Shown here piece after piece: positions 1 to 64,000 of a stretch of 64,000 bases of DNA. The notes below the pieces were generated by a model, which did not search any database, had not been told where the DNA came from, and saw nothing but the letters and a program-made list of their open reading frames with translations. The DNA lies in NCBI RefSeq assembly GCF_006385705.1, contig NZ_VFRQ01000003.1, positions 372,001-436,000 on the forward strand, in the 5' to 3' direction. The translations under genes were made by a program, and so were the position numbers. Numbering within the stretch: position 1 is the stretch's first letter; every line of letters starts with the position of its first letter. The stretch comes from Pontibacter mangrovi (GTDB taxonomy: Bacteria > Bacteroidota > Bacteroidia > Cytophagales > Hymenobacteraceae).

Positions 1-333
1 GCTCAGATCCAGCTCTCCCGCCGGCTTCAGGCCCCTGTTGGTGGCCTTCACGACCATGTGGGGCAGCGAGCGGAGGAACACGTACTGCGCCATCACCGGC
101 GCCAGCTGCGCGTGCAGTTGGGCAAGGTTCTCGGGCATCGGTACCGGCACCTCCTGCTGCTTTGCCAGGAAGGCGGCCAGCAGCTCCTCGTATAGCGCCG
201 CGCCCAATAGCGGCTTGATGACATCCTCCTGCACCCTTGCCAGGCGCGGGGCGAAGTACGGGCTATCCACATTTTTCTGCACATCGGTGTGGATAGCCAC
301 CTCTGCTGCCGTGATGAAGTATTTCTGTTCCAT
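1..333 (-). CDS. phage head-tail connector-like protein, partial (C-terminus beyond window)
   Basis: The reading frame starts MEQKYFITAAEVAIHTD and runs off the left edge after about 111 residues, so the C-terminus is missing. The N-terminal part (a helix, then a segment like VQEDVIKPLLGAALYEELL) resembles small Bacteroidota phage proteins of the DUF6712/connector kind that follow the portal gene; this is family resemblance only. The ATG at 331-333 overlaps the stop codon of the upstream gene (TAATG), which suggests translational coupling. Its position after the portal and a 162-residue protein fits a head-completion role. It could also be an unrelated structural protein. Confidence 0.6.
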   Translation of the reverse strand, partial: MEQKYFITAAEVAIHTDVQKNVDSPYFAPRLARVQEDVIKPLLGAALYEELLAAFLAKQQEVPVPMPENLAQLHAQLAPVMAQYVFLRSLPHMVVKATNRGLKPAGELDLS

Positions 334-821
334 TAGCTTGCTGCTGTGTCTCTGATATTGAAGTCTTCAAAGTCGGTCACGAACTTATTGCGCTCGAAGG
401 ACCATATTTTAAGCACCATGATCACCTGATCGCGGCGGAAGGAGCGCCATAGTCCGTTTACCACGGCCCCGTCTGCATTCTTGTATTTGCCATCTGCGCC
501 CCTGATCTTCCCAAACTTTCCCGTGTCGAAATAGCGGACTGTCTTAATGGACTTATTCCGGGTCTTGGGCCTTTTGCGGGATGGGATCAGGTCCAGGTTG
601 CGGGTGCCGAAGCGTATGCTGGTGGCTTTACCTGCCCGGCCGTTTTCCCTGTTCTCTGCATTGTCAGCGTAGAAATACATGAACTGACACCAGGTCTTGC
701 GGCTCCAGAAAAGAAAGTCATCCACAGCCGACAGCTCGAAGTCCTTCTTCTCGCGCATGGAGAGCTTTCGGTAGCCTTTTAGCTTCTCCTGGGTAAGTTT
801 CCTAAGCTCCCTGTTCTGCAT
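333..821 (-). CDS. hypothetical phage protein downstream of portal
   Basis: A 162-residue basic protein of no family I recognise. It has a Lys/Arg-rich N-terminus, an aromatic stretch (WCQFMYFYADNAENREN) near residue 45, and a basic middle (RPKTRNKSIKTVRYF). The start overlaps the 3' end of the portal gene by 20 bases and its stop overlaps the next start, so it belongs to a tightly packed head operon. A head-completion or tail-joining role is suggested by position only. Confidence 0.65.
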   Translation of the reverse strand: MQNRELRKLTQEKLKGYRKLSMREKKDFELSAVDDFLFWSRKTWCQFMYFYADNAENRENGRAGKATSIRFGTRNLDLIPSRKRPKTRNKSIKTVRYFDTGKFGKIRGADGKYKNADGAVVNGLWRSFRRDQVIMVLKIWSFERNKFVTDFEDFNIRDTAAS

Positions 822-2211
822 TGGCTCCTGTGGCGGTTTCCGGCCCTAACAGTGCATTGGCCTCCTTCGGAGACAGCTTGTAGAGCACCGTCAGCAGACC
901 GTACACACTTGCCCGCGACAGCTCACCGCCCTGCATCTTCTCCAGCAGCTCCACCAGCTTGTCACGGGTCTCCGAATCGAAGGTATTCTCCTCCAGCGGC
1001 TTCATGTCTACCATGGCGCGCAGCTCGTCCACGTCGGCGATATCCTGCAGCAGGCCCTCGGAGAAGGTGAACTTCACCGGCAGGTTGGTCACGATGTCCA
1101 GCGCCGGGGTGTCGGCGTCGCCCTTCAGCTCCACGCCCTGCACGTACTGCAGTAGCTCCTCAAAGCCCTCGATGATGTCCACCTGCTCGGGCCTTACCAC
1201 CGTGTTGTAGTAAAGCTCGTAGGCGGTGCGGATGGTGCCGCTGTCGCCGCCAAGCGAGGCGCCGCCCGGAAGGCCCACGATCGTAGGCGAGGGCACGCGG
1301 TTGGCGGCCAGGATCTTCTCCACAGCCAGCGAGGAGTAGGTATTGTAGATGTCGGCGTTGACAGGAGGGGAATATGGCACGATAGAGGCGGCGTCCACGC
1401 CAGCCTCCCCGAAGATCACCAGCAGGCTCTCCCCTTTAGGCCCCGTGGTTTTCTTTTTGATCGCATCCACGAATTCCTTCCTTGCCTCCGCTATGCTTTG
1501 CCCTTCTCGTGGCGGGGGGTCGTTGGGCACGTACAGCAGGTTTCGCGGGGCGAAGTTGCCCTGCACATTGCCCAGGTGGTATTCTCCCAGATCGTTCTCC
1601 AGCTGCATGTAGGCCAGCGCCGCGTCGCACTCCGGCTCGGGGAAGTAGTCGTTCGAGTCGGAAGGAGTCATGCTCACGTAGAGCTGGCGCTTCTGATTTT
1701 TTGCCGTGTCGGGGTTGAAAGCGGCAATCCACTCAGGCTTAAACTTGGCGTCCTGGCTCTTGCTCCAGTCACGGCAGAGGTAATACCCCTCGATCACGCC
1801 CTCGTCGTTCATAGGCTCCGGCGCCACCGTGGAGATACGCTGATGGTGGATCTCGGCGACGCTGTCGCCGGCATCGTTCCAAAGCACCTGCACGGCCCAT
1901 CCGTTCAAAAAGGCCTTGTCGGCGGCGATGCCCGCCAGCTGGCGGTTGGCATGCCTGCCCTCGCCGGCCATGTTGCACATAAACTCATGCAGCGGGGCGT
2001 TTTTCTCGTCATAGCTGAAGCCCTCGCCTCTCAGAAGCGCCGTCTTCGTCGCCGTGACAGAGCGCTGGGTAGGGCTGTTTTTCTTCAGCTTGATCAGGCT
2101 CGCCCAGTAGCTGTGCTTCTTGCCGTACTCCACCCAGCCCTTCTGCTTGTTGACCTTCACCTCCGGAGGCTCAGGCACACTCAGGGCTACCGATATGTAT
2201 TCTGCGTGCAT
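802..2211 (-). CDS. phage portal protein
   Basis: A 469-residue protein whose layout fits the Bacteroidota-type portal protein, which forms the ring at the capsid vertex for DNA entry and exit. Evidence includes the early region on a fresh 'effective' segment followed by IAADKAFLNGWAVQVLW, the central AYELYYNTVVRPEQVDIIEGFEELL helix typical of portal stems, and a long acidic C-terminal helical region. Length is normal for portals. It lies in the head operon (protease, capsid, tube-like proteins, portal, connector), but after the capsid gene instead of directly after the terminase, where portals usually sit. Confidence 0.8.
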   Translation of the reverse strand: MHAEYISVALSVPEPPEVKVNKQKGWVEYGKKHSYWASLIKLKKNSPTQRSVTATKTALLRGEGFSYDEKNAPLHEFMCNMAGEGRHANRQLAGIAADKAFLNGWAVQVLWNDAGDSVAEIHHQRISTVAPEPMNDEGVIEGYYLCRDWSKSQDAKFKPEWIAAFNPDTAKNQKRQLYVSMTPSDSNDYFPEPECDAALAYMQLENDLGEYHLGNVQGNFAPRNLLYVPNDPPPREGQSIAEARKEFVDAIKKKTTGPKGESLLVIFGEAGVDAASIVPYSPPVNADIYNTYSSLAVEKILAANRVPSPTIVGLPGGASLGGDSGTIRTAYELYYNTVVRPEQVDIIEGFEELLQYVQGVELKGDADTPALDIVTNLPVKFTFSEGLLQDIADVDELRAMVDMKPLEENTFDSETRDKLVELLEKMQGGELSRASVYGLLTVLYKLSPKEANALLGPETATGANAEQGA

Positions 2212-2218
2212 CGTTTGC

Positions 2219-2704
2219 TTAGTTCAAAAAGGTTAGGAATCCGGGAATGAGGCTGGCGGCCACCCGGCGTGCCGGCTCCCGCTCCAGGCCGGTAATGGCC
2301 AGGCTCATGCCCGTGTCGGAGGCGGACTTGACCGCCACCCGCAGGCCGCGCTCCTGCCCGTAGAGCCACCAGTTGCCGCTCATGTCCTGCACCAGGGCGT
2401 GTACCCTGTGGCCCGAGAGGCTACGCAGCAGCTCGCGCTTCTCCACGGAGAGCCCACCCGCTGCCAGGCTGATGGACTGAATGTAGAGGTCGCCCTGCAG
2501 GTTGGTGGTCTGCGTCTCGGCGAACGTGCTGCCCTCCTGCGCCTCCACAAAGGCGCTCAGACCCTCCTGGAAGGAAAGGCCCAGTGTGGCGATGGTGCCC
2601 AGCTCCGCCGTGGCGTAGAAGGCCTCCACGCCCGGCTGAAAAAAAGTGAGCAGGCAGGATCGAAACCCCGCCTGCCCATACTTTGTCTGGATAGCCCTTA
2701 GCAT
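2219..2704 (-). CDS. tube-like virion protein, paralogue of its upstream neighbour
   Basis: A 161-residue protein. Its second half (VQDMSGNWWLYGQERGL, a Ser/Ala stretch, then TGLEREPA) aligns by eye with the second half of the 178-residue protein encoded just upstream (VKDRRGKYFLLGEENGL, then GGSENGRP). This D-x-x-G-x-(W/F)-x-L-G-x-E-x-GL pattern recurs in Bacteroidota prophage structural proteins that I associate with tail tubes, but that link is from memory. It starts 2 bases from the upstream stop. A tail-tube, head-tail joining or decoration role are all possible. Confidence 0.65.
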   Translation of the reverse strand: MLRAIQTKYGQAGFRSCLLTFFQPGVEAFYATAELGTIATLGLSFQEGLSAFVEAQEGSTFAETQTTNLQGDLYIQSISLAAGGLSVEKRELLRSLSGHRVHALVQDMSGNWWLYGQERGLRVAVKSASDTGMSLAITGLEREPARRVAASLIPGFLTFLN

Positions 2705-2705
2705 C

Positions 2706-3242
2706 TTATGGCGTTACAAGTGCTGCCAGGGTAGCGTAGGCGGCCTCTGACACCTCGCGCGGCCTGCCGTTCTCCGAGCCGCCCACGATGATCTCGTAGC
2801 CGTTCAGATCTCCGGCGGCAGAACCCGATCCGTTGTTGTTTTGGCTTGCGATCAGGCCGTTCTCCTCACCCAGCAGGAAGTACTTGCCGCGGCGGTCCTT
2901 CACGATGTAGGTGTAGAGCTGCAGGTCCACGTCCTCCAGGGCCTTCGTCTTCTCAGCGTCGGTGCCGGCCAGCGTGAAGCCCAGCGCCTGGGCGATGTAG
3001 CGCCCGGCGCCCACCGTCAGGTTGGCAGTGTAGTTGGCCTTGTCGATCTCCGACTCCAGGATTACGGGTACTACCGTGGCGTCCAGCGTGATGGTGGAGA
3101 TCAGCTTCTCGTTGGTGGCGTCCGGCGTGTAGGAGGCCGAGCGCGTGGCGCCGTTGGCCAGGAACGTCGGGAAGGCCAGGATGGCAACGAGCCCGCCCTG
3201 GGCGTAGCCGTTCCCGCGTTTGATGTTGGTCAGCTTACCCAT
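2706..3242 (-). CDS. tube-like/major tail protein candidate
   Basis: A 178-residue protein, rich in small residues and predicted beta strands, with no cysteines. The C-terminal half carries VKDRRGKYFLLGEENGL followed by a Gly/Asn/Ser-rich loop and a GYEIIVGGSE strand, a pattern shared with the next gene downstream, so the two are likely ancient tandem duplicates. Located two genes after the major capsid gene. A tail-tube or head-associated role is inferred from position and fold style; no specific family is certain. Confidence 0.65.
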   Translation of the reverse strand: MGKLTNIKRGNGYAQGGLVAILAFPTFLANGATRSASYTPDATNEKLISTITLDATVVPVILESEIDKANYTANLTVGAGRYIAQALGFTLAGTDAEKTKALEDVDLQLYTYIVKDRRGKYFLLGEENGLIASQNNNGSGSAAGDLNGYEIIVGGSENGRPREVSEAAYATLAALVTP

Positions 3243-3245
3243 GGC

Positions 3246-3635
3246 TTACTGCTTGTTTTCGCGTTCCACAATGATCAGCTCCTCGCCCTCGGCCAGCGAC
3301 TTCTCGGCCACGGCCTTGTCGAAGTACACGCCTTTGGCGGTGAGGTAGCCCTCTTTCAGCGTCGGGAAAGAGCGCAGGGCGCGCTTCACCTCGTAGACGC
3401 GCTCATCCTCAACTTCCGCAGTTCCCTGCTCTTCCGCTGGATCCTTAGAAGGGGTCGGCGCATCAGGAGCAGCGGCTGGCTGTTCTGCAACTGGCGCAGC
3501 CTCCTGCGCAGCGGCTTCCTTTGACTGCTCCGTCACGATGGCGTTACCGTTTGGGGCAAGGGCTACTTGTTGCGTTGCCTCTACAGGAGCAGCGGCTGGC
3601 TGCTCCTGGGGCTTATTGTTCTTAGCTTTAGACAT
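3246..3635 (-). CDS. Ala/Pro/Glu-rich virion-associated protein
   Basis: A 129-residue protein in two parts. Residues 1 to about 75 are low-complexity (Ala, Pro, Gln, Glu) with a repeated EQPAAAP-type motif, probably disordered. The last 55 residues form a compact domain (VYEVKRALRSFPTLKEGYLTAKGVYF) ending in a basic-acidic tail. It lies directly between the capsid gene and the tube-like genes, a usual position for capsid decoration or head-completion proteins. The function is not known. Confidence 0.65.
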   Translation of the reverse strand: MSKAKNNKPQEQPAAAPVEATQQVALAPNGNAIVTEQSKEAAAQEAAPVAEQPAAAPDAPTPSKDPAEEQGTAEVEDERVYEVKRALRSFPTLKEGYLTAKGVYFDKAVAEKSLAEGEELIIVERENKQ

Positions 3636-3648
3636 GCTTCAGGTCTCC

Positions 3649-4626
3649 TTAGATGATGTACAATAATTTCTGCTTAGGCGTCACCACGGCAGAGTCCAGG
3701 GTGCAGACCTGCTTCATGAACATCTCCTCCCCGAAGTTATTCACCTTGCCGATCTCCAGCTTCAGCGAGTCATCCAGTAGGTCTGTGCCCAGGATAAAGT
3801 CGCCGGATGCACCGCCGCGACCCGCCAGCTTCATGTTAGAAGGAAGCGGCACGAACTCTATTTTCACACCCAGGAAAGAGAAGTTATCCCCGGCCACCGT
3901 AAAGATGTCGCGGTACTGCTGGTTGGCGTTGGCCTGCAGGATCTTCTGCTTGTCGGCATGCGGCGCGTAGATCACCAGGTCCGTCTGCTCAAACACCTCG
4001 GAAGGGATAAGGGCGAACAGGTCGCCGTATTCCGTGGCCAGGGCCTCCACTGTGTTTGCCGTGCCCGAGCCTTCGATCACCTGCTTGGAAAGGATCATGC
4101 GGGTGATTATGCCATCCACCTTGCCAACGACCTGCGCCGCGGCCCACGCCTTCTGTTTGGCCGGTATCTCGGCATCGGCTGCGATGGCGTCTTTTGATGC
4201 CTGGGTGATACCCACCCAGAACAGACGCTCGAAACTCTTGCCCAGGCGCGGGATACAGTGGCCCAGCACCGCCTGCTCGAATTCGTTGGAGGTGATGTTG
4301 GCCGCTCCCTGTTGCATGTCACGGGCAAAGCGCGAGTTGCGCAGCTCGTCCATCTTAAAGGTGGTGAAAGCCATGATCTTTACCGGGCGGATCTTGCTGT
4401 CGCCAAACTTCACTGTGTCGGTGTAGTTGGCCAGGTCCGTCTCGCGCAGGTCCTCCTTATAGTCAGAGTAAGGGATCTCGCCCTCGATCGAGGTCACGAC
4501 GATCTCATTCTTAATGTCATCCATCACGCGCACGAGGCTCTTCTCGACCGTGTTGTTGCGGTGAATTACTTCCGAGAAAATCTCCTGGGCGTGTTCACCT
4601 TCAAATACCTTTGGATTGTATTCCAT
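3649..4626 (-). CDS. major capsid protein (HK97-like)
   Basis: A 325-residue protein that probably forms the capsid shell. Support: immediate position after the protease/scaffold gene, length typical for HK97-fold capsid proteins, a long N-terminal helix-rich arm, and a C-terminal region (DLVIYAPHADKQKILQ, then an NNFGEEMFMKQVC strand) that looks like the P- and A-domain of Bacteroidota phage capsids. There is a 28-base gap upstream holding the leader. No cleavage site is obvious, although the fused scaffold in the previous gene suggests the protease removes scaffold during maturation. Confidence 0.8.
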   Translation of the reverse strand: MEYNPKVFEGEHAQEIFSEVIHRNNTVEKSLVRVMDDIKNEIVVTSIEGEIPYSDYKEDLRETDLANYTDTVKFGDSKIRPVKIMAFTTFKMDELRNSRFARDMQQGAANITSNEFEQAVLGHCIPRLGKSFERLFWVGITQASKDAIAADAEIPAKQKAWAAAQVVGKVDGIITRMILSKQVIEGSGTANTVEALATEYGDLFALIPSEVFEQTDLVIYAPHADKQKILQANANQQYRDIFTVAGDNFSFLGVKIEFVPLPSNMKLAGRGGASGDFILGTDLLDDSLKLEIGKVNNFGEEMFMKQVCTLDSAVVTPKQKLLYII

Positions 4627-4654
4627 CTTTGGCTAAAGTATAAAAGGGTTAGGG

Positions 4655-6016
4655 TTACTTTTTCTTGTTGCGGCTGCGTACCTCCGCCAGGCGCACTTGC
4701 GCAGGGGACAGCCTCTCATCGGCCGGTTCCTTGTCGCCGCCCATCTTGAGAAGCTCTGCGCCGGGTTTCTTCTTCAGCTTCACCTCCAGTTCCTGCTTCT
4801 CGGCAGAAAGCTTGGTCGCTTTGTCCTCCTCGGCCTTCAGCTTCGCCTCCAGCTCGGTGGCCTTCTGCTCGGCAGACAGCTTGGAGGCGTTGGCGTCCGA
4901 TAGCTGCTTCTCCAGCTCGGCGATGCGGGCCTGGGCCTTGCTCAGCTCCTGGTCTTCCTCCGGGGCGGCCTCTTTCAGCTTGCCCTCGGCCACCTCGATG
5001 GTGGTGCCGTCTTCCAGGGTGTAGGTGCCGTCGGCCAGCGGCTCACCGCGCTCGCCCTCTTCGCTGAGGCTGAACACTTCCTTGGTCTCGTCATCCACCT
5101 CGATGGTGGAGCCGTCTTCCAAAGTCATTGTGGCCAGTGCCATAAAGGCGGTCAGCTTGGCCATCATGCGGGCGATCAGGCCCGGCTTCTTTAAGGGTTT
5201 CTTCATTTCTGTTTGGGCTAATTTTTCAGGCTCCTGGTAGAACCACTGGTACACGCTCGTCGAGGTCTCCACCTTGAAGGTGACACCCTGCTTGGTTTTG
5301 TAGGTGCCGGACTCCAGATAGGTGTTGTCGGAGTTGAACAGCTTGTTCGTGATCGGGTCATGCACGATCACGGTACCGTCCTCCAGCTCGATGGTGGAGA
5401 GCTTCAGCGCGCTCATGCGCTGGAACCAGCCTTTTGGCTTTTTCATATCTTGGTCAGGCGTATCGGTTTTTGACAGTTGCTCTTTCACCTCCTCGTAGTC
5501 GAAGAGGCCCTCCAGCGAGAAGCCGCGCTTGTTACCCGAAAGGATCTCCTTCTCCCAGTAGTCGGCATCCTCCACCCGGTAAGAAACCATCCAGGTGCCC
5601 ACCGGAAGATCGGAAAGCCCCAGTGCCACGGCCTTGTCTTTCTCGGCATCGGAGATGAGCCAGGACTCCACCACGTAATTGCCGTCCAGGGCGAGCTCGT
5701 GCTCGTCGTTGGTGGCATGGGTGAAGTTGTTCTTATGGAACTTGTTGCGAATGCGCTCGATGGTGTCGGCGTCGAACTGGATGTAGAAGGGCTCCTCGTC
5801 CTCCGTGAGGCGGAAGATCTTTTTATCCGGGATCAGCACCGGGCCGGTCAGGATCTGCTTGTGCTTGTCCTGCGCCAGCTTCACGGACTGCGAAAGGGCC
5901 ACAAAATCAGCCTCGATGGCGGGGCGCGACACAAAGGAGATCAGGTTCACACCCGTTTTCTCGTCCGTGTCGTCGATGGAGATGGCAAATACCGGCGCCT
6001 GGCTTTTCCGCTTCAT
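4655..6016 (-). CDS. XkdF-like prohead protease fused to scaffold
   Basis: A 453-residue protein in three parts. Residues 1-185 resemble the XkdF-type phage serine protease domain: His100 in FTHATNDEH and Ser167 in RGFSLEG are the likely catalytic residues. Residues 191-255 and 271-345 are two divergent repeats, each opening with MKKP and carrying LEDGT-I-V strands. Residues 355-420 are a charged coiled coil (AQARIAELEKQL and onward), as in scaffolds. The protease would cut the scaffold from the prohead. It heads the head operon, beside a sequence element shared with another gene start (6020-6050). The two internal Met-Lys-Lys-Pro sites could be internal starts for a scaffold-only product. 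Confidence 0.8.
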   Translation of the reverse strand: MKRKSQAPVFAISIDDTDEKTGVNLISFVSRPAIEADFVALSQSVKLAQDKHKQILTGPVLIPDKKIFRLTEDEEPFYIQFDADTIERIRNKFHKNNFTHATNDEHELALDGNYVVESWLISDAEKDKAVALGLSDLPVGTWMVSYRVEDADYWEKEILSGNKRGFSLEGLFDYEEVKEQLSKTDTPDQDMKKPKGWFQRMSALKLSTIELEDGTVIVHDPITNKLFNSDNTYLESGTYKTKQGVTFKVETSTSVYQWFYQEPEKLAQTEMKKPLKKPGLIARMMAKLTAFMALATMTLEDGSTIEVDDETKEVFSLSEEGERGEPLADGTYTLEDGTTIEVAEGKLKEAAPEEDQELSKAQARIAELEKQLSDANASKLSAEQKATELEAKLKAEEDKATKLSAEKQELEVKLKKKPGAELLKMGGDKEPADERLSPAQVRLAEVRSRNKKK

Positions 6017-6019
6017 ACC

Positions 6020-6050
6020 CCACTAATGCAGAAAGCCGGAATCTTGGTGG
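6020..6050 (-). promoter_or_regulatory. conserved 31-bp element before the protease gene
   Basis: This 31-bp sequence ends 3 bases before the protease ATG and matches the one at 18027-18057 at 29 of 31 positions. Both begin CCACCAAGATTCCG on the coding strand and end CTGCATTAGTGG. The outer CCAC..GTGG arms form an imperfect inverted repeat. Sequence similarity stops at the start codon in both cases. It could be a late regulatory or translation-control site, or a relic of a duplicated gene junction: at the other copy it encodes the end of a frameshifted protein. Confidence 0.55.
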
Positions 6051-6135
6051 CTGAAGGGAAAAAATTTTTACTTTATATAGGGGATTGCGTATACTTACCC
6101 TGCTATTGTTATTAATCCTTTACCAAACCATTGCC

Positions 6136-6678
6136 ATGAAATACGCTTTTACCCTCCTGGCGCTGCTCTGCGCCCTGACCTGCTATGCCCAGAATTATGA
6201 GTACAAAGGCATTCGGAATTTTCCCGTGAATGAAAGGACCGGCAAGGTCACCTATGAAGGGGTGGTGCCCGCTGAGGGCATGAGCGCCCATCAGCTCTAC
6301 AGCGCGGCCAAAGAATGGATCGCAAGAAACTCCGATGCGCGCTACGCGATTGAAACCGAGGTGCCAGGGGAGAAGATCATAGGGAAAGGAAGCGTGGCGC
6401 AGTCTAATTTCAACGGCCATACCCACAGCTACGACTTTATACTCTCCTTCAAAGACGGACGGTATAAGTATGAGTTGACAAACTTTGTGCTGCAGTACGA
6501 CTATGGCACCCCCGCCACAAGAGGCAGCTTTGCGCTGGAAGACTACCCTAAACAAAACCTTTCCGGCAGAAGGGCACAGAAGCTTGACACGATTTACCAA
6601 GGCTTGGATCAGGATTTTAAAAGCGTAGCTGCCGTGTTTGAGGCTTTTGCCTTGGATGTAGCCGGTGATGACTGGTAA
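6136..6678 (+). CDS. DUF4468-type secreted protein, prophage cargo
   Basis: A 180-residue protein starting MKYAFTLLALLCALTCYAQ, a clear signal peptide. The mature part (GVVPAEGMSAHQLYSAAKEWI, then a GKGSVAQS strand and a long YDFILSFKDGRYKYELTNF segment) matches the DUF4468 pattern of Bacteroidota secreted proteins with a TBP-like fold. An upstream ATG at 6085 exists, but the 6136 start gives the better signal peptide. It points against the late phage genes and lies between the 31-bp element and a 134-bp inverted-repeat element, so it is probably a lysogen-expressed cargo (moron) gene. Its role in the host is not known. Confidence 0.75.
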   Translation: MKYAFTLLALLCALTCYAQNYEYKGIRNFPVNERTGKVTYEGVVPAEGMSAHQLYSAAKEWIARNSDARYAIETEVPGEKIIGKGSVAQSNFNGHTHSYDFILSFKDGRYKYELTNFVLQYDYGTPATRGSFALEDYPKQNLSGRRAQKLDTIYQGLDQDFKSVAAVFEAFALDVAGDDW

Positions 6679-6684
6679 AAATAA

Positions 6685-6818
6685 AACAGGTGCACAGGTT
6701 TACAGTATATCCTTACCTTATAATATTTATTATTGACTTATTTCTATACAGCACATATAGGAATAAGTCAATAATAAAGAAGTGTAGTAACGTACTAGAA
6801 TAAACCTGTGCACCTGTT
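6685..6818. repeat. 134-bp nested inverted-repeat element, copy A
   Basis: The ends are perfect 18-bp inverted repeats (AACAGGTGCACAGGTTTA). Inside lies a second inverted repeat with 22-base arms (TTATTATTGACTTATT plus 6 bases) around a 7-base loop, one mismatch. Copy B at 22053-22186 has exactly the same length and roughly 70% ungapped identity by hand. The element begins 6 bases after the DUF4468 gene stop and ends 2 bases before the tape-measure stop codon. There are no T-runs typical of a terminator and no target-site duplication is visible. It may be a MITE-like element, a transcript-processing or termination structure, or a protein-binding site. Confidence 0.8.
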
Positions 6819-6820
6819 CA

Positions 6821-9463
6821 CTAAAGCAGCTTCCCTACCTGCTCATCACGGTTAAGGCTCTCGGCTTTCCTGACAATGCGCCGGCTCTGCCAGTTGTCTG
6901 GCTCCGGATAGGTGAAGTCCTTATCTGCCGTCCGGGCCGTGTTGCCGTCGATGCTCTGCAGGTAGCGCTCGATCTTCTCTAGCGTGGCGGTCGGCACAAA
7001 GGCCCCGCCCTCGGCTCCTACACTCGCAGCGGCTGCGGCAGCGCTCCCAGGCAACTGGCCGCCGTCCGCAAACTTCCTTTTCAGCTGGTGCTCCGGAATA
7101 GCCACGAAGCGCACCGAGCGGCCGATGGCGTTGATCCGCTCGATGGCCTCGCGGTTATTGCGGTAAGCGTGCTTGTTGGTCACAAACTCCCCGCCCTCCA
7201 CTTCGATGTTAGAGAAGCGGCCGGTGCCCCTGATGCCGCCTGCGTCATGCGAAGGACCATCCAGCGCCCCGCCGTTGGCTCTCTTAGAAGCTTTTACCTC
7301 CTGCAGCGAGCCCGCTAGTTTTTTCGCGCTCAGCACGGCAGCGGCCACCGCGGCAACCCCGGCAGCGATGGCCGCGATGTTGGCGGGAGGCGGTAAACCT
7401 GCGCCTGATTTCGTTGCTTTTAGTGCTGCGGCTACCGCATCGGCCGCATTCTGCACATTCGTGGCCAGGGTGGTGGCCGCCATCAGGGCCTGCGCCTTGG
7501 CCTCCAGCTGCTGGCGCTTCTCTTCTGCCTGCTCTTTCTGCTTGGCGATCTTGGCCTCCTCGGCTGCCGCCTTCTTCTTCTCGTTTGTCAGCCGGGCCTC
7601 CTCGGCGCGTTCCTTGGCGATCTGGCGGATGAGGTATTCGCGCTTGGCGCCGCGGGCGTCCTCCAGGCGGGACTCCAGTGCCTGGCGCCGCTCCATGGCC
7701 TCCTGCAGGCTGTCCTCTGCCGCCTCCTGCCGCTCCCGTGAAAGTTCCAGCTGCTCATCCAGATACTCGGTGTAGGCATCCAGCCGCATGAAGGCATCGT
7801 TGAACAGCGTCTCGGCGATATAGCCCAGGCTCTGCTGCAGCGAGGCCAGTGATTCGGCCAGACTCTCCTTTACCCGCTCCAGGTCCCCGGGATTCACCCG
7901 GAAAAGCTTGGTGAGCAGCTCACCCATCAGGTCATTCTCCGCCGGCACCAGATTATCCCTTAGTTCCTTTACCTGCAGCTTGAGTTCCGCAAAGGCCTTG
8001 GTGCGGGCCAGCCCGGCCTTCTCCATCACGTCCAGCTGCTGCTCCAGTCCCCGGATCGTGGCCTCGGTGATCTCCCGCTCGGTGGCCCCCTTGAGCTTCA
8101 GCTCGATCACGGCCATATCGCTGGCCTCCTGCAGCGTGGCCAGCTCCTCGTTTAAAAGGCGCTCTTTTTCTTCCTTCGCCTTTTTCTGCTCGGCCAGGTT
8201 AGTCGCCACAATGGCTTTCTCCTTCTCGGCGATCTGGTTTTGGATAGCCAGGTACTCCGAGCTGTAGCGCTTACCCTGGGCCACCAGTTCCACCAATACT
8301 TCCTGCAGGCCGTCGGCCTCGATGCGGAGCAGGGTCTGCTGTGAGGCACCGTCCAGCTTGGCCTGCTCCAGGCGGCGCTGGCGCTCCTCTTCCGCTTCAC
8401 TGCGCGCCTGATCAGCGAGTGAGGCCTCCAGCTGCCGCCGCTTGTTGTAGTTTTCCTCTGCCAGTTTGTAGGCTTCCTCCGAGGCTTTTTTCTGACGGTC
8501 CAGCGCCTCGGCCCATGCTTTCTCATCGCGCTCGGCCAGGCTCTTGTCGTGGGCGGCCTTGAGCTGGCGGATCTCGCTCAGTTTGTCGGCATACTCCTCC
8601 GATCCTTTTTCCAGCAGGCTCAGCTCATCAGCCAGCTGCTGCTGGCGGAGGGCATACGTGGACTTGCCGGCCGCGGCCTCCTCTGCGATCAGGCGCTTGC
8701 GGCGGGCGATGCGTCGCTCGGTGGCGGCTTTCTCCTTATCTTCCAGCTCCTGCAGGGCTTTCTCCGTGGAGGAGTCCACGAGCCCGAGCGAGAGGAAAGA
8801 GGCCACATCGCGGATCTGGTCCCCCAGCTTGTCGAAGAAGGCGAACAGGCGTGGGAACGTATCGGCCAGGTAGGAGCCAAAGCGCTTGGCCGCGGCGCTG
8901 ATCGAATCCCAATTGGCCACGATGGTGCCCAGTACCACCACGAAGGCCAGCACACCGGTGGCCATGAGCGCCTGCCGGGTGGTGATACCCATGAGCTTGG
9001 CCTTCACGCCGGCGATGGTCCAGCCGTTGCCCATGCCCAGCACTGATTTGAGCACCGATTGCGTCTCGGAGTTGAGCGCCTTGTGCATGGCCTCCACGCC
9101 CTGCATCACGGTGATCACCGAGAGCAGCTTGGCCTCATACTTCTCCATGCTTCCCTCCGAGGCCAGCCCGAAACTCTCGGCCGCGACGGTGGCCACGCCG
9201 AAGGCGCCGGTGAAACCGTTGGCGAAGTCCAGCAGGGCCGCGGTCTTGGCCTTGGGGTCCAGCGCGTCCACGGCGTCGTCGAGCTCTTTGAGCGCGCCCT
9301 TGGCCTTGCCCAGTTCGAGCATCATCTCCTCAAGCTCTTTGGTACCGAGCTTGGCGCTGTCGATGGCCGTCTCCAGCTCTTCTATGCGGGCCTTGATCTG
9401 CCCGACCGTGGCCTGCCCTTTCTGGCCCTCGATCTCAATGGTGTAGGTTTTAGTTAATCCCAT
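6821..9463 (-). CDS. tail tape measure protein
   Basis: An 880-residue protein that sets tail length and is injected with DNA. The start at 9463 (MGLTKTYTIEIEG) is chosen over an upstream in-frame extension whose composition is not protein-like. Long charged coiled-coil stretches fill residues 280 to 700; a hydrophobic segment lies near residue 170-190 (ATGVLAFVVVLGTIVANW) and another near 700-730 (Ala-rich). The C-terminal part (ANGGALDGPSHDAGGIRG, then VEGGEFVTNK) is the signature tail of Bacteroidota tape measures. It follows the two large tail genes and precedes the 134-bp element. Confidence 0.88.
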   Translation of the reverse strand: MGLTKTYTIEIEGQKGQATVGQIKARIEELETAIDSAKLGTKELEEMMLELGKAKGALKELDDAVDALDPKAKTAALLDFANGFTGAFGVATVAAESFGLASEGSMEKYEAKLLSVITVMQGVEAMHKALNSETQSVLKSVLGMGNGWTIAGVKAKLMGITTRQALMATGVLAFVVVLGTIVANWDSISAAAKRFGSYLADTFPRLFAFFDKLGDQIRDVASFLSLGLVDSSTEKALQELEDKEKAATERRIARRKRLIAEEAAAGKSTYALRQQQLADELSLLEKGSEEYADKLSEIRQLKAAHDKSLAERDEKAWAEALDRQKKASEEAYKLAEENYNKRRQLEASLADQARSEAEEERQRRLEQAKLDGASQQTLLRIEADGLQEVLVELVAQGKRYSSEYLAIQNQIAEKEKAIVATNLAEQKKAKEEKERLLNEELATLQEASDMAVIELKLKGATEREITEATIRGLEQQLDVMEKAGLARTKAFAELKLQVKELRDNLVPAENDLMGELLTKLFRVNPGDLERVKESLAESLASLQQSLGYIAETLFNDAFMRLDAYTEYLDEQLELSRERQEAAEDSLQEAMERRQALESRLEDARGAKREYLIRQIAKERAEEARLTNEKKKAAAEEAKIAKQKEQAEEKRQQLEAKAQALMAATTLATNVQNAADAVAAALKATKSGAGLPPPANIAAIAAGVAAVAAAVLSAKKLAGSLQEVKASKRANGGALDGPSHDAGGIRGTGRFSNIEVEGGEFVTNKHAYRNNREAIERINAIGRSVRFVAIPEHQLKRKFADGGQLPGSAAAAAASVGAEGGAFVPTATLEKIERYLQSIDGNTARTADKDFTYPEPDNWQSRRIVRKAESLNRDEQVGKLL

Positions 9464-9482
9464 GATGCGTTTGTTTAGATTG

Positions 9483-11663
9483 TTAGTACCATTCTGCGCT
9501 GGAGAACTCACCGCCGTAGAACTCTCTGCCGGCCGCCTCCTCGGTGTTCTGCGGCTTGCCGCCCCCTGAGGCCTCGCGCACGATGTGCAGCAGCTCCAGC
9601 TCTGTGGCGGACTCACCCGACACCTGGAACCCATCTGCCTTGTTGAAGCGATAGAGGATGCCGTGGAAGAGCACCGGCCGGGCTGGCGACAGCCTGCGGT
9701 ACAGCTCAGGCGAGAGCATGAAGCGCAGCTTTACCAGGTGCCCGCGCGTCACCTCGGTGATATAGTTGCTGTAAAACCTTTGATAGAGCGCCTCAAAGTC
9801 CAGCCCCTCAAAAGAAGCTAGGCCATAGCGCATCGGCACGCCGCCATAGCTGATAACATCACCTGCCTGGCTGGGGCCCTGGTAGCGCAGCAGGCGCGGC
9901 AGGTAGCCATAGGCCCACTGCACCTGGTTAAGGGGCGTGGCCAGCTGATCCTGCGAGGCCATGCAGGGCAGCACCTTCTCCGCGCCGCCCGCGGCCGCGT
10001 AGCGGCGCATGGCCACCGGCGCCACCGGGAGCTCCATCGTCTTCTCCCCCTCCAGGTTCAGGTTGCGGGAGTCGTGCAGCTTGTCGGCAAAGCCCTTTAC
10101 TGCCTGCAGCACCGCATCCGCTGTGTCGTCGGCATAGGTGAAAGCGATGCTGCGGTAAGGCAGGGCCGGCAGGTACTCAGCGTCCTCCGGGTTCGCTAGC
10201 CCCGTCAACTCCACGGCAAAGTCAGCCGGCAGCTCGTAGCGGTCATGGTAGTAGAAGGTGACGGTGCGCTTCTCGGCATCAGTGTCAAAGCGCAGGTTGC
10301 CCATGGTGACAAAGAGCCGGACCATGTCCAGCTGCCCCAGGTCCGGCAGGTTGGCCGCCAGGTCGATGTGCGTCGGCCCCACCAGCTCCTCAGGCAGGAT
10401 CTCGATGCGCGTGTCGGTGTGGGTTACCTGGAAGTCGCCCCAGTTGTAGGCATTGCGTGACGTGGCCACGCTGATGCAGACGCTTAGCAGGTCTTCCTCA
10501 TCCACATACACCGGCACCCCCGTGTCAAGGGTAAAGGTTCCCACCGCGCTGCCGGGATAAGGGCCGGAGTTGAGCACATCCGCCTGGGCCAGCACGCGGC
10601 CCGCTTCCATCCCTTGGCCCGGCTTGCGCGCAATCACCGACAGCAGCACGCTGTCGGGCTGGTAATCGGCGGCATACTCCCCCAGCGTGGTGGTCACCAC
10701 CACCCGGTAACCGGCGCCCTTCCTGGCCCGGAAGTCGCCCACCTGGAAATAGCGGAACGGGTTGAGCACTTCCTGCGGGGAGAGCTTCCAGTACAGGGTG
10801 TGCCCGCCCGGATCCCCGAGCTCACCAGTGCTGTAGGAGGCGTTGTGGATGATCACAAACTGGCCCGGCTGCCATCCGTCGGGCAGCTGTGTAAAGTACA
10901 GGCGCTGGGTCAGTGGGTTTGACACACCGGTATCGTCGCCCAGGTAGCGCAGCAGGGTGCCCCAGTTCCATTGGAAGCCATCGCCCACATAGGGCAGCAC
11001 CGTCTCCTGGAAGAGCTCGTCGCGCAGCGGCTCGCCTGCCACCTGCCAACCCACGTCGGCGAAGATCTTGCGGATCACAGCCAACAGGTACACGGCCGGC
11101 GGGTAATCCTCGGGGTGTACCGCGCCGGTGTACTCGTTAGAGGCCGGCACATCCTGCCCCTCCACCACCGGCTCCCGGAAGAAGTTGCCGTAGGCCACCA
11201 GGGGAAACTGCGCATCCGTCTCGTCTATGCCCAGGGCCAGCCGCTCCTCAAAGCCATGCTGCCCCTCGAAGGCGAACGGCGCAAAGGAGGCGATGTCGCG
11301 CAGGCTCTTGTCTTCCAGCAGCGCAAACACGTCCACTTCCTCTGACACGATGCGCCCCACATAGGCGCCCTTGATTGAGGTCAGCTGAAAGTACCCCCGA
11401 AGCAGGGTCCGGCCGCTGACCTCCAGCACGGCGCTGTAGGGGGAGAGCGAGCGGAACTTGTCAATGCGGTGCAGCCTGCTGCGGTTGCCGAAGATGCGCT
11501 CATTGCCGCGCGTCAGGGGCAGGGCCATGGTATAGGAGATGTCCGAGGTGCGGCTCCCCAGCTCAGACACGTCGGCGGCCCCCTTCCTGACGCGGATCTG
11601 GCGCGCCGCATCAGCCGGCAGGTCTGCCAGCTGGTTGTTGATGTACAGCTTTATCTCTTCCAT
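9483..11663 (-). CDS. large tail structural protein (distal-tail-like)
   Basis: A 726-residue mostly beta protein. The N-terminal part (MEEIKLYINNQLADLPADA, then SYTMALPLTRGNERIFG and LLRGYFQLTSIKG) matches a family of Bacteroidota phage tail proteins that sit next to the tape measure and may serve as distal-tail or baseplate proteins. The start codon overlaps the upstream stop (TAATG) and the stop lies 19 bases before the tape-measure start. I cannot separate a distal-tail role from a tail-hub role by sequence alone. Confidence 0.7.
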   Translation of the reverse strand: MEEIKLYINNQLADLPADAARQIRVRKGAADVSELGSRTSDISYTMALPLTRGNERIFGNRSRLHRIDKFRSLSPYSAVLEVSGRTLLRGYFQLTSIKGAYVGRIVSEEVDVFALLEDKSLRDIASFAPFAFEGQHGFEERLALGIDETDAQFPLVAYGNFFREPVVEGQDVPASNEYTGAVHPEDYPPAVYLLAVIRKIFADVGWQVAGEPLRDELFQETVLPYVGDGFQWNWGTLLRYLGDDTGVSNPLTQRLYFTQLPDGWQPGQFVIIHNASYSTGELGDPGGHTLYWKLSPQEVLNPFRYFQVGDFRARKGAGYRVVVTTTLGEYAADYQPDSVLLSVIARKPGQGMEAGRVLAQADVLNSGPYPGSAVGTFTLDTGVPVYVDEEDLLSVCISVATSRNAYNWGDFQVTHTDTRIEILPEELVGPTHIDLAANLPDLGQLDMVRLFVTMGNLRFDTDAEKRTVTFYYHDRYELPADFAVELTGLANPEDAEYLPALPYRSIAFTYADDTADAVLQAVKGFADKLHDSRNLNLEGEKTMELPVAPVAMRRYAAAGGAEKVLPCMASQDQLATPLNQVQWAYGYLPRLLRYQGPSQAGDVISYGGVPMRYGLASFEGLDFEALYQRFYSNYITEVTRGHLVKLRFMLSPELYRRLSPARPVLFHGILYRFNKADGFQVSGESATELELLHIVREASGGGKPQNTEEAAGREFYGGEFSSAEWY

Positions 11664-13519
11664 TAGTTGCTGATCGGGTTATGGGTGAGCCCCGGCTCCA
11701 GGGTAAGCGACAGGGAGTACTCCTCGGCCAGCACGTCGGCGGCAGGGTCCATGTCTGTCAGCTGGCAGGCCGTGTAGGTGCCGTTCTCATAGAGGTAAAC
11801 CTCCGGAGAGGGGGCTAGCTCAGCCAGCAGGAAATCAAAGGACTCCCGTGTGAGCAGCCCAGTGTGCAGCCTTTCGGAGGGGCTAAGCTCCACGCGCTGC
11901 ACGCGGCTGTTGCGGCTGGAGGTGGTGGCGTTGAATGGCACGCCGGAGCGGTACAGCTGCGGGCTTCTGCGCATGGCCGGCTCCGTGTACCCCTGCACCC
12001 ACACGGTCTCGTAGGCCGACAGCGAGGTGAGGAACACCAGGCAGCGCTCCCTTCCGGTTGCCGGGGGGAAGTGATAGGGCAGGCTGCCCAGCACCGTAGC
12101 GGCAGCGCCCATCGCTATTTTAACTGTAACCGTGCAGCCTGTTACTTTCTTGGTGGCGCTCAGCGCGTAGGCCCGGGTGAAGACCGCCTGCAGCGCCAGA
12201 CGCTGCACGCCGCCCACCGTCGCGACAGAGGATACAACCTCCTCCACCACGCTGCCGTCATAGTAGCGGAAAGATGCCTCCAGCGTCAGCTCGGCGCCGG
12301 TGGCTGCCAGCACGTACAGCGCCTCGGCATAGGCTCCTCCGTGCAGGGGCGCCTGCGCCAGGGTCTGCCGGTTGAGCAGCCTCGGCGCGGCAAGGTCATT
12401 GAGCGCGTAAAGCGGCAGCGCCCCCTCCAGCGCCCACAGCACCGGGCTCTCGCCCACCGGATAGCGCCGCCTGAGTGCTAGGCCATCGGAAGAGTATACT
12501 TCGCCATAGCGCAGGAAATACGGCTTCAGGCGGTCAGCCTCCGAGAACAACGCATGCCCCGTATGTAGGCGCAGCACCGAGGCCACGTCAAAGGCGTAGC
12601 TGTTGCCGGGCGCGTACAGCAGCTCGCTGCGCTCCAAAAGCTCCGCCCCCTCTTTGCCCACCGGAGTGCCATAGCTGCCGGCGCAGCCCCACACTTCCAG
12701 GTAGCAGCCCCATGCCTTCTTTGTCTGAGAGCGGAGCGCATCCACCCCGGCGGTGATGGCCACAGTGATCGTCTCCTCATTGACGGTGATGCTGGGGGTA
12801 AAAGCCGATCCTTCCTTGATGGCCGTCAGCTTTACCTGCCCCTCTCCAGGCTGGCCGATGGTATAGCGGCTGCTCACGTACTCGTTGTCGAAGAATGCCT
12901 GCGCCAAGGTGTCGGCGTCATAGAACTGGCCCATCTGCGGTGCCAGGGAAAAGGTAAACAGCTGGCCATCCACCGTGAGTTGGGTGGCATACCCCACCGC
13001 GCCCAGCGTCAGCACCGCCTCTGCCTTTTTTGGCTCCTGGCCTGTTGCCGCGGCATGCAGCGTGGCCGTGATCGGGTTGCCCACCACCGCCAGGTCCGGC
13101 AGCGCGTCCACTGTCAGGCGCTCCGGCAGAATACAGGAGCCGTTATCGACAGTGGCCGTAGGGTCATAGTTGCTTGCCTCCGGGTTGGTGCAGCCGTACA
13201 CCGGTTCGGCCGGCACATAGCCGCAGTCCGAAGAGTTCAGCGTGTCATTGGAGACAAAGCCACCGTTGCCGTCATGGTAATAGCTGCGCTTAGTATAGGT
13301 CTCTGGAAGGCACTCAGAGAAAAAGGCCTGGTTGGTCGGGCGGCTGTACCCTTCATTGGTCGGGTCCGAGGGTTGCGGTGAGTTGGTATCATCCCGCACG
13401 GCCACGGTGCGTGTCTCCGTGTTGAACTCATAGAGCCGCTGGACATAGTAGTAGCTGGGAAAGCTCGGGGTGCCTGCATTTTCCAGGAACCAGTAAGACT
13501 TAAGGAGTATCTGCGCCAT
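11663..13519 (-). CDS. tail-associated protein with NYDP-type cysteine motif
   Basis: A 618-residue protein. Near residue 108 it has YGCTNPEASNYDP followed by ATVDNGSC, the short Cys-bounded motif common in secreted Bacteroidota proteins. The remainder is beta-rich and ends with a segment on LYENGTYTACQLTDMDP, typical of phage baseplate or tip proteins. It overlaps the next gene by one base (TAATG). The gene lies between tail-completion-like and distal-tail genes, so it is probably at the tail tip or part of the adsorption apparatus. Its exact function is not known. Confidence 0.65.
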   Translation of the reverse strand: MAQILLKSYWFLENAGTPSFPSYYYVQRLYEFNTETRTVAVRDDTNSPQPSDPTNEGYSRPTNQAFFSECLPETYTKRSYYHDGNGGFVSNDTLNSSDCGYVPAEPVYGCTNPEASNYDPTATVDNGSCILPERLTVDALPDLAVVGNPITATLHAAATGQEPKKAEAVLTLGAVGYATQLTVDGQLFTFSLAPQMGQFYDADTLAQAFFDNEYVSSRYTIGQPGEGQVKLTAIKEGSAFTPSITVNEETITVAITAGVDALRSQTKKAWGCYLEVWGCAGSYGTPVGKEGAELLERSELLYAPGNSYAFDVASVLRLHTGHALFSEADRLKPYFLRYGEVYSSDGLALRRRYPVGESPVLWALEGALPLYALNDLAAPRLLNRQTLAQAPLHGGAYAEALYVLAATGAELTLEASFRYYDGSVVEEVVSSVATVGGVQRLALQAVFTRAYALSATKKVTGCTVTVKIAMGAAATVLGSLPYHFPPATGRERCLVFLTSLSAYETVWVQGYTEPAMRRSPQLYRSGVPFNATTSSRNSRVQRVELSPSERLHTGLLTRESFDFLLAELAPSPEVYLYENGTYTACQLTDMDPAADVLAEEYSLSLTLEPGLTHNPISN

Positions 13520-13532
13520 TAGCGTGTATAGG

Positions 13533-14060
13533 TTAGTTCGGAATGTCTTTGAATGTGCGGTCCAATTCGTAGGTCATGTCGTCGAGCAACTGATTGTCCA
13601 GATAGAGCTCCACCAGGCGCTGCCCCTCGTCAAAGGCGGCCTGCACAAACGGCCTACCCTGTATGCCTTTTTTGTAAATGGAATTCTGGATCATGTAGGC
13701 CAGCTGGTTATCGGTGATGAAGCGCCCACGTCCTTTGCCGGCCCGCACCCTGCCGCGCATCTTTTTGCGCTTTATCCACTCGAGGATGTAGCGGAGCGGA
13801 ATTTTTTTTGTGAACGGCTTGCGCCCGCTGTCTACCCACTTCCAGTACTCCAGCGCGTAAAGCTCTAACTGCGCGTTGGGTGTGAAGCCCTCGAACTGCC
13901 CCTTGGCGTTGCGGCCCTGCTTCACCTCCGCCCGGAAGGACTTCAGGAGCCGGGAGGTGGAGCGGTCGAGCGGGTATCGGCCCTTGCTCTCCAGCAGGAA
14001 GATGGCATGCTGTATGATGGCCTCGCCGATGGCCTGCAGTATGTCGCGGATGTCGCTCAT
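13533..14060 (-). CDS. tail-completion-like phage protein
   Basis: A 175-residue basic protein; the start at 14060 (MSDIRDILQAIGEAI) is chosen because its ATG overlaps the upstream gene stop as ATGA. Helical N-terminus, then a patch rich in Lys and Arg (KRKKMRGRVRAGKGRGRF) around residue 105, then GRPFVQAAFDEGQRLVELYL, which resembles HK97 gp10-like or tail-completion proteins ending with an amphipathic helix. The assignment rests on this ending and on location; it is moderate at best. Confidence 0.6.
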   Translation of the reverse strand: MSDIRDILQAIGEAIIQHAIFLLESKGRYPLDRSTSRLLKSFRAEVKQGRNAKGQFEGFTPNAQLELYALEYWKWVDSGRKPFTKKIPLRYILEWIKRKKMRGRVRAGKGRGRFITDNQLAYMIQNSIYKKGIQGRPFVQAAFDEGQRLVELYLDNQLLDDMTYELDRTFKDIPN

Positions 14061-14245
14061 GCTGCCCTCCTGTAGGTAATCCAGAAGTGCGCCACCGGGG
14101 CCACTACGCCCATGAATACGCCAGCCCAGCCTCCCCAATCCTCTAAGTAGACCAGGTGCAGCCCTTTGGCTGCAAACAGAGCGCAGAACACCCACAAAAA
14201 GCGGTGCCAGTTATCTTTGAAATAGTCGCGTGCGAATCGTTTCAT
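14057..14245 (-). CDS. small membrane protein, holin-like
   Basis: A 62-residue protein with two predicted membrane segments: residues 12-29 (HRFLWVFCALFAAKGLHL) and 37-55 (AGVFMGVVAPVAHFWI), with a positively charged N-terminus and an Arg-Arg tail. It overlaps both neighbours by 4 bases (ATGA). Two short hydrophobic helices within a late phage operon fit a class II holin or an ancillary lysis protein, but no endolysin is seen beside it, so this remains a guess. Confidence 0.55.
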   Translation of the reverse strand: MKRFARDYFKDNWHRFLWVFCALFAAKGLHLVYLEDWGGWAGVFMGVVAPVAHFWITYRRAA

Positions 14246-14535
14246 ATCAGTTTGATTTTGATTTTGTAGCCAGGATACCCCAGCCTGTGGTAGAGGCAAG
14301 CCAGGTTCTGCAAAGCGTTCAAAAGCGATGTCCACGGCTGCGGGTGGAAGTCGTAGGTATCCAGCACGTAGCCCTCCACGACGCGCACCTGCCCGAAGGC
14401 CAGCAGCATACCCCGGTCGTAGTTGCCCGCCGCGTAGGAACGCAGCCTGTCGAGTTCACTGGCTGACAGGTCGCGCTCTGTTAGCGTGGATTTTCGGAGG
14501 GTGAGGAAGCAGAGGAAGAGGCGCAGGTGCATCAT
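14242..14535 (-). CDS. hypothetical small phage protein
   Basis: A 97-residue protein. The visible features are an early Leu/Phe-rich segment (MMHLRLFLCFLTL), a middle helix, and a C-terminal stretch HPQPWTSLLNALQNLACLYHRLGYPGYKIKIKLI region whose ending is strongly basic. I recognise no family. Both ends overlap neighbours by 4 bases (ATGA), so it is very likely translated as part of a coupled series of late genes. Confidence 0.55.
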   Translation of the reverse strand: MMHLRLFLCFLTLRKSTLTERDLSASELDRLRSYAAGNYDRGMLLAFGQVRVVEGYVLDTYDFHPQPWTSLLNALQNLACLYHRLGYPGYKIKIKLI

Positions 14536-15839
14536 GTCGCTGTTTGACGTGTTACCAGAATGATCTCATTATCCCATGAGGTGTATCCCTCGTCATAGTC
14601 ACCTTTCTGGTACATACACAGAGGTGCATTCGCTAGGTGCCCATTCAAAAAGGGCTGCGGCCTGGTCAGTGATAAGCCCGTTGCCCCGGTTTGCAAAGTG
14701 TCAAGTGTGTGGGTTTTCTCGAATGCAGTACCGCTCCAACGCCAAAACTCCACATACCACGTACCTGATTCCTCCCTAGCTACGGTGATCTGGTTGTTCC
14801 ACTCGCCTTTATCGGATTGCACGTAGTACACCCCGCCGAAATATGAGCTGTATACATCCGTGCCATGAGGGCAAATGATGGTGTCCGAAACCACCGCGTT
14901 TGTGCTGCGGTTCACCTTAATGTGGCGGTAATTTCCCGACACGTAGTCGCTGCCGCTCTCCGCGTTCACAAAATCCGCTACCAGCAAATAGGTATAGGTG
15001 CTGTCGGTGGTGATGTCCAAAAGCCGGAAGGAGCCGCCCGTATAAGGCCGTAGCACCACGGTTCGGGTATGCACGGTTTTGGCCGTCCAGCCACTATAGA
15101 GGTTGCCCAAGCTGGTGCCCGCATCCGTTACAGTGCCCGTTACTGAGTCGATCTCCACGAGGTAGATCTCATTCAAATCAAGCGCCCCGGTCGGGTGGTG
15201 GTACACGGCAAAACGTATCATCCCGGATGCGTCCATCTGCCCAGTCATGTACAGTTTATCGGGTATGGTGGTGGTGTTTTTTGCTAAAAAATCCACTGCG
15301 CTACTCCATGTAACCCCGTTATCGTCGCTCCATGCCACGGCCCAGCGGTACAGGTTCTTACGGGTAAACAAAAGGATTCTGCCGGACGGTGAACGGTAAA
15401 GCTGTGCGTAAGAGTTATTATCAAACCCGTTGGCGTTAATATCCTGTTCGGCGCCAATATCCGATAAATCCTTGCTTACCCTTCGAACCCACATGTTGTC
15501 TATGTTGTGCCCGGTGTAGGCCACCAGTACCGCATCATCCAGTATCAAAAGGCCCGCCGTGTTGTGCTCGTCGCGCCCCTCGGTGCCGTGGAGCTGCGCG
15601 CTGGTAATGGTGCCGTTAGGCTGTAGGCGGTGCAGCATGTGCGGCCCCTTTCCGGTACTCTCCGATCCAATGGAGGTAAAGTAGCTATCTCCCGTTACCG
15701 GGTCATAGGTAGCCAATGGTTTGCACCACCACGAATAGGAGTTGTCCGCAAGTACGCTCTGGAACGTGTAGGTAAAGGAGGTGATGGGCGGTGGTGTTAC
15801 CGTCACCCGCCCCAGTGACTGCATGAACAGGTTTATCAT
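14532..15839 (-). CDS. BNR/sialidase-like beta-propeller tail fibre protein
   Basis: A 435-residue protein with repeated short blocks that suit a beta-propeller: GRDEHNTAGLLILDDAVLVAYTGHN near residue 85, AWSDDNGVTWSS near 165 (an Asp-box, S-x-D-x-G-x-x-W), and several WxAxx-type strands later. The Asp-box and the DEHN segment point to the BNR_4-type family related to carbohydrate-binding and some polysaccharide lyases. As a late phage product between fibre genes it probably binds or degrades a host surface glycan. No catalytic residue can be assigned. It overlaps neighbours by 4 bases. Confidence 0.7.
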   Translation of the reverse strand: MINLFMQSLGRVTVTPPPITSFTYTFQSVLADNSYSWWCKPLATYDPVTGDSYFTSIGSESTGKGPHMLHRLQPNGTITSAQLHGTEGRDEHNTAGLLILDDAVLVAYTGHNIDNMWVRRVSKDLSDIGAEQDINANGFDNNSYAQLYRSPSGRILLFTRKNLYRWAVAWSDDNGVTWSSAVDFLAKNTTTIPDKLYMTGQMDASGMIRFAVYHHPTGALDLNEIYLVEIDSVTGTVTDAGTSLGNLYSGWTAKTVHTRTVVLRPYTGGSFRLLDITTDSTYTYLLVADFVNAESGSDYVSGNYRHIKVNRSTNAVVSDTIICPHGTDVYSSYFGGVYYVQSDKGEWNNQITVAREESGTWYVEFWRWSGTAFEKTHTLDTLQTGATGLSLTRPQPFLNGHLANAPLCMYQKGDYDEGYTSWDNEIILVTRQTAT

Positions 15840-16627
15840 AGTGGCATCACCTTGAGGTAGTCCATGAATTGCAGGCGCGTGTCCCCAGCCGCCGCAACGC
15901 CTAGCATGATTTTAGCGCTTGCGCCTATGGCGGCGGTGCGGCTGTGTACATCCTGCCACGTGGCCCCGTTATCGTTTGACTTGGAGAAGGTAAAGACATT
16001 GCCCTGCCGTTTGATGCGCCAGCGCCCGTCAATCGCAACGACAGGGCTGGAGTCGGTATAAGTCGTAGTACCTGCCAGTTTCTGCAAATAGCGGGCATTA
16101 GCATAAGTGGCAGCATCTGTTTTTCGTGACAGTACCACGTAGTTGTCGGCATCCACCTCAAAGCCGAAGTAGAACACGTTAGCCGTGTGCACGGAGGTCA
16201 CCAGCGGGAACTCCACGTAGCAGTCCCCGAAAGTCGGGATGGAGACCAAAGCGTCATCGTAGGCCGTGCCGGTGCCGCCTCCGGTGCTTTCCAGTCTCAG
16301 CCTGCCGGTTCCGTCCTTGGCGAAGGTCACCTGCGAGCTTGCCCCCCGGCGTGTCCACTTAGAGGAATCAACAGCCCCTGCCGCGCCCTCGAAGTAGTCA
16401 GAGAACAAAGCACCGTCCGAGGTGGCATTGCTCACTACCGCCGTATAAGCTGAATCCGTAGTGGTCGAGCCGTTGCCCAAGGCTTTCGCCCGGTAGTATT
16501 TCGCCACACCGGGGGTCAGGCCGGTGTGCTGGTAGGAGGTGGTGCCCGCCGGTAAGGAGGCAAGCTGTGTCCAGCCGCTTGTGCCATTGTCCGATACCTC
16601 TAGTAGTATGCCTGATTCCTGTGCCAT
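15836..16627 (-). CDS. tail fibre C-terminal portion: split FN3 plus concanavalin-like domain
   Basis: A 263-residue protein. Residues 1-65 look like the second half of a fibronectin type III domain (ESGILLEVSDNG, then AGTTSYQHTGLTPGVAKYY), while the first half ends the upstream protein. The rest is a beta-sandwich resembling concanavalin-like lectin domains (DUF1349-like; FYFGFEVDADNYVVLS, GRWRIKRQGN). The ATG overlaps the preceding stop by one base (TAATG), so a domain is divided between two products, or a fused protein has been split by a small indel. Confidence 0.7.
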   Translation of the reverse strand: MAQESGILLEVSDNGTSGWTQLASLPAGTTSYQHTGLTPGVAKYYRAKALGNGSTTTDSAYTAVVSNATSDGALFSDYFEGAAGAVDSSKWTRRGASSQVTFAKDGTGRLRLESTGGGTGTAYDDALVSIPTFGDCYVEFPLVTSVHTANVFYFGFEVDADNYVVLSRKTDAATYANARYLQKLAGTTTYTDSSPVVAIDGRWRIKRQGNVFTFSKSNDNGATWQDVHSRTAAIGASAKIMLGVAAAGDTRLQFMDYLKVMPL

Positions 16628-17571
16628 TACGAGTTAGTGTCTGTCCATGAAAGATTGATCTGCGTGTCACCGCTGGCTGTGGCCGTGAAACTGCCCGGCG
16701 CGTTGAGTTGGGTTGCACCCGCTGCGTTCACCTGCACCGTTCTGGTAGCCTCCGTAGCTGCCAGTCCTTGTGAGTCCGTCACATTGTAGTACTTGGTGTA
16801 AGTTCCTGCCGTGGCGGTGTCCACGGTGCCGGTTATCACAATGCTTGCTGAGATGTCGCCATCTTCCGCATCGGTGGCGGTTGCCCCCGGCTCAGTGTAA
16901 GTATCCCCCACGGTCAAAGTCATCGGGTTATCCCCTAAGAGCGTAATAGCAGGCGCTGTGTTCGGTGTTGGTTCTACGCCTGCACCTACAGAAGTAACCG
17001 ACACCGCTACCACATCCCCCCAATTGGAAAAGAACAGCTTGTACTCCCCTTGAGCCAGTGCCGTGCCTGACTCAAAATCTGAGTTCAGGATAGTATGGGC
17101 AAAGTCAAAGGTTAAAGTAGAAGTACCGTCTGCCGTGTACGCCTGCACAATGGTAGTGCCTAGCGTGGTGCCTGATTTGGTAAAGGTCTGTGCCCCGGTT
17201 AAAGCTTCTGTTCGGATATGGCCAAAAGGGTTGGTGAAAGCCAGCGCATTGTTTGCCGCTTCCAAAGTTGCCTGTCCGCCCGTAGCGCCTAACAGCTCCT
17301 GCAACTTCGCCCAGCTAAGCCCCCACCAGCTGCCGTCTTCTTTCTGCACGCCGAAGTTGTCGGTGTCTGCCAGAGGGTTGGCATCGTCTATGGCAGATGC
17401 GCCGGAGAGGGTGAAGGCCCCCTTCATCGAGGCGATGATGTTGGCAAAGAAGCTGCGGGTTTCCGCCGCCCGGATCTTGCCTTTCAGCTTCAACGCATCG
17501 CTGCCCTCATCACGGAAGGTCTCGTCATTCTGGAGGTACAACTCCTCCTCGGTCTTTTTCTGTCCAGCCAT
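16627..17571 (-). CDS. tail fibre protein with DUF5011-type Ig-like domain
   Basis: A 314-residue protein. Residues 1-90 are a phage-specific attachment region (MAGQKKTEEELYLQNDETF, then ATGGQATLEAANNAL). After a predicted beta-rich middle part comes an Ig-like domain near residues 205-285 (PAITLLGDNPMTLTVGDTY, then TYTKYYNVTDSQGL), the DUF5011 pattern of surface proteins. The end (APGSFTATASGD, then INLSWTDTNS) is half of a FN3 domain completed by the following gene. Likely a fibre that contacts the cell surface. Its start overlaps the stop of the 150-residue protein. Confidence 0.75.
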   Translation of the reverse strand: MAGQKKTEEELYLQNDETFRDEGSDALKLKGKIRAAETRSFFANIIASMKGAFTLSGASAIDDANPLADTDNFGVQKEDGSWWGLSWAKLQELLGATGGQATLEAANNALAFTNPFGHIRTEALTGAQTFTKSGTTLGTTIVQAYTADGTSTLTFDFAHTILNSDFESGTALAQGEYKLFFSNWGDVVAVSVTSVGAGVEPTPNTAPAITLLGDNPMTLTVGDTYTEPGATATDAEDGDISASIVITGTVDTATAGTYTKYYNVTDSQGLAATEATRTVQVNAAGATQLNAPGSFTATASGDTQINLSWTDTNS

Positions 17572-18023
17572 TATCTAGGGGTGAATCGTGATTGAATGTC
17601 TTGGCGGTCCACATACTTGGGGTACTCGAAGGAGAGCTCCACGCGCCAGCCGTAGGCTGCATCGTCGTTGAAGGCCACCAGGCTCAGCATGCTCATCACC
17701 CGCAGGCTCATCAGCACGCCCTCTAGCCTGATCTGCTCTGTGAAGGCATCGGCCATGCGCTTAGTGCGCTGCAGGATCTCCTTCTCTGCCCGGGTGCCGG
17801 GCTGGGTGCCCTGCTCAGCCGGAAGGTCCAGCAGCAGCAAGGCCACGCTGTAGGAGTCGAGGCCTGGGTTAGTCTCCCTGATCTCCATCTCCGCTTCCTG
17901 GAACAGCTGGGGGTAGGCCGAGTGGCCGCCCTCGCCCTGCTCGTCGCCGTAGCCGAAGCCCACGTGCTTGAGGTCGGTGAAGCGAGAGGCCAGCTCCTGT
18001 ATGTAGTCTTCGGGTGTCTGCAT
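17571..18023 (-). CDS. hypothetical tail protein (terminator/completion-like)
   Basis: A 150-residue acidic protein starting MQTPEDYIQELASRF, helix-rich with a beta-strand ending on YGWRVELSFEYPKYVDRQD. Small proteins of this style next to fibre genes of Bacteroidota phages may be tail terminators, but I cannot confirm it. Its start follows the 31-bp element at 18027-18057 by 3 bases and lies only 6 bases after the stop of the proposed frameshift extension. The stop overlaps the fibre start (one base). Confidence 0.6.
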   Translation of the reverse strand: MQTPEDYIQELASRFTDLKHVGFGYGDEQGEGGHSAYPQLFQEAEMEIRETNPGLDSYSVALLLLDLPAEQGTQPGTRAEKEILQRTKRMADAFTEQIRLEGVLMSLRVMSMLSLVAFNDDAAYGWRVELSFEYPKYVDRQDIQSRFTPR

Positions 18024-18026
18024 ACT

Positions 18027-18057
18027 CCACTAATGCAGAAGGGCGGAATCTTGGTGG
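18027..18057 (-). promoter_or_regulatory. conserved 31-bp element, second copy
   Basis: Matches the element at 6020-6050 in 29 of 31 positions and stands at the same distance (3 bases) from a start codon, here the 150-residue gene. Upstream of it both copies still share a short run (AAAAAT, then CCC). In this copy the sequence also encodes the last residues, HQDSALLH then a stop, of the -1 frame extension of the preceding gene. It may act as a regulatory site, or the shared sequence may be inherited coding DNA. Confidence 0.5.
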
Positions 18058-18290
18058 GGGCGGGCATTATTTTTCCGCTCCCACTCCATATCCTCTAGGA
18101 CTTCCGCAGCATTGCGCGTGCGGAGCGTGTATATGCTCTCACCAACCGCGCGGCTATGCGCGATGAGCGCTTCGGTAAACGTTGCGCCACCAGCTGATCC
18201 AGTGCCTTCAGTGCCTTCTCCGCCTCCTCTTGGGCTTGGGAAAGTGAGCGGATGCGCCCGGCGTATGGTTGCGAGCTGGTCAAAAAAAAA
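18030..18290 (-). CDS. -1 frame extension of the preceding gene (candidate programmed frameshift)
   Basis: Nine T's on the coding strand (18282-18290) lie in GCT TTT TTT TTG. A -1 slip changes the frame to TTT TTT TTT GAC and gives an 83-residue extension that begins DQLATIRRAHPLTF, passes a Gly-rich linker, and ends VLEDMEWERKNNAR plus a short tail before TAG at 18030-18032. It fills a gap that otherwise separates the genes in a very compact operon, leaving 6 bases before the next ATG. The result would be a long form of about 255 residues. This layout mimics the lambda G/GT-type tail-assembly chaperones. A sequencing error in the homopolymer is the alternative. Confidence 0.5.
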   Translation of the reverse strand, partial: FFFDQLATIRRAHPLTFPSPRGGGEGTEGTGSAGGATFTEALIAHSRAVGESIYTLRTRNAAEVLEDMEWERKNNARPHQDSALLH

Positions 18291-18796
18291 GCAACCGCGC
18301 CCCAGGCTTTGTCCATCGGCAGCGAGGCAAAGGCCTCGGCGGCGGCGGCCACACTCTCGGCGGTCTGCGCTTTACCCTTCTCACGGCAGAGCACCGCCAA
18401 CAGGTTCGGGGCCGCCGCGATGGGGTTGCCCTCGGCGGCCTCCAGGAAGGAGAGCAGCGCCTCGAACTGGGCGGCGTCTATCCGCTCCAGGTTGCCCACG
18501 TGCTCGTAGGTTTTCTTCCCGTGTTTGAAGCTGAGCATTGGCTCTGGCTGGGGTAGCTCGGAGAGCCAGGGCATCTGGCGCAGAATAAGTGGCGCCAGCG
18601 ACACATCGGACTGCACCGCCTCTGTCGGTAGGCCGGTGAGGCAGGAGGCCGCCACGACCGCCGCCAGGGGCGCAGGCTTGCCGCTCATGAGCTGGTGGTA
18701 GTTGATGAAGGCAGAGAGCGGCACCTCGTGCCAGCCCTCGGGAATGGCGCCCTCGATGCGGGTGCCTTCGTTGTCGGTCAGGGTGATGGTTTTCAT
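18095..18796 (-). CDS. candidate tail-assembly chaperone, short (unshifted) form
   Basis: A 233-residue protein beginning MKTITLTDNEGTRIEG. Mostly helical, with a central segment FEALLSFLEAAEGNPIAA and an LLAVLCREKG stretch, and with AFFLTSS near residue 170 where nine T's occur. The unshifted C-terminus ends in a basic helix (SRIAARLVRAYTRSARAMLRKS region). Its place between the terminase block and the tail genes and the slippery run together suggest a tail-assembly chaperone like lambda gpG, but there is no direct family match. Overlaps the following upstream gene by 4 bases. Confidence 0.6.
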   Translation of the reverse strand: MKTITLTDNEGTRIEGAIPEGWHEVPLSAFINYHQLMSGKPAPLAAVVAASCLTGLPTEAVQSDVSLAPLILRQMPWLSELPQPEPMLSFKHGKKTYEHVGNLERIDAAQFEALLSFLEAAEGNPIAAAPNLLAVLCREKGKAQTAESVAAAAEAFASLPMDKAWGAVAFFLTSSQPYAGRIRSLSQAQEEAEKALKALDQLVAQRLPKRSSRIAARLVRAYTRSARAMLRKS

Positions 18797-19047
18797 ACTT
18801 CTGCTGTTTTGGAGATTGTGTTGATTAGCGCAAGAGTGTCGGACCTGAAGCCCATTGTTTCCATCAGGAGGCGGCGCCCCTTATAAACCTTTAGAGATGT
18901 GGAATATAGGTAAACATGGTCTTCTGGAACAAGCGTTACGCGTACCACGCTCGTTAACTTCTCGCCTCTGCAGGTGAAGGTGGTGATGTACATTTTGGTT
19001 GGAAAGCCATCGGTGTTAATACCCTTGAGGATTGATCTTCGTGCCAT
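18793..19047 (-). CDS. hypothetical small phage protein
   Basis: An 84-residue basic protein (MARRSILKGINTDG), with a beta-strand core (MYITTFTCRGEKLTSVVRVTL) and an ending that contains SDTLALINTIS. No family recognised. It lies between the terminase large subunit and the chaperone candidate and its stop overlaps the next start by ATGA, so it should be translated with them. Confidence 0.6.
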   Translation of the reverse strand: MARRSILKGINTDGFPTKMYITTFTCRGEKLTSVVRVTLVPEDHVYLYSTSLKVYKGRRLLMETMGFRSDTLALINTISKTAEV

Positions 19048-19070
19048 TGTGTATGTAGGTTAAGTATAGT

Positions 19071-20231
19071 CTATGCCCAGCCCCAGCTTCGCTTCGCGCC
19101 GATCTTGTTGAGGGCCACGTAGCGGAGCGGGTCCAGCAAGTGGTTGAAGGCGTCGATGGGTTCGTTCAGTCCTTTGCCTGTTTTCTTATCCACCTTCCAC
19201 TTATAGTTGTTGAGTTCCTTGCGCAGGTTCACGCTGCGGCGGGTAACGTTCAGGCGGTAGCGCTTGAGTATGTCAATACCATTGTTCACTGAGTCCGGCC
19301 CTTTCTTGGCTCCCTCGATCTTGAAGCGCAGGCGCTTGATCTCCTCGATACTCTTAGGCTCGGCCGAGTCGGCGATGATCCAGCGGCTGCGGTCAAAGCT
19401 CAGCTTGTCCAGGCGTTGCCCGATGTCCTGGTTCGTCAGGCCAGTCTCGTATACCAGCTCATCCAGCCAAAGCTCGCCGTTCTGCTCATACACATCCACC
19501 ACGCCGGTGGGGTCGTTGGTAAAGCCGAAGTCCATGCCGGTGCCCAGGTGTTTGGCCCCTTCCGGGATCTCATCCACCAGCACCCAGTTGCGGTAGATTA
19601 GCCCCTCGATCTTGCCGGTGAGCCCGCGGGCGTACACGCGCCACAGCTCCTCATCTTCATCGCGGAGCGACTCAATAGTGGCGCGCTGCATGTCTGAAAG
19701 GAAGGGGTTGTCTCGGTGGTCTGAGATAAGACGCAAGACATGAGGCTTCCCGATCAGGTGCTCATGCACCCAGAACTCGGCGTTCGGGTTGTAGTCGATG
19801 TAGCTCTGTATCCTGGTGCGCAGGAAAAGCTCCTTCCAAACTAAGTAGGGTATACCGTTGGCTTCATTCATGAACAGGAAGTCGCGCTTACCCGACTTGG
19901 CGTCCTGAGGTCCATCGTAGGACTTAAACTCCATGATGCAGCCATTATGGAAGTTGAATATCCTGTCTGATTTATTGTAGCTCTTAATCAGGCGCTGCAC
20001 TGTCTCGGAGGTATCGTAGATCTCCAACGCATCACGGAGCGCCCCGGCCTTTAGGTTTGGGATGTCCTGCCCCACCACAGTGCATATCTTGCGCTTCGGG
20101 AATTCGGAGAGCTTGGTGAACAGCGCCTGCAGGATGCAATAGGTTTTACCAGAACTGGTGCCGCCCTGGTTTACCACCACCTGCGCAGTGGCCTCATAAT
20201 TCGCCTTGTATAACGCCGATGTCTCGAACAT
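19071..20231 (-). CDS. terL: terminase large subunit (TerL)
   Basis: A 386-residue packaging motor with an N-terminal ATPase and a C-terminal nuclease. The Walker A motif is GGTSSGKT at residues 23-30; the Walker B-like segment is DFLFMNEA at 117-124; the nuclease centre begins MDFGFTNDP at 233-241, with a further aspartate in IIADSAEP near 285. This fits the Bacteroidota PBSX/terminase_6-like family. It starts one base after the small-subunit stop. Transcription continues to the tail block, not to a portal gene, unlike most tailed phages. Confidence 0.92.
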   Translation of the reverse strand: MFETSALYKANYEATAQVVVNQGGTSSGKTYCILQALFTKLSEFPKRKICTVVGQDIPNLKAGALRDALEIYDTSETVQRLIKSYNKSDRIFNFHNGCIMEFKSYDGPQDAKSGKRDFLFMNEANGIPYLVWKELFLRTRIQSYIDYNPNAEFWVHEHLIGKPHVLRLISDHRDNPFLSDMQRATIESLRDEDEELWRVYARGLTGKIEGLIYRNWVLVDEIPEGAKHLGTGMDFGFTNDPTGVVDVYEQNGELWLDELVYETGLTNQDIGQRLDKLSFDRSRWIIADSAEPKSIEEIKRLRFKIEGAKKGPDSVNNGIDILKRYRLNVTRRSVNLRKELNNYKWKVDKKTGKGLNEPIDAFNHLLDPLRYVALNKIGAKRSWGWA

Positions 20232-20232
20232 G

Positions 20233-20991
20233 CTACAGCTCTACATCCTTTTCGTCGGTGGCTATTTTCTTTGTAGAAGGGATGATCTTCACCTCTGTCT
20301 GAATGACCGCCGTGGCCTTGCTCTGCTCATTGTCCTTCTCATAGAGCCCGTGCATCTTTGCCAGCTTGTCGAGGGCCGCATCGCGGGCGTACATCTCCAC
20401 CGATAGCCCGAACTCGCCCGGCTTCACCGACTTGATGATGCCGCGCTCCTTGTCCTCCACCAGCCTGACCATGTCCAGCTCCGCGCGCTTTACCTTCTGC
20501 GGCGGCCCCTGCACAAAGCCGGTGGCACGCGGGTCACGCTCCAGCTCCAGCTGGTGGCGAATGATCTGCCGGCGGCGGCGGGCCTGGGCGGCATCGTGGG
20601 TCTTCATCTCCTCCTCGCTGTAGCCGGCGCGCTGGGCGTACTCCTCCTCGAACTCAATCTCCGCCTGGATGCTGTCGATCACCTCGCCAAGTGGCTTGCG
20701 GATGCGCGGGGTCTCCTCCACCTCTGTCACCGTGAAGTAGTCGGCCAGGTTGCCCTGGGCGATGTCGGCGGTGAGCTTGGTCACCTCGGCGGCCGCCAGG
20801 CTCAGCTCCTTCAGGCGCGCGTCGATGTGGGGCCTCAAGTTAGCATTGGTTAGCAAGCGGTGCCCCTGCACCTTAGCGCCTTTCTTACTGTAGCCGGCAC
20901 GAATAGCGGCTTGTGTAGCATTGCAGTCGATGCAGTACTCCTCCACGAAGCGCTGCTCCCTTGCTGTCAGTTTCTTGAGTTTGTCTGCCAT
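20233..20991 (-). CDS. terS: terminase small subunit (TerS)
   Basis: A 252-residue DNA-recognition subunit. The start at 20991 is used (MADKLKKLTAREQRFVEEY); a longer in-frame extension runs into the terminator hairpin upstream and is unlikely. Residues 1-60 carry the helix-turn-helix signature of Terminase_2-type small subunits (REQRFVEEYCIDCNATQAA, then IRAGYSKKGAKVQGHRLL), followed by a coiled region and an acidic ending. It is adjacent to TerL with a 1-base gap. Confidence 0.88.
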   Translation of the reverse strand: MADKLKKLTAREQRFVEEYCIDCNATQAAIRAGYSKKGAKVQGHRLLTNANLRPHIDARLKELSLAAAEVTKLTADIAQGNLADYFTVTEVEETPRIRKPLGEVIDSIQAEIEFEEEYAQRAGYSEEEMKTHDAAQARRRRQIIRHQLELERDPRATGFVQGPPQKVKRAELDMVRLVEDKERGIIKSVKPGEFGLSVEMYARDAALDKLAKMHGLYEKDNEQSKATAVIQTEVKIIPSTKKIATDEKDVEL

Positions 20992-21003
20992 AATGCCCGA
21001 AAA

Positions 21004-21036
21004 TAAAAAGCCCCTTCCGAGGGGTTTCGGAAAGGG
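21004..21036 (-). terminator. rho-independent terminator downstream of the 75-residue gene
   Basis: On the minus strand a stem of CCCTTTCCGA and TCGGAAGGGG (9 of 10 pairs) with a 6-base loop is followed by CTTTTTATTTT. It stands just after the stop of the gene at 21041-21268 and before the terminase genes, separating the early/replication transcript from the late packaging transcript. Confidence 0.75.
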
Positions 21037-21040
21037 CACT

Positions 21041-21268
21041 TTACTTGCTGTCGGGCTTGGTGTGGTAGCCTTTTTTGAGTTGGGGGTTGCGTTTGACGAA
21101 GGCTTTGAAGGCCGGGTAGGGCACCCCGAGCTTGCGGGCCATCTGGGGTCCTTTTAGCCAGCCTTCGGTATAGTCGGCTTTGACCGTGCGTACCTCCGCC
21201 ATGGTGTAGGTGTGGCGCTTGACCAACTTGGCGGGCGGCACCAGGTCGGGGAACAGGGATAGCTGCAT
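21041..21268 (-). CDS. hypothetical small HTH-like phage protein
   Basis: A 75-residue basic protein (MQLSLFPDLVPPAKLVK). The middle EGWLKGPQMARKLGVPYPAF segment reads like a small helix-turn-helix: a helix, a short turn after LGV, and a second helix. Possibly a DNA-binding regulator placed at the end of the early region before the terminator. This is inference only. Confidence 0.6.
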   Translation of the reverse strand: MQLSLFPDLVPPAKLVKRHTYTMAEVRTVKADYTEGWLKGPQMARKLGVPYPAFKAFVKRNPQLKKGYHTKPDSK

Positions 21269-21272
21269 AGGC

Positions 21273-21656
21273 TTACTGCAGGCTCAGGTACCCCTCGATG
21301 AGCTGGCGGAACTGCTCCTCGGTGCGCACGACCTCGACGCGGTACCCTTGCTCGCGGAGCTGGGCGGCTACGATCTTCTGGGCGGGGGACTCTTTTCCGG
21401 TGAGCGTCTTGAACTCGATGTAGAGGCCCCAGTAGCCGTGCTCTGGTCTCGGAACCGCCAGGAAGGTGTCGGGTATGCCGGGGGTGATGCCCATGGCCAT
21501 GTCGAGGGAGCCGGCGATCTTGTGCTTGTTGCCATCGTTCTTGTTGCAGTAGTAGAGGTTGCGCAGGTCGCGGAAGTTGTTCTTGAACCAGACCACGCAA
21601 CGTGATTGCAACTGGGCTTCGGATTGTTTAGGGGGCTGGGTAATAGATTTTTGCAT
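21273..21656 (-). CDS. VRR-NUC domain nuclease
   Basis: A 127-residue PD-(D/E)XK enzyme. The core is visible in the C-terminal half: GIPDTFLAVPRPEHGYW and then LYIEFKTLTGKESPAQ, in which the Asp of PDT and the Glu-x-Lys of EFK are the catalytic set, followed by a Gln near 100. An in-frame upstream ATG at 21743 is less likely because of its unusual composition. VRR-NUC proteins act on branched DNA in phage replication or repair. It lies directly after the replication gene block. Confidence 0.8.
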   Translation of the reverse strand: MQKSITQPPKQSEAQLQSRCVVWFKNNFRDLRNLYYCNKNDGNKHKIAGSLDMAMGITPGIPDTFLAVPRPEHGYWGLYIEFKTLTGKESPAQKIVAAQLREQGYRVEVVRTEEQFRQLIEGYLSLQ

Positions 21657-21684
21657 TTGGCTAAAAGGATATAAGGGTGTAGGG

Positions 21685-22035
21685 TTAGGGTAATTGTTTA
21701 AGATACTTATCAACCAGTGCCCTGGCGGATTCCATGTTGGCAAAGCGATCTTTGTAGGTTGGACTTGATTTGGGATGACGCCTGACTTTAAAGAACTCAG
21801 TTTCTGCTTTGCGCATGTCCCGGACCAATGCTGGGAGGCTGCCGGCTTCGGGTCTGAGTGGGAAGTGCTGCAGGCACCGGTCTACCGCGGCAGATTCGTT
21901 CAGGATAGGCGTGATCCAGGAGCGGTGGTAACCACTCTCCTTGTGGGCTTCCTGGGTAATCCTTAAACTCTTGACACATTCATACAGATGATTTTCCAAT
22001 TCTAAAGCGCTCTTGTTTGCTAATCTCTTTGCCAT
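21685..22035 (-). CDS. hypothetical phage protein
   Basis: A 116-residue basic protein: MAKRLANKSALELENHL, a Cys-Val pair, and an ending with MESARALVDKYLKQLP. It looks helical throughout, with no family that I recognise. It begins 17 bases from the left end of the second 134-bp element, so it may be the first gene after that element on the transcript. Confidence 0.6.
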   Translation of the reverse strand: MAKRLANKSALELENHLYECVKSLRITQEAHKESGYHRSWITPILNESAAVDRCLQHFPLRPEAGSLPALVRDMRKAETEFFKVRRHPKSSPTYKDRFANMESARALVDKYLKQLP

Positions 22036-22052
22036 GGGTTTATGTTTTTTGT

Positions 22053-22186
22053 AACAGGTGAACAGGTTTATCTCTATACCTTACCCTTATATCCTTGTTA
22101 TTGACTTATTCCAATATATCGCATATTCGAAAAAGCTAATAATAAAGAAAAGGTATAACTATAAGAAATAAACCTGTGCACCTGTT
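22053..22186. repeat. 134-bp nested inverted-repeat element, copy B
   Basis: Ends are the same 18-bp inverted repeats as copy A (17 of 18 at the left end). The inner inverted repeat (TTATTGACTTATT ... AATAATAA) is more degenerate here. The right end directly abuts the stop codon of the primase-helicase gene and the left end is 17 bases before the next gene start. Exactly equal length to copy A and location after a stop codon argue for a functional element. Confidence 0.8.
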
Positions 22187-24601
22187 CTAATCGTTGTTTC
22201 GCTTGATGATCTCTATCCATCTTTTACCGGCATAAGGCCCGGCTTCGCGGGTTTGCCCTTGTTCAGTTTTCAGCTTTTCGTAGCGGATATAATGATTGAG
22301 CCACTTGCTAAACTTGTCCAATTTGAAGTCGCTCTCGCTCAGGGAATGAGCGGCGCGAAAATCAGCCCATAGCTCGTGCTTATAGTATTGCTTTCCTGTC
22401 TCCAGGCTGTCGCAGAACTCCACAAAATCGGCGTTGGTCACCTGCAGCAGCTTGCGGCGGTTGAGGTTGATTGGCTTCGCCTCCTGCAGCCCGTGGGAGA
22501 GGAATGCGCGGCAGCACTCAATCATGAGGTTATCGAAGTATCCCCACTGGGTCAGTGTCCAGTCAGTGAAGAAGTCGTGGCCGAACTCATCGCTTGGCTT
22601 ATAGTCTTTCGAGTAGTGCGGCGCGATCTCAATCTCCAGCTTACGGCGGGCATGGCTATCACCTTCACCGCCCACCATGTCATTGGAGGTAATACCGAAT
22701 TTTGGCGCGCGGTCGTAGGGTATCGTCACTTGCCCCTGGTAGAGGCGGTTGATCTTGAGCATGGTGGTGGCCATGTTGAAAAGCTTGTCGAATGGTAGGC
22801 GCTTGCCGTCCCAGTCTTCGAACACCACCAGGCGCGTGGCGTCCGTCACTCCTTGAAAAGCGAACTTATCACGGAAGTCGAAGAGCTTGCCGTCCAGCGG
22901 CTCCACGGGAAGCATGTGCCCTAGCGCCTGGAACACCAGCCCCTTGCCGGTGCCGCCTTGCGGATCCTCGCTCACGGCCTCATCCACCAGAATGATGATG
23001 CGCGGGTTGCTTGGCGATTTGTAACCGTGTAGTAGGTAACCCATTGCTGTCATCAGCATGAGCATGCGTTTGTCATCGCCTCCGGAGATGTTGTAGAGGA
23101 ACTGACTGAAGTCACCTTCAGATATTTCATCCTGAGCGATAAGGTTGAACTCCCGTGGGAGTACCTGCTGTTCCCAGATGTAACCATGAAGGTCGTGGTA
23201 TTCTTTCACCTCCGGCCCCGCTTTGGTCACCTCCACAAAACAGTTCTGAAAGAAGAAGAAGGCACTGTGCTTGGTGTCGCGCACAAAGTTATCCGGCAAC
23301 TCCACCAGGAACTCCATCATGCCCTCGTCAAAGAAGTTGCGGCGCTGCGTCATGATCTCGTTGATCAGGTGCGGGCGGAAGATATTGTCAAAGGCGAAGG
23401 GTAGCTCCGTGAGGTAGCCCATTACAAAGGACTTCACCTGGTCGCGCGTCACCTCCTGCACGATGTTGTTGGTAACGCGCACCACTGAGCAGGCTTTGCC
23501 CTGGCGGTACTTACGGAAGCCTGCCGCTTCCAGAAACTTCGTGTACATCTCTAGCGAAAGGAATAAGTTATGCTTGTCTTTCTTCTCTTCATAGGTCACG
23601 CTCCAGAAGGCTTCGATCACCTCCTCTTTCTCTGCGTAGATCTCGGCCACCACTTTGGCAATAGCCTCAGCGTTACCGCCGCTGGCAGTAGCTAAAGTGG
23701 TGGCAACGTATTCCTGCGGCTCCCCGATTTTCCTGCTGTTGTACACCTTGTACTCCAGCGGCTCGGGCAGGATCGGCTTCTCCTGCCCCTTCTTCAGGCC
23801 GGAGCGGATAGTGCTGAAGGCATCCTTCCAGGCAGAGGAAGGCGAGGTTTGCCGCACCGCCTCCTCCAGCGCCTCCTGCGCCTCGTACTCGGATAGCAAC
23901 CCAGTGGCTACATAGCCGCCGCACAGGTAGGACATGCGCTTGCGGGTGTGGTGCTTGTCACCGGCCGGGGCCTCCAGGATCTTGCGCACGGCGGTCTGCA
24001 GCGCCGCCTGGCCATGGCTGGCCGGCTTGGTGGGTGCCGGGTACTGGACCTGCGGGCGCGAGGCGGGCTTGAACTCCGGCTCTGCCAGCTGCTGAGTAAA
24101 TACCTGGCTCTCGGCATTGATGAAGATCTCCGGGTCGTAAGACACGAAGCGGGGCCGTGAGACGTCTGGCAGCGAATCGATGGAGCTGATGCCATACGTC
24201 TCCTCATAATAGCGTTTGAGGGCTTTGTAGCTGGCGTTGTGGTTGTCCGTGGGGATGCGTACGATCACTGCCAGGCCATCACCGCCCGTGCTCACGAACA
24301 TAGCGTAAGTGTAAGGATCTGCGCCGATCTCCTCCCGCATGGAGAGGTCGTGGTCGATGTCGATGCACACCAGCCCTGAGTGCTGCTGCAGTCCTTTCTC
24401 TTCGCGCTTGGTGAAGGTGCCTGATACCGTGAAGTAGGGCAGTTTCTTTTTACGCTTGCGCTTCTCGGTGTCGGTTTCGGAGGCGCGCACGTGCTCCACC
24501 TGCTCACGCCAGCGACCGGTGCGGATGCCGTCGAACACCGCCAGCAGGTCTACCTCGGCGCCGTTGGTGGTGATATGTATGTTAGGGTATAAGCTTACCA
24601 T
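22187..24601 (-). CDS. primase-helicase (BT4734-type AEP primase plus SF3-like ATPase)
   Basis: An 804-residue replication protein. The N-terminal primase-like domain has CIDIDHD at residues 79-85 (metal-binding DxD) and STGGDGLAVIVRI at 104-116; it resembles the BT4734/VirE_N group of primases. A linker and a second helical region follow. The ATPase has Walker A GGTGKG at 549-554, Walker B LVVFEDW at 591-597 and a FGITSNDMV sensor-like strand. Together it should prime and unwind phage DNA. The start at 24601 is preferred to an upstream in-frame Met (24631). It ends right at the 134-bp element. Confidence 0.85.
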   Translation of the reverse strand: MVSLYPNIHITTNGAEVDLLAVFDGIRTGRWREQVEHVRASETDTEKRKRKKKLPYFTVSGTFTKREEKGLQQHSGLVCIDIDHDLSMREEIGADPYTYAMFVSTGGDGLAVIVRIPTDNHNASYKALKRYYEETYGISSIDSLPDVSRPRFVSYDPEIFINAESQVFTQQLAEPEFKPASRPQVQYPAPTKPASHGQAALQTAVRKILEAPAGDKHHTRKRMSYLCGGYVATGLLSEYEAQEALEEAVRQTSPSSAWKDAFSTIRSGLKKGQEKPILPEPLEYKVYNSRKIGEPQEYVATTLATASGGNAEAIAKVVAEIYAEKEEVIEAFWSVTYEEKKDKHNLFLSLEMYTKFLEAAGFRKYRQGKACSVVRVTNNIVQEVTRDQVKSFVMGYLTELPFAFDNIFRPHLINEIMTQRRNFFDEGMMEFLVELPDNFVRDTKHSAFFFFQNCFVEVTKAGPEVKEYHDLHGYIWEQQVLPREFNLIAQDEISEGDFSQFLYNISGGDDKRMLMLMTAMGYLLHGYKSPSNPRIIILVDEAVSEDPQGGTGKGLVFQALGHMLPVEPLDGKLFDFRDKFAFQGVTDATRLVVFEDWDGKRLPFDKLFNMATTMLKINRLYQGQVTIPYDRAPKFGITSNDMVGGEGDSHARRKLEIEIAPHYSKDYKPSDEFGHDFFTDWTLTQWGYFDNLMIECCRAFLSHGLQEAKPINLNRRKLLQVTNADFVEFCDSLETGKQYYKHELWADFRAAHSLSESDFKLDKFSKWLNHYIRYEKLKTEQGQTREAGPYAGKRWIEIIKRNND

Positions 24602-24645
24602 GATTTCTGTATAAGGGTGGGTTTGGCGCACCTGCTGGTGCTGGG

Positions 24646-24783
24646 TTAGAAATAAGCGTTAACTTCTTTGTGGCAGTTCTGGCACTTCATGTGCACATGG
24701 CGGTCAGAGTAGTAAATGTTGACCAGGTCAACCTCTTTATGCCTGCACCACCACTGCCGGAGTCTTATCAGGATTCGTATCAT
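24646..24783 (-). CDS. small Cys-rich protein (zinc-ribbon-like)
   Basis: A 45-residue ORF that starts MIRILIRLRQWWCRHKEV and ends with MKCQNCHKEVNAYF. The Cys-x-His followed by Cys-x-x-Cys-His spacing suggests a zinc-binding knuckle. No ribosome binding sequence is obvious, as is usual in Bacteroidota. It is one of a run of small ORFs upstream of the primase gene. Confidence 0.55.
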   Translation of the reverse strand: MIRILIRLRQWWCRHKEVDLVNIYYSDRHVHMKCQNCHKEVNAYF

Positions 24784-24793
24784 TGTTTATTGA

Positions 24794-24922
24794 TTAAACT
24801 ATATAAGCGTATGCCTTACACCTGTTGGCCTCCACCTGTTCTTTAGTCAGGATTTGGAACATGCTGACTATCTTTCTCTCAACAGGTCGCAGCTTTAAGC
24901 GCTTTGGGATTTTTGGTTTCAT
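24794..24922 (-). CDS. small basic hypothetical protein
   Basis: A 42-residue ORF (MKPKIPKRLKLRPVERKIVS, then MFQILTKEQVEANRCKAYAYIV) with a strongly basic N-terminus. The coding strand includes two near copies of an AACAGGTG-like word that also occurs at the ends of the 134-bp elements, but here these are coding. Support for the gene is only its fit between neighbours. Confidence 0.45.
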   Translation of the reverse strand: MKPKIPKRLKLRPVERKIVSMFQILTKEQVEANRCKAYAYIV

Positions 24923-24936
24923 AAATCCATTAGGTT

Positions 24937-25134
24937 TTAGATACTATAAGGCCAACTGTATTTTATTTCCATATTATCATCAATCGCCTGTGTTGGTGTC
25001 AGGTTATCATCATAAAGTAGTCGCCAGCTTTTAGCGTCTAACTTCGTCTCTTTGGTTATCGCGTTAATGTAGCGCAAACAGTAGCGAACCTTGCAAAGCC
25101 ACCTTGCAAAACTTAGGTTACTGGATTTCCTCAT
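24937..25134 (-). CDS. hypothetical small phage protein
   Basis: A 65-residue basic protein (MRKSSNLSFARWLCKVRY, then ITKETKLDAKSWRLLYDD). It is in a block of AT-richer small ORFs (24646-26059) that contrasts with the GC-rich phage genes around it. No family is recognised. Confidence 0.5.
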   Translation of the reverse strand: MRKSSNLSFARWLCKVRYCLRYINAITKETKLDAKSWRLLYDDNLTPTQAIDDNMEIKYSWPYSI

Positions 25135-25142
25135 TTTATTTA

Positions 25143-25328
25143 TTAGTTAAAGTTGGGTAGTGACATTACCTGTAAGCAGTAGAAGCAAGTGACTTCTTCT
25201 TTTTTGGTGGTGGTGTTCTTGCGGGTGTACCCACAAGCAGCCATCTTTTCACCAGCTTTGCGCCTGCGCTCTTTTTCATGCTCAGGTATAAAAGTTTCGT
25301 GCGATTTATGCTCTAAGTGGACTTTCAT
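25143..25328 (-). CDS. small Cys-pair hypothetical protein
   Basis: A 61-residue protein with a very basic middle (HEKERRRKAGEKMAACGYTRKN) and a C-terminal EVTCFYCLQVM, so two Cys pairs (one lone Cys plus C-x-x-C) could bind zinc. It is part of the AT-rich small-ORF block and may be a nucleic-acid-binding early protein. No family recognised. Confidence 0.5.
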   Translation of the reverse strand: MKVHLEHKSHETFIPEHEKERRRKAGEKMAACGYTRKNTTTKKEEVTCFYCLQVMSLPNFN

Positions 25329-25333
25329 AAATA

Positions 25334-25579
25334 TTAGTTTGATGAGTGAATTACGACTTCTTCACACCCGTTCAATTTCTTGAATGCAGAGCGTGCTGCT
25401 TTTCTCATTTCCTTCCTGGTAAGGATAGACTGTTGCAGGTTGCTGAAAGCGTCCAGGTCAAGCTCATCTGATTTTGCTTGCTCTTCCTTTTCTGTGATCT
25501 CTTTATCATAGTTAAGAATAGCTGTATGGAGGGCGTTTAGGGTTTCGCCTAATTCGTCATCATTTAAGGTCTTTTCCAT
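25334..25579 (-). CDS. hypothetical small helical protein
   Basis: An 81-residue acidic-basic helical protein (MEKTLNDDELGETLNALHT, then EKEEQAKSDELDLDAF). The N-terminal half is strongly charged and coiled-coil-like. Its start overlaps the 3' end of the next upstream gene by 16 bases. No family recognised. Confidence 0.55.
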   Translation of the reverse strand: MEKTLNDDELGETLNALHTAILNYDKEITEKEEQAKSDELDLDAFSNLQQSILTRKEMRKAARSAFKKLNGCEEVVIHSSN

Positions 25580-25740
25580 GATTTTAACTTTAGATTAGGT
25601 AATTGTAGTAAGCGGTAGTTCTTGCGAGTGCATGTTTTGCCGTTGTCTAATTTTATCGTGACATTCTTGCCTAATACAGAGACAACCCTTCCTTTTAGGT
25701 AGCCTTCACCAATTAGCTTCACTCTATCACCTGCTTTCAT
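25564..25740 (-). CDS. small KOW/SH3-like protein
   Basis: A 58-residue ORF: MKAGDRVKLIGEGYLKGRVV, SVLGKNVTIKLDNGKTCTRK and a short basic end. The KAGDRVKLI..G..V pattern is KOW/SH3-barrel-like, seen in many nucleic-acid-binding proteins. It overlaps both neighbours (13 to 16 bases), and the next upstream gene's stop is inside its start region. No exact family. Confidence 0.5.
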   Translation of the reverse strand: MKAGDRVKLIGEGYLKGRVVSVLGKNVTIKLDNGKTCTRKNYRLLQLPNLKLKSWKRP

Positions 25741-26059
25741 TTTGCTTTATTCTGTTTAACCTGTCTATTTCTGCGGCTATTAAAGCACCAGCCTTTACTA
25801 AATTTCTGATTGGATCAGCGGATGGCTTCCACCAACTCCCCTGCCATGGCCACTGATTCGGTGCTTTTTCTCCCGGCCTGTAGCCAGCGTAGGTGACGTT
25901 CCTTTTACTGTAGGTATTAGCAATTGCCGCTGAAGCGTAGCACTTCGCTGCGTGCACTAGTTCTTCGCTGTCATGCTCTGCATCGTGTTCTGGTGTCCAG
26001 CCTTCTTGCTCAATTTGGCGCTGGCGCTCTGCTGCGATTAATTCTACTCCGTTTTTCAT
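25727..26059 (-). CDS. conserved phage protein (ERQRQ...WPW type)
   Basis: A 110-residue protein with the recurring phage pattern: IAAERQRQIEQEGWTPEHD near the N-terminus, YASAA, then WPWQGSWWKPSADP and a helix with LVKAGALIAAEIDRL. Proteins of this form are widespread in phages and prophages and have no known function. Its stop overlaps the start of the KOW-like ORF. Confidence 0.65.
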   Translation of the reverse strand: MKNGVELIAAERQRQIEQEGWTPEHDAEHDSEELVHAAKCYASAAIANTYSKRNVTYAGYRPGEKAPNQWPWQGSWWKPSADPIRNLVKAGALIAAEIDRLNRIKQNESR

Positions 26060-26072
26060 GGTTGTTTAAATA

Positions 26073-26165
26073 TTAGGTTATCGTTGTACACTTATTTCTA
26101 AATCCTATCATCTGAGCCTCTGGGGCGATGGCCCACGCTGGAGGGATTATTCTGACACAGCTCAT
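26073..26165 (-). CDS. short ORF coupled to the helicase gene
   Basis: A 30-residue ORF (MSCVRIIPPAWAIAPEAQMI, then GFRNKCTTIT) whose ATG overlaps the helicase stop codon as ATGA, the overlap type used throughout this prophage. It ends 14 bases before the next gene start. It may be a real mini-protein or an accidental ORF; the overlap is the only support. Confidence 0.35.
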   Translation of the reverse strand: MSCVRIIPPAWAIAPEAQMIGFRNKCTTIT

Positions 26166-27556
26166 GCCGCCACCTCCCCTTTCCGCTTGAGCTGCATGTA
26201 CACCCAGCCCGGCTTATAGCCTCTAATCTCCGCCACCTCCTTCAGTTCCTCCTCGGTCATATCTGTCCAGGACTTGCGCAAGTGATCCGGCAGCGGGATC
26301 TTCACCTTGGCGGCCTTGGGCAGGAAGTCGTTGAGCTCCTCGAACACGGCCTTGGGCAGCTCCCGCTCGGTGACGTGCAGCGTGAAGGTGTGGCCACACT
26401 CGCGGCACTCTCGGGCGCCCACGTGCTGGATGAAGAAGCAGGAAGGGCAGCATTTCACTGGGGCTGCCTGCTGCAGCTTTTTCTTCTTTACCGTCTCCAA
26501 AGTGTATTCCTCCTCCAGGTCCACCGGCCCATGCTCCCACACGTTGCCGCCCTGATCGATCACCGTGCAGTGGCTTTTGCCTGGTGCCGGCCGGAGCCCC
26601 CTGCCCACCATCTGCAGGTAAAGCGACTTGGACTTGGTGGCGCGGTTCAGGATCACCGTCTCGATGGCCGGAAGGTCAAAGCCCTCCGTCAGTATGTTCA
26701 CGTTGCAAAGCACCTGGAACTTTCCCTCCTTAAAGGCTGCCAGTATCTTGGAGCGCTCCAGCGGCGATGTCTCACCGTCCACGTGGGCGGCAGGTATGCC
26801 GGCAGAGATGAAGGTGTCGCGCATGGTCTCCGAGTGCTTCACGTCCACGTTAAACACAATCGTCTTTGTGCCGGAAGCGAATTGGTTGTAGTGCTCCACC
26901 ACTCCTGCATACAGCTCTTTCTTATCGAAGCGGTCGTGCATCTGGTGCACGTTGTAATCGCCGCCCGTAAGGTCCACGCCGCTCATATCCATCTTGCTGC
27001 CCACGTAGCGGGCAGGCACCAGGAAACCCCGCTCGGTAAGGTCCGCCAGGCTGATCGGCGCCACGATATTGGAGTAGATGTCGCCCAGCCCTTTGCCGTC
27101 GAGGCGGTAAGGGGTGGCGGTCAGGCCAATGATGGCGGCACCCTGGGCCGCGTACTGGTCCAGCAGTGTCTTAAAGCTTTTGCTGATGGAGTGGTGGCAC
27201 TCATCCACCACCACCACCTGAGCGGGCGGGAGCTCGCGGCGCAACAGTGTCTGGATCGAGGCCACGTTCACAGACATATTTTGGCGCTGCTTCCAGCCGG
27301 CCATGATCACACCGGGTCTGATGCCGAAGGAGTGCAGCCTGTCTTTGGCCTGCTCCACCAGCTCCTTGCGGTGCGCCAGGAACAGCACACGGCTGCCCTT
27401 CTCCACGGCAGAGTGGATGAAGGCGGAGGCTACCGTGGTTTTTCCGGCACCGGTGGGCAGCACCAGGATCTCGGCGCGGTGGCCGGAGCGGAAGCCGTCA
27501 CGCAGCTGCTCGATGGCCTCGGTCTGGTAGTCTCGTAAGGATGGTATTCCGTTCAT
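26162..27556 (-). CDS. DEAD/DEAH-box superfamily 2 helicase
   Basis: A 464-residue helicase. Motif I is PTGAGKT at residues 34-40, motif II is DECHH beginning at 118, motif III TAT, motif VI QMVGRGLR near 325. A zinc-finger-like set CPSC..CREC lies in the C-terminal third (about residues 370-390). Phage helicases of this type help origin melting or recombination. The stop overlaps a 30-residue ORF (ATGA). Confidence 0.85.
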   Translation of the reverse strand: MNGIPSLRDYQTEAIEQLRDGFRSGHRAEILVLPTGAGKTTVASAFIHSAVEKGSRVLFLAHRKELVEQAKDRLHSFGIRPGVIMAGWKQRQNMSVNVASIQTLLRRELPPAQVVVVDECHHSISKSFKTLLDQYAAQGAAIIGLTATPYRLDGKGLGDIYSNIVAPISLADLTERGFLVPARYVGSKMDMSGVDLTGGDYNVHQMHDRFDKKELYAGVVEHYNQFASGTKTIVFNVDVKHSETMRDTFISAGIPAAHVDGETSPLERSKILAAFKEGKFQVLCNVNILTEGFDLPAIETVILNRATKSKSLYLQMVGRGLRPAPGKSHCTVIDQGGNVWEHGPVDLEEEYTLETVKKKKLQQAAPVKCCPSCFFIQHVGARECRECGHTFTLHVTERELPKAVFEELNDFLPKAAKVKIPLPDHLRKSWTDMTEEELKEVAEIRGYKPGWVYMQLKRKGEVAA

Positions 27557-27565
27557 AGATAAAGG

Positions 27566-27697
27566 CTAAAGGGGATTCGGTTTGGATAAGGGAGGGCAGG
27601 CTACGTCTGCCCCCGTGTACTCGTGCTGCACCTGATCGTAAGTCAGGGAGGCAATAAACTCCCACAGTTCGTAGCGGGGTGGGTACTCTCTGAGCAT
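27566..27697 (-). CDS. small hypothetical protein
   Basis: A 43-residue protein (MLREYPPRYELWEFIASLTY, then a short tail). The start at 27697 is 2 bases after the stop of the PIF1-like gene; an ORF beginning further upstream lies inside that gene and is not credible. No family recognised. Confidence 0.5.
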   Translation of the reverse strand: MLREYPPRYELWEFIASLTYDQVQHEYTGADVACPPLSKPNPL

Positions 27698-27699
27698 GG

Positions 27700-28917
27700 C
27701 TAAATAAGTATTCGCAGCCCCTCTGGCTTTCGCACCCTTGAAAGAGCTACATACATCTGGCCTGCCTGAAAGCATGGTTTCTTTAGATCCACAGTCACCT
27801 CATCGAATGTCAGTCCCTGGCTTTTATGAATGGACATTGCGTAGGCCAGCTTTATAGGGATCTGCTCAATGCTACCAACCTCCTGCAGTTCCAGCTTGTC
27901 AAGTGTTTTGTTGAAGACGTATTCTTTCTTTGTGAATTTCACCGGCTCCAGAGGGTACTCCACCTCGCCAACCCGTATGAAGTTCAGATCATCCTTAACT
28001 ACAAAATCACCCAAGCATCCATTGAAAAGCGGGGCATCCTTGCTGTTGCAGAGGTACATCACCTTAGCGCCGTCCTTTACTTCGACGATGGCTTCAAGAT
28101 TGAAATCATCCGCTTTTAGCTTGCCTTCAATCTTGGCATGGAACACCAGCTGCTTTGATGGCAGGGCAGCAAGGCTAGCCTTATTATAAGCTTGCACCGT
28201 GGCATTGTGTGGGGCTAGTATGACGCCTGTGTTAGGGGCGTCTGCCACGAACTGACGAAAGTACTCCGTCTTAATCCCCTCACGGCATAGGTTCAGCGCA
28301 TTGATAAAGTCATTGTCGGACTGCCTTAGAATCTCATCCAGCTCGATTATTTCTGGGGTTAGCTTTTCAAAGATGAGCGCATCGGAAAACGTGTGCCCCT
28401 TATAGGACTCGTATAGCCGCGCCTTTGTGGTGTCGTTAAGAATTGGCGGTAGTTGCTTGAGGTCGCCCACAAAGATCACCTGCTTTTGTGATAGCCCTTT
28501 GCATCCATTCTTGCGCAGTGTCCAATGGATGGCATCCAGAACGTCTGGGCGCAGCATAGAGACTTCATCTATGAAGATGGTATCAATGGCGTCAAACAAA
28601 ACGCGCTTTTCACTTCTCACGAAGTTGCAGCTCTCAAAGTCCATTACCCCAAAAGGCGGGATGTTAAACAGGGAGTGAATTGTCTGCCCGCCCACGTTGT
28701 TGGCGGCAATGCCAGTCGGGGCAATAGCCACTACTTTACGGCCATCCTTTTGAAGCTTCTCTATAGCCAGTTTGGTTACAGTGCTTTTGCCTGTACCTGC
28801 CTTTCCTGACAGGAAGATGTTTTTGCCCTGAAGGGCCATGTCAAGAAACAACTCCTGCTTACTAGATAGCTTTAACTCCTGCGGCTCTACTGGCTGATTT
28901 TGGATTAGCTCGCTCAT
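27700..28917 (-). CDS. PIF1-like superfamily 1 helicase
   Basis: A 405-residue helicase. Walker A is SGKAGTGKST around residues 37-46, Walker B is TIFIDEVSML near 112-121, a GDLKQLPP motif lies near 150, and the C-terminal UvrD-C2-like AYAMSIHKSQGLTFDEV region follows near 360. PIF1-like helicases remove obstacles during replication and recombination. It overlaps the SMC-like gene (ATGA). Confidence 0.85.
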   Translation of the reverse strand: MSELIQNQPVEPQELKLSSKQELFLDMALQGKNIFLSGKAGTGKSTVTKLAIEKLQKDGRKVVAIAPTGIAANNVGGQTIHSLFNIPPFGVMDFESCNFVRSEKRVLFDAIDTIFIDEVSMLRPDVLDAIHWTLRKNGCKGLSQKQVIFVGDLKQLPPILNDTTKARLYESYKGHTFSDALIFEKLTPEIIELDEILRQSDNDFINALNLCREGIKTEYFRQFVADAPNTGVILAPHNATVQAYNKASLAALPSKQLVFHAKIEGKLKADDFNLEAIVEVKDGAKVMYLCNSKDAPLFNGCLGDFVVKDDLNFIRVGEVEYPLEPVKFTKKEYVFNKTLDKLELQEVGSIEQIPIKLAYAMSIHKSQGLTFDEVTVDLKKPCFQAGQMYVALSRVRKPEGLRILI

Positions 28918-30140
28918 GCCAGCACCTCCTCTCCTGCTGCTTCCTGCACGACTACCTGCATGCCCTTGGCGTCACGGCTCACCATCTCCACGAACAGCTG
29001 CAGGTCGTTGGCCGCGGCCCATGCCTCCACCTCTGCCAGGCTCTTGTTATCCAGTAGCGAACCGTCGAAACGGGCGATACGCACCTCCTTCATGAGCGCC
29101 AGGTTGATCTGCAGGCCGGCGATGATCAGCTGCGCCGTGTTGATCTGGTTCGGCTCGAAAGGCAGCCCGTTCAGGTAGAGCTGCGTATCGTCAAAGGTGA
29201 GGCCCGGCACCGGAAGCTGTGCCGAAGCGATGGCGTCCTTCTTCGCCTGCTCCACTTCAGCCAGCGCGTTGTTCAGGTGCTCCTGCTGCGCCACTGCCTG
29301 GTTGTATTCTTCCAGCTTGGCGGCAGCGGCGGCGGTCTTATCCACCTCGGCATTGTGTTGGATAGCAAAGTCAAACTCGGCTTTTATCGGTGCCGTGTCT
29401 AGAGCTTGGTTTTGCCCCAGCCATGCAGATGCTTGATCACATAAGGCAGCAACTTCTGACTGTTCCTTTTGCAATGCCTCTATCTGTTGCTGTAGAGCAG
29501 AGTAGCGCTCCACGCGCTGTTGCTGGCGGGTTACCACTTCTGCATGCTTCTGATTGTAAACCTGGGCCTGCTCCAGCTTCTGCTGAATGGCTGCCAGGTC
29601 TATCTTCTCCTTCGCTGAGCTCTTCACTAGAGAGTTGTCGCAGATGGCGGCCAGCTCCTTTACCTTGCGGTTGATGAAGGTGCGCTCGTCGAACAGTTCC
29701 TTGTAGCGCTCATCCAGGTCGGAGAAGTCAATGCCGGAAATCTGCTTGATGAAGTCCACCTTCTTCTTTGGGGTCAAGGCAAAGAAGGCGTTCAGGTCGA
29801 AGTCGATCACGCCCACCTTCTCATCCAGCATGGTGCGTGGCGTCTTGTAAACAGCGCCATCCGGAGAGCTAACCGTGAGTTGCACCTTCTCCTTTTTGGC
29901 GTTGAAGTCCGCCTCCACCACCAGCTCGCCAAGGTCCAACTTCACGGCTCCCTTTGGGGCACCGTCGCGGGTGAGCTTGCCCGGCAGGTCTTTGCCGGTG
30001 AGGATCTTAAACACGGCATCGATGAAGGAGCTCTTGCCGGCTCCGTTGCTGCCCACCACGTACACGTTGCGGCCATTGGTGGTGATGCTCTCGGCCTCAA
30101 TGGCCTTGAAGTTCTTTATTTCGATATGCTCTACTTTCAT
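28914..30140 (-). CDS. SMC/SbcC-like AAA ATPase
   Basis: A 408-residue protein. Walker A is GSNGAGKSS starting at residue 30, preceded by the typical IEIKNFKAIEAESI strand. A coiled coil fills residues 175-300. A degenerate Walker-B-like strand (VRIARFDGSLLDN) lies near 355, but the usual signature motif is not evident, so ATPase completeness is uncertain. Similar proteins serve in phage recombination or DNA processing. Start 2 bases from the upstream stop; stop overlaps the PIF1-like start. Confidence 0.75.
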   Translation of the reverse strand: MKVEHIEIKNFKAIEAESITTNGRNVYVVGSNGAGKSSFIDAVFKILTGKDLPGKLTRDGAPKGAVKLDLGELVVEADFNAKKEKVQLTVSSPDGAVYKTPRTMLDEKVGVIDFDLNAFFALTPKKKVDFIKQISGIDFSDLDERYKELFDERTFINRKVKELAAICDNSLVKSSAKEKIDLAAIQQKLEQAQVYNQKHAEVVTRQQQRVERYSALQQQIEALQKEQSEVAALCDQASAWLGQNQALDTAPIKAEFDFAIQHNAEVDKTAAAAAKLEEYNQAVAQQEHLNNALAEVEQAKKDAIASAQLPVPGLTFDDTQLYLNGLPFEPNQINTAQLIIAGLQINLALMKEVRIARFDGSLLDNKSLAEVEAWAAANDLQLFVEMVSRDAKGMQVVVQEAAGEEVLA

Positions 30141-30142
30141 GG

Positions 30143-30562
30143 CTACTTAACTTTTGAAGTGGAGGTGATGAGCGGGATCAGGGTGAGCCCATCGTGCTGG
30201 ATAGGCTCACGGGAAATCTGGATGCGGCCGGACTTCCCCGGGTACCCCACCGACTTAAAGAGCAAGTCTTTGATGCCGGCACTGTTGAAGCACAGGTGCT
30301 TGGAGGTGCGGCGAATAAGGAATCCTTCTGCAGTGCTCTGGTCTGAAGAATAAGATTTCCTGGCTGGCAGAACGATCAGGAACCAGTCTTTTGGCCGGCT
30401 CTCATCCTGGGCCAATTTCACGGCAGCGCCTTCCTTCAGGGTAAGCTGCTCTTCCAGTACCTTGTTGATAGTAAAGCATCCAGCGGCCGACACAGACAGA
30501 AAGGGAACACCCTTCGGCTGCGCCTTCGGCGTGTTGGTGATGTCGAATATTTTAAGTTTCAT
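30143..30562 (-). CDS. hypothetical phage protein in replication operon
   Basis: A 139-residue protein, predicted beta-rich (MKLKIFDITNTPKAQPKG; then SVSAAGCFTINKVLEEQLTL and DWFLIVLPARKS). Its location between the SSB-like gene and the ATPase gene suggests a replication or recombination accessory role. No family recognised. Confidence 0.65.
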   Translation of the reverse strand: MKLKIFDITNTPKAQPKGVPFLSVSAAGCFTINKVLEEQLTLKEGAAVKLAQDESRPKDWFLIVLPARKSYSSDQSTAEGFLIRRTSKHLCFNSAGIKDLLFKSVGYPGKSGRIQISREPIQHDGLTLIPLITSTSKVK

Positions 30563-30587
30563 GGTTTGTGAAGTATCAATTCTTGCT

Positions 30588-30833
30588 TTAAGCTGTCAAA
30601 CTTTGATTGTATTGCGTCACCGCCTGGATGGCGTGCATGACGGTTTGCGGGGAGAGCTGCCGCTCCCACACCAGCTCTCCCGGCTCGGCATCGAAACCCC
30701 GGTGGGTCAGGTGCCGCTTGATGGAGGTGGCAGGAGGGGAAGGGAAGCGAACCTTAATTCGGTTCGCCTCTCTGTCTATCCTATAGAAGGCCTCCTGCCG
30801 CTCTAAAAAGGCAGGTCGTCGGTGTCTTGCGGG
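30588..30833 (-). pseudogene. open frame without a canonical start codon, after the SSB-like gene
   Basis: An open frame of about 80 codons ends at 30588. Its reading looks like a protein: FYRIDREANRIKVRFPSP, KRHLTHRGFDAEPGELVWER and QLSPQTVMHAIQAVTQYN. The R-x-L-x-x-x-GF-x-x-x-x-G-x-W-x-R-x-L pattern recalls the short GF..W domains of several phage proteins. No ATG, GTG or TTG is found before the conserved part; an AGGAGG stretch lies near its beginning. It could be a 5'-truncated gene, an unusual start, or part of the SSB-like gene reached by frameshift. Confidence 0.4.
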
Positions 30834-31603
30834 TTACCCCACCCGATGGCGCCCTGCTGTGCCGCGGGGGCAGGGGCTGCAGCTGGAGCGGCCGGTTGCG
30901 CCGCGGGGGCAGGGGTCGGCGGCATGACACCCTGTCCTGGCACATACTTGGCCTGGGCAGGCGGCGCCTGCTGCGCCTGGGCGGCCGGTGCGGCATTGCC
31001 GAACTGGGCCTTGTACTCGTCGCTCTCCTGTATATTCTTTTTCAGGAAGTCAGGCAGCGAGTCGAACTTCTCCTGGTTGAAACTCTTCACGGAGAAGGTA
31101 AAAGATGGCGTGACCTGCTCGGGGCAGTTAAACCCCTTGGGAAGCGGTGATATAGAGGAGATCACCGAATAGGTGTTGCCGCTCTTGCTTACCTTCTGGA
31201 TCACGTTGAGCATGCACGGCACACCCAACAGTTTGGCGATGTTGAACTTTGATGCCTCCTCGTCAGTAAACTTCTTGCCTCTCCAGTTCTCCAGGTCCTT
31301 GCGCATGGAGGCCTTCTCATTCATGGAGAAGTTGTACTCCTTTGAAATAATGCGGGGCTGCTCTCCATCCTCTTCCTTGTAGACATGCATCTCCGTGGGG
31401 AGCTCAAAGGAGATGCGCACTTTGGTGCGCTTGGAAACCTTGCCCTGGTACTCGTCGTCGAAGGTGCCGAGCAGGACCATGGAAAAGCAGCGGGCCAGGT
31501 AGTTTCCGGCCTCGATAGGCGGTGTGCTGGAGCCAGAGCTTTCTGCTGGTGCATAGAACTCGTCGAATTCGGCGGTTGTCGCTGGTTGATTTGACTGTGA
31601 CAT
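30803..31603 (-). CDS. single-stranded DNA-binding-like protein
   Basis: A 266-residue protein. The N-terminal 190 residues are a beta-rich domain with charged loops (GNYLARCFSMVLLGTFDDEY, GKVSKRTKVRISFELP). Residues 205-255 are an Ala/Pro/Gln-rich linker. It ends DTDDLPF, the acidic tail by which SSB proteins contact partner proteins. It is therefore likely the phage's SSB. It leads the replication operon ahead of the recombination genes. The fold cannot be proved by eye. Confidence 0.7.
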   Translation of the reverse strand: MSQSNQPATTAEFDEFYAPAESSGSSTPPIEAGNYLARCFSMVLLGTFDDEYQGKVSKRTKVRISFELPTEMHVYKEEDGEQPRIISKEYNFSMNEKASMRKDLENWRGKKFTDEEASKFNIAKLLGVPCMLNVIQKVSKSGNTYSVISSISPLPKGFNCPEQVTPSFTFSVKSFNQEKFDSLPDFLKKNIQESDEYKAQFGNAAPAAQAQQAPPAQAKYVPGQGVMPPTPAPAAQPAAPAAAPAPAAQQGAIGWGNPQDTDDLPF

Positions 31604-31633
31604 TTGATTGCTATTTATGGTTTGAAAAATGGT

Positions 31634-31714
31634 TTACTTTTTAAGTTTTGACAGGCGGATTAACTCCGAGAGCCTGACGATCATCACGGGCTGAAGACAA
31701 TCCCTTACCTTCAT
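31634..31714 (-). CDS. 26-residue ORF coupled to the membrane protein gene
   Basis: MKVRDCLQPVMIVRLSELIR followed by LSKLKK. Its ATG overlaps the stop of the upstream gene as ATGA, the overlap style of this prophage, and its end is 31 bases before the SSB-like gene. It may be a small peptide or an unused reading frame; nothing else supports it. Confidence 0.3.
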   Translation of the reverse strand: MKVRDCLQPVMIVRLSELIRLSKLKK

Positions 31715-31977
31715 GCCCCTACCCTCCCCCTGAAGTGCTGTATTTTGCGCTGGCGCTCCAGGCGCTCGGCCTCGCAGATAGCGTCGTAGAGGTGTCCGGC
31801 AATCCCCACCAGCACGCCGCCCAGGGTGAAGGACAGCAGGAAGAGGTCGGTGAGGAACTGCATCTGCTCCTCGGAAAGGTCGGCGTACACCATCAGAATG
31901 CCGATACTCATGGCAAGGAGGATCCCGGTCAGGCCCAGCGCTCCGAGCGCCGCTGCCTTAATCTTTTCTCTGATCAT
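31711..31977 (-). CDS. small two-helix membrane protein
   Basis: An 88-residue protein with two membrane segments: residues 9-30 (AALGALGLTGILLAMSIGIL) and 43-64 (LFLLSFTLGGVLVGIAGH), and a charged tail (EAERLERQRKIQ). An early phage membrane protein; possible superinfection-exclusion or signalling role, but this is only a guess. Confidence 0.6.
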   Translation of the reverse strand: MIREKIKAAALGALGLTGILLAMSIGILMVYADLSEEQMQFLTDLFLLSFTLGGVLVGIAGHLYDAICEAERLERQRKIQHFRGRVGA

Positions 31978-32001
31978 AAGGGTATGGGTATGAGGTTTGG
32001 G

Positions 32002-32178
32002 TTACTTGATGTAAGCGCTCAGGTTGTAGCGGCGCTGCTCGCCGTGCTGTTCATATAAGGTACTGTGGCCCTTTTCTTTGGCCTTCTTGGCCGCCCTCGT
32101 GCGGGTGGCGTAGGTCGGGGTTTTGGTGCTGGCGATCAGCACACCCTCCGCTGTTTTATACTGTACAGGTGCTTTCAT
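32002..32178 (-). CDS. hypothetical small basic protein
   Basis: A 58-residue protein beginning MKAPVQYKTAEGVLIASTKT at 32178; a longer frame reaches 32196 but overlaps the upstream stop. Basic middle (TRTRAAKKAKEKGHSTLY). No family recognised. Confidence 0.55.
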   Translation of the reverse strand: MKAPVQYKTAEGVLIASTKTPTYATRTRAAKKAKEKGHSTLYEQHGEQRRYNLSAYIK

Positions 32179-32188
32179 AAATGCTGTG

Positions 32189-32473
32189 TTATACAAGCCT
32201 TAAATTCTTGACCCGCATGTCAATTCTGGAGCGGGCCATTTTCTTCAGCAGGTCATCCAGCTCAAAGGAGAACTTCCCGTGGAAGCGCTCGTGGTGGGCG
32301 ATCTGCACGTCAAAGGTCTCCACCGACAGGGTGCCCATCACCTCGGTGATGGAGTTGGTGGCGTCGGGGCGTTCATCCAGGTCTGCCAAAAGGTGCACGC
32401 GGAACTCGGAGAGGAACTCATCCACCGCCTGCACGTACTGCTCGTGCCGCGCCATGGTCTCTGTCGCTTCCAT
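32189..32473 (-). CDS. hypothetical early phage protein
   Basis: A 94-residue protein that is acidic and helical (MEATETMARHEQYVQAVDEF), with LLKKMARSRIDMRVKNLRLV at the C-terminus. It starts 2 bases after the excisionase-like gene stop. An internal ATG (MARHEQ) could be the true start. No family recognised. Confidence 0.6.
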   Translation of the reverse strand: MEATETMARHEQYVQAVDEFLSEFRVHLLADLDERPDATNSITEVMGTLSVETFDVQIAHHERFHGKFSFELDDLLKKMARSRIDMRVKNLRLV

Positions 32474-32475
32474 GG

Positions 32476-32763
32476 CTAGGAGGCTATCTGCAGCTTGGGG
32501 ATGCGCTTGGCCTTCCGGTAGGCGATGAGCGAGGCCAGGGAGTAGGACACCGAGCGGCCCACCTTCTTGTACTCGATCACCGTGTCGGGGCGGTCGCGCT
32601 CCAGCTCCAGGGTGCGCACGCTGATGCCGGCCTTGGCGGCGGCGGCCTTGCTGCCCTTTATGTCTGTGTCCAGAAGCTCGCGCAGGTCCTCTAGCTCACC
32701 CCTGAGCTCCCGCACCTCGCGGGCCAGGGCGTCGTGTTCAGTTTTTTCGACAACTACTGCCAT
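32476..32763 (-). CDS. excisionase/HTH-like protein
   Basis: A 95-residue protein. The first 35 residues form a charged coil (ALAREVRELRGELEDLREL), and residues 37-88 read as a helix-turn-helix of the excisionase/MerR kind: SKAAAAKAGISVRTLELER, then VIEYKKVGRSVSYSLASLI. It sits at the head of the leftward early transcript. A regulatory or excision role is inferred. Confidence 0.65.
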   Translation of the reverse strand: MAVVVEKTEHDALAREVRELRGELEDLRELLDTDIKGSKAAAAKAGISVRTLELERDRPDTVIEYKKVGRSVSYSLASLIAYRKAKRIPKLQIAS

Positions 32764-32832
32764 ATTTATATATACTTTTATAGCTTTTATTTAATTAAAG
32801 ACGTATAAACGCGGGTATACTAACCCTTTAAA

Positions 32833-33030
32833 ATGGAGCAAAAGATAATCACCGTGATGCAGCGCCTCGACTGGCCGAACAAAGAGAATGGCATGACTCT
32901 CAAATATGACCTCACCCCGAGCATCCAGGAGGACCTGGAGGACGGCTGGCTCGTTGGCTCTGCCGAGACGGCGGTGAGCGATGGGGGCCAAAAGGCTATC
33001 GTAATCACCACGTTTGTGCTCCAGCGCTGA
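32833..33030 (+). CDS. hypothetical small plus-strand protein
   Basis: A 65-residue acidic protein (MEQKIITVMQRLDWPNKEN, then QEDLEDGWLVGSAETAVSDG). It is the only plus-strand early gene between the two leftward blocks, divergent from the excisionase-like gene, and its stop abuts the stop of the convergent 42-residue gene. No family recognised. Confidence 0.6.
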   Translation: MEQKIITVMQRLDWPNKENGMTLKYDLTPSIQEDLEDGWLVGSAETAVSDGGQKAIVITTFVLQR

Positions 33031-33159
33031 TCAACCGTATCGTCCGCCCTGCTTTGTCTCTGTCACCCGCCAGAAGGGGATACCGAAGAAGTAGTAAGTG
33101 GTGATGGTAGTGGATCCGGGCTTCCCGTCTTCCAGCACCTGGGTGTGTATCCTTACCAT
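33031..33159 (-). CDS. small hypothetical protein next to the cro-position gene
   Basis: A 42-residue ORF: MVRIHTQVLEDGKPGSTTIT, then TYYFFGIPFWRVTETKQGG, ending basic. It starts 1 base after the stop of the 86-residue gene, so it probably shares its transcript. No family recognised. Confidence 0.5.
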   Translation of the reverse strand: MVRIHTQVLEDGKPGSTTITTYYFFGIPFWRVTETKQGGRYG

Positions 33160-33160
33160 G

Positions 33161-33421
33161 CTATTCCTCGCTTTCAGGGTTCAGGCCTCTTACCTCGCGG
33201 ATCTCCGCCATGCGCGCCTTGTAGGCATCCGGGTCTGTGGCCAGCGCCAGGCGCTCTACGTAAACCCAATACTTGGAAGTGATGCGCTCCTTGCCGACGA
33301 TGTCGGAGAGGTTGCTGGAGTACGGGGCGGCCTTGCCCTCTGCGCGGACCATGTCCGAGATCTTCGTCGTGTAGTCATCCGGCATCAGCTCGCGGATGGT
33401 CGGTGTGCTTGTAGTTACCAT
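33161..33421 (-). CDS. cro-position early protein
   Basis: An 86-residue protein (MVTTSTPTIRELMPDDYTT), divergent from the repressor gene, with the operator region between them. The middle (ITSKYWVYVERLALATDPD) looks helical. In lambda-like layouts this slot holds Cro or an antirepressor, but there is no clear HTH, so the function is not assigned. The leftward early operon likely starts here. Confidence 0.6.
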   Translation of the reverse strand: MVTTSTPTIRELMPDDYTTKISDMVRAEGKAAPYSSNLSDIVGKERITSKYWVYVERLALATDPDAYKARMAEIREVRGLNPESEE

Positions 33422-33441
33422 TGCCTTTTCTTAGTTTGCGT

Positions 33442-33457
33442 TGCTATTAGTATTAGT
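33442..33457 (+). repeat. 16-bp direct repeat, copy 1
   Basis: TGCTATTAGTATTAGT. An identical copy is at 34272-34287, on the other side of the repressor gene. This one lies between the repressor operator and the leftward cro-position gene, 21 bases from its start. Confidence 0.7.
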
Positions 33458-33477
33458 GCTATTGTTATTACAAATGT

Positions 33478-33496
33478 ATGTTCTATTACTGAACAT
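33478..33496. promoter_or_regulatory. repressor operator 1
   Basis: ATGTTCTATTACTGAACAT, a perfect 6-bp inverted repeat (ATGTTC/GAACAT) with a 7-base centre. The same half-sites and spacing recur inside the repressor gene at 33710. Further single GAACAT half-sites are at 33520-33525 and 33552-33557, the last overlapping the repressor start codon. Confidence 0.75.
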
Positions 33497-33556
33497 TGCA
33501 ATACCTAGTTTCAAAAAAAGAACATATTTCTGAAAATAATTTTCAATTTCTGAACA

Positions 33557-34252
33557 TTGAACACTCAACAGACTATAGGTCAAAGACTTATAAAGGCTAG
33601 AGAATATCTAAGCCTTAAGCAAGGTCAGGTATCAGAATTGTCAAACATACCTCGCTCAAGTATTTCCAAACTTGAGAATGATGAAATGGCAAAGTATCTG
33701 GAGCTAGCAATGTTCTATAGCAGAACATATAGCATATCATTAGACTGGCTTATAGATGGAGAAGGAGGAGAAGACGTGCTACTAAAAGAAAACAAACTAC
33801 AAGAGTACACCAAACCATCAGACAAACGGGTAGAGGAACAGGAGATCCCGCTCTACGACTTCGAGGCCGCGGCGGGCCTAACCAAGCTGTTCAGCAACTC
33901 AGAGAACATCCTGGACTTTATCCGGGTACCCAACCTGCCGCGCTGCGACGGGGCCGTGCACATTAGCGGCGACTCGATGTACCCTTTATTGAAATCAGGC
34001 GACATAGTGATGTATAAGCAGGTGCAGGATATAGCCAACGGCATCCTGTGGGGCGAGATGTACCTGCTCTCTGCAGAGATCGGCGGCGATCTGCTCACCC
34101 TGGTCAAGTACATCCAGAAGTCAGACGAGGGCAACGAGTACGTAAAGCTGGTGAGCCAGAACCAGCACCACTCCCCTATTGACATTCCGCTGAAGAACAT
34201 CCGCGCCCTGGCTTATATAAAGGCCAGTATCAGGATCAACAGCATGGCGTAG
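33557..34252 (+). CDS. CI/LexA-type phage repressor (HTH plus S24 peptidase)
   Basis: A 231-residue repressor. The start must be TTG at 33557 because the preceding codon but one is a stop. Residues 7-62 form an XRE-type HTH (RLIKAREYLSLKQGQVSEL). Residues 100-228 are a LexA-like S24 peptidase: AAAG around 104-107 is the probable cleavage site, Ser140 in SGDSMYP and Lys184 in TLVKYI the catalytic pair. It keeps the lytic operons silent until RecA-driven self-cleavage. The first 280 bases are AT-rich and the rest GC-rich, which suggests a domain swap. An operator copy lies within the gene. Confidence 0.85.
   Translation: MNTQQTIGQRLIKAREYLSLKQGQVSELSNIPRSSISKLENDEMAKYLELAMFYSRTYSISLDWLIDGEGGEDVLLKENKLQEYTKPSDKRVEEQEIPLYDFEAAAGLTKLFSNSENILDFIRVPNLPRCDGAVHISGDSMYPLLKSGDIVMYKQVQDIANGILWGEMYLLSAEIGGDLLTLVKYIQKSDEGNEYVKLVSQNQHHSPIDIPLKNIRALAYIKASIRINSMA
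33710..33728. promoter_or_regulatory. intragenic repressor operator
   Basis: ATGTTCTATAGCAGAACAT within the repressor coding sequence. It has the same 6-bp arms and 7-base spacing as the operator at 33478-33496. The arms are extended to 7 bp (ATGTTCT/AGAACAT). It encodes AMFYSRTY. Binding here could block elongation of the repressor transcript, or loop with the upstream operator. Confidence 0.65.
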
Positions 34253-34271
34253 TGCTAACAAGGGTAGCTTG

Positions 34272-34287
34272 TGCTATTAGTATTAGT
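34272..34287 (+). repeat. 16-bp direct repeat, copy 2
   Basis: Identical to 33442-33457 (TGCTATTAGTATTAGT). Located 20 bases after the repressor stop and 38 bases before the integrase ATG, so it is in the integrase promoter region. Confidence 0.7.
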
Positions 34288-34325
34288 ATAAGTTGCTTAC
34301 CTTTGAAGAAAGCATTCCTTTATAT

Positions 34326-35597
34326 ATGGCTGTTACCCTGAAAGCAACCCTGAAGCCCGACAAGCGCCTGGACGGCACGCGCGCCGTGCGGATACGCATC
34401 ACCAAGCACCGCCAGCACAGCTACTACAACACGGGCATTTACGTCAAGGGCGAGCCCAGGAAGAAGGACGCGCGCCGCAAGGGTGACTGGAACCCCGACG
34501 GCTCCTTCCTGAAGGAGAACTGGGTGCGCACCTCCGAGGTGCTGCACGAGCGCTACAACCGGGCCATCAAGCAGGACATGGCCGACCTGCAGCACATCGC
34601 CGGCAAAAACCCCGACCTCAGCGCGGCGGAGATCCGCGCGGCTTTCGAGGAGCGCTTTAAGAAAAAGGAGGCCGCCGCGCAGAAAGGCTTCCTTTCCTTC
34701 TTCCGGGAGTGGATCCGCCGGAAGCGGAACCAGCGCCAGGCAGGCACCGCCACGGTGTACGAGACGGCCCTGAGCAACGTGCTGGGCTTTGCCGGGGAGG
34801 CCGCCAACGAGCCCGAGGCGCTCACGCCCGCCTTCGGGTCCAACCTGGTGGCCCACCTACTGGGCAAGGGGCTGAAGGCCTCCACCGTGAACGTTACCAT
34901 GACCCAGTGCCGCACCATTTTCTCCAAGGCCGTGCTGGAGGGCTACCTGCCGCCCCTGCAGAACCCCTTTGACGTGCCGCCCCTGCAGACCGAGGACGCG
35001 CCCATGCTGCGCCCCACCTCCGACCAGCTCCTCTCGCTCATGGAGGTGGAGATCCCCCGGCGCTGCCGCATGGTGCCGCACGCCCGGGCCGTGTTCCTGA
35101 TGCAATATTTCCTCCACGGCGCCCGTTTTGCCGAGGTGGTGACCCTGCGCTGGGAGGACGTGACCGACACGCACGTGACCTACCACCCCCGCAAGCGCGC
35201 CAAGCGCAAGAAGGTGGTGGCGCGCCACGCCGGCATCGACTGGGTGCTGAGCCAGTACACGCCCAGGGGCAAATACATCTTCCCCTATATCCGCCCCCAG
35301 CACGACGCGCTCGATGACAAGGGCTTCTTTAGCAGGCTGCGGGACGTGAACAAGTCCGTGAACAGCTCACTTAAGATCCTGTCCACGCTAGCCGGGCTGC
35401 CCTTCAGCCTGCGCACCCACATGCAGCGCCACACCTTTGCCGACACGGTGTTGGGTATTACGGGCGACCTGCGCAAGGTGCAGGAGATGGTCGGCCACGC
35501 CTCGGTCGTAACAACCGAGCGCTACGTGGAGCGGCTGCGCCGCGAGGCGGTGGATGAGGTGAGCGCGCAGGTGTACGGGAAGGTAGGGAAACAATAG
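34326..35597 (+). CDS. int: tyrosine integrase
   Basis: A 423-residue site-specific recombinase that integrates the phage. The start at 34326 (MAVTLKATLKPDKRLDG) is used; a TTG further upstream adds 11 residues without a typical start. Residues 1-115 are an arm-binding domain with a basic N-terminus (VRIRITKHRQHSYYNTG) and residues 120-215 the core-binding SAM-like domain. Catalytic residues are Arg267 (HGARFAEV), His365 and Arg368 (THMQRHTF), His391 (GHAS) and Tyr400 (TTERYV). It lies at the right end of the prophage. Confidence 0.9.
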   Translation: MAVTLKATLKPDKRLDGTRAVRIRITKHRQHSYYNTGIYVKGEPRKKDARRKGDWNPDGSFLKENWVRTSEVLHERYNRAIKQDMADLQHIAGKNPDLSAAEIRAAFEERFKKKEAAAQKGFLSFFREWIRRKRNQRQAGTATVYETALSNVLGFAGEAANEPEALTPAFGSNLVAHLLGKGLKASTVNVTMTQCRTIFSKAVLEGYLPPLQNPFDVPPLQTEDAPMLRPTSDQLLSLMEVEIPRRCRMVPHARAVFLMQYFLHGARFAEVVTLRWEDVTDTHVTYHPRKRAKRKKVVARHAGIDWVLSQYTPRGKYIFPYIRPQHDALDDKGFFSRLRDVNKSVNSSLKILSTLAGLPFSLRTHMQRHTFADTVLGITGDLRKVQEMVGHASVVTTERYVERLRREAVDEVSAQVYGKVGKQ

Positions 35598-35780
35598 GGA
35601 AACATTGCCGCGTTTTCGATGCGCAAACAAGGCGAAAGGGGGCATGCGGTAAGGTAAAAAAAGGCGGTTCTTACATTCGTGAGCCGCACCGAAGCAAAAC
35701 AACGGTATTATGCCTATATTTAGGCGCACAACGGCGGTTGGCTATGCAAGCCGCAGCTCAGATCAGTTTATCCGGATAAC
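35598..35780. other. prophage right-end zone (probable attachment region)
   Basis: The 183 bases between the integrase stop and the GTG of moxR hold no gene. The phage-host junction is most likely here, because phage genes end and housekeeping genes begin. A weak hairpin lies at 35663-35686 (GCGGTTC..GAGCCGC). No tRNA is seen. The matching left end is outside the window, so the core sequence cannot be identified. Confidence 0.4.
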
Positions 35781-36740
35781 GTGAACACATATCAACTTAA
35801 GATACGGCAGGTTTTCAGCGAGGTAGCCAAGGTGGTAGTAGGCCAATCCTATATGGTGAACCGCCTGCTGATCGGCTTGTTTACGGGTGGCCATATTTTA
35901 CTCGAAGGCGTTCCCGGCCTGGCCAAAACCCTTACCATCAACTCGCTGTCCAAGGCGCTGCACCTCGATTTCCAGCGCATCCAGTTTACCCCCGACCTGC
36001 TTCCCTCCGACCTCATCGGCACGATGATCTATAACCAGAACGCCTCTGTTTTTGAGGTGAAGAAGGGACCCGTGTTTGCCAACCTTATACTTGCCGACGA
36101 GGTGAACCGCTCTCCGGCCAAGGTGCAGTCGGCGCTGCTGGAGGCCATGCAGGAGAAACAGGTAACCATCGGCGAAACCACTTTCCGGCTGGATTTGCCC
36201 TTCCTGGTGCTGGCCACCCAGAACCCCGTGGAGCACGAGGGCACCTACCCGCTGCCTGAGGCGCAGGTAGATCGCTTTATGATGAAAGTATACATCGACT
36301 ATCCCAAGAAGGAAGACGAACTGGAGATTATGCGCCGCATGGCCAATATGGGCTTTACCGATGCAGTGACGAAGGTGCTTTCCAAGGAGGATATCTTCGC
36401 CATCCGGAACGAGATAAACCAGGTGCAGATCTCCGAAACGCTGGAGCGTTACATTATTGAATTGGTGTTTGCCACCCGCCGCCCCGCCGAGTACGACCTG
36501 CTGGAGTATGCGCCATACATTCAGTTCGGGGTGTCGCCGCGGGCAAGTATAGCCCTGAACCGTGCCGCCAAGGCCGTGGCCTACTTCGACAGCCGCGACT
36601 ACGTGCTGCCGGAGGATATTAAAGAGGTGGCCTACGATGTAATGAACCACCGCATCATACTTAACTACGAGGCCGAGGCCGACGGCATCCGCACCAAGGA
36701 TTTCATAGAGTCCATACTTCGGAAGGTGCCGATCAGCTAG
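35781..36740 (+). CDS. MoxR-family AAA ATPase
   Basis: A 319-residue ATPase starting at GTG. Walker A is EGVPGLAKTLT near residues 42-50, Walker B LILADEVNRSP near 103, and a sensor-like ATQNPVEHEGTYPLPEAQVDRF near 147-168. MoxR proteins act as chaperone-like ATPases in maturation of surface or envelope complexes with von Willebrand proteins. Partner genes (DUF58 and Bat genes) are absent downstream, where a terminator lies. The integrase is only 183 bases upstream. Confidence 0.88.
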   Translation: MNTYQLKIRQVFSEVAKVVVGQSYMVNRLLIGLFTGGHILLEGVPGLAKTLTINSLSKALHLDFQRIQFTPDLLPSDLIGTMIYNQNASVFEVKKGPVFANLILADEVNRSPAKVQSALLEAMQEKQVTIGETTFRLDLPFLVLATQNPVEHEGTYPLPEAQVDRFMMKVYIDYPKKEDELEIMRRMANMGFTDAVTKVLSKEDIFAIRNEINQVQISETLERYIIELVFATRRPAEYDLLEYAPYIQFGVSPRASIALNRAAKAVAYFDSRDYVLPEDIKEVAYDVMNHRIILNYEAEADGIRTKDFIESILRKVPIS

Positions 36741-36793
36741 AACAATAGCTAACCTAAGGTGCGATCTACTATTATCGTGCAGGTATAACCTGT

Positions 36794-36821
36794 CCCTCCG
36801 AGGAGGGGTTAGGGGTGGGTT
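36794..36821. repeat. intergenic G-rich repeat unit
   Basis: CCCTCCGAGGAGGGG (a palindrome-like unit) followed by TTAGGGGTGGGTT. The word AGGGGTGGGTT recurs in inverse orientation at 59664-59674 in another intergenic region. These look like members of a dispersed REP-like repeat family. Confidence 0.4.
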
Positions 36822-36874
36822 AATTGCAGCTTGAGGTATGCCTAATGCTGGCTAACCCTCTCCTGTACCAAGTA

Positions 36875-36912
36875 TCTCCCGCTGCACCTGGCTGCAGCGG
36901 GAGATTTTTTTT
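36875..36912 (+). terminator. rho-independent terminator after moxR
   Basis: A perfect 11-bp stem (TCTCCCGCTGC/GCAGCGGGAGA) with an 8-base loop, followed directly by eight T's. It ends the moxR transcript. Confidence 0.85.
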
Positions 36913-36987
36913 ACCATTTATACTTTGATAAAACTATGTGGCGTGGTCCTCTAAAGTTATACTTCCTGAGAAAGATATAAATAAAGA

Positions 36988-37007
36988 AACCCGCCAAATG
37001 GCGGGTT
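36988..37007 (-). terminator. hairpin, possible minus-strand terminator
   Basis: AACCCGCCA and TGGCGGGTT form a 9-bp stem with a 2-base loop; on the minus strand it is followed by TCTTTATTTATAT. It lies downstream of the short minus-strand frame at 37024-37110, which suggests that a small transcript ends here. Confidence 0.45.
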
Positions 37008-37023
37008 CTCGCAGAGCGGGTGA

Positions 37024-37110
37024 CTAAGCCGCCTGCTCCTGGCTGCCACGATGTTTCTCACCCATACATGTGCAACCAGTAACTTTATGAGAGAAGGGCT
37101 GATGGAACAA
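37024..37110 (-). CDS. short Cys-containing minus-strand frame, possible gene remnant
   Basis: The frame reads LFHQPFSHKVTGCTCMGEKH and ends with a short GSQEQAA tail; the closest start is TTG at 37110 and the only ATG leaves just 13 residues. The frame stays open upstream to about 37140 with no normal start. The C-x-C plus Met-Gly and the following terminator-like hairpin argue that it was transcribed. It may be the remainder of a gene or a small peptide; I recognise no family. Confidence 0.25.
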   Translation of the reverse strand: MFHQPFSHKVTGCTCMGEKHRGSQEQAA

Positions 37111-37281
37111 ATCTAGAGCGGCAATATTAGCTACAGGTTACTACAAGATTACCAATTTATTAAACCCACCTGTTCCTTCCGGCTGTAGCTGTCCTAAGCT
37201 CTCCCCCCAGCCCCCAGAGCTGCTAACAAAACCGATATATTTACCTACTTATCAACCTCTTACACCCCAAAAAGCATCCGG

Positions 37282-37320
37282 TTAATAGAATGTTAAACTC
37301 CCATTAATACTGAGGTAACA
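37282..37320 (+). promoter_or_regulatory. Pho box upstream of the TonB receptor
   Basis: Four 6-base repeats start at 37282, 37293, 37304 and 37315 (TTAATA, TTAAAC, TTAATA, GTAACA), exactly 11 bp apart. This is the PhoP/PhoB-type direct-repeat pattern. The -7 box starts 15 bases after the last repeat's start, the same as at the porin promoter. Confidence 0.75.
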
Positions 37321-37329
37321 TAGCCCCTC

Positions 37330-37337
37330 TACCTTTG
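37330..37337 (+). promoter_or_regulatory. -7 promoter box of the TonB receptor gene
   Basis: TACCTTTG fits the Bacteroidota TAnnTTTG box and lies 27 bases before the ATG. There is no -33 TTTG, as expected for an activator-dependent promoter with the Pho box in that place. Confidence 0.65.
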
Positions 37338-37364
37338 TCGCAATAAATTAAGACTATCATTATT

Positions 37365-40094
37365 ATGCGACAGCTTCTCACCACAGTTCTATTTTTCCTG
37401 TTATCCGGTTTTATATGCGTGCATGCGCAGACCGGCAGCATACAGGGGGTTGTTAAAGACGCTAAAAACGGCGAAGAGCTAATTGGCGCCATCATAAAAT
37501 TGCAAGGCACAGGATTGGGCGCTCCGTCCGACGCTTTCGGCAATTATCGCATTGACAATGTAAAGGAGGGCACTTATACCGTGGAGGTAAACAGCCTTTC
37601 GTACACGCCAAAAACGATTGCTAACATAACTGTGACGGCAGGCAAGACAGCCACTGTTGACGTGGCGATGGAACAAAGTACGGCGCAGCTGGCAGAGGTA
37701 ACCATAACGGCAAAAGGAAACAGGGAAACTGAACAAATTCTGTTTTTAGATCAGAAGAAAGCGGTAATAGCGACGCAGGCCATTGGAGCGCAGGAGCTCA
37801 CAAGGAAAGGCGTAAGCAATGCCGAAGGCGCGGTTGCAAAAATTTCAGGCGTCTCGAAACGCGACGGTGTAAAGAATGTATTCGTGCGCGGGTTGGGCGA
37901 CCGCTATAACACAACCACCCTGAACGGGTTCGCCATACCATCCGAAGACCCTGAATTCAAGAACATCTCGCTCGACTTCTTCACAAGCGACATGATTCAG
38001 TCGGTAAACGTGAACAAAGTGTTTACAGCATCTATGAATGGTGATGTTGGCGGGGCGTTGATCAATATTAATTCGAAAGAACTTGTTGATGACAATGCGC
38101 TCCAAATTGGAATTTCTACTGGCGTAAACAGCCAGGTGATAGGCAGTGACTTTTACCTTCCGGATGGCATGAACGAGCTTGGCTACGCCTCTGCATCAGA
38201 CGGCCCCAGAAGCCGAAACGGTGAACGGTATGTAAATAACTACTCTTTTGATACTTCGCTGGACCCGATACAGAGAAAGCCTCTGCTCAACGGCGGCATT
38301 TCTTTTTCTGGGGGCAGCAAGTTCCTGGACAAACACCGTTTCTTTGTCATGGGCTCTATGGACAACAAGTATAATTACCAGGAAGGAGTTACCCGGTTAA
38401 TTACGGCCACCAATCCCGAGAACCCATTCCGTGATTTTGACTACCAGCAATCTTCCCGTAACGCTTCACATATGTTAGCGGCCAATCTGGAGTTTAACTT
38501 CAATCCGGGTCAACTGCACTTCAACTCCCTATACCTGCACACGGCCACAGCTGCGGCAATCAACTTCTATGGTAAGGAAACGGAGCTGTTTCAGGTAGCG
38601 GAGGATTATAATTCCGAAGGGCACATCAGGCGTTTGCAGATCAATGACAACACGGCTTTCATAAACCAACTTATCTGGAACGGGAATCTATCTGACAGGA
38701 TAACTTACAATGTAGGTGCTGCGGTAAACAATGTAATTGGCCAGGAGCCAGACCGCCGTATAGTGATGCTTCCTTCTATCGGCGACGGAAGGGTACAACT
38801 GGGTGTGGGAGAAGGAAGAGCCCAGCGGTTCAACAGTAAAATAACTGAAACGGCCGTGCTCCCTAAAGCTAACCTGCAATACTCGCTTTCGCCGGATTCG
38901 GAGCAGCTATCTTATATTGAAGTAGGCTACGACAGCAGAATAAGCTTTAAAGACTTCTCGGCTCCAATTTATAACCTTATCTGGGCCGGAGGCCAAAGCA
39001 CTGCCCCCACTTTCCCGCTAGATGACATACGCCTGGACCCTGTTTTCAACCAGGAGAACTTAGCGAATGGCGATTTCCTACTTGAGCAGTTCTCAGATAC
39101 CTACGATGTTGAAAGAATGAACCATGGCGCCTATGTTGACCTGGTGCACAGGTTTGGGAACAGGCTTACTTTGAACGCAGGCTTAAGGGCAGACGATATC
39201 TACACTAAGATAAACTATAGCGTAAACCGTGGCGCTAACGTTGGCTCAAATACCATAGACAAATTCTTCTTGTCGCCGAGCTTTAACACGAAGTATGAGC
39301 TAAACGAGAATAACCACATCAGAACAGGTGTTAGCCGCACCTATACCCTCCCACAGGATAAGGAGATTTCCCCCTTTATCTACTTGGGGATCGATGGAAA
39401 CGAGAATGGCAACCCGAACCTGAAAGTCTCTACCAACTACAACTTCGACCTGAAGTGGGATCACTATTTATCACCAGACGAGCATCTGTCGGTTAACGCC
39501 TTTTACAAGCATATTTTAGACCCCATTGCGCGGGTAGACCAGGGAAACTCAGCAGGTCTAAGAACTTATGAAAACGTTTCGGGCCATGCAGTTGCTGCAG
39601 GTATAGAGGTAGAGTTGAGAAAATCACTTATGAACCTTGCCGAGAAACATCGCATAAATGCTGGTATAAATGCTTCCTACATCCATACCAACGTAAACCT
39701 GGACCCAACTTTTTTTGTGCAAAACACCTCATCCACCCTGGAAGGCGCTGCGCCCTACATACTTAATGCCGATTTAACTTATAACCTGGTAACTGAAAAG
39801 AATCTCAACTTAACCTCTGCACTTGTGCTGAACTACCTAAGCGACAAGGTGCATACAATAGGCACACGTGGCTTTAACAACCTGATCGAGGAAAGTATAA
39901 CGACGCTGGATTTTGTAACCTCCTTGGGAGTTAACGACCACCTAAAATTCAACCTGAAAGCCAGAAACCTTTTAAACCCGGCATACAAGCTTACCCGAGA
40001 AGGTGCCGGCACAGATACAGACCCTCAAAGCGTTATCATTCGCAGTTACAAAAGAGGCGTCTTATTCGATCTGGGCGCCACATACAAATTTTAA
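37365..40094 (+). CDS. TonB-dependent receptor, phosphate-starvation associated
   Basis: A 909-residue outer-membrane transporter. Residues 1-22 are a signal peptide ending HAQ. Residues 23-110 form the carboxypeptidase-regulatory-like domain (GSIQGVVKDAKNGEELIGA). The plug is near 130-245 (VRGLGDRYNTTTLNGFAIPS). The barrel ends in FDLGATYKF, a typical C-terminal Phe. Sequence type and Pho box suggest phosphate or organophosphate uptake, but the substrate is not proved. It is followed after 69 bases by a surface lipoprotein gene, in place of a SusD-like partner. Confidence 0.88.
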   Translation: MRQLLTTVLFFLLSGFICVHAQTGSIQGVVKDAKNGEELIGAIIKLQGTGLGAPSDAFGNYRIDNVKEGTYTVEVNSLSYTPKTIANITVTAGKTATVDVAMEQSTAQLAEVTITAKGNRETEQILFLDQKKAVIATQAIGAQELTRKGVSNAEGAVAKISGVSKRDGVKNVFVRGLGDRYNTTTLNGFAIPSEDPEFKNISLDFFTSDMIQSVNVNKVFTASMNGDVGGALININSKELVDDNALQIGISTGVNSQVIGSDFYLPDGMNELGYASASDGPRSRNGERYVNNYSFDTSLDPIQRKPLLNGGISFSGGSKFLDKHRFFVMGSMDNKYNYQEGVTRLITATNPENPFRDFDYQQSSRNASHMLAANLEFNFNPGQLHFNSLYLHTATAAAINFYGKETELFQVAEDYNSEGHIRRLQINDNTAFINQLIWNGNLSDRITYNVGAAVNNVIGQEPDRRIVMLPSIGDGRVQLGVGEGRAQRFNSKITETAVLPKANLQYSLSPDSEQLSYIEVGYDSRISFKDFSAPIYNLIWAGGQSTAPTFPLDDIRLDPVFNQENLANGDFLLEQFSDTYDVERMNHGAYVDLVHRFGNRLTLNAGLRADDIYTKINYSVNRGANVGSNTIDKFFLSPSFNTKYELNENNHIRTGVSRTYTLPQDKEISPFIYLGIDGNENGNPNLKVSTNYNFDLKWDHYLSPDEHLSVNAFYKHILDPIARVDQGNSAGLRTYENVSGHAVAAGIEVELRKSLMNLAEKHRINAGINASYIHTNVNLDPTFFVQNTSSTLEGAAPYILNADLTYNLVTEKNLNLTSALVLNYLSDKVHTIGTRGFNNLIEESITTLDFVTSLGVNDHLKFNLKARNLLNPAYKLTREGAGTDTDPQSVIIRSYKRGVLFDLGATYKF

Positions 40095-40163
40095 CAATTG
40101 GTTAACCTTCCTATCATATTCAGTTAATCTCCCAATTCTAATTTCGCATAAACAATAAAAAAG

Positions 40164-41294
40164 ATGAAAAAGACACTGCTTTATCTATTACTGCTTCCGC
40201 TAGGATTATTCTCCTGCAAGGAGGACGACGATGTTACAGAGCCAACCCCTGCTATAGACAGCGAGCTGAGCGGTGATATCACGACCGATGTCACGCTTGA
40301 CCCGAAAACTGAATACAAACTAACAGGGACTTTGATTGTAGCTGAAGGCGGGAAGCTCCGCATACCTGCTGGCACAGTTATTAAAGCTGACAAGGGCTTC
40401 GACAAGTATATTCTGGTTAAGCAAGGTGGTCAGATCTTTGCAAACGGCACAGCCGACAAACCGGTAAGAATAACATCTGGGGCAGCTACTCCTAATGCGG
40501 GCGACTGGGGTGGTTTGGTTATAAACGGCAGCGCAAAACTCTCCGGCCCAACTGGCGTCGTGACTACCAGCACCGCAGAGGTAAACCCAACTGCGATGTA
40601 TGGCGGCGACAACAACAATGATAACTCAGGTGTTCTGGAGTACCTTATTTTGGAGTACACAGGCGCAAAGTCCTCCGCCGACATTGAGCATAATGGCTTA
40701 ACTTTAAATGGCGTGGGTAGTGGTACAAGAATCGAGAACATTTACATCCCTAACGGTTCTGATGACGGAGTAGAATTTTTTGGTGGTTCCGTAAGTATCA
40801 AGAACTTATTGGTGGAAAATTCTGACGACGACATGTTTGATGTTACACAGGGTTGGAACGGCACGTTGGATAACGCCTACGGTGTTTGGAAAAGTGGCTA
40901 TACCAGCACAGAATCCGATCCGCGTGGCGTTGAATCTGATGGCAACCTGGACGGTAACACACCGAGCGATGTTAACCAGTCTGATTTTATCTTAAAGAAC
41001 ATCACGATCGTAAACGAATCTACTTTTGAGATGCAGGATGCTGTGAAAGTGCGCAGAGGAGCTAAAGCCACCATCTCGAACCTGGTTGTTAAAGGCGGTT
41101 CTGCCACAGATCTTATAGACCTGACTGACGGCAAGGGCAATGGTCATGCGGCATCAGTTATAAACTATCATAACAACGGCGTGACAATTACAGGCACAGC
41201 AGTTAAAAACCCCGATAATGCTGCCATTGCAACGAACGATGCTAACACAGGAGCCAATACATCAGCATTCAGCTGGACTGGCTACAACTTCTAA
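40164..41294 (+). CDS. surface lipoprotein with beta-helix-like repeats
   Basis: A 376-residue protein. MKKTLLYLLLLPLGLFSC is a lipoprotein signal; the Cys is followed by KEDDD, close to the acidic export signal for surface lipoproteins in Bacteroidota. The mature part repeats short strands such as EGGKLRIPAGTVIKA, GDWGGLVINGSAKLSG and TLNGVGSGTRIENIYI, which suits a right-handed beta-helix. It probably sits on the TonB receptor and captures substrate. It shares the Pho-controlled transcript and ends at a terminator. Confidence 0.8.
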   Translation: MKKTLLYLLLLPLGLFSCKEDDDVTEPTPAIDSELSGDITTDVTLDPKTEYKLTGTLIVAEGGKLRIPAGTVIKADKGFDKYILVKQGGQIFANGTADKPVRITSGAATPNAGDWGGLVINGSAKLSGPTGVVTTSTAEVNPTAMYGGDNNNDNSGVLEYLILEYTGAKSSADIEHNGLTLNGVGSGTRIENIYIPNGSDDGVEFFGGSVSIKNLLVENSDDDMFDVTQGWNGTLDNAYGVWKSGYTSTESDPRGVESDGNLDGNTPSDVNQSDFILKNITIVNESTFEMQDAVKVRRGAKATISNLVVKGGSATDLIDLTDGKGNGHAASVINYHNNGVTITGTAVKNPDNAAIATNDANTGANTSAFSWTGYNF

Positions 41295-41310
41295 GTAGCT
41301 ATCAAAAACA

Positions 41311-41353
41311 AAAAAAGGCTGTCACAAGCGCATGTTTGTGACAGCCTTTTTTT
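41311..41353 (+). terminator. bidirectional rho-independent terminator
   Basis: AAAAAAGGCTGTCACAA and TTGTGACAGCCTTTTTT are exact inverse complements around an 8-base loop, with T-runs on both sides. It ends the receptor-lipoprotein transcript. Confidence 0.88.
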
Positions 41354-41512
41354 ATTCCTTATTCGCTTGAAACTTTGGGCGGCACACGCCCATACATGTA
41401 TTTACCTATAGGGCCTAACGTTATTATAGACAGTGGCTTCTAGGCAATAGGCTAACAACTTGATTAAAACCATGTTCCCCATTTTTAAACAACTCGAGCA
41501 GCAATCAATACC
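41354..41512. other. intergenic stretch before the porin promoter
   Basis: No coding frame with protein-like composition is visible between the terminator and the Pho box. A C-G rich hairpin-like unit (GGGCGGCACACGCCC) is present near 41378. Nothing else is recognised. Confidence 0.4.
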
Positions 41513-41551
41513 TTAACATTAGTTTAACATTGGAATAACATTTAAGTAACA
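41513..41551 (+). promoter_or_regulatory. Pho box upstream of the porin-pst cluster
   Basis: Four repeats begin at 41513, 41524, 41535 and 41546 (TTAACA, TTAACA, ATAACA, GTAACA), 11 bp apart. The last is GTAACA as in the receptor promoter, and the -7 box start is also 15 bases after it. This is the best match in the window to TTAACA-type PhoP boxes. Confidence 0.8.
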
Positions 41552-41560
41552 GCAATAGCC

Positions 41561-41568
41561 TTATTTTG
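41561..41568 (+). promoter_or_regulatory. -7 box of the porin-pst promoter, long leader
   Basis: TTATTTTG resembles TAnnTTTG (one mismatch). If used, transcription begins near 41576 and leaves a leader of about 210 bases before the GTG of the porin, including a hairpin (AGCCGCTCCTGACTAGTGCGGCT region near 41585-41610). Confidence 0.5.
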
Positions 41569-41787
41569 CACCATCATTAAAAGCCACAGCCGCTCCTGAC
41601 TAGTGCGGCTGGGTTAGCAAATGATGGTGACTTGCCTTCAGCCTGACTAGCTAACGGCACCACACCTATAAATTCTGTTTTCTTCAGATTGCCTTTAGAA
41701 TTTAAAAGTATACTTGCTTCTAAGGCTTCCCGAAACACGGAATTATTAAATGACTGAAGCTTATTTCTCACCCAAACCCAAAGTGTT

Positions 41788-42975
41788 GTGTACAAAAAGC
41801 TAAAAACCACAATCTTTATAGCACTAGCATGCTTTACGGTAGGCACTGCAAAAGCACAAACCATCAACAACTCTAAATTCGGCAAGGGCCTGCAGTTCGT
41901 GGCCGCCGACTCTTCTTTCAGCCTTAAGTTTGGCACCCGTTTTCAGATGCTCTACCAGGGAGGGCGCAGCAGCAGTATGGAGCAGCTGGAGGATAAGTTC
42001 CTGATCCGCAGGGCCCGCCTGAAGTTTGAAGGTTTTGCCTACTCCCCCAAACTGGAGTATAAAATTGAGCTCGGCCTGAGCAACAACGACATCGGCAACG
42101 ACCAGCCAGAGATGTTCGACAATGCCAGCAACATCATCCTGGATGCGGTGGCGATGTGGAACTTTGCCCCTGGCTGGGAGCTTTGGGTAGGCCAGACCAA
42201 GCTTCCGGGCAACCGCGAGCGTATCATCTCATCGCAGAAACTGCAGTTTGTAGACCGCAGCCTGCTGAACTCCCGCTTTAACATAGACCGCGACGCAGGC
42301 CTGCAGCTGCACCACACACACCAGGTAGGCAACCAGGCTATACTTCGTGAGAGCGCGGCTGTTTCTACAGGCGAGGGACGAGACGTAGCCGTGGACAACA
42401 CCGGCGGCTACAGCTACACCGGCAAAATAGAGTTTATGCCTTTAGGCGAGTTTGAAAGCAGTGGCGCCTATGTGGGTGGCGACCTCTCCCGCGAGGAAAC
42501 GCCAAAACTGGCCATAGCAGCGGCCTATAACTTTAACGACAACACTAACCGCTCCCGCGGGCAGTTGGGCAGCTTTTTGAGCGGCGAGCGCGACCTGCAA
42601 TCCGTGTTTGTAGATGCCATGTTTAAGTATAGAGGTTTTTCGAGCATGGCAGAGTATGCCAACCGCACCGCCCCGGACGGCCCTGTGCTTAGCAGAACGG
42701 AAGACGGGAAGGTAGACGAGGTGTTCCTGACCGGCAATGCCTTTAACCTGCAGGCGGGCTATCTCTTTAAATCTAATTGGGAAGTGGCAGGCCGCTACAC
42801 CGCCTTTAACCCGGAGCGGGTTACCGGTACAAACGGGCAGGAGCAGTACACGCTGGGGCTGTCGAAGTACATTGTGGGCCACAGCCTGAAAGTGCAGAGC
42901 GACGTGACACTGCAGGACCAGCCCGGCAAAGACAATTTTTACCAGTTTAGGTTGCAAATGGAGGTCGCGCTGTAG
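41788..42975 (+). CDS. OprO/OprP-type phosphate-selective porin
   Basis: A 395-residue outer-membrane channel. Start is GTG; the signal peptide is MYKKLKTTIFIALACFTVGTA ending in KAQ. The mature part begins as beta strands (KFGKGLQFVAADSSFSLKFG) and has repeated membrane-type strands with Asp/Arg loops; it ends FQLQMEVAL-like in a final strand. The family resemblance to phosphate-selective porins O and P and the Pho box upstream support phosphate passage. pstS follows after 105 bases, probably on one transcript. Confidence 0.85.
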   Translation: MYKKLKTTIFIALACFTVGTAKAQTINNSKFGKGLQFVAADSSFSLKFGTRFQMLYQGGRSSSMEQLEDKFLIRRARLKFEGFAYSPKLEYKIELGLSNNDIGNDQPEMFDNASNIILDAVAMWNFAPGWELWVGQTKLPGNRERIISSQKLQFVDRSLLNSRFNIDRDAGLQLHHTHQVGNQAILRESAAVSTGEGRDVAVDNTGGYSYTGKIEFMPLGEFESSGAYVGGDLSREETPKLAIAAAYNFNDNTNRSRGQLGSFLSGERDLQSVFVDAMFKYRGFSSMAEYANRTAPDGPVLSRTEDGKVDEVFLTGNAFNLQAGYLFKSNWEVAGRYTAFNPERVTGTNGQEQYTLGLSKYIVGHSLKVQSDVTLQDQPGKDNFYQFRLQMEVAL

Positions 42976-43080
42976 AGCATACCTTCACATCTACAACCAC
43001 TTAGCAAACATAGCAGTATACCACTCCAAGTGCGGTGGCATCATCTAAAGTATAAAACCAACCAAAATTAACTTCGGCTT

Positions 43081-44079
43081 ATGTTAAACCTTACGTTTCC
43101 TCACAAGAACCTTAGCGCCGCCGTGCTGCTGGGGTCAACGCTTCTGTTCAGCGCCTGTGGCGGCGGCAACGGCGAAGAAGCCAACAGCGGCCTCTCCGGC
43201 ACTATCCAGATCGACGGCTCTTCTACTGTGTACCCTATAACCGAGGCCGTGGCGGAGGAATACCGCACCGAAGCCCCGGACGTGCGGGTAACGGTAGGCG
43301 TGTCCGGTTCGGGCGGTGGCTTTAAAAAGTTTACCCGCGGCGAAATCGATATTGTGGATGCCTCGCGCACGATAAAGCCCTCTGAAGAAGAAACGGCCAA
43401 AGAGCACAACATCTCTTACATAGAGCTGCCCGTGGCTTACGACGGCCTAACCGTGGTAGTGCACCCGGAGAACAACTGGGTAACGGAAATGACCACTGAG
43501 GACCTGAAAAAGATATGGGAGCCTGCCGCGCAGGGCAAGATCAAGAAGTGGAACCAGATTCGCCCGGAGTGGCCAGACCAGGAAATTCACCTTTACGGCC
43601 CCGGTGTGGAATCAGGCACTTACGATTACTTTACAGAGGCTGTTGTGGGTGAGAGCGGCTCCAGCCGCGGCGACTACACCGCCAGCGAGGACGATAACGT
43701 GCTGGTGCAGGGCGTGTCTACAGACCCTAACGCCCTGGGCTTTTTCGGGTTTGCCTATTATGAGGAGAACCAGGACAAGCTAAAAGTAGTGCCAGTGGAT
43801 GACATGGACGACAGCAACGGAAAGGGCGCCATCGCGCCATCGCTGGAGACGGTAAAAGACGGATCTTATGCTCCGCTGTCCCGCCCGCTGTTCATCTACG
43901 TAAACTCGAAGGCAGCCAGCACGCCAGCCGTTGTGGATTTCGTGAACTTCTACCTAGAGAGCGCCCCTGAGCTTAGCCAGGAGGTAGGTTACATTCCGCT
44001 TCCGGCGGAGATGTACAAGGAGCAGCAGGAGAAATTCAGCTCCTTCGCGAAGGCCAAAGAGGCAGCAACCCAGAAATAA
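43081..44079 (+). CDS. pstS: phosphate-binding protein PstS
   Basis: A 332-residue lipoprotein (LLFSAC lipobox near residue 25). It has the PstS hallmark [20 protein letters not shown] near residues 41-62 and the [21 protein letters not shown] segment, both lining the phosphate site. It delivers phosphate to PstCA at the inner membrane. A 12-bp hairpin separates it from pstC. Confidence 0.92.
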
Positions 44080-44096
44080 CAGCAAGCTTTTAATCA

Positions 44097-44130
44097 CCTC
44101 CCCTGCGGCAGTTAGCTTCCGCAGGGGAGG
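44097..44130 (+). repeat. perfect hairpin between pstS and pstC
   Basis: CCTCCCCTGCGG and CCGCAGGGGAGG form a perfect 12-bp stem with a 10-base loop; no T-run follows. Likely stabilises the pstS message or reduces pstC expression relative to pstS, as is seen in many binding-protein operons. Confidence 0.7.
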
Positions 44131-44148
44131 CAAAAACAAACCAGCACC

Positions 44149-45024
44149 TTGAGAACATCAGAAAAAATCATCGAGGGCCTGCTGTGGTTATCGGCTGTCA
44201 TAACCATACTTGTAACGGTGGGCATCATTTGGGTGCTCCTCTCCGAGTCCATCAGCTTCTTCAGGGTAGTGCCCCTGTCCGACTTCCTAACTGAGAAAGA
44301 GTGGACGCCGCTCTTTGCCGACAAGAAATTCGGTATTATGCCCCTGGTAACCGGCACCCTGCTCACAACAGGCGTGGCCATTGCCGTGGCGCTGCCCATC
44401 GGCCTCACCATTGCCGTTTACCTGAACGAGTACGCCCATGCCCGCATGAAGCAAATCGTAAAGCCGATGCTGGAAGTGCTCGCCACCATCCCGACGGTAG
44501 TGTACGGCTTCTTCGCTTTAACCGTGGTAACCCCTTTTCTTCAGAAGATCATCCCCTCGCTGGCAGGCTTTAACGCGCTTTCGGCAGGCATTGTGATGGG
44601 GATCATGATCATCCCGATGATCTCCTCGCTGAGCGAGGATGCCATTAGCTCAGTGCCGCGCTCGCTGCGGGAAGCCGCCTACGGCATGGGTTCCACGCGC
44701 CTGCAAACGGCCTTTGGCGTGATGGTGCCGGCCGCCTCGTCGGGCATTGTGGTGTCGGTTATACTTGCCATTTCCAGGGCTGTCGGCGAAACGATGATCG
44801 TGGCCATTGCCGCCGGTCAGCAGCCGCGGCTTACCCTCAACCCGCTCGTGCCCATCGAGACCATCACCACCTATATTGTGCAGGTAAGTATGGGCGACGT
44901 GCCGCGCGGCTCGCTGGAGTATAAAACCATTTTTGCGGCAGGCATCACGCTCTTCGTCTTCACGTTTGCCCTAAACAACCTCAGCTTCTGGATCAAAAAG
45001 AAATACCAGGAAAAGTATGACTAA
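44149..45024 (+). CDS. pstC: phosphate ABC permease PstC
   Basis: A 291-residue inner-membrane protein with about six membrane segments; starts at TTG ([17 protein letters not shown]). The coupling loop [20 protein letters not shown] near residue 185 fits the EAA motif of ABC permeases. Overlaps pstA by 8 bases. Confidence 0.9.
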
Positions 45025-45874
45025 CTCAGACATCAACAGGCTAAAAGATAAGGCCTTTCAGGTATTTGGCATCTTCTGCACCTTTATCGGGCTGGTGGTG
45101 CTGGCCATTTTCCTTATTGATATTGTGGCCGAGGGCATTACCCGCATCAACTGGGACTTCCTCACGAGCCTGCCTTCGCGCAGGGCCAGCCGCGCCGGCA
45201 TACTTACCGCCTGGGCCGGCACCCTCTGGATACTGGTGCTCACCACGCTGATCGCCTTTCCGCTGGGCGTGGGGGCCGGCATATACCTGGAGGAGTACGG
45301 CAGGAAAAACAGGCTGGCAAACTTCCTGGAGATCAACATCGCGAACCTGGCCGGTGTGCCCTCTATCATCTATGGTTTGCTGGGCCTGGAGATATTTGGG
45401 CGGCAGATGCGCCTGGGCGGCAGCCTGCTGGCAGGGGCGCTCACGCTGTCGCTGCTCATACTTCCGATCATCATCGTAACCACCCGCGAGGCCGTTAAAG
45501 CCGTGCCCCGCAGCATCCGCGACGGCTCGTATGCCCTGGGAGCCTCTAAATGGCAAACAATATGGCACCAGGTACTGCCTGCTTCGTTTGGCGGCATCCT
45601 TACCGGTATCATCCTGGCCCTGTCGAGGGCGGTGGGCGAGGCCGCTCCGCTTATTGTGATTGGGGCGCTGGCGTACGTGCCCTTTACGCCAAGCTCGCCG
45701 CTGGATGAGTTTACGGTGCTGCCTATTCAGATCTTTAACTGGACGTCCAGGCCACAGGAGGAGTTCCTGACCAATGCGGCGGCGGCCATTATCGTGTTGC
45801 TGGTCATTACCTTCCTGCTGAACGGCATTGCCGTATACCTGCGTAACAAGCAGCAGAAAAAGATAAGGTGGTAA
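45017..45874 (+). CDS. pstA: phosphate ABC permease PstA
   Basis: A 285-residue inner-membrane partner of PstC, with six predicted membrane segments. The EAA-type loop is [20 protein letters not shown] near residue 170. The start lies inside the end of pstC, so translation is probably coupled. Confidence 0.9.
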
Positions 45875-45938
45875 AGCTGCCCGCGGCACCAAAAAAGTAT
45901 AACTTAAACGTTCGCCCTGCACCCTTTCGCTTTTGTAT

Positions 45939-46703
45939 ATGAGTAAAAAAGAGAATAAACTGGAGGCTAAAAACCTCGATGCCTACTACGGAGACTTCCA
46001 CGCGCTGAAGAACATCAACATTGCCATGGAAGAGAAAGCCGTGACGGCCTTTATCGGCCCCTCGGGCTGCGGCAAGTCTACGTTTCTGCGCACCTTTAAC
46101 CGCATGAACGACTACATAGACGGCTTCAGGATTGAGGGCCAGATCCTGCTGGACGGCAGAGACATTTACAACAAGGACATCCGCGTGGATGAACTGCGCA
46201 AAGAGGTGGGTATGGTGTTCCAGAAACCCAACCCGTTTCCAAAGAGCATTTTTGAGAACGTGGTGTACGGCCTGAAGATACAGGGCATCAAGAAGAAATC
46301 GGTGCTGGAAGAGGCCGCTGAGAAATCGCTGCGCCACGCGGCCCTGTGGGATGAGGTAAAGGACAAGCTGAACAAGTCGGCGCTGGCGCTATCGGGAGGG
46401 CAGCAGCAGCGCCTTTGCATTGCGCGCGCGCTGGCCATTTCGCCGTCGGTGCTGCTGATGGATGAGCCCGCCTCGGCCCTGGACCCGATCTCCACGGCCA
46501 AGATAGAGGAGCTGATCTATACTTTGAAGAACGAGTATACGATTGTGATCGTGACCCACAACATGCAGCAGGCAGGCCGGGTGAGCGATTACACCGCCTT
46601 CTTTTACATGGGCGAGCTGGTGGAGCACAACAAGACCAGAACCATGTTCACCAGCCCAAAGGATGAGCGCACCCAAAATTACATCACGGGCCGTTTCGGT
46701 TAA
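45939..46703 (+). CDS. pstB: phosphate ABC transporter ATPase PstB
   Basis: A 254-residue ATPase. Walker [10 protein letters not shown] near residue 36-44, Q-loop [19 protein letters not shown] signature [15 protein letters not shown], Walker [13 protein letters not shown] and the switch His in VTHNMQQA. The start at 45939 (ATG) is favoured over the TTG two codons earlier. It powers phosphate import through PstCA. Confidence 0.95.
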
Positions 46704-46751
46704 GCGCTCCTGTTATTGCATTGGTAGTTTCTCACTCAAAATAAGATCAAG

Positions 46752-47438
46752 ATGCCTCAATTAGACACTGAGTTAAACCGAATAAAAACAAAGCTGCTGG
46801 AGATGTGGGACCTGGTGGAGTATCAGGTGCAGGCTTGCCAACAGGCCATGCTGACCGCTGACGTGGAGTTGGCTAAGCAGGTGGTAAAGCGCGACCGCAA
46901 GGTAAACCAGTTCGATGTGAAGATAGACCGCATGTGCGAGAACTTCTTTGCGCTGTTTACGCCCGTGGCCGTAGACCTGCGCCTGGTGCTGGCTGTGCTG
47001 AAGATCAACTCGAACCTGGAGCGCGTCGGCGACTCTGCCGAGGGCGTGGCGCGCTTTGCCAAACAGCTAAAAGCCCCCGCCGACCCGCAGCTGCTGGAGC
47101 AGGCCAAAGTGCTGCCCATGTTTGAGGAGGCGCTGGGAATGCTGGTAGACTGCCGCAAAGCCTTCCAAAACAACGACACCGCACTGGCGAAAGCCATCAT
47201 CAAGCGCGACAAGGACCTGAACAAGATCCACCGCAAGTCAGACACAGTAGTGGCCAAGTTCATGACAGAGCACCCTGATAAGATTGCCGAGGCGCTGGCC
47301 GTGCATGCCGTCATCAAAAAGCTGGAGCGTGTGGGAGACCAGGTAACAAACATTGCCGAGGAGATCATCTTCTACCGCGATGCCAAGATCATCAAACACA
47401 AAAGCGACAAGAAAAAGAAGAAGAAAAAGGAAGATTAA
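46752..47438 (+). CDS. phoU: phosphate-signalling regulator PhoU
   Basis: A 228-residue protein with two repeats of a three-helix bundle (each with E/D-x-x-x-D-type metal sites, for example VDLRLVLAVLKINSNLERVGD near 75-95 and HAVIKKLERVGDQVTNIAEE near 180-200). PhoU links Pst activity to the PhoR/PhoB-type sensor system. The C-terminus is a run of lysines. It ends the cluster before a terminator. Confidence 0.9.
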   Translation: MPQLDTELNRIKTKLLEMWDLVEYQVQACQQAMLTADVELAKQVVKRDRKVNQFDVKIDRMCENFFALFTPVAVDLRLVLAVLKINSNLERVGDSAEGVARFAKQLKAPADPQLLEQAKVLPMFEEALGMLVDCRKAFQNNDTALAKAIIKRDKDLNKIHRKSDTVVAKFMTEHPDKIAEALAVHAVIKKLERVGDQVTNIAEEIIFYRDAKIIKHKSDKKKKKKKED

Positions 47439-47511
47439 GCTTGATTGTTAAATGGTTGGATTGTTACATTGATGATCCGGCAAAGTATAAAAGTATAGGA
47501 TAAATACCCAG

Positions 47512-47543
47512 AAAGCACGGGCCGCAGCGGTTCGTGCTTTTTT
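47512..47543 (+). terminator. terminator after phoU
   Basis: AAAGCACG and CGTGCTTT enclose a loop of 13 bases, followed by further T's. It closes the pst-phoU transcript. Confidence 0.7.
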
Positions 47544-47683
47544 GTTTGTCTGCTCCAGGATGAAGTTTATACTTTATACTACTAACAGCCAAAGTATAAC
47601 CCGAGGCCCGCAGCCACCTTACAACTGCTCAACTTCCAGGCCTTATAACTCATTAACACCCAAACTCTCTCTCTTAGATTACC

Positions 47684-47710
47684 TTTGCAACGATTTGTGC
47701 CTTAACTTTG
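47684..47710 (+). promoter_or_regulatory. promoter of ccmB
   Basis: TAACTTTG at 47703-47710 fits the -7 box; a TTTG at 47684-47687 could be the -33 element, although the gap of 15 bases is short, and TACCTTTG at 47680 is an alternative box. The -7 box overlaps a TTG that could be misread as the ccmB start. Confidence 0.6.
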
Positions 47711-47728
47711 GGCCAAAACCGTAAGAAA

Positions 47729-48397
47729 GTGCTGCTGAAAGAGATTTTATACCTGATTCGGAAAGACCTGGTGCTGGAGTGGCGGCAGAAGTATGCGCTA
47801 AACGGCATGTTGCTGTATGTGGGCAGCGTGGTGTTTGTGTGCTACCTGAGCTTTGGCATGCGGTCCAACATCCTTGTGGCACCTGTCTGGAACGCCATGC
47901 TCTGGATTATACTTTTGTTCGTGTCGGTTAACGCCATCGCCAAAAGCTTTATGCAGGAGAACCGCGGGCGGCTGCTATACTTTTACTCCATTGTAAGCCC
48001 GCAGGGCATTATCCTGGCCAAGATCATTTACAACACGGCGCTCATGCTGCTGCTGGCCCTTATCTGTTTTGTGTTCTATGGATTTGTGCTGGGCAACCCG
48101 GTGCAGGATGTGCCCATGTTCCTGCTCTCCATTCTGCTGGGCGCCGTGGGCTTCTCCACCTCGCTCACCATGATCTCGAGCATTGCCAGCAAGGCGGCAA
48201 ACAGCAGCACCCTAATGGCCGTGCTCAGCTTCCCGGTGATCGTGCCGATGCTGCTCATGCTCATTAAAATGTCTAAAAACGCCATGGATGGCCTCAACCG
48301 TAGCGCCAGCCTCGACGAACTGCTTACCCTGCTTGCCATAAACATGATTGTTGTCACTGTTTCTTACATCTTATTCCCGTACCTTTGGCGTTCGTGA
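47729..48397 (+). CDS. ccmB: heme exporter protein CcmB
   Basis: A 222-residue inner-membrane protein; the start at GTG 47729 is used because the earlier in-frame TTG (47708) lies in the promoter. It opens LLKEILYLIRKDLVLEWRQK, typical of CcmB, and has six membrane segments. It works with an ATPase (CcmA), not seen in the window, during cytochrome c maturation. Confidence 0.85.
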   Translation: MLLKEILYLIRKDLVLEWRQKYALNGMLLYVGSVVFVCYLSFGMRSNILVAPVWNAMLWIILLFVSVNAIAKSFMQENRGRLLYFYSIVSPQGIILAKIIYNTALMLLLALICFVFYGFVLGNPVQDVPMFLLSILLGAVGFSTSLTMISSIASKAANSSTLMAVLSFPVIVPMLLMLIKMSKNAMDGLNRSASLDELLTLLAINMIVVTVSYILFPYLWRS

Positions 48398-48610
48398 GCA
48401 GGCACTGGATGTTAGGCGATACGCTGTGAAAAACTGGAACAGAAACAGAAGCGATAAGCGTTGTTATTGAAAACAGGAACCGATACTTGTACCATCTGCA
48501 TTGGCTTTTGCTGTATGTAAAGCAAAGTATAAATATGTCCAGAACTATAAAGTATAACCGGTGAGAAAGAACTCTAACATTTATTGCCTGATATCTAGCA
48601 TCTAAATAAT
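48398..48610. other. non-coding stretch between ccmB and ccmC
   Basis: No coding frame of convincing length is seen. The stretch contains two AAAGTATAA words, the common motif of this chromosome, and no other recognised element. Confidence 0.4.
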
Positions 48611-49276
48611 ATGAAAAAGAATTGGTGGAAGGCGCTGGCCGTAGTGCTACTGGTGTTTACCGTAGTGGCCGGCATGCTCTCTAACGTGCCGCGGCTGGCC
48701 ATCCTGAACGAGACCATCCGCAACTTATACTTTCACGTGCCCATGTGGTTCGGCATGATCCTGATCCTGACGACATCGGTGGTCTACTCTATCAAGTACC
48801 TCCGCAACCCCACCGTTAAAAACGACGTGATTGCCTTTGAGGCGGCTAAAGTGGGCATCCTGTTCGGGGTGCTGGGCATTGTGACCGGCATGGAGTGGGC
48901 AAAGTTTACCTGGGGCGAGTACTGGAGCAACGACCCGAAGCAGAACGCCTCGGCCATCGGCTTGCTCATCTACTTTGCTTACCTGGTGCTGCGCAGCTCC
49001 TTTAACGAGCAGCAGCAGCGCGCGCGCATCAGTGCCGTGTACAACATCTTCGCCTTTGCCGCGCTCATCCCGCTGCTCTTTATCCTGCCGCGCCTCACCG
49101 ACTCGCTGCACCCGGGCAACGGCGGCAACCCCGGCTTTAACACCTACGACCTGGACAGTAGCCTGCGCATGGTGTTTTACCCTGCCGTTATCGGCTGGAC
49201 GCTGCTGGGCATCTGGATCGTGAACGTAAAATCGAGATTAGAAATACTGAGACAACGCTTATATGAGACTGTTTAG
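48611..49276 (+). CDS. ccmC: heme-handling protein CcmC
   Basis: A 221-residue inner-membrane protein with six membrane segments. TWGEYWSNDPKQNASAIGLL near residues 95-115 is the tryptophan-rich heme-handling motif of this family, and His42 in YFHVPMW is probably one heme ligand. It passes heme to CcmE. Overlaps the next gene by 14 bases. Confidence 0.88.
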   Translation: MKKNWWKALAVVLLVFTVVAGMLSNVPRLAILNETIRNLYFHVPMWFGMILILTTSVVYSIKYLRNPTVKNDVIAFEAAKVGILFGVLGIVTGMEWAKFTWGEYWSNDPKQNASAIGLLIYFAYLVLRSSFNEQQQRARISAVYNIFAFAALIPLLFILPRLTDSLHPGNGGNPGFNTYDLDSSLRMVFYPAVIGWTLLGIWIVNVKSRLEILRQRLYETV

Positions 49277-49529
49277 AATCGTGGCCCTGTGGTGCTTTAT
49301 ACTTGGGAGCATGGCAGGCCTGCAGCCGGCAAAAGCCCAGCCGGCCCAAACCGAGGTAGAGCTTTCCTCGGCCCAGCAACCGGAAGTAGAAATGGCGGAC
49401 ACCCTGCGCCAGGAAGGCAAGATCTACGTGGTGGTTATCGTGCTGCTTACCGTGCTCACCGGCCTGATCATTTACCTGGTGGTGCTGGACCGCAAGGTGA
49501 GCCGCCTGGAAAAACAAATGCGCGATTAG
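49263..49529 (+). CDS. CcmD-family small membrane protein
   Basis: An 88-residue protein. An N-terminal signal-like segment (MRLFRIVALWCFILGSMAG) is followed by a periplasmic part and a second membrane helix (IYVVVIVLLTVLTGLIIYLV) with a charged tail, as in Bacteroidota CcmD-like proteins that hold CcmC and CcmE together. The start overlaps ccmC. Confidence 0.75.
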   Translation: MRLFRIVALWCFILGSMAGLQPAKAQPAQTEVELSSAQQPEVEMADTLRQEGKIYVVVIVLLTVLTGLIIYLVVLDRKVSRLEKQMRD

Positions 49530-49625
49530 CAGCTAGTAAGTATAAAATAAGCCTGCAGCCATGGATTTATATTAAGCTGCAGCGTGTTAGGCTAACAGAA
49601 AAACATTACCCATACTTTTATCAGG

Positions 49626-50051
49626 ATGAAAAAGACACACATCATCGGGATTTTAGTAATTGCCGTGGCAATTGTTATCATCATGTCTTCGGTAGGCGAC
49701 GCCAGCACTTATGTCTCCTTCGGCGAGGCCATTGAGCTTGCCCAGGACGGCGACATGACCAAGGTGCACGTGGTAGGGCGCTTGAAGAAGGACACCCAGG
49801 GCCACATCGTGGATATGAACTACGACCCGCTGGTAGACCCCAACTACTTCTCCTTTACCCTTGTAGACACGAACCGCTACGAGCAGAAGGTGGTGTACTT
49901 CAACCCGAAACCGCAGGACTTTGAGCGCTCTGAGCAGGTAGTGATAACCGGAAGCATGAAAAACGATGTGTTTGTGGCCGACAAGATCCTGCTGAAGTGC
50001 CCGTCTAAGTATGTGGAGAAAGAAATCCAGCAGAACACAGCAAGCCTGTAA
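49626..50051 (+). CDS. ccmE: heme chaperone CcmE, CxxxY variant
   Basis: A 141-residue periplasmic protein anchored by an N-terminal membrane helix (HIIGILVIAVAIVIIMSS). The usual heme-binding His is replaced by Cys125 with Tyr129 four residues later (LKCPSKY), the CxxxY variant known from some bacteria and archaea. It takes heme from CcmC and gives it to CcmF. Confidence 0.85.
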   Translation: MKKTHIIGILVIAVAIVIIMSSVGDASTYVSFGEAIELAQDGDMTKVHVVGRLKKDTQGHIVDMNYDPLVDPNYFSFTLVDTNRYEQKVVYFNPKPQDFERSEQVVITGSMKNDVFVADKILLKCPSKYVEKEIQQNTASL

Positions 50052-50064
50052 CTTAAGTTTAGGA

Positions 50065-50119
50065 GTTTGGGAGTTAAAGAGTGATGATACATTAGCTTTC
50101 AACTTTCTAACTCCCAAAC
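50065..50119. repeat. inverted repeat between ccmE and ccmF
   Basis: GTTTGGGAGTTA (50065) and TAACTCCCAAAC (50108) form a 12-bp inverted repeat with a 31-base loop. TAACTCT words repeat after it (50121-50145). Similar units may be a dispersed intergenic repeat in this genome. Confidence 0.55.
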
Positions 50120-50151
50120 GCTCTAACTCTTTAACTCTCTAACTATAAAAA

Positions 50152-52749
50152 ATGATTAATACGCTGATCGGGGATATTGGCCATGCAAGTGTGATTGTGG
50201 CTTTTGTGGCGGCCATTGTGTCTTCCTACGCATACTTTATGGCGTCTCGTGCCACGGTAGAGCTCTCCGGCGACGACAGCTGGCGCAAGCTGGGCCGCTG
50301 GGCTTTTTACGTGCACGGTGCCGCCGTTTTGATGATCATCTTCGCGCTGTTCAACATCATTTACGAGCACCGCTACGAGTATTATTACGCCTGGAGCCAC
50401 TCCTCCGATCACTTGCCTGTACACTACATGATCTCCAGCTTCTGGGAGGGCCAGGAAGGCTCTTTCCTGCTGTGGGTTTTCTGGCATGTGGTGCTGGGCG
50501 TGGTGCTGATCAACAGCGGCAAAAAGAACAAAACCTGGGAAGCGCCTGTGATGGGCATGTTCTCCTTTGTGCAGCTCTTCCTTACCTCCATGATCCTGGG
50601 CGTGGTGATCGGCGACCTGAAGATCGGCTCCTCGCCTTTCATCCTGATGCGCGACTTTATGCCAGACACGCCGGTGTTTGCCATGGACCCGAACTTTGTG
50701 CCTGCCGACGGCACTGGCCTTAACCCGCTGCTGCAAAACTACTGGATGGTGATTCACCCGCCAACGCTGTTCCTGGGCTTTGCCGCCACGCTGGTGCCGT
50801 TTGCCTTTGCAATGGCCGGCCTCTGGAAAGGCAAGTTTCATGAGTGGATCAAGCCTTCGTTGCCGTGGGCTCACTTTGCAGCAGTAACGCTGGGCATCGG
50901 TATCATGATGGGTGCTTACTGGGCTTACGAGACCCTGAACTTCGGGGGCTACTGGAACTGGGACCCGGTGGAGAACGCCGTGTACATCCCGTGGCTGGTG
51001 CTGGTGGGCGCCATCCATACCATGGTGGCCTATAACCGTGGCAAATCAGGCCTCAAAGCCTCTTACCTCCTGGTGATCGCCTCGTTTATACTTATACTTT
51101 ACGCCACCTTCCTTACCCGAAGCGGCATCCTGGGCAACGCCTCCGTCCACTCTTTCACCGACCTGGGCCTATCGGGGCAGTTGTTTACCTACCTGGCTGC
51201 CTTTGCTGTGCTGGCTGTTGGCCTGCTGGTGTACCGCTGGAAGAGCATCCCGACCACCGATAAGGAGCTTACGACCTACAGCGGCGAGTTCTGGGTGTTT
51301 ATCGGCGCGATTGTGCTGTGCCTGGCTGCGTTTCAGGTGCTGTTTACCACTTCCATCCCGGTTTACAATTCATTCTTAGGATTTATCGGCATAGAGTCTA
51401 ACGCGGCCCTGCCAGCCGACCAGATCGCCCACTATACCAAGTTCCAGTTGTGGGGCGGCGTAGCCGTAGCCATACTTACCGGCGTGGGCCAGCTGCTGTG
51501 GTGGCGCAAAGGCGAGAAAAGCAGCTTTGTGGATGCCATTACTATTCCGGGCATGCTCACGCTGCTGTTTGCCAGCCTTGTTATCGTGCTTTCCAAAATG
51601 GGCATGCTGCACGAGACGATGAACAACCCGGTGTTTATTATCCTGCTGGTGGCTTCGCTGTTTGCCGTGTTTGCCAACCTGAGCATTATTCTGAGCCTGC
51701 TGCATAAAAAAGTGACCCTTTCGGGGGGCGCTGTGGCGCACATCGGCATTGCCTTAATGCTGCTGGGCATCCTGTTCTCGTCGGGCTACGATAACATCAT
51801 CTCCCAAAACACGTCGGGCATGGTGTATTCCCGTGAGTTTCCGGATGAGATAAACCACGACAACGTGCTCCTGTGGCGCAACACGCCCGTGGACATGGAC
51901 AAGTATTCCGTGAGCTACCACGGCCAGTTCCAGGAGGTGATCGGCGTGCCCGGCTACGTAAACCGTGAGCTGCTCTTCCCGACGCCTGATCCTTACAAAG
52001 CCATTGCCCGCGGCCCTATAAAAGCGAACGACAAAGTATACTTTGAGACAGGCGATACCCTGGACCTGTACTCTCCGGAAAACACCTTTTACCAGGTGCA
52101 GTACAAGGAGCGCGAGGGCGACAAAACATTCACGCTTTACCCGCGCGCGCAGGTGAACCCGAACATGGGCCTGCTGGCCTCTCCGGACATCAAGCACTTT
52201 GCCAGCATGGACCTGTACACGCACGTATCGTCTGTGCCGGACCCGAGCGAGGAGAAGGACTGGGGCGAGCTGCAGGAGTATGACCTGACAGCCGGCGACA
52301 CCATCATCCTGAACGATTACATTGCCGTGTTTAACGGCATCGAGAAAATAGACCAGGTGCCGGGCGTGACGCTGGAACCGGGCGACGTGGCGGTGCAGGC
52401 CGACCTGAAAATATTTGGCGAGCGCAAGCAGTACCACGCGCACCCAGTGCTGATGATCAAGAACCAGATGATGGGCCGTGTTCCGGAAGAGATCGGCGAC
52501 CTGGGCCTTCGCCTCACGTTCCTCAACATCGACCCGGAGAACAACAAGTTTAAAATCGGTGTGAATGCCTCGCAGAAAGACTACATCATTCTGAAAGCCA
52601 TTGAAAAGCCGTTCGTGAACATCCTCTGGATTGGCACTATTGTGATGGGCATTGGCTTTGTAATGGCCATTGTGCGCCGCAACGAGGGCAAGGCAAAAGC
52701 CAAGCCTGCCGCCCCAAGAGAGAAAAAACGAAAAGTACAGGCTGCGTAA
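50152..52749 (+). CDS. ccmF: heme lyase CcmF
   Basis: An 865-residue multi-spanning protein. WNWDPVENAVYIPWLVLVGAIHT near residues 265-287 is the heme-binding WWD motif; SSFWEGQEGSFLLW near 95-108 is also typical. It attaches heme from CcmE to apocytochrome c. The large periplasmic domain near the C-terminus is present, and the basic tail (REKKRKVQAA) is long. Partners CcmH and CcmA are not in the window. Confidence 0.92.
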   Translation: MINTLIGDIGHASVIVAFVAAIVSSYAYFMASRATVELSGDDSWRKLGRWAFYVHGAAVLMIIFALFNIIYEHRYEYYYAWSHSSDHLPVHYMISSFWEGQEGSFLLWVFWHVVLGVVLINSGKKNKTWEAPVMGMFSFVQLFLTSMILGVVIGDLKIGSSPFILMRDFMPDTPVFAMDPNFVPADGTGLNPLLQNYWMVIHPPTLFLGFAATLVPFAFAMAGLWKGKFHEWIKPSLPWAHFAAVTLGIGIMMGAYWAYETLNFGGYWNWDPVENAVYIPWLVLVGAIHTMVAYNRGKSGLKASYLLVIASFILILYATFLTRSGILGNASVHSFTDLGLSGQLFTYLAAFAVLAVGLLVYRWKSIPTTDKELTTYSGEFWVFIGAIVLCLAAFQVLFTTSIPVYNSFLGFIGIESNAALPADQIAHYTKFQLWGGVAVAILTGVGQLLWWRKGEKSSFVDAITIPGMLTLLFASLVIVLSKMGMLHETMNNPVFIILLVASLFAVFANLSIILSLLHKKVTLSGGAVAHIGIALMLLGILFSSGYDNIISQNTSGMVYSREFPDEINHDNVLLWRNTPVDMDKYSVSYHGQFQEVIGVPGYVNRELLFPTPDPYKAIARGPIKANDKVYFETGDTLDLYSPENTFYQVQYKEREGDKTFTLYPRAQVNPNMGLLASPDIKHFASMDLYTHVSSVPDPSEEKDWGELQEYDLTAGDTIILNDYIAVFNGIEKIDQVPGVTLEPGDVAVQADLKIFGERKQYHAHPVLMIKNQMMGRVPEEIGDLGLRLTFLNIDPENNKFKIGVNASQKDYIILKAIEKPFVNILWIGTIVMGIGFVMAIVRRNEGKAKAKPAAPREKKRKVQAA

Positions 52750-52767
52750 GCATTGCCGACAACTATC

Positions 52768-52805
52768 AAAGAGCCTTTGCTGCCATAGCAAGGGCTCTTT
52801 TTGTT
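52768..52805 (+). terminator. terminator after ccmF
   Basis: AAAGAGCC and GGCTCTTT, extended by further pairs (TTTGCT/AGCAA), form the stem, followed by TTTTTG. It closes the ccm transcript. Confidence 0.75.
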
Positions 52806-52855
52806 TTGCAGCCCGCAGCACGTAACTTGCCGGCGGCACCAAGTATAAAACAAGT

Positions 52856-53632
52856 ATGAATATAGCCCTGATCGGAGCGGGTAATGTGGGCTGGCACCTG
52901 GCGCAGGCGCTGCAGAAGGCTGGCCATACTATAACCCCTATCTACAGCCGCTCCAAAGACACCAGAGAGGAGTTGGCCAAGTTGGTGGCCGCTCAGCCTA
53001 CCGCCTCCCTGAACCTGCAAAGTAGCGATGCCGAAGCCGTGCTGATTGCCGTGCCCGATGCCGCCCTTGCCGCTGTTGCCGCGGCGCTGCAGGTAAAGCC
53101 GGGCACAATTGTGGCGCACACGTCCGGCTCGCAGCCGCTAAGTATACTTGATGCCGTGCATGGCGCACGAACAGGCGTGTTCTATCCGCTGCAAACTTTC
53201 TCTAAAAGCAAACCGGTGGACTTTACGCAGGTGCCGCTGCTGGTGGAGGCGCAGAACGAATCCACAAGGCAGCAGCTGCAGGCGCTGGGGCAAAGTATAA
53301 GCCATACCGTGGAGGCCGTGGAATCGGGAGCTAGAAAGCAGCTGCACCTGGCTGCCGTTTTTGCCTGCAACTTTACCAACCACCTGCTGGGCATCAGCCG
53401 CCAGCTGCTGCAGGAGGCTGATTTGCCGCTCCACCTGCTGCAGCCGCTCATCCAGGAAACGGTGGCCAAGGTCATGCAGCACAACCCCTACCACGTACAA
53501 ACCGGCCCCGCCATCCGCCACGACCAAAACGTGGTAGAGGAGCACCTGCAAATGCTGCAGCAGCACCCCCGCCTGCAGGAGATTTACCGGCTGCTAACGC
53601 AAAGTATACAGGCCACCCCAACAAAGCCCTAA
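52856..53632 (+). CDS. Rossmann-like plus DUF2520 protein
   Basis: A 258-residue protein. GAGNVGWHLAQAL at residues 7-19 is an NAD(P)-type Rossmann loop; the C-terminal helical domain (residues 140-250; KQLHLAAVFACNFTNHLL and so on) is of the DUF2520 type. The reaction is not known. It has its own leader after the ccmF terminator. Confidence 0.82.
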   Translation: MNIALIGAGNVGWHLAQALQKAGHTITPIYSRSKDTREELAKLVAAQPTASLNLQSSDAEAVLIAVPDAALAAVAAALQVKPGTIVAHTSGSQPLSILDAVHGARTGVFYPLQTFSKSKPVDFTQVPLLVEAQNESTRQQLQALGQSISHTVEAVESGARKQLHLAAVFACNFTNHLLGISRQLLQEADLPLHLLQPLIQETVAKVMQHNPYHVQTGPAIRHDQNVVEEHLQMLQQHPRLQEIYRLLTQSIQATPTKP

Positions 53633-53687
53633 CCATTTACCCCGCAGGCCTGTTAAAGAAGGCAGCACCATAAGCCGAGGCGTATAC

Positions 53688-53718
53688 TTTGATTCGGCAG
53701 GCTGGCTTTGTAACTTTG
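53688..53718 (+). promoter_or_regulatory. promoter of the ferredoxin gene
   Basis: TTTG at 53688-53691, a 19-base gap, then TAACTTTG at 53711-53718. This is an ideal Bacteroidota promoter, 24 bases before the ATG. Confidence 0.78.
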
Positions 53719-53741
53719 CACTTTAGCATAAAGACACTGAC

Positions 53742-54071
53742 ATGAAAGTTGTAAATATAACCTTTAAATTCGCAGACGGCTCCCCGGACGAAACGCACCC
53801 CGCCGTGGAGGGGGAGTCGGTGCTGGATGTGGCGCTGAACAACGATATAAAGCTGCAGCACAACTGCGGCGGCGTGTGCGGCTGCAGCACCTGCCATGTA
53901 TACATAGAGGCCGGCATGGACGACCTGCCCGACATCTCTGACAAGGAGGAAGACTACATCGACCGCGCCGTAGACCCGCGCATCAACTCCCGCCTGGGCT
54001 GCCAGTGCGTGGTGCAAGGCAACGAAGACATTGTGGTCACCATCCCGGAGCAGGACTTCCTGGGCCACTAA
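53742..54071 (+). CDS. 2Fe-2S ferredoxin (adrenodoxin type)
   Basis: A 109-residue electron carrier. The cluster ligands are in CGGVCGCSTCHVY near residues 42-54 and the last Cys in GCQC near 86-89, the adrenodoxin spacing. Such ferredoxins feed electrons to Fe-S assembly and P450 systems. An IscX-like gene follows after 47 bases, so Fe-S cluster work is likely. Confidence 0.9.
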   Translation: MKVVNITFKFADGSPDETHPAVEGESVLDVALNNDIKLQHNCGGVCGCSTCHVYIEAGMDDLPDISDKEEDYIDRAVDPRINSRLGCQCVVQGNEDIVVTIPEQDFLGH

Positions 54072-54118
54072 ACAGAGTATTCACCAATTATCAACCCCTG
54101 ATAACGGAAAAAGAAAGT

Positions 54119-54355
54119 ATGAGCTACGAGCCACCAATACACTGGAACGATTACGAAGACATTGCCATGGCGCTTTATGAGAAGTTTGGCGATGACTTTT
54201 CAGAGTCTAAAATATACCGCATCCGCTTCACCGACCTGCTGGAGTGGGTACTGTCGCTGCCGAACTTTGAGGGCACCCGCGAGCAAGCCAACGAAGGCCA
54301 CCTGGAGCAGATCCAGGCGGCATGGGTGTATGAGTGGCGCGACAACCAAGACTAA
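54119..54355 (+). CDS. iscX: IscX-like Fe-S assembly protein
   Basis: A 78-residue acidic protein (MSYEPPIHWNDYEDIAMALYEKFGDD), with IYRIRFTDLLEWVLSLPNFEG and a WVYEWRDNQ ending. This closely follows the IscX/YfhJ pattern (helices, W, and a winged-helix core). The start at 54119 is chosen over an in-frame extension to 54005, which lies in the ferredoxin gene. It likely modulates Fe or IscS in Fe-S assembly. Confidence 0.85.
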   Translation: MSYEPPIHWNDYEDIAMALYEKFGDDFSESKIYRIRFTDLLEWVLSLPNFEGTREQANEGHLEQIQAAWVYEWRDNQD

Positions 54356-54402
54356 AACCTAGCCGCGCTACAAAGCATAAATTCAGAATTTTCTATACTT
54401 TT

Positions 54403-54432
54403 AAAGGTCCTTTGTAAAAAGGGCCTTTTTTA
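54403..54432 (+). terminator. terminator after iscX
   Basis: AAAGGTCC and GGGCCTTT form a stem with one G-T pair around a 10-base loop, followed by five T's. Confidence 0.65.
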
Positions 54433-54475
54433 CTGCTTAAACTATACCGTAAAGCTTACTTTATACTTCATACGT

Positions 54476-54973
54476 ATGTCTATCACCCAAACCGACCTTA
54501 CCCGCATCAACACCTTCATTTTTGATGTGGACGGCGTGCTGACCGACGGCCTGCTGTACTGCTTTGCCGACGGCGAGCAGGTGCGTGCCTTTAACATCAA
54601 AGACGGCTTTGCCATTAAGCATGCCATCAGCCAGGGCTTTCGGGTAGCCATTATTTCGGGCAAGAATGAGCCGGGGGTGCGCCGCCGCCTGGAGCAGCTG
54701 GGCATAGAGGACATGTTTCTGGGCATAGACGATAAGATAGAGGCGCTGGAGGACTACCTGTACATGCAGGGCATCAACCCGGCCACGGTGGCCTACATGG
54801 GCGACGACATGCCCGACTACGAGGTGATGCAGCGCTGCGGCCTGCGCGCCTGCCCTGCCGATGCCGCCGACGACATCCAGGCTATCTCTACCTTCGTCGC
54901 CACCAAAGCCGGAGGCCGGGGAGCCGTGCGCGAGCTCATTGAAACCATTATGAAAGCGCAGGATAATTGGTAG
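54476..54973 (+). CDS. kdsC: KdsC: 3-deoxy-D-manno-octulosonate 8-phosphate phosphatase
   Basis: A 165-residue HAD phosphatase of lipopolysaccharide biosynthesis that converts KDO-8-phosphate to KDO. DVDGVLTDG near residues 17-25 is the nucleophile motif; GFAIKHAISQGFRVAIISGK near 43-62 and YMGDDMPDYEVM near 104-115 complete the site. Short length without a cap is typical. Confidence 0.9.
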   Translation: MSITQTDLTRINTFIFDVDGVLTDGLLYCFADGEQVRAFNIKDGFAIKHAISQGFRVAIISGKNEPGVRRRLEQLGIEDMFLGIDDKIEALEDYLYMQGINPATVAYMGDDMPDYEVMQRCGLRACPADAADDIQAISTFVATKAGGRGAVRELIETIMKAQDNW

Positions 54974-55094
54974 CCATACTGTATTTATACTATTTTAAAA
55001 ATAAATTGAAGATTTTATTTAATACATTATTGGATATATAGAAAATTATTTTTAGTTTACCATCAGTTTAATTACCATCAACAGTTCAATTTTT

Positions 55095-55289
55095 ATGAAG
55101 ACAGGAAAAGTAAAATTCTTTATTGAGTCAAAAGGCTTCGGTTTTATCACAGAAGACGAGACAAACGAAGATTTCTTTGTGCACGTTACCGGCCTCAACG
55201 GTCTGCAGATCCAGCAGAACGACCGCGTTGAGTTTGACACGGTAGAGGGTAAAAAAGGAATCAATGCGGTAAACGTGAAGAAGTTCTAG
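55095..55289 (+). CDS. cold-shock domain protein
   Basis: A 64-residue CspA-type RNA chaperone: KTGKVKFFIESKGFGFITED contains the RNP1-like KGFGFI motif and DFFVHVTGL the RNP2-like one. The 120-base AT-rich leader upstream is common for cold-shock genes. A terminator follows. Confidence 0.92.
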   Translation: MKTGKVKFFIESKGFGFITEDETNEDFFVHVTGLNGLQIQQNDRVEFDTVEGKKGINAVNVKKF

Positions 55290-55314
55290 TTCAGACATAC
55301 TTTACACGCACAGG

Positions 55315-55342
55315 AAAAGCCCCTACTGCAGGGGCTTTTTTT
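55315..55342 (+). terminator. terminator after the cold-shock gene
   Basis: AAAAGCCCC and GGGGCTTTT around a 7-base loop, followed by TTT. Confidence 0.82.
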
Positions 55343-55365
55343 ATGGTAAAATGGCGCTGTCGTCG

Positions 55366-55373
55366 TAATTTTG
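55366..55373 (+). promoter_or_regulatory. -7 box of the UbiA-type gene
   Basis: TAATTTTG, 28 bases before the GTG start. No clear -33 box. Confidence 0.6.
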
Positions 55374-55401
55374 CCGCAAACCACACCGGCCGTTTATACT
55401 T

Positions 55402-56244
55402 GTGAAATACATCCTGACGCTGATTCGTGCGCAAAACCTGTTGATGATCGTGCTGAGCCAGGCATTGGTGCAAGCCTGCCTGCTGGCCCCCGGCGTAGAG
55501 TGGCAGCGCCTGCTGGATGTAAGGTTTTGGCTGCTAGTGCTCTCCACGGTGTGCATCGCCGCCGCGGGCTACGTCATCAACGATTACTACGACGTCAAGA
55601 TTGACGCCATCAACAAACCCCAGCGGCTGTTGGTGGGCCGCCTGATCCGCAGGCGCAGGGCCATGTTCGCACATCTTATACTTTCGGGCGCGGGTGTGCT
55701 GATGGGCCTGGTCCTCTCCCTGCCCGTGGCGCTTATTAACCTGGGCGCGGTGCTGCTGCTCTGGGGCTACTCTGCCCGGCTCAAGAAAATGCTGCTCGTC
55801 GGTAACGTAACGATTGCGCTGCTATCGGCCTCTATGCTGCTGGTGGTGGCCGTGTACGGCGATAAGCTGAACCGCATTACGCTGGGCTATGCCTTGTTCG
55901 CCTTTCTCATCTCCCTCATCCGCGAGATCATCAAAGACATTGAAGACATGAAAGGAGACGCCTCGTTTGAGTGCCGCACGCTACCCATTGTGGCAGGCAT
56001 GCGCGGTGCCAAGCTGGTGCTATACCCTTTGGTGGCCCTGTTCCTGGCCTTTGTAGTGGTGGTGGTGGCGCACCCTGCCTCTCCTGTGGTATTTGACGGC
56101 TATATGGTGCTGCTGGTGCTGCTGCCAAGCGTTTGGCTGCTCGTAAAGCTGGTGCGCGCCGACCGCAAGCGCGATTTCACCTACCTGAGCAACCTGAACA
56201 AGCTGGTCATGCTGGCGGGTATCCTCTCCATGCTGCTGCTCTAA
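55402..56244 (+). CDS. UbiA-family prenyltransferase
   Basis: A 280-residue membrane protein; start is GTG. NDYYDVKID at residues 60-68 is the first Asp-rich motif and DIEDMKGD near 180 the second. Around eight membrane segments. The family transfers prenyl groups to quinones, hemes or glycerol phosphates; the Bacteroidota type resembles geranylgeranylglycerol-phosphate transferases, but the substrate is not certain. Confidence 0.85.
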   Translation: MKYILTLIRAQNLLMIVLSQALVQACLLAPGVEWQRLLDVRFWLLVLSTVCIAAAGYVINDYYDVKIDAINKPQRLLVGRLIRRRRAMFAHLILSGAGVLMGLVLSLPVALINLGAVLLLWGYSARLKKMLLVGNVTIALLSASMLLVVAVYGDKLNRITLGYALFAFLISLIREIIKDIEDMKGDASFECRTLPIVAGMRGAKLVLYPLVALFLAFVVVVVAHPASPVVFDGYMVLLVLLPSVWLLVKLVRADRKRDFTYLSNLNKLVMLAGILSMLLL

Positions 56245-56250
56245 AAACAG

Positions 56251-56279
56251 AAAAGCCTGGGCGCTGCGCCCAGGCTTTT
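56251..56279. terminator. bidirectional terminator between convergent genes
   Basis: AAAAGCCTGGGCG and CGCCCAGGCTTTT form a near-perfect stem of 13 bp with a minimal loop and T's at both ends; it serves the UbiA gene and the convergent T9SS gene. Confidence 0.82.
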
Positions 56280-56303
56280 GCATAACCAATAAGCAAAAGA
56301 AAA

Positions 56304-57050
56304 TTATCTCACGATCAGGCGGCTTGAGGCCATATCGTTGTCGGCGCTCACTTTAACAAAGTAGGTACCGCGCGCATACTTTTGGGTGTTGATCTCCACT
56401 ACGCCGTTTGCTCTGCTCAACTGCAGCACCTTGCGCCCCAGTATGTCGTGCACCGCCACCTCGGCGTTGCGGATGCTGCCCAGGTTCAGGCGCACCATGC
56501 CATTAGACACCGTAGGATAAACAGCCACGCGCGTATCCCCGATCATATCGTCGGTGCCGGCCACTGTGCCCACCGATACCGTTTCCGTTACTTTAGCCAG
56601 CTGGTTGCCGTCAGTGCGCACCAGAACCAGGTCATAGACGTAGATACCGGGTTCTGAAAAGTTTATCTTGAAGTATTCTTTGTAAGAGGCCGGCAACACC
56701 ACACCTTCCTCAGGGCCAACAGTGGCCACGCCGTTCTCGAACGCAACCTCCTCGTATACAGCCTCCTCCTCTGTAGTGGCATCGCGGTTGGAGTTGTAGT
56801 AGAGGGTAAAGTTTTCGCTCTGGGCCGGCTTGTGCAGTTTTATCTGCAGGTTGGCGCTCTCTCCTTCCCTGTCGTGGGCATCAATGTATGCCTGCCATTG
56901 CACATCCTGGTTTATAGCCAGTTCGCCATTTCCGGATATAACGTCGAGGGTACCATTTACGGTTGGTTCCTGAATAGTTTGTGCCTTTCCGGCAACTGCT
57001 GTAAGCATGAGTGCCATGGTGGCAGCAACAACATGTAGAGCTCTTCTCAT
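56304..57050 (-). CDS. secreted protein with T9SS C-terminal sorting domain
   Basis: A 248-residue protein. A signal peptide (MRRALHVVAATMALMLTAVA, ending GKAQ) precedes a beta-rich domain. The last 75 residues (VAVYPTVSNGMVRLNLG, AEVAVHDILGRKVLQL, ARGTYFVKVSADN) are a type A sorting domain recognised by the T9SS. The passenger domain is not recognised. Confidence 0.85.
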   Translation of the reverse strand: MRRALHVVAATMALMLTAVAGKAQTIQEPTVNGTLDVISGNGELAINQDVQWQAYIDAHDREGESANLQIKLHKPAQSENFTLYYNSNRDATTEEEAVYEEVAFENGVATVGPEEGVVLPASYKEYFKINFSEPGIYVYDLVLVRTDGNQLAKVTETVSVGTVAGTDDMIGDTRVAVYPTVSNGMVRLNLGSIRNAEVAVHDILGRKVLQLSRANGVVEINTQKYARGTYFVKVSADNDMASSRLIVR

Positions 57051-57189
57051 CTTTTAAGATTTAAATATTGGGGAATAAAGTATAACAATTAAGCTTTCGA
57101 TTTTGTATTAGCTTTCATACGTAAAAGCTTCGTTTTCGCTCTATTTTTCTATACTTTTTTCACTATATATCTTTTTGCCGCCACTTTCG

Positions 57190-57223
57190 TTTGTTGGTTT
57201 ACGAAGATAAATATTTATATTTG
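57190..57223 (+). promoter_or_regulatory. promoter of the Fur-family gene
   Basis: TTTGTTGG (57190-57197) about 18 bases before TATATTTG (57216-57223). The intergenic region also holds the divergent promoter for the T9SS gene. Confidence 0.65.
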
Positions 57224-57254
57224 GTGATATTCTTGAACAGAGATAACGGTTAGA

Positions 57255-57686
57255 ATGGATAAGGCACAACAGCTACTCACAGACTATGGGCTACGAAAGA
57301 CCGGGTGCCGGCTGGATGTACTGCGCCAGTTCCTGGAGCACGATTTTGCACTGTCGCACGCCGACCTGGAGAAGAAGCTTGGCAGCAGATATGACCGCGT
57401 AACGATCTACCGCACCCTGTACTCTTTTGAACAGCAAGGGCTGACGCATAGTATAAAAGACGGGAGCGGCGGCCTGAAGTATGCCCTTTGCCAGCACCAG
57501 GAGTCTTTACAAAGCAAGCACGAAGACAGCCACATACACTTTAGCTGCACCGGCTGCGGCCAAACCTTCTGCCTGAACGACGTGCCGGTTCCGGAGCTTA
57601 TGCTGCCGCAGGGCTATGAGGCAGAGCGCCTGAACTACTCGGCCGAAGGCTTGTGCAAGACCTGTAGCCAGCGCAACGATATTTAA
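57255..57686 (+). CDS. Fur-family metal regulator
   Basis: A 143-residue DNA-binding repressor. The winged helix is near residues 10-80 (RVTIYRTLYSFEQQG is the recognition helix). The metal-binding part has HEDSHIHFSCTGCGQTFC and CKTCSQ. The length and Cys pattern fit Fur or Zur; the specific metal cannot be told. The DUF4442 gene follows 11 bases later. Confidence 0.85.
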   Translation: MDKAQQLLTDYGLRKTGCRLDVLRQFLEHDFALSHADLEKKLGSRYDRVTIYRTLYSFEQQGLTHSIKDGSGGLKYALCQHQESLQSKHEDSHIHFSCTGCGQTFCLNDVPVPELMLPQGYEAERLNYSAEGLCKTCSQRNDI

Positions 57687-57697
57687 CTTCACCTTTA

Positions 57698-58204
57698 ATG
57701 GAGGCTGTCCGAAATAACGCAGAAGAATTCAGGAAACTGGTGTCCTCACCAGTCAGGTTCCGGCTTTTCATGCTGGCCAGGCTGCCCATGGCTTACCTGG
57801 CAGGCTTGCGCGTGGCGGCCCTTTCCGCCGAAAGCGCTACAGTCACCATCCCCTACAAGTATATCAACAAGAACCCTTTCCGGTCTATCTATTTTGCCTG
57901 CCTCAGTATGGCCGCCGAGCTCTCGACCGGGGTGCTGTGCATGATGCAGGTGTACAAGTCCACTCCCGCGGTATCGATGCTGGTGGTGCGCATGGAGGCT
58001 GACTTCACCAAAAAGGCCGTGGGGCGCATCGCCTTCACCTGCCACGATGGGGAACGCATACAGCAGGCCGCCGAACAGACGAAAGCCACCGGCCAGGGCG
58101 TTACCCTTACGGCCACCAGCACCGGCACCGACGAGAGCGGCGACGTGGTGGCTACTTTCCGTTTTACCTGGTCGCTAAAAGCGAAGCATCTGCCAAAGGC
58201 CTGA
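57698..58204 (+). CDS. DUF4442 hotdog-fold protein
   Basis: A 168-residue protein of the DUF4442 thioesterase-like type. The NKNPFRSIYFACLSMAAELS region near 50-70 suits the hotdog helix. Its substrate is unknown. It probably shares a transcript with the regulator. Confidence 0.78.
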   Translation: MEAVRNNAEEFRKLVSSPVRFRLFMLARLPMAYLAGLRVAALSAESATVTIPYKYINKNPFRSIYFACLSMAAELSTGVLCMMQVYKSTPAVSMLVVRMEADFTKKAVGRIAFTCHDGERIQQAAEQTKATGQGVTLTATSTGTDESGDVVATFRFTWSLKAKHLPKA

Positions 58205-58261
58205 TTTTTACTGGCTTTTGGCGCGCTATACTTGTAACTTGCGGCCAAAACCACAATCCGC

Positions 58262-59098
58262 ATGAAATTTAAGGCTATCTGCACCGACATCGACGGCACG
58301 CTTTTGAACAGCGAGCGCCAACTGTCGCAGCGCACTATTGATACTTTCCGAAAGCTTGATAAAAACGTACCCGTTATCCTGGCTTCCTCGCGCATGCCCA
58401 GCGCTATGCGCCACCTGCAGCAGGAGCTCGACATTCTGCACCACCCGCTCATCTGCTTTAACGGCGGCTACGTGCTGTACTTCGAGGACGGCAAAACGGC
58501 TCCTACCCAGTTAGACTCTGTGCAAATAAGCGCCCCTATCTGCCAGGCCATCCACGACTTTACCCAGAACACCGACATCCATGTAAGCCTGTATGCGCAG
58601 GACAACTGGTATGCCCCGCAGCGGGATTACTGGGCGGAGCGGGAGGAAAAGGTTACCAAAGTATCCCCGCAGATCGCTGACCTGGCCCCTATACTTACCA
58701 GGTGGCACGAGCAAGCATGCGGCGCGCATAAAGTGATGTGCATGGGCCCAGCCGATGAGATAGACGCCTTGCAGCAGGAGCTGAACAGCAACTATGCAGA
58801 GCTGGTGCATGCTTACCGCTCTAAAGACACGTACCTGGAAATCGCACCGCGCGCCATCTCTAAGGCCACGGCCCTGGAGCTGCTGCTCCAAAACCGCTAC
58901 GGCATTGCCTTAGAAGAGGTAGTGGCCTTTGGCGACAACTACAACGACATCGACATGCTGCAGGCTGTTGGCAAGGGCATAGCAGTGGCAAACGCACGCG
59001 AGGAAGTAAAGGCTGTGGCCGACGAAATGACTCTGAAGAGCATAGAAGACGGTGTGGCCGTAGCGGTTGAGAAGCATTTTTTGAGTGTAGAAGTATAA
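58262..59098 (+). CDS. Cof-type HAD phosphatase
   Basis: A 278-residue HAD hydrolase. DIDGTLLNSERQLSQ near residues 9-23 holds the catalytic Asp pair; the SKATALELLLQNRYGI helix near 200 and FGDNYNDIDMLQAVG near 220-234 are motifs III and IV. Similar enzymes dephosphorylate sugar phosphates or flavins. No narrower assignment. Confidence 0.88.
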   Translation: MKFKAICTDIDGTLLNSERQLSQRTIDTFRKLDKNVPVILASSRMPSAMRHLQQELDILHHPLICFNGGYVLYFEDGKTAPTQLDSVQISAPICQAIHDFTQNTDIHVSLYAQDNWYAPQRDYWAEREEKVTKVSPQIADLAPILTRWHEQACGAHKVMCMGPADEIDALQQELNSNYAELVHAYRSKDTYLEIAPRAISKATALELLLQNRYGIALEEVVAFGDNYNDIDMLQAVGKGIAVANAREEVKAVADEMTLKSIEDGVAVAVEKHFLSVEV

Positions 59099-59126
59099 AC
59101 TTATCCGCTACAGCCAAAGCACCCGC

Positions 59127-59510
59127 ATGAAAGACTACAAGAAATACTACATCATACCCGCCGAGCCCGAGGAAGTATACGTGGCCCTGACCAACCCTTA
59201 TACTTTGCAGCTCTGGACAGGCGAGCCGGCAGAGATGTCCACAGAGCCGGGGTCGGAGTTCTCGCTGTGGGAAGGAAGTATCGTGGGCAAGAACCTGGAG
59301 TTTGAGGAGGGCAAGAAGATCGTGCAGCAGTGGTACTTTGGGGAGCAGGAGGAGCCCTCTATCGTCACCATTAAGCTGCACCCGCACAAGTATGGCACCT
59401 CCGCCGAACTGCGCCACACCAATATCCCCGACGAGGATTACGAAGACATCACCGAAGGCTGGGATTTTGCCTACTTCGCCCCCCTGATTGATTTTTATGA
59501 GGGGGAGTAG
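59127..59510 (+). CDS. SRPBCC/START-like protein
   Basis: A 127-residue protein with the helix-grip pattern: YIIPAEPEEVYVALTNPYTL at the start, GEPSIVTIKL-type strands and a final helix (GWDFAYFAPLIDFYE). The fold binds hydrophobic ligands, but no ligand is known. Confidence 0.8.
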   Translation: MKDYKKYYIIPAEPEEVYVALTNPYTLQLWTGEPAEMSTEPGSEFSLWEGSIVGKNLEFEEGKKIVQQWYFGEQEEPSIVTIKLHPHKYGTSAELRHTNIPDEDYEDITEGWDFAYFAPLIDFYEGE

Positions 59511-60111
59511 CGGGTTTACACTTTATACTTTACCGGATCCAACCACCCCTGCCCCTCTCTCGAACCAAGTCCGGGAATCTGTGACTTGTTCCGGGAGGGG
59601 AGCCAGTAATTGCAAATGCTGACGTGTTGGTTTCAAGTTTCTGTTCTTATTAGTAAAAATGTAAACCCACCCCTTAGAGTTACGCTCGCTACCTTCGAAA
59701 TCCCGTTCTCGGTAGTCCAGAGGAGGGGAATTATGTTCAAGCTGCGTCAGCTGCGGCTATCTTTTCTGATCCCAGCCTTTAGGTGGGGGTATCCCCAAGA
59801 GCGCCTTCTAGATTTCCGGTGCCGCCTTAGCGGCATTGCGACGTTAGGAGCAAAGGAAATGTAGACAGGGCGATGCCCGAAAGAGTTTACCCCGAAGCAT
59901 TTCGGGGAGGCCTACCGGCCTTAGAGGGCACCGAAGTATGAAATGGAACTGTAGCCTTTGTAAGACTGAGGATAAACGGCAGCTAGAAAGTATAGCTTGT
60001 GTCAAGTTGCGGAAAGCGGCGGCTCTAAAAGCACAAGCGGACGCTTGCGCCAGAAACAAAGTATAAACCATACTTTTACACATATCCATTTACATCTCAA
60101 CCCAAACCCGC
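59511..60111. other. structured intergenic region rich in short inverted repeats
   Basis: About 600 bases without a convincing gene. Short palindromic units include GCCGCCTTAGCGGC (59821), CCCGAAGCATTTCGGGG (59891-59907), AGGCCTACCGGCCT (59908), and the reverse AACCCACCCCT at 59664. The AGGGGTGGGTT word is shared with 36811. A small frame at 59610-59864 lacks protein-like composition. It may be a decayed repeat array or REP cluster. Confidence 0.45.
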
Positions 60112-60119
60112 TATATTTG
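60112..60119 (+). promoter_or_regulatory. -7 box of purN
   Basis: TATATTTG, 23 bases before the TTG start. Confidence 0.6.
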
Positions 60120-60142
60120 CAGCTTCATCGCAAGCTTATACT

Positions 60143-60739
60143 TTGGAACCTAAGAATAAGAAAAACATAGTCATTTTCGCTTCAGGGTCGGGGAGCAATG
60201 CACAGCGGCTGCTGGAGCATTTCGAGCACCACCCACAGATACGTGTGGCCGCCCTGTTCTCCAACAATCCGAAAGCGTATGCCCTGAAACGAGCCGAGAC
60301 CTTCCACGTCCCGGCTTTTTTGTTTTCCAGGGATGAGTTCTATAACACGGACAAAGTGCTGGAGCAGGTGCAGGCGTTTAAGCCTGACCTGATCGTGCTG
60401 GCCGGTTTCCTGTGGCTGGTGCCAAACAACCTGCTGCGCGCCTTCCCGAACCGCATCATCAACATACACCCTGCCCTGCTGCCCCGTTACGGCGGCAAGG
60501 GGATGCACGGCATAAATGTGCACACGGCCGTTATCCAGGCGCGGGAACCGGAGTCGGGCATCACTATCCATTACATAAACGAGGAGTACGACAAAGGCGA
60601 GTTTATACTTCAGGAGCGCTGCCCGGTACAACCCGCCGACACGCCCGAAGAACTGGCAGCCCGCGTGCTGCAACTGGAGCACAAGCACCTGCCCGAGGTG
60701 GTAGAGAAGCTGCTGCTCGAACAGAACCAACAACAGTAA
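60143..60739 (+). CDS. purN: phosphoribosylglycinamide formyltransferase PurN
   Basis: A 198-residue purine enzyme; start TTG. IVIFASGSGSNAQRLLEHF is the phosphate-binding segment, and NIHPALLPRYGGKGMHGINVH with Asn, His and a later Asp (EEYDKGEFI) is the active site. It forms formylglycinamide ribonucleotide. purH follows 29 bases later. Confidence 0.92.
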   Translation: MEPKNKKNIVIFASGSGSNAQRLLEHFEHHPQIRVAALFSNNPKAYALKRAETFHVPAFLFSRDEFYNTDKVLEQVQAFKPDLIVLAGFLWLVPNNLLRAFPNRIINIHPALLPRYGGKGMHGINVHTAVIQAREPESGITIHYINEEYDKGEFILQERCPVQPADTPEELAARVLQLEHKHLPEVVEKLLLEQNQQQ

Positions 60740-60768
60740 TCAATCAACAACCCAATACCTTCAATCCC

Positions 60769-62292
60769 ATGCAACCCGTTAAAATCAAATCCGCACTTAT
60801 TTCGGTTTACTACAAAGACCGCCTGGAGCCGCTGGTGGAGCTGCTGAAGCAACACGGCGTCAACATATACTCTACAGGTGGCACGCAGACCTTCCTGGAG
60901 GAGCAAGGCGCCCAGGTAGTAGCCGTGGAAGACCTGACCGATTACCCGTCTATCTTCGGAGGCCGCGTTAAGACCCTGCACCCAAAGGTGTTCGGGGGTA
61001 TCCTGCACCGCCGCGACAACCAGAGCGACATAGCTGAGCGCGAGAAGTATGAAATCCCGCCGATTGACCTGGTGGTGGTGGACCTTTACCCGTTCGAGGA
61101 GACCGTTGCCTCCGGAGCGTCTGAAGCGGATGTGATCGAGAAAATAGACATCGGCGGTATCTCCCTGATCCGTGCGGCTGCCAAGAACTTCAAAGATGTG
61201 CTGATCGTGTCTTCGCGTGAGCAGTATGACGAAGTGGTGGAACTGCTGCAGGAGAAAGACGGTGCTACAGAGTTGGAGGACCGCAAGCGTTTCGCAGCAA
61301 AGGCCTTCAAGGTATCTTCGCACTATGACACGCACATCTTCAACTACATGAACCGCGAGGGCGAGATTCAGGCCTTTAAGCAGAGCGTGCAGCACAGCAT
61401 GCCGCTGCGCTACGGCGAGAACCCGCATCAGAAAGGCACCTTCTATGGCAACCTGGAAGACCTGTTTGAGCAACTGAACGGCAAGCAGCTTTCTTACAAC
61501 AACCTGGTGGACGTGGACGCTGCCGTGGCCCTGGCCGCTGAGTTCGAGGAGCCGGTGGTAGCTATCCTCAAGCACACGAACGCCTGCGGCTGCGCTACCG
61601 GCGACACCATGAAGGAGGCTTACCTGAACGCCCTATCTTCTGACCCCGTATCGGCTTTCGGAGGTGTGATCATCGCCAACCGCACCATCGATCTGGCCGT
61701 GGCCGAGGAACTGAACAAGTTGTTTTTCGAGGTGCTGATCGCCCCTGAATTTGACGCAGACGCGCTGGAGCTGCTGAAGACGAAGAAAAACCGCATCCTA
61801 CTGAAGCAGAAGCCGGTGGAACTGCCAACCAAACTATTCAAGACGCTGCTGAACGGCGTGATTGAGCAGGACAAGGATTTGGCTACCGAAACCGAGGCTG
61901 ACTTTAAAACCGCCACCAAGCGCCAGCCAACCGCCGAGGAGAAAAAGGCCCTGGTGTTCGCGGCCAAAGTATGCAAGCACACCAAGTCCAACACCATCGT
62001 ATTGGCTACGGATAAGATGATGTTCGCCAGCGGCGTGGGCCAAACCTCCCGCGTGGATGCCCTGCGCCAGGCCATCGAGAAAGCCCAGAGCTTCGGCTTT
62101 GACGTGAGCAAGACCGTAATGGCCTCCGACGCCTTCTTCCCGTTCCCGGACTGCGTGGAGATCGCCGACAAGGCAGGTGTAAAAGCGGTGGTACAGCCGG
62201 GCGGCTCCATTAAGGATCAGGACTCCATCGACTATTGCGATGCCCACAACATGGCCATGGTGATGACCGGCGTGCGCCACTTTAAGCACTAA
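60769..62292 (+). CDS. purH: bifunctional AICAR transformylase / IMP cyclohydrolase PurH
   Basis: A 507-residue enzyme of the last two steps of IMP synthesis. The N-terminal cyclohydrolase part has STGGTQTFLEEQG and GGRVKTLHPKVFGGILHRRD; the C-terminal transformylase has LRYGENPHQKGTFYG and LKHTNACGCATGD, then PGGSIKDQDSI. Starts at ATG 60769; a much longer upstream reading overlaps purN and is not real. A terminator follows. Confidence 0.95.
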   Translation: MQPVKIKSALISVYYKDRLEPLVELLKQHGVNIYSTGGTQTFLEEQGAQVVAVEDLTDYPSIFGGRVKTLHPKVFGGILHRRDNQSDIAEREKYEIPPIDLVVVDLYPFEETVASGASEADVIEKIDIGGISLIRAAAKNFKDVLIVSSREQYDEVVELLQEKDGATELEDRKRFAAKAFKVSSHYDTHIFNYMNREGEIQAFKQSVQHSMPLRYGENPHQKGTFYGNLEDLFEQLNGKQLSYNNLVDVDAAVALAAEFEEPVVAILKHTNACGCATGDTMKEAYLNALSSDPVSAFGGVIIANRTIDLAVAEELNKLFFEVLIAPEFDADALELLKTKKNRILLKQKPVELPTKLFKTLLNGVIEQDKDLATETEADFKTATKRQPTAEEKKALVFAAKVCKHTKSNTIVLATDKMMFASGVGQTSRVDALRQAIEKAQSFGFDVSKTVMASDAFFPFPDCVEIADKAGVKAVVQPGGSIKDQDSIDYCDAHNMAMVMTGVRHFKH

Positions 62293-62324
62293 GCCGCCAA
62301 AGTATAACTTTACTTATTGATGCC

Positions 62325-62362
62325 AATCCCCCGGTCAGCAAGTATGGCCGGGGGATTTTTTT
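62325..62362 (+). terminator. terminator after purH
   Basis: AATCCCCCGG and CCGGGGGATT are perfect 10-bp arms around a 12-base loop, followed by TTTTT. Confidence 0.88.
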
Positions 62363-62505
62363 ATACTTCTGCGCTATGCGCTCAATTTAGCCTTACTGCC
62401 TGCGTTAAGCTTCTAAACGGATGAATCCGGGCTGATTTGTACAAAAAAAAATTTTTATTCTGGGCGCTGGGCAGGATATGCATTATTAATTCAGCTGAAA
62501 TTCAC

Positions 62506-62513
62506 TAATTTTG
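62506..62513 (+). promoter_or_regulatory. -7 box of mreB
   Basis: TAATTTTG, 73 bases before the ATG of mreB; no clear -33 element. Confidence 0.55.
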
Positions 62514-62585
62514 CCGCAAGTTTTTGATTAGAAATATTGTATATTGAAAATATAACAGGCAACCGCGCGCCTTTCATACTTCACC

Positions 62586-63611
62586 ATGGGACTATTTAAT
62601 TTCTTAACCAGCGATATAGCCATTGACCTGGGTACTGCCAATACCCTGATCATCCACAACGATAAAATTGTAGTAGACGAGCCCTCCATCATCGCCGTGG
62701 ACCGCACCACAGGCCGCGTACTGGCCATTGGCCGCAACGCCATGCAGATGCACGAGAAGACGCACGAGAACATCAAGACCATCCGCCCGCTGAAGGATGG
62801 GGTGATCGCCGACTTCCACGCCGCTGAGGAGATGATCCGGGGCATGATCAAGATGATCGACACGGGCCGCCGCCTGTTCCAGCCGTCGCACCGCATGGTG
62901 ATCTGTATCCCCTCGGGCATTACCGAGGTGGAGAAACGCGCCGTGCGCGACTCTGCGCAGCATGCCGGCGCCAAGGAAGTATGGATGATCCAGGAGCCGA
63001 TGGCCGCCGCCATCGGTATCGGCATTGACGTGGAGCAGCCGATCGGCTCTATGATCGTGGATATCGGGGGTGGTACAACGGAGATTGCCGTGGTGGCCCT
63101 GTCCGGTATCGTGTGCGACCAGTCTATCCGCATCGCCGGTGACGTGTTTACCAAAGACATTCTGGATTACATGCGCCGCCAGCACAACCTGCTGATCGGC
63201 GAGCGCTCTGCCGAGAAGATCAAAATTGAGGTAGGAGCTGCCCTGACAGAATTGGAGAACCCGCCAGCTGACTACGAGATCCGTGGCCGCGACCTGATGA
63301 CCGGTATTCCGAAGGTTATCAAAGTTACTTACCAGGAAATTGCCATTGCCTTGGATAAATCAGTTTCTAAAATAGAGGAAGCGGTACTGAAGGCACTGGA
63401 AATTGCGCCGCCTGAACTATCTGCCGACATCTACGACAATGGTATACACCTGACAGGTGGTGGCGCATTGCTTCGTGGGTTTGACAAGCGCTTGGCTGCC
63501 AAAACCAAGCTCCCGATCCACATTGCCGAAGACCCACTAAGAGCGGTGGTGCGTGGCACGGGTGCTGCCATCAAGAATATCGAAGGATTCAAGAATGTCC
63601 TGCTAACCTAA
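62586..63611 (+). CDS. mreB: rod-shape-determining protein MreB
   Basis: A 341-residue actin-like filament protein. DIAIDLGTANTLI near residues 10-22 and GSMIVDIGGGTTEIAV near 158-173 are the nucleotide-binding phosphate loops, and LTGGGALLRG near 292 is the adenosine part. It directs cell-wall synthesis at the inner membrane. mreC follows. Confidence 0.95.
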   Translation: MGLFNFLTSDIAIDLGTANTLIIHNDKIVVDEPSIIAVDRTTGRVLAIGRNAMQMHEKTHENIKTIRPLKDGVIADFHAAEEMIRGMIKMIDTGRRLFQPSHRMVICIPSGITEVEKRAVRDSAQHAGAKEVWMIQEPMAAAIGIGIDVEQPIGSMIVDIGGGTTEIAVVALSGIVCDQSIRIAGDVFTKDILDYMRRQHNLLIGERSAEKIKIEVGAALTELENPPADYEIRGRDLMTGIPKVIKVTYQEIAIALDKSVSKIEEAVLKALEIAPPELSADIYDNGIHLTGGGALLRGFDKRLAAKTKLPIHIAEDPLRAVVRGTGAAIKNIEGFKNVLLT

Positions 63612-63620
63612 CAGGGCCGC

Positions 63621-64000
63621 ATGCGGAATCTATTTGCATTTATTTACCGGTTCCGTGCGTTCCTCGTGTTCCTGCTGCTGGAGGCGCTGTGTGTGTTCCT
63701 GATCGTGCGCTACAATACGTACCAGGGCGCTGCCTTTTTTAACTCGGCAAACAGGTATGTGGGGCAGGTACTGGAGTTCCAGAGCGGCATAACGGACTAC
63801 TTTCGGCTCACGAACATCAACCAGTCGCTGGCCAGCGAGAACGCTGCCCTGCGCCAGGAGCTGATGCAGTACCGCCAGGCAGCCCTTATCGACAGTGCCG
63901 CTGAGTTGGACACCACTTATGTGCCCGCCTCCGACACCACGGCAGCGCCGCCCTATAACCTCATGGCCGGCCATGTGATCAATAACTCGGTGCGCCGCCT
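63621..64000 (+). CDS. mreC: MreC, partial
   Basis: The first 126 residues: MRNLFAFIYRFRAFLVFLLL is a membrane anchor, then a helix for coiled-coil dimerisation (LTNINQSLASENAALRQELM). The remainder is beyond the window. It works with MreB and MreD. Confidence 0.85.
   Translation, partial: MRNLFAFIYRFRAFLVFLLLEALCVFLIVRYNTYQGAAFFNSANRYVGQVLEFQSGITDYFRLTNINQSLASENAALRQELMQYRQAALIDSAAELDTTYVPASDTTAAPPYNLMAGHVINNSVRR

Follow-up and report, generated by a model that had tools for sequence, protein, structure and literature searches.

A 64,000-nucleotide stretch of the Pontibacter mangrovi genome (contig NZ_VFRQ01000003.1; hereafter the window) likely carries a phosphate-starvation regulon in which a Pho-controlled antisense RNA would restrain outer-membrane transporters. 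Sequence evidence shows the Pho-box-like arrays and that they are conserved, a conserved RNA with covarying pairs in two genomic settings, and conserved sites complementary to its loops. The features of the locus are listed in Table 1.

Table 1. Features of the phosphate locus in the window (positions are those of the window)
Feature	Position	Strand	Basis or remark
Structured small RNA, about 124 nt, two hairpins and intrinsic terminator	36980..37103	-	5' end inferred, not mapped
RNA terminator hairpin, then T-rich run	36980..37008	-	
RNA hairpin 2, loop CUUAGUCAC at 37028-37020	37011..37036	-	
RNA hairpin 1, loop GGUGAGAAA at 37062-37054	37039..37079	-	
Third array (TTAATA, GTAATC, GTAACC, CTAATA at 37163, 37152, 37141, 37130) and -7 TAGATTTG (37115-37108)	37108..37163	-	
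Pho-box-like array of receptor gene, four hexamers with 11-bp spacing, and -7 TACCTTTG	37282..37337	+	pattern search, conservation
GACTA in receptor leader; complementary to RNA loop 2 over only 5 nt	37352..37356	+	duplex does not outdo shuffles (p 0.69)
TonB-dependent receptor; CarboxypepD_reg, Plug and barrel domains	37365..40094	+	
TCTCACC, codons 4-6 of receptor, complementary to RNA loop 1	37376..37382	+	16/16 type-A receptors
Weaker array and TAATTTCG upstream of lipoprotein, score 26.7	40091..40146	+	PWM scoring
Outer-membrane-type lipoprotein, predicted parallel beta-helix, no Pfam family	40164..41294	+	
Pho-box-like array of porin (pst genes after) and -7-like TTATTTTG	41513..41568	+	pattern search, conservation
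Hairpin at 5' end of porin leader; GACTA (41598-41602) in loop, short complement of RNA loop 2	41569..41629	+	
TTTCTCACCCA, perfect 11-nt complement of RNA loop 1 region, 24 nt upstream of porin start codon	41764..41774	+	
Porin, phosphate-selective porin O/P family (PF07396)	41788..42975	+	
pstS, pstC, pstA, pstB, phoU	43081..47438	+	
GTTTCTCAC upstream of phoU (start 46752), complementary to RNA loop 1	46727..46735	+	

Pho-box-like arrays and the genes they precede

The original prediction held that two arrays of TTAACA-like repeats 11 bp apart, both ending in GTAACA and both followed by a -7 box 15 bases from the start of the last repeat, place the receptor and lipoprotein in the phosphate-starvation regulon together with the porin and Pst. 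The geometry held at both sites. The receptor array has TTAATA, TTAAAC, TTAATA and GTAACA at 37282, 37293, 37304 and 37315, and the porin array TTAACA, TTAACA, ATAACA and GTAACA at 41513, 41524, 41535 and 41546. The -7-like octamers start at 37330 and 41561, each 15 bases past the start of the last hexamer, with the qualification that the porin octamer differs from TAnnTTTG at its second base.

A degenerate pattern of four hexamers at 11-bp spacing matched only these two arrays on both strands of the window; at spacings of 9, 10, 12 and 13 it had no match on either strand, and 40 Markov-shuffled windows gave a mean of 0.0 matches. Throughout the 4.88-Mb genome, the strict pattern (at most three mismatches) was found at two places, both at this locus, and its reversed control at none. 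A looser pattern gave three places, namely the same two arrays and the minus-strand array at 37163-37108 (control 0), and omission of the -7 element gave four, one of them on another contig, with one control match.

The arrays are also conserved. One precedes the receptor in 16/16 genomes with this receptor, which we call type A (receptor and lipoprotein point away from the RNA described below), and in 41 of 45 porin-bearing loci one lies no more than 700 bp from the porin. The distance to the -7 element is kept at the receptor in all ten of the first relatives and at the porin in nine of the ten. A distant receptor/lipoprotein replacement pair (about 24% and 34% identity) again adjoins porin and pst and is again arrayed. 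Loss of the spacing, which would have refuted the original prediction, was not seen, because orthologous promoters keep the 11-bp spacing. The criteria for a Pho box are met in that 11-bp direct repeats stand just upstream of a core promoter and precede phosphate-acquisition genes, with conservation in orthologues. Both phosphate switches are therefore supported by sequence as real and conserved, and so is the assignment of receptor and lipoprotein to one regulon with the porin and Pst; low-phosphate induction, expression and binding are inferred. That assignment was nevertheless incomplete: the locus also holds a Pho-boxed small RNA, and two arrays had been missed, the minus-strand one and a weaker one at 40091. 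The latter, between receptor and lipoprotein, scores above 18 in 6/16 type-A loci, window included. The PWM used for scoring derives from 20 promoters of ten relatives, which match it by construction; the window, five further type-A genomes and all other loci were left out of it.

In Flavobacterium johnsoniae, the TonB-dependent transporter Fjoh_0545 and the lipoprotein Fjoh_0546, encoded beside phoBR, are induced by phosphate depletion, and the OprP porin of the same cluster is not (PMC8115612). Like this FII system (PMC8115612), the Pontibacter locus places a receptor and a beta-helix lipoprotein, homologous to the F. johnsoniae pair, next to Pho genes and a PF07396 porin. It differs in adjoining pst rather than phoBR, and induction by phosphate depletion is a feature of the F. 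johnsoniae pair. Five fetched Flavobacterium loci have the F. johnsoniae layout with relatives of the Pontibacter receptor and lipoprotein genes, and the Pontibacter lipoprotein is 42-44% identical to lipoproteins of loci with this layout. The criterion for FI/FII/FIII lipoproteins (relatedness, and a TonB transporter partner by Pho genes) is thus met through these loci, not through the F. johnsoniae proteins themselves. A sequence search for solved relatives of the lipoprotein gave none that was convincing.

A regulator of the PhoB/PhoP type remains unproven. The genome encodes five near-full-length OmpR-family candidates, of which the best reaches a PhoB score of 224 bits against a cut-off of 296; no array precedes the candidate's own gene (best score 8.0). 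In the Flavobacterium loci the receptor has a PhoB-like neighbour, to which identity is 51-55%. PhoP, the PhoB-type regulator of Riemerella anatipestifer, has the motif TTTAACA by DAP-seq (PMC9603813), close to the Pontibacter hexamers; the likeness rests on the motif, not on an 11-bp four-repeat layout.

A conserved structured RNA and its genomic settings

The minus-strand array stands at exactly -59 from a structured RNA in 16/16 type-A genomes, and we infer from sequence alone that it is the promoter of this RNA. The RNA of the window folds with a z-score of -3.35, and the four sequences tested all lie between -3.35 and -5.26. A covariance model matches the RNA in all 50 Pontibacter genomes. 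Compensated changes occur in 7 of its 23 pairs in a MAFFT alignment of 11 RNAs; in the model-fitted alignment, 21/23 pairs have changes on both sides, and none of 500 shuffles reached the observed covariation score. No Rfam family matched at its gathering score, the best being far below (e.g. RNAI, 24.6 versus 47). Both stems and both loops are retained in type-A loci; the sequence past the terminator does not align. The element meets the small-RNA criterion of a conserved structured element with promoter and terminator, its non-coding nature being judged without a formal coding-potential score. We conclude that a small RNA not described before, together with a phosphate switch of its own, lies between the genes, its transcription being inferred.

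Outside type A the setting is different. In all 38 such loci the RNA follows the last gene of an arrayed receptor/lipoprotein operon, and none of the 38 has an array scoring above 18 within 150 bp of the RNA. The RNA starts at the operon stop codon, within -28 to +20 nt in 37 cases and at -110 in one. An OppZ/CarZ-like criterion, location in the 3' UTR of a regulated operon, is thus met by 38/38 non-type-A loci and not by type A, window included. The type-A setting does not form one clade: a 34-locus tree requires six changes, at least four of them forced by well-supported branches. RNA homologues also follow ArsR-type arsenite-efflux operons at six loci, without a Pho array.

Of 92 loci, just three gave an RNA match above 22 bits, and they belong to Pontibacter, Rufibacter and Adhaeribacter; these excepted, 80 named Bacteroidota loci gave none. 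Several candidate homologues were set aside. A large sister genus has 15 genomes with 27-36-bit matches, but no locus among nine fetched has both loops (one has loop 1 only, one loop 2 only). Phylum-wide, 26 other genomes of 395 gave matches of at most 33.9 bits, and 13 of 20 weak model matches that were fetched lack both loops. One weak match without receptor or lipoprotein was left out of later counts, and the loop pattern in one further genome and at a second place in another has no matching context.

Sites complementary to the two loops

TCTCACC, the complement of loop 1, occurs at -50..+32 of the porin in 39/45 Pontibacter loci with a porin, and of the receptor in 16/16 type-A and 22/29 type-B loci; the same interval contains it in 0/44 moxR, 0/43 pstS, 0/42 pstC and 0/40 pstA genes. 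Without any use of the RNA, it emerged as the commonest 7-mer of the porin start region. In porins the site lies 14-24 nt ahead of the start, and in receptors 11-26 nt inside the gene; the receptors spell it CTC ACC, even though CTC accounts for 11% of their leucine codons. As a test, further porins were fetched: TCTCACC lies at most 35 nt upstream in 5/5 orthologues (55-66% identity; four from the genus of Rufibacter) and is absent within 200 nt in 7/7 paralogues (at most 41% identity). The motif is missing from the porin of one genome and from seven of the 29 type-B receptors, and its exact form is found in only 11/40 phoU genes of the genus and 12/22 second porins. The variable base beside the core matches the RNA in 13/16 type-A receptors and does not follow it in the porin, so that coupled change of loop and target is modest.

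For loop 2, GAGACTA and AGACTAA are present in 29/29 type-B receptor regions; in RNA-bearing genera other than Pontibacter, 19 of 22 receptors carry GAGACTAA. Across 80 named Bacteroidota loci, GAGACTAA precedes only 3/119 large ORFs, in Pontibacter, Rufibacter and Adhaeribacter. Where receptor and RNA are separate the complement is weak, spanning 5-6 nt in 16/16 type-A receptors, and in type C (lipoprotein first) the site is absent from five of six first-gene leaders. GACTA falls within the first 75 nt of 38/41 Pontibacter porin leaders, versus 1.9% of random 75-mers; taken over 40 whole porin leaders, loop 2 duplexes did not outdo shuffles (mean z -0.31). A perfect 11-nt complement of loop 2 was rejected as a target class: of 51 places in 50 genomes 40 are the RNA gene itself, and the 11 outside it compare with 31 control matches, i.e. 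no enrichment.

Both sites in order were found in 0/266 other genes. Only 5/42 porins pass this two-site test, because that script takes ATG as the gene start, whereas most porins begin with GTG; the porin counts given above for TCTCACC and GACTA use protein-projected starts. Taken together, the small-RNA criterion of conserved complementarity to target start regions is met by loop 1 for porin and receptor and by loop 2 for the type-B receptor. None of these counts is independent, since the genomes are related.

Proposed mechanism, alternatives and implications

In the model we favor, a PhoB/PhoP-type response regulator would bind the 4 x 11-bp arrays and drive receptor and lipoprotein, porin and pst genes, and the oppositely transcribed small RNA. 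The RNA would display two loops of 9 nt each. Loop 1, which reads GGUGAGAAA in the window, would pair with UCUCACC, either shortly before the start codon of the porin or a short way into the receptor gene, and loop 2 (CUUAGUC-A/U-C) with GACUAA-type sites close to mRNA 5' ends. The two sites are in antiparallel order, so that a single RNA could grip an mRNA around its start region and prevent translation. The RNA would act as a brake on outer-membrane transporters switched on by the same starvation signal; in most relatives it would be the 3' end of the receptor/lipoprotein mRNA itself. As the loops match the start regions of adjoining transporter mRNAs, the RNA probably throttles uptake of phosphate and perhaps arsenate. 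Its transcription, processing, pairing, repressive action and role are all inferred.

The alternative that survives best, though it is unlikely, is that the RNA opens a structured porin leader and activates rather than represses. The leader is indeed long (229 nt in the window) and structured, and starvation should favor more porin. However, pairing at the positions of the loop 1 sites would hinder the ribosome, and we infer that an activator of phosphate or arsenate entry would hardly be expected on arsenite-efflux operons, where homologues occur. The preference for repression rests on site position alone.

It is much harder to maintain that the loops merely pair the 5' leader with the 3' UTR of one mRNA, affecting its stability or translation with no trans-acting RNA. 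The type-B leader and the RNA do share one predicted transcript with two antiparallel complementary sites, but 39/45 loci, type A among them, also have a loop 1 site at the porin, which belongs to a different transcript; in type A no receptor mRNA carries the RNA, and the RNA also follows arsenic operons. A cis-only role, as a stability or termination structure in the 3' UTR of the receptor/lipoprotein mRNA with type A a relic bearing a leftover promoter, has similarly little to recommend it. The RNA does come directly after the last gene and end in a terminator in 38/38 non-type-A loci. Yet in 16/16 type-A loci the RNA, though separated from receptor and lipoprotein, still has a Pho array at constant distance and retains its two stems and two loops, whereas the sequence after the terminator does not align; both loops also have conserved complements in other mRNAs. 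Finally, binding of TCTCACC and GACTAA by an RNA-binding or translation factor unrelated to the RNA is most improbable: the sites are short and the porin-leader GACTA sits in its own hairpin loop, but their sequence is complementary rather than identical to the two best-conserved loops of the RNA encoded next to them, and among 80 named loci GAGACTAA leaders are confined to the three RNA-bearing genera.

The favored reading, a trans-acting brake, has partial counterparts. OppZ and CarZ of Vibrio cholerae are autoregulatory sRNAs derived from 3' UTRs (PMC7398697). The Pontibacter RNA shares with them its origin at the 3' end of a transporter operon and an inferred pairing with its own mRNA that would inhibit translation. 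It differs in having two inferred loop contacts on either side of a start region, a further predicted target (the porin), separate promotion in type A, its occurrence in another phylum and the absence of experimental support. MicA and RybB are stress-induced sRNAs that pair with the start regions of several outer-membrane protein mRNAs. This feature would be shared with the Pontibacter RNA; sequence and structure are unrelated, control is by Pho rather than sigma-E, and contact is through loops rather than a 5' seed. Our search of the open-access literature (subscription journals not covered) found no report combining an sRNA, Bacteroidota and phosphate starvation, and no Pontibacter sRNA.

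A bolder reading, which we consider as likely to fail as to hold, is that of a mobile two-loop RNA module serving as an oxyanion-uptake brake. The module would be attached 3' of both phosphate-starvation transporter operons and ArsR-type arsenite-efflux operons, and be separately promoted under a Pho box once the operon turned round. Arsenic stress and phosphate starvation would then share one RNA, which would hold down the outer-membrane porins and receptors that admit phosphate and arsenate.

If the favored reading is confirmed, environmental Bacteroidota would gain a named sRNA whose signal is known, whose targets are predicted and whose bases match those of the targets, which makes it directly testable. 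The Pho array appears exactly when the RNA leaves the operon, which offers a natural experiment on how 3' UTR-derived sRNAs become genes. The arsenic-operon link, in turn, suggests RNA control of arsenate entry.

Pho arrays in the window and its relatives

The original prediction had placed hexameric repeats at 11-bp spacing upstream of both the receptor and the porin, each followed by a −7-like element 15 bases past the start of the last repeat; positions, spacing and −7 distance all held exactly. Searching the window with a degenerate pattern returned just these two arrays, arrays at four other spacings were absent from it, and 40 shuffled windows gave a mean of 0.0 matches. The two arrays are therefore not due to chance. 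A strict pattern matched only twice in the whole genome, both times in the window (control, 0). The four window arrays scored 31.1, 37.8, 26.7 and 43.4, against a maximum of 0.2 in a 400-kb Markov null; 20 sites score high by construction, while the window and the later genomes are out of sample.

Features covered by this analysis (window positions unless a locus or genome is named)
Feature	Position	Strand	Remark
Receptor array	37282-37337	+	
Porin array	41513-41568	+	
Third array	37163-37108	−	promoter assigned to the small RNA
Small RNA (predicted)	37103-36980	−	~124 nt; 5′ end inferred
Weak Pho-like array	40091-40146		within the operon, upstream of the lipoprotein
Four-repeat array elsewhere in the genome	G000:C34:59445-59483 (L058)		no −7 element; possibly chance (1 control hit)
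Porin leader	41569-41787		long, structured; 5′ hairpin exposes TGACTA, often twice per leader
Second RNA match, Adhaeribacter aquaticus	L207:12731-12847		46.7 bits; 2.3 kb after the first
Second PF07396 porin, example	L035:7464-8753	+	
Second PF07396 porin, example	L043:1504-2775	−	
RNA homologues at 3′ ends of ars operons	L236, L241, L243, L255, L264, L265		

On the (+) strand, the window order is MoxR, receptor, lipoprotein, porin O/P, pstS, pstC, pstA, pstB and phoU. The ten first-fetched relatives are syntenic, with MoxR not found in one; in other relatives an inverted pair takes this place, its receptor and lipoprotein only distantly related to the window's (about 24% and 34% identity). 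Three arrangements are distinguished: type A, as in the window (16 genomes); type B, receptor–lipoprotein in the reverse orientation (29 Pontibacter loci); and type C, lipoprotein before receptor (6 genomes).

Conservation of the 11-bp array in orthologous promoters, proposed as a check on the original prediction, was borne out for the receptor and mostly for the porin. The array lies upstream of the receptor in 16/16 type-A genomes, and all 38 non-type-A receptor/lipoprotein operons likewise begin with one. It occurs within 700 bp of the porin in 41 of 45 porin-bearing loci, and not within that distance in genomes G042, G007, G001 and G024. Among the first-fetched relatives, the −7 distance is kept at the receptor in 10/10 and at the porin in 9/10 (exception, locus L034).

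No Pfam family was found for the lipoprotein. Its predicted model (mean pLDDT 79.0, pTM 0.82) is loosely like parallel beta-helix proteins (best Foldseek E 9.1e-4, TM 0.33). At least 566 relatives were found in named genomes, and 80 were retained. Of these 80 loci, 77 contain a receptor relative and 47 have at least one match of the Pst, PhoU, porin or PhoB/PhoR-like kind, the PhoB/PhoR-like matches not being specific. Five Flavobacterium loci, with porin, PhoR-like, PhoB-like, receptor and lipoprotein genes consecutive, share the layout of Fjoh_0542-0546, a cluster in which the TonB transporter and lipoprotein FII, but not OprP, are strongly up in phosphate depletion (PMC8115612).

A predicted small RNA in two genomic settings

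A looser genome-wide pattern revealed the third array. On its 3′ side lies an element of ~125 nt, alignable in 11 type-A loci and ending in a terminator, past which the alignment breaks down. The RNA fold beats 200 shuffles in 4/4 sequences. A covariance model of the 11 sequences matched all 50 genus genomes, once each but twice in G019; the first model matched 10 of 291 order genomes, G238 alone lacking gene context. A wider model matched 91 of 204 genomes of the family at E 0.001. Scores of 40 bits or more were reached in 75 of them: 50 from Pontibacter, 8 from the Adhaeribacter aquaticus genus, 16 from the genus that includes Rufibacter sp. SYSU D00344, and one from a fourth genus.

Every type-A RNA (16/16) is preceded by an array of its own, placed at exactly −59. 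At the 38 non-type-A loci no array scoring >18 lies within 150 bp of the RNA, which starts at the stop codon of the arrayed operon's last gene (−28 to +20 nt in 37, −110 in one). This second setting also holds for 17 of the 20 loci examined outside Pontibacter; in the remaining three, the RNA follows an arsenic operon. On a PstC/PstA/PstB/MoxR tree (34 loci), type A requires 6 changes, at least 4 of them forced. The type-B genome G051 is nested in a type-A clade and its RNA resembles that of its neighbours; the RNA is thus retained when the protein cassette is swapped.

In the Adhaeribacter, Rufibacter and g116 genera, six homologues are each preceded by an arsenic operon in which tblastn identified ArsR, an ACR3 arsenite pump and a metallophosphoesterase. 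ACR3 is above the NCBIfam cut-off and the ArsC-like protein below it; an ArsC query matched in only 3/6 loci. At none of the six loci is there a Pho array; the highest score was 8.0.

Loops and complementary sites

In the window, loop 1 is GGUGAGAAA (9 nt) and loop 2 is CUUAGUCAC. All six ars-linked RNAs keep GGTGA in loop 1 and TAGTCTC in loop 2, the flanks of the latter somewhat changed. When nearby gene starts were screened for loop complementarity (z from mononucleotide shuffles), the porin stood out (mean z −2.55, 22 loci); weaker signals came from PhoU (−1.64) and receptors (about −1.2), and the values for MoxR, PstS, PstC and PstA fell between −0.03 and 0.81. Upstream of the window porin, 24 nt from its start, lies an 11-nt stretch perfectly complementary to the loop 1 region; its pairing was equalled by 0/500 shuffles.

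TCTCACC, complementary to loop 1, occurs around the porin start in 39/45 loci, more often than any other 7-mer there. It is found in 16/16 type-A and 22/29 type-B receptors and in 11/40 phoU, and across the compared loci at no gene start of MoxR, PstS, PstC, PstA, PstB or lipoproteins. It also occurs in 11 of 454 other genes, of which at least 8 encode a second porin; seven distant porin paralogues lack it within 200 nt. The second porin, a further PF07396 protein carrying a Pho array of its own, lies between the first porin and receptor/lipoprotein in 23 compared loci. TCTCACC is near its start in 12/22 by one count and in 13/23 by another.

The loop 2 complement GAGACTAA directly follows the −7 element of type-B receptors, with both of its overlapping 7-mers in 29/29 from Pontibacter. 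It is present in 19/22 receptors of other genera, the three exceptions being lipoprotein-first operons. GACTA occurs in the first 75 nt of 38/41 porin leaders, mostly as CCTGACTA in a predicted hairpin, and Rufibacter-genus porins have both TCTCACC and the GACTA-type leader element (4/4).

A base-pairing reading has weak points: the loop 2 match is short in type A, coupled loop/site change is limited and the genomes are related. The absence of the loop 2 site from 5/6 type-C first-gene leaders counts against it. Under base pairing, one RNA could bridge both mRNA sites via its two loops, an arrangement consistent with loops and sites running in antiparallel order. Although inferred from sequence and without experiment, the likely role of the RNA is that of a Pho-controlled base-pairing RNA, which would limit outer-membrane transporters whose induction answers to that same signal.
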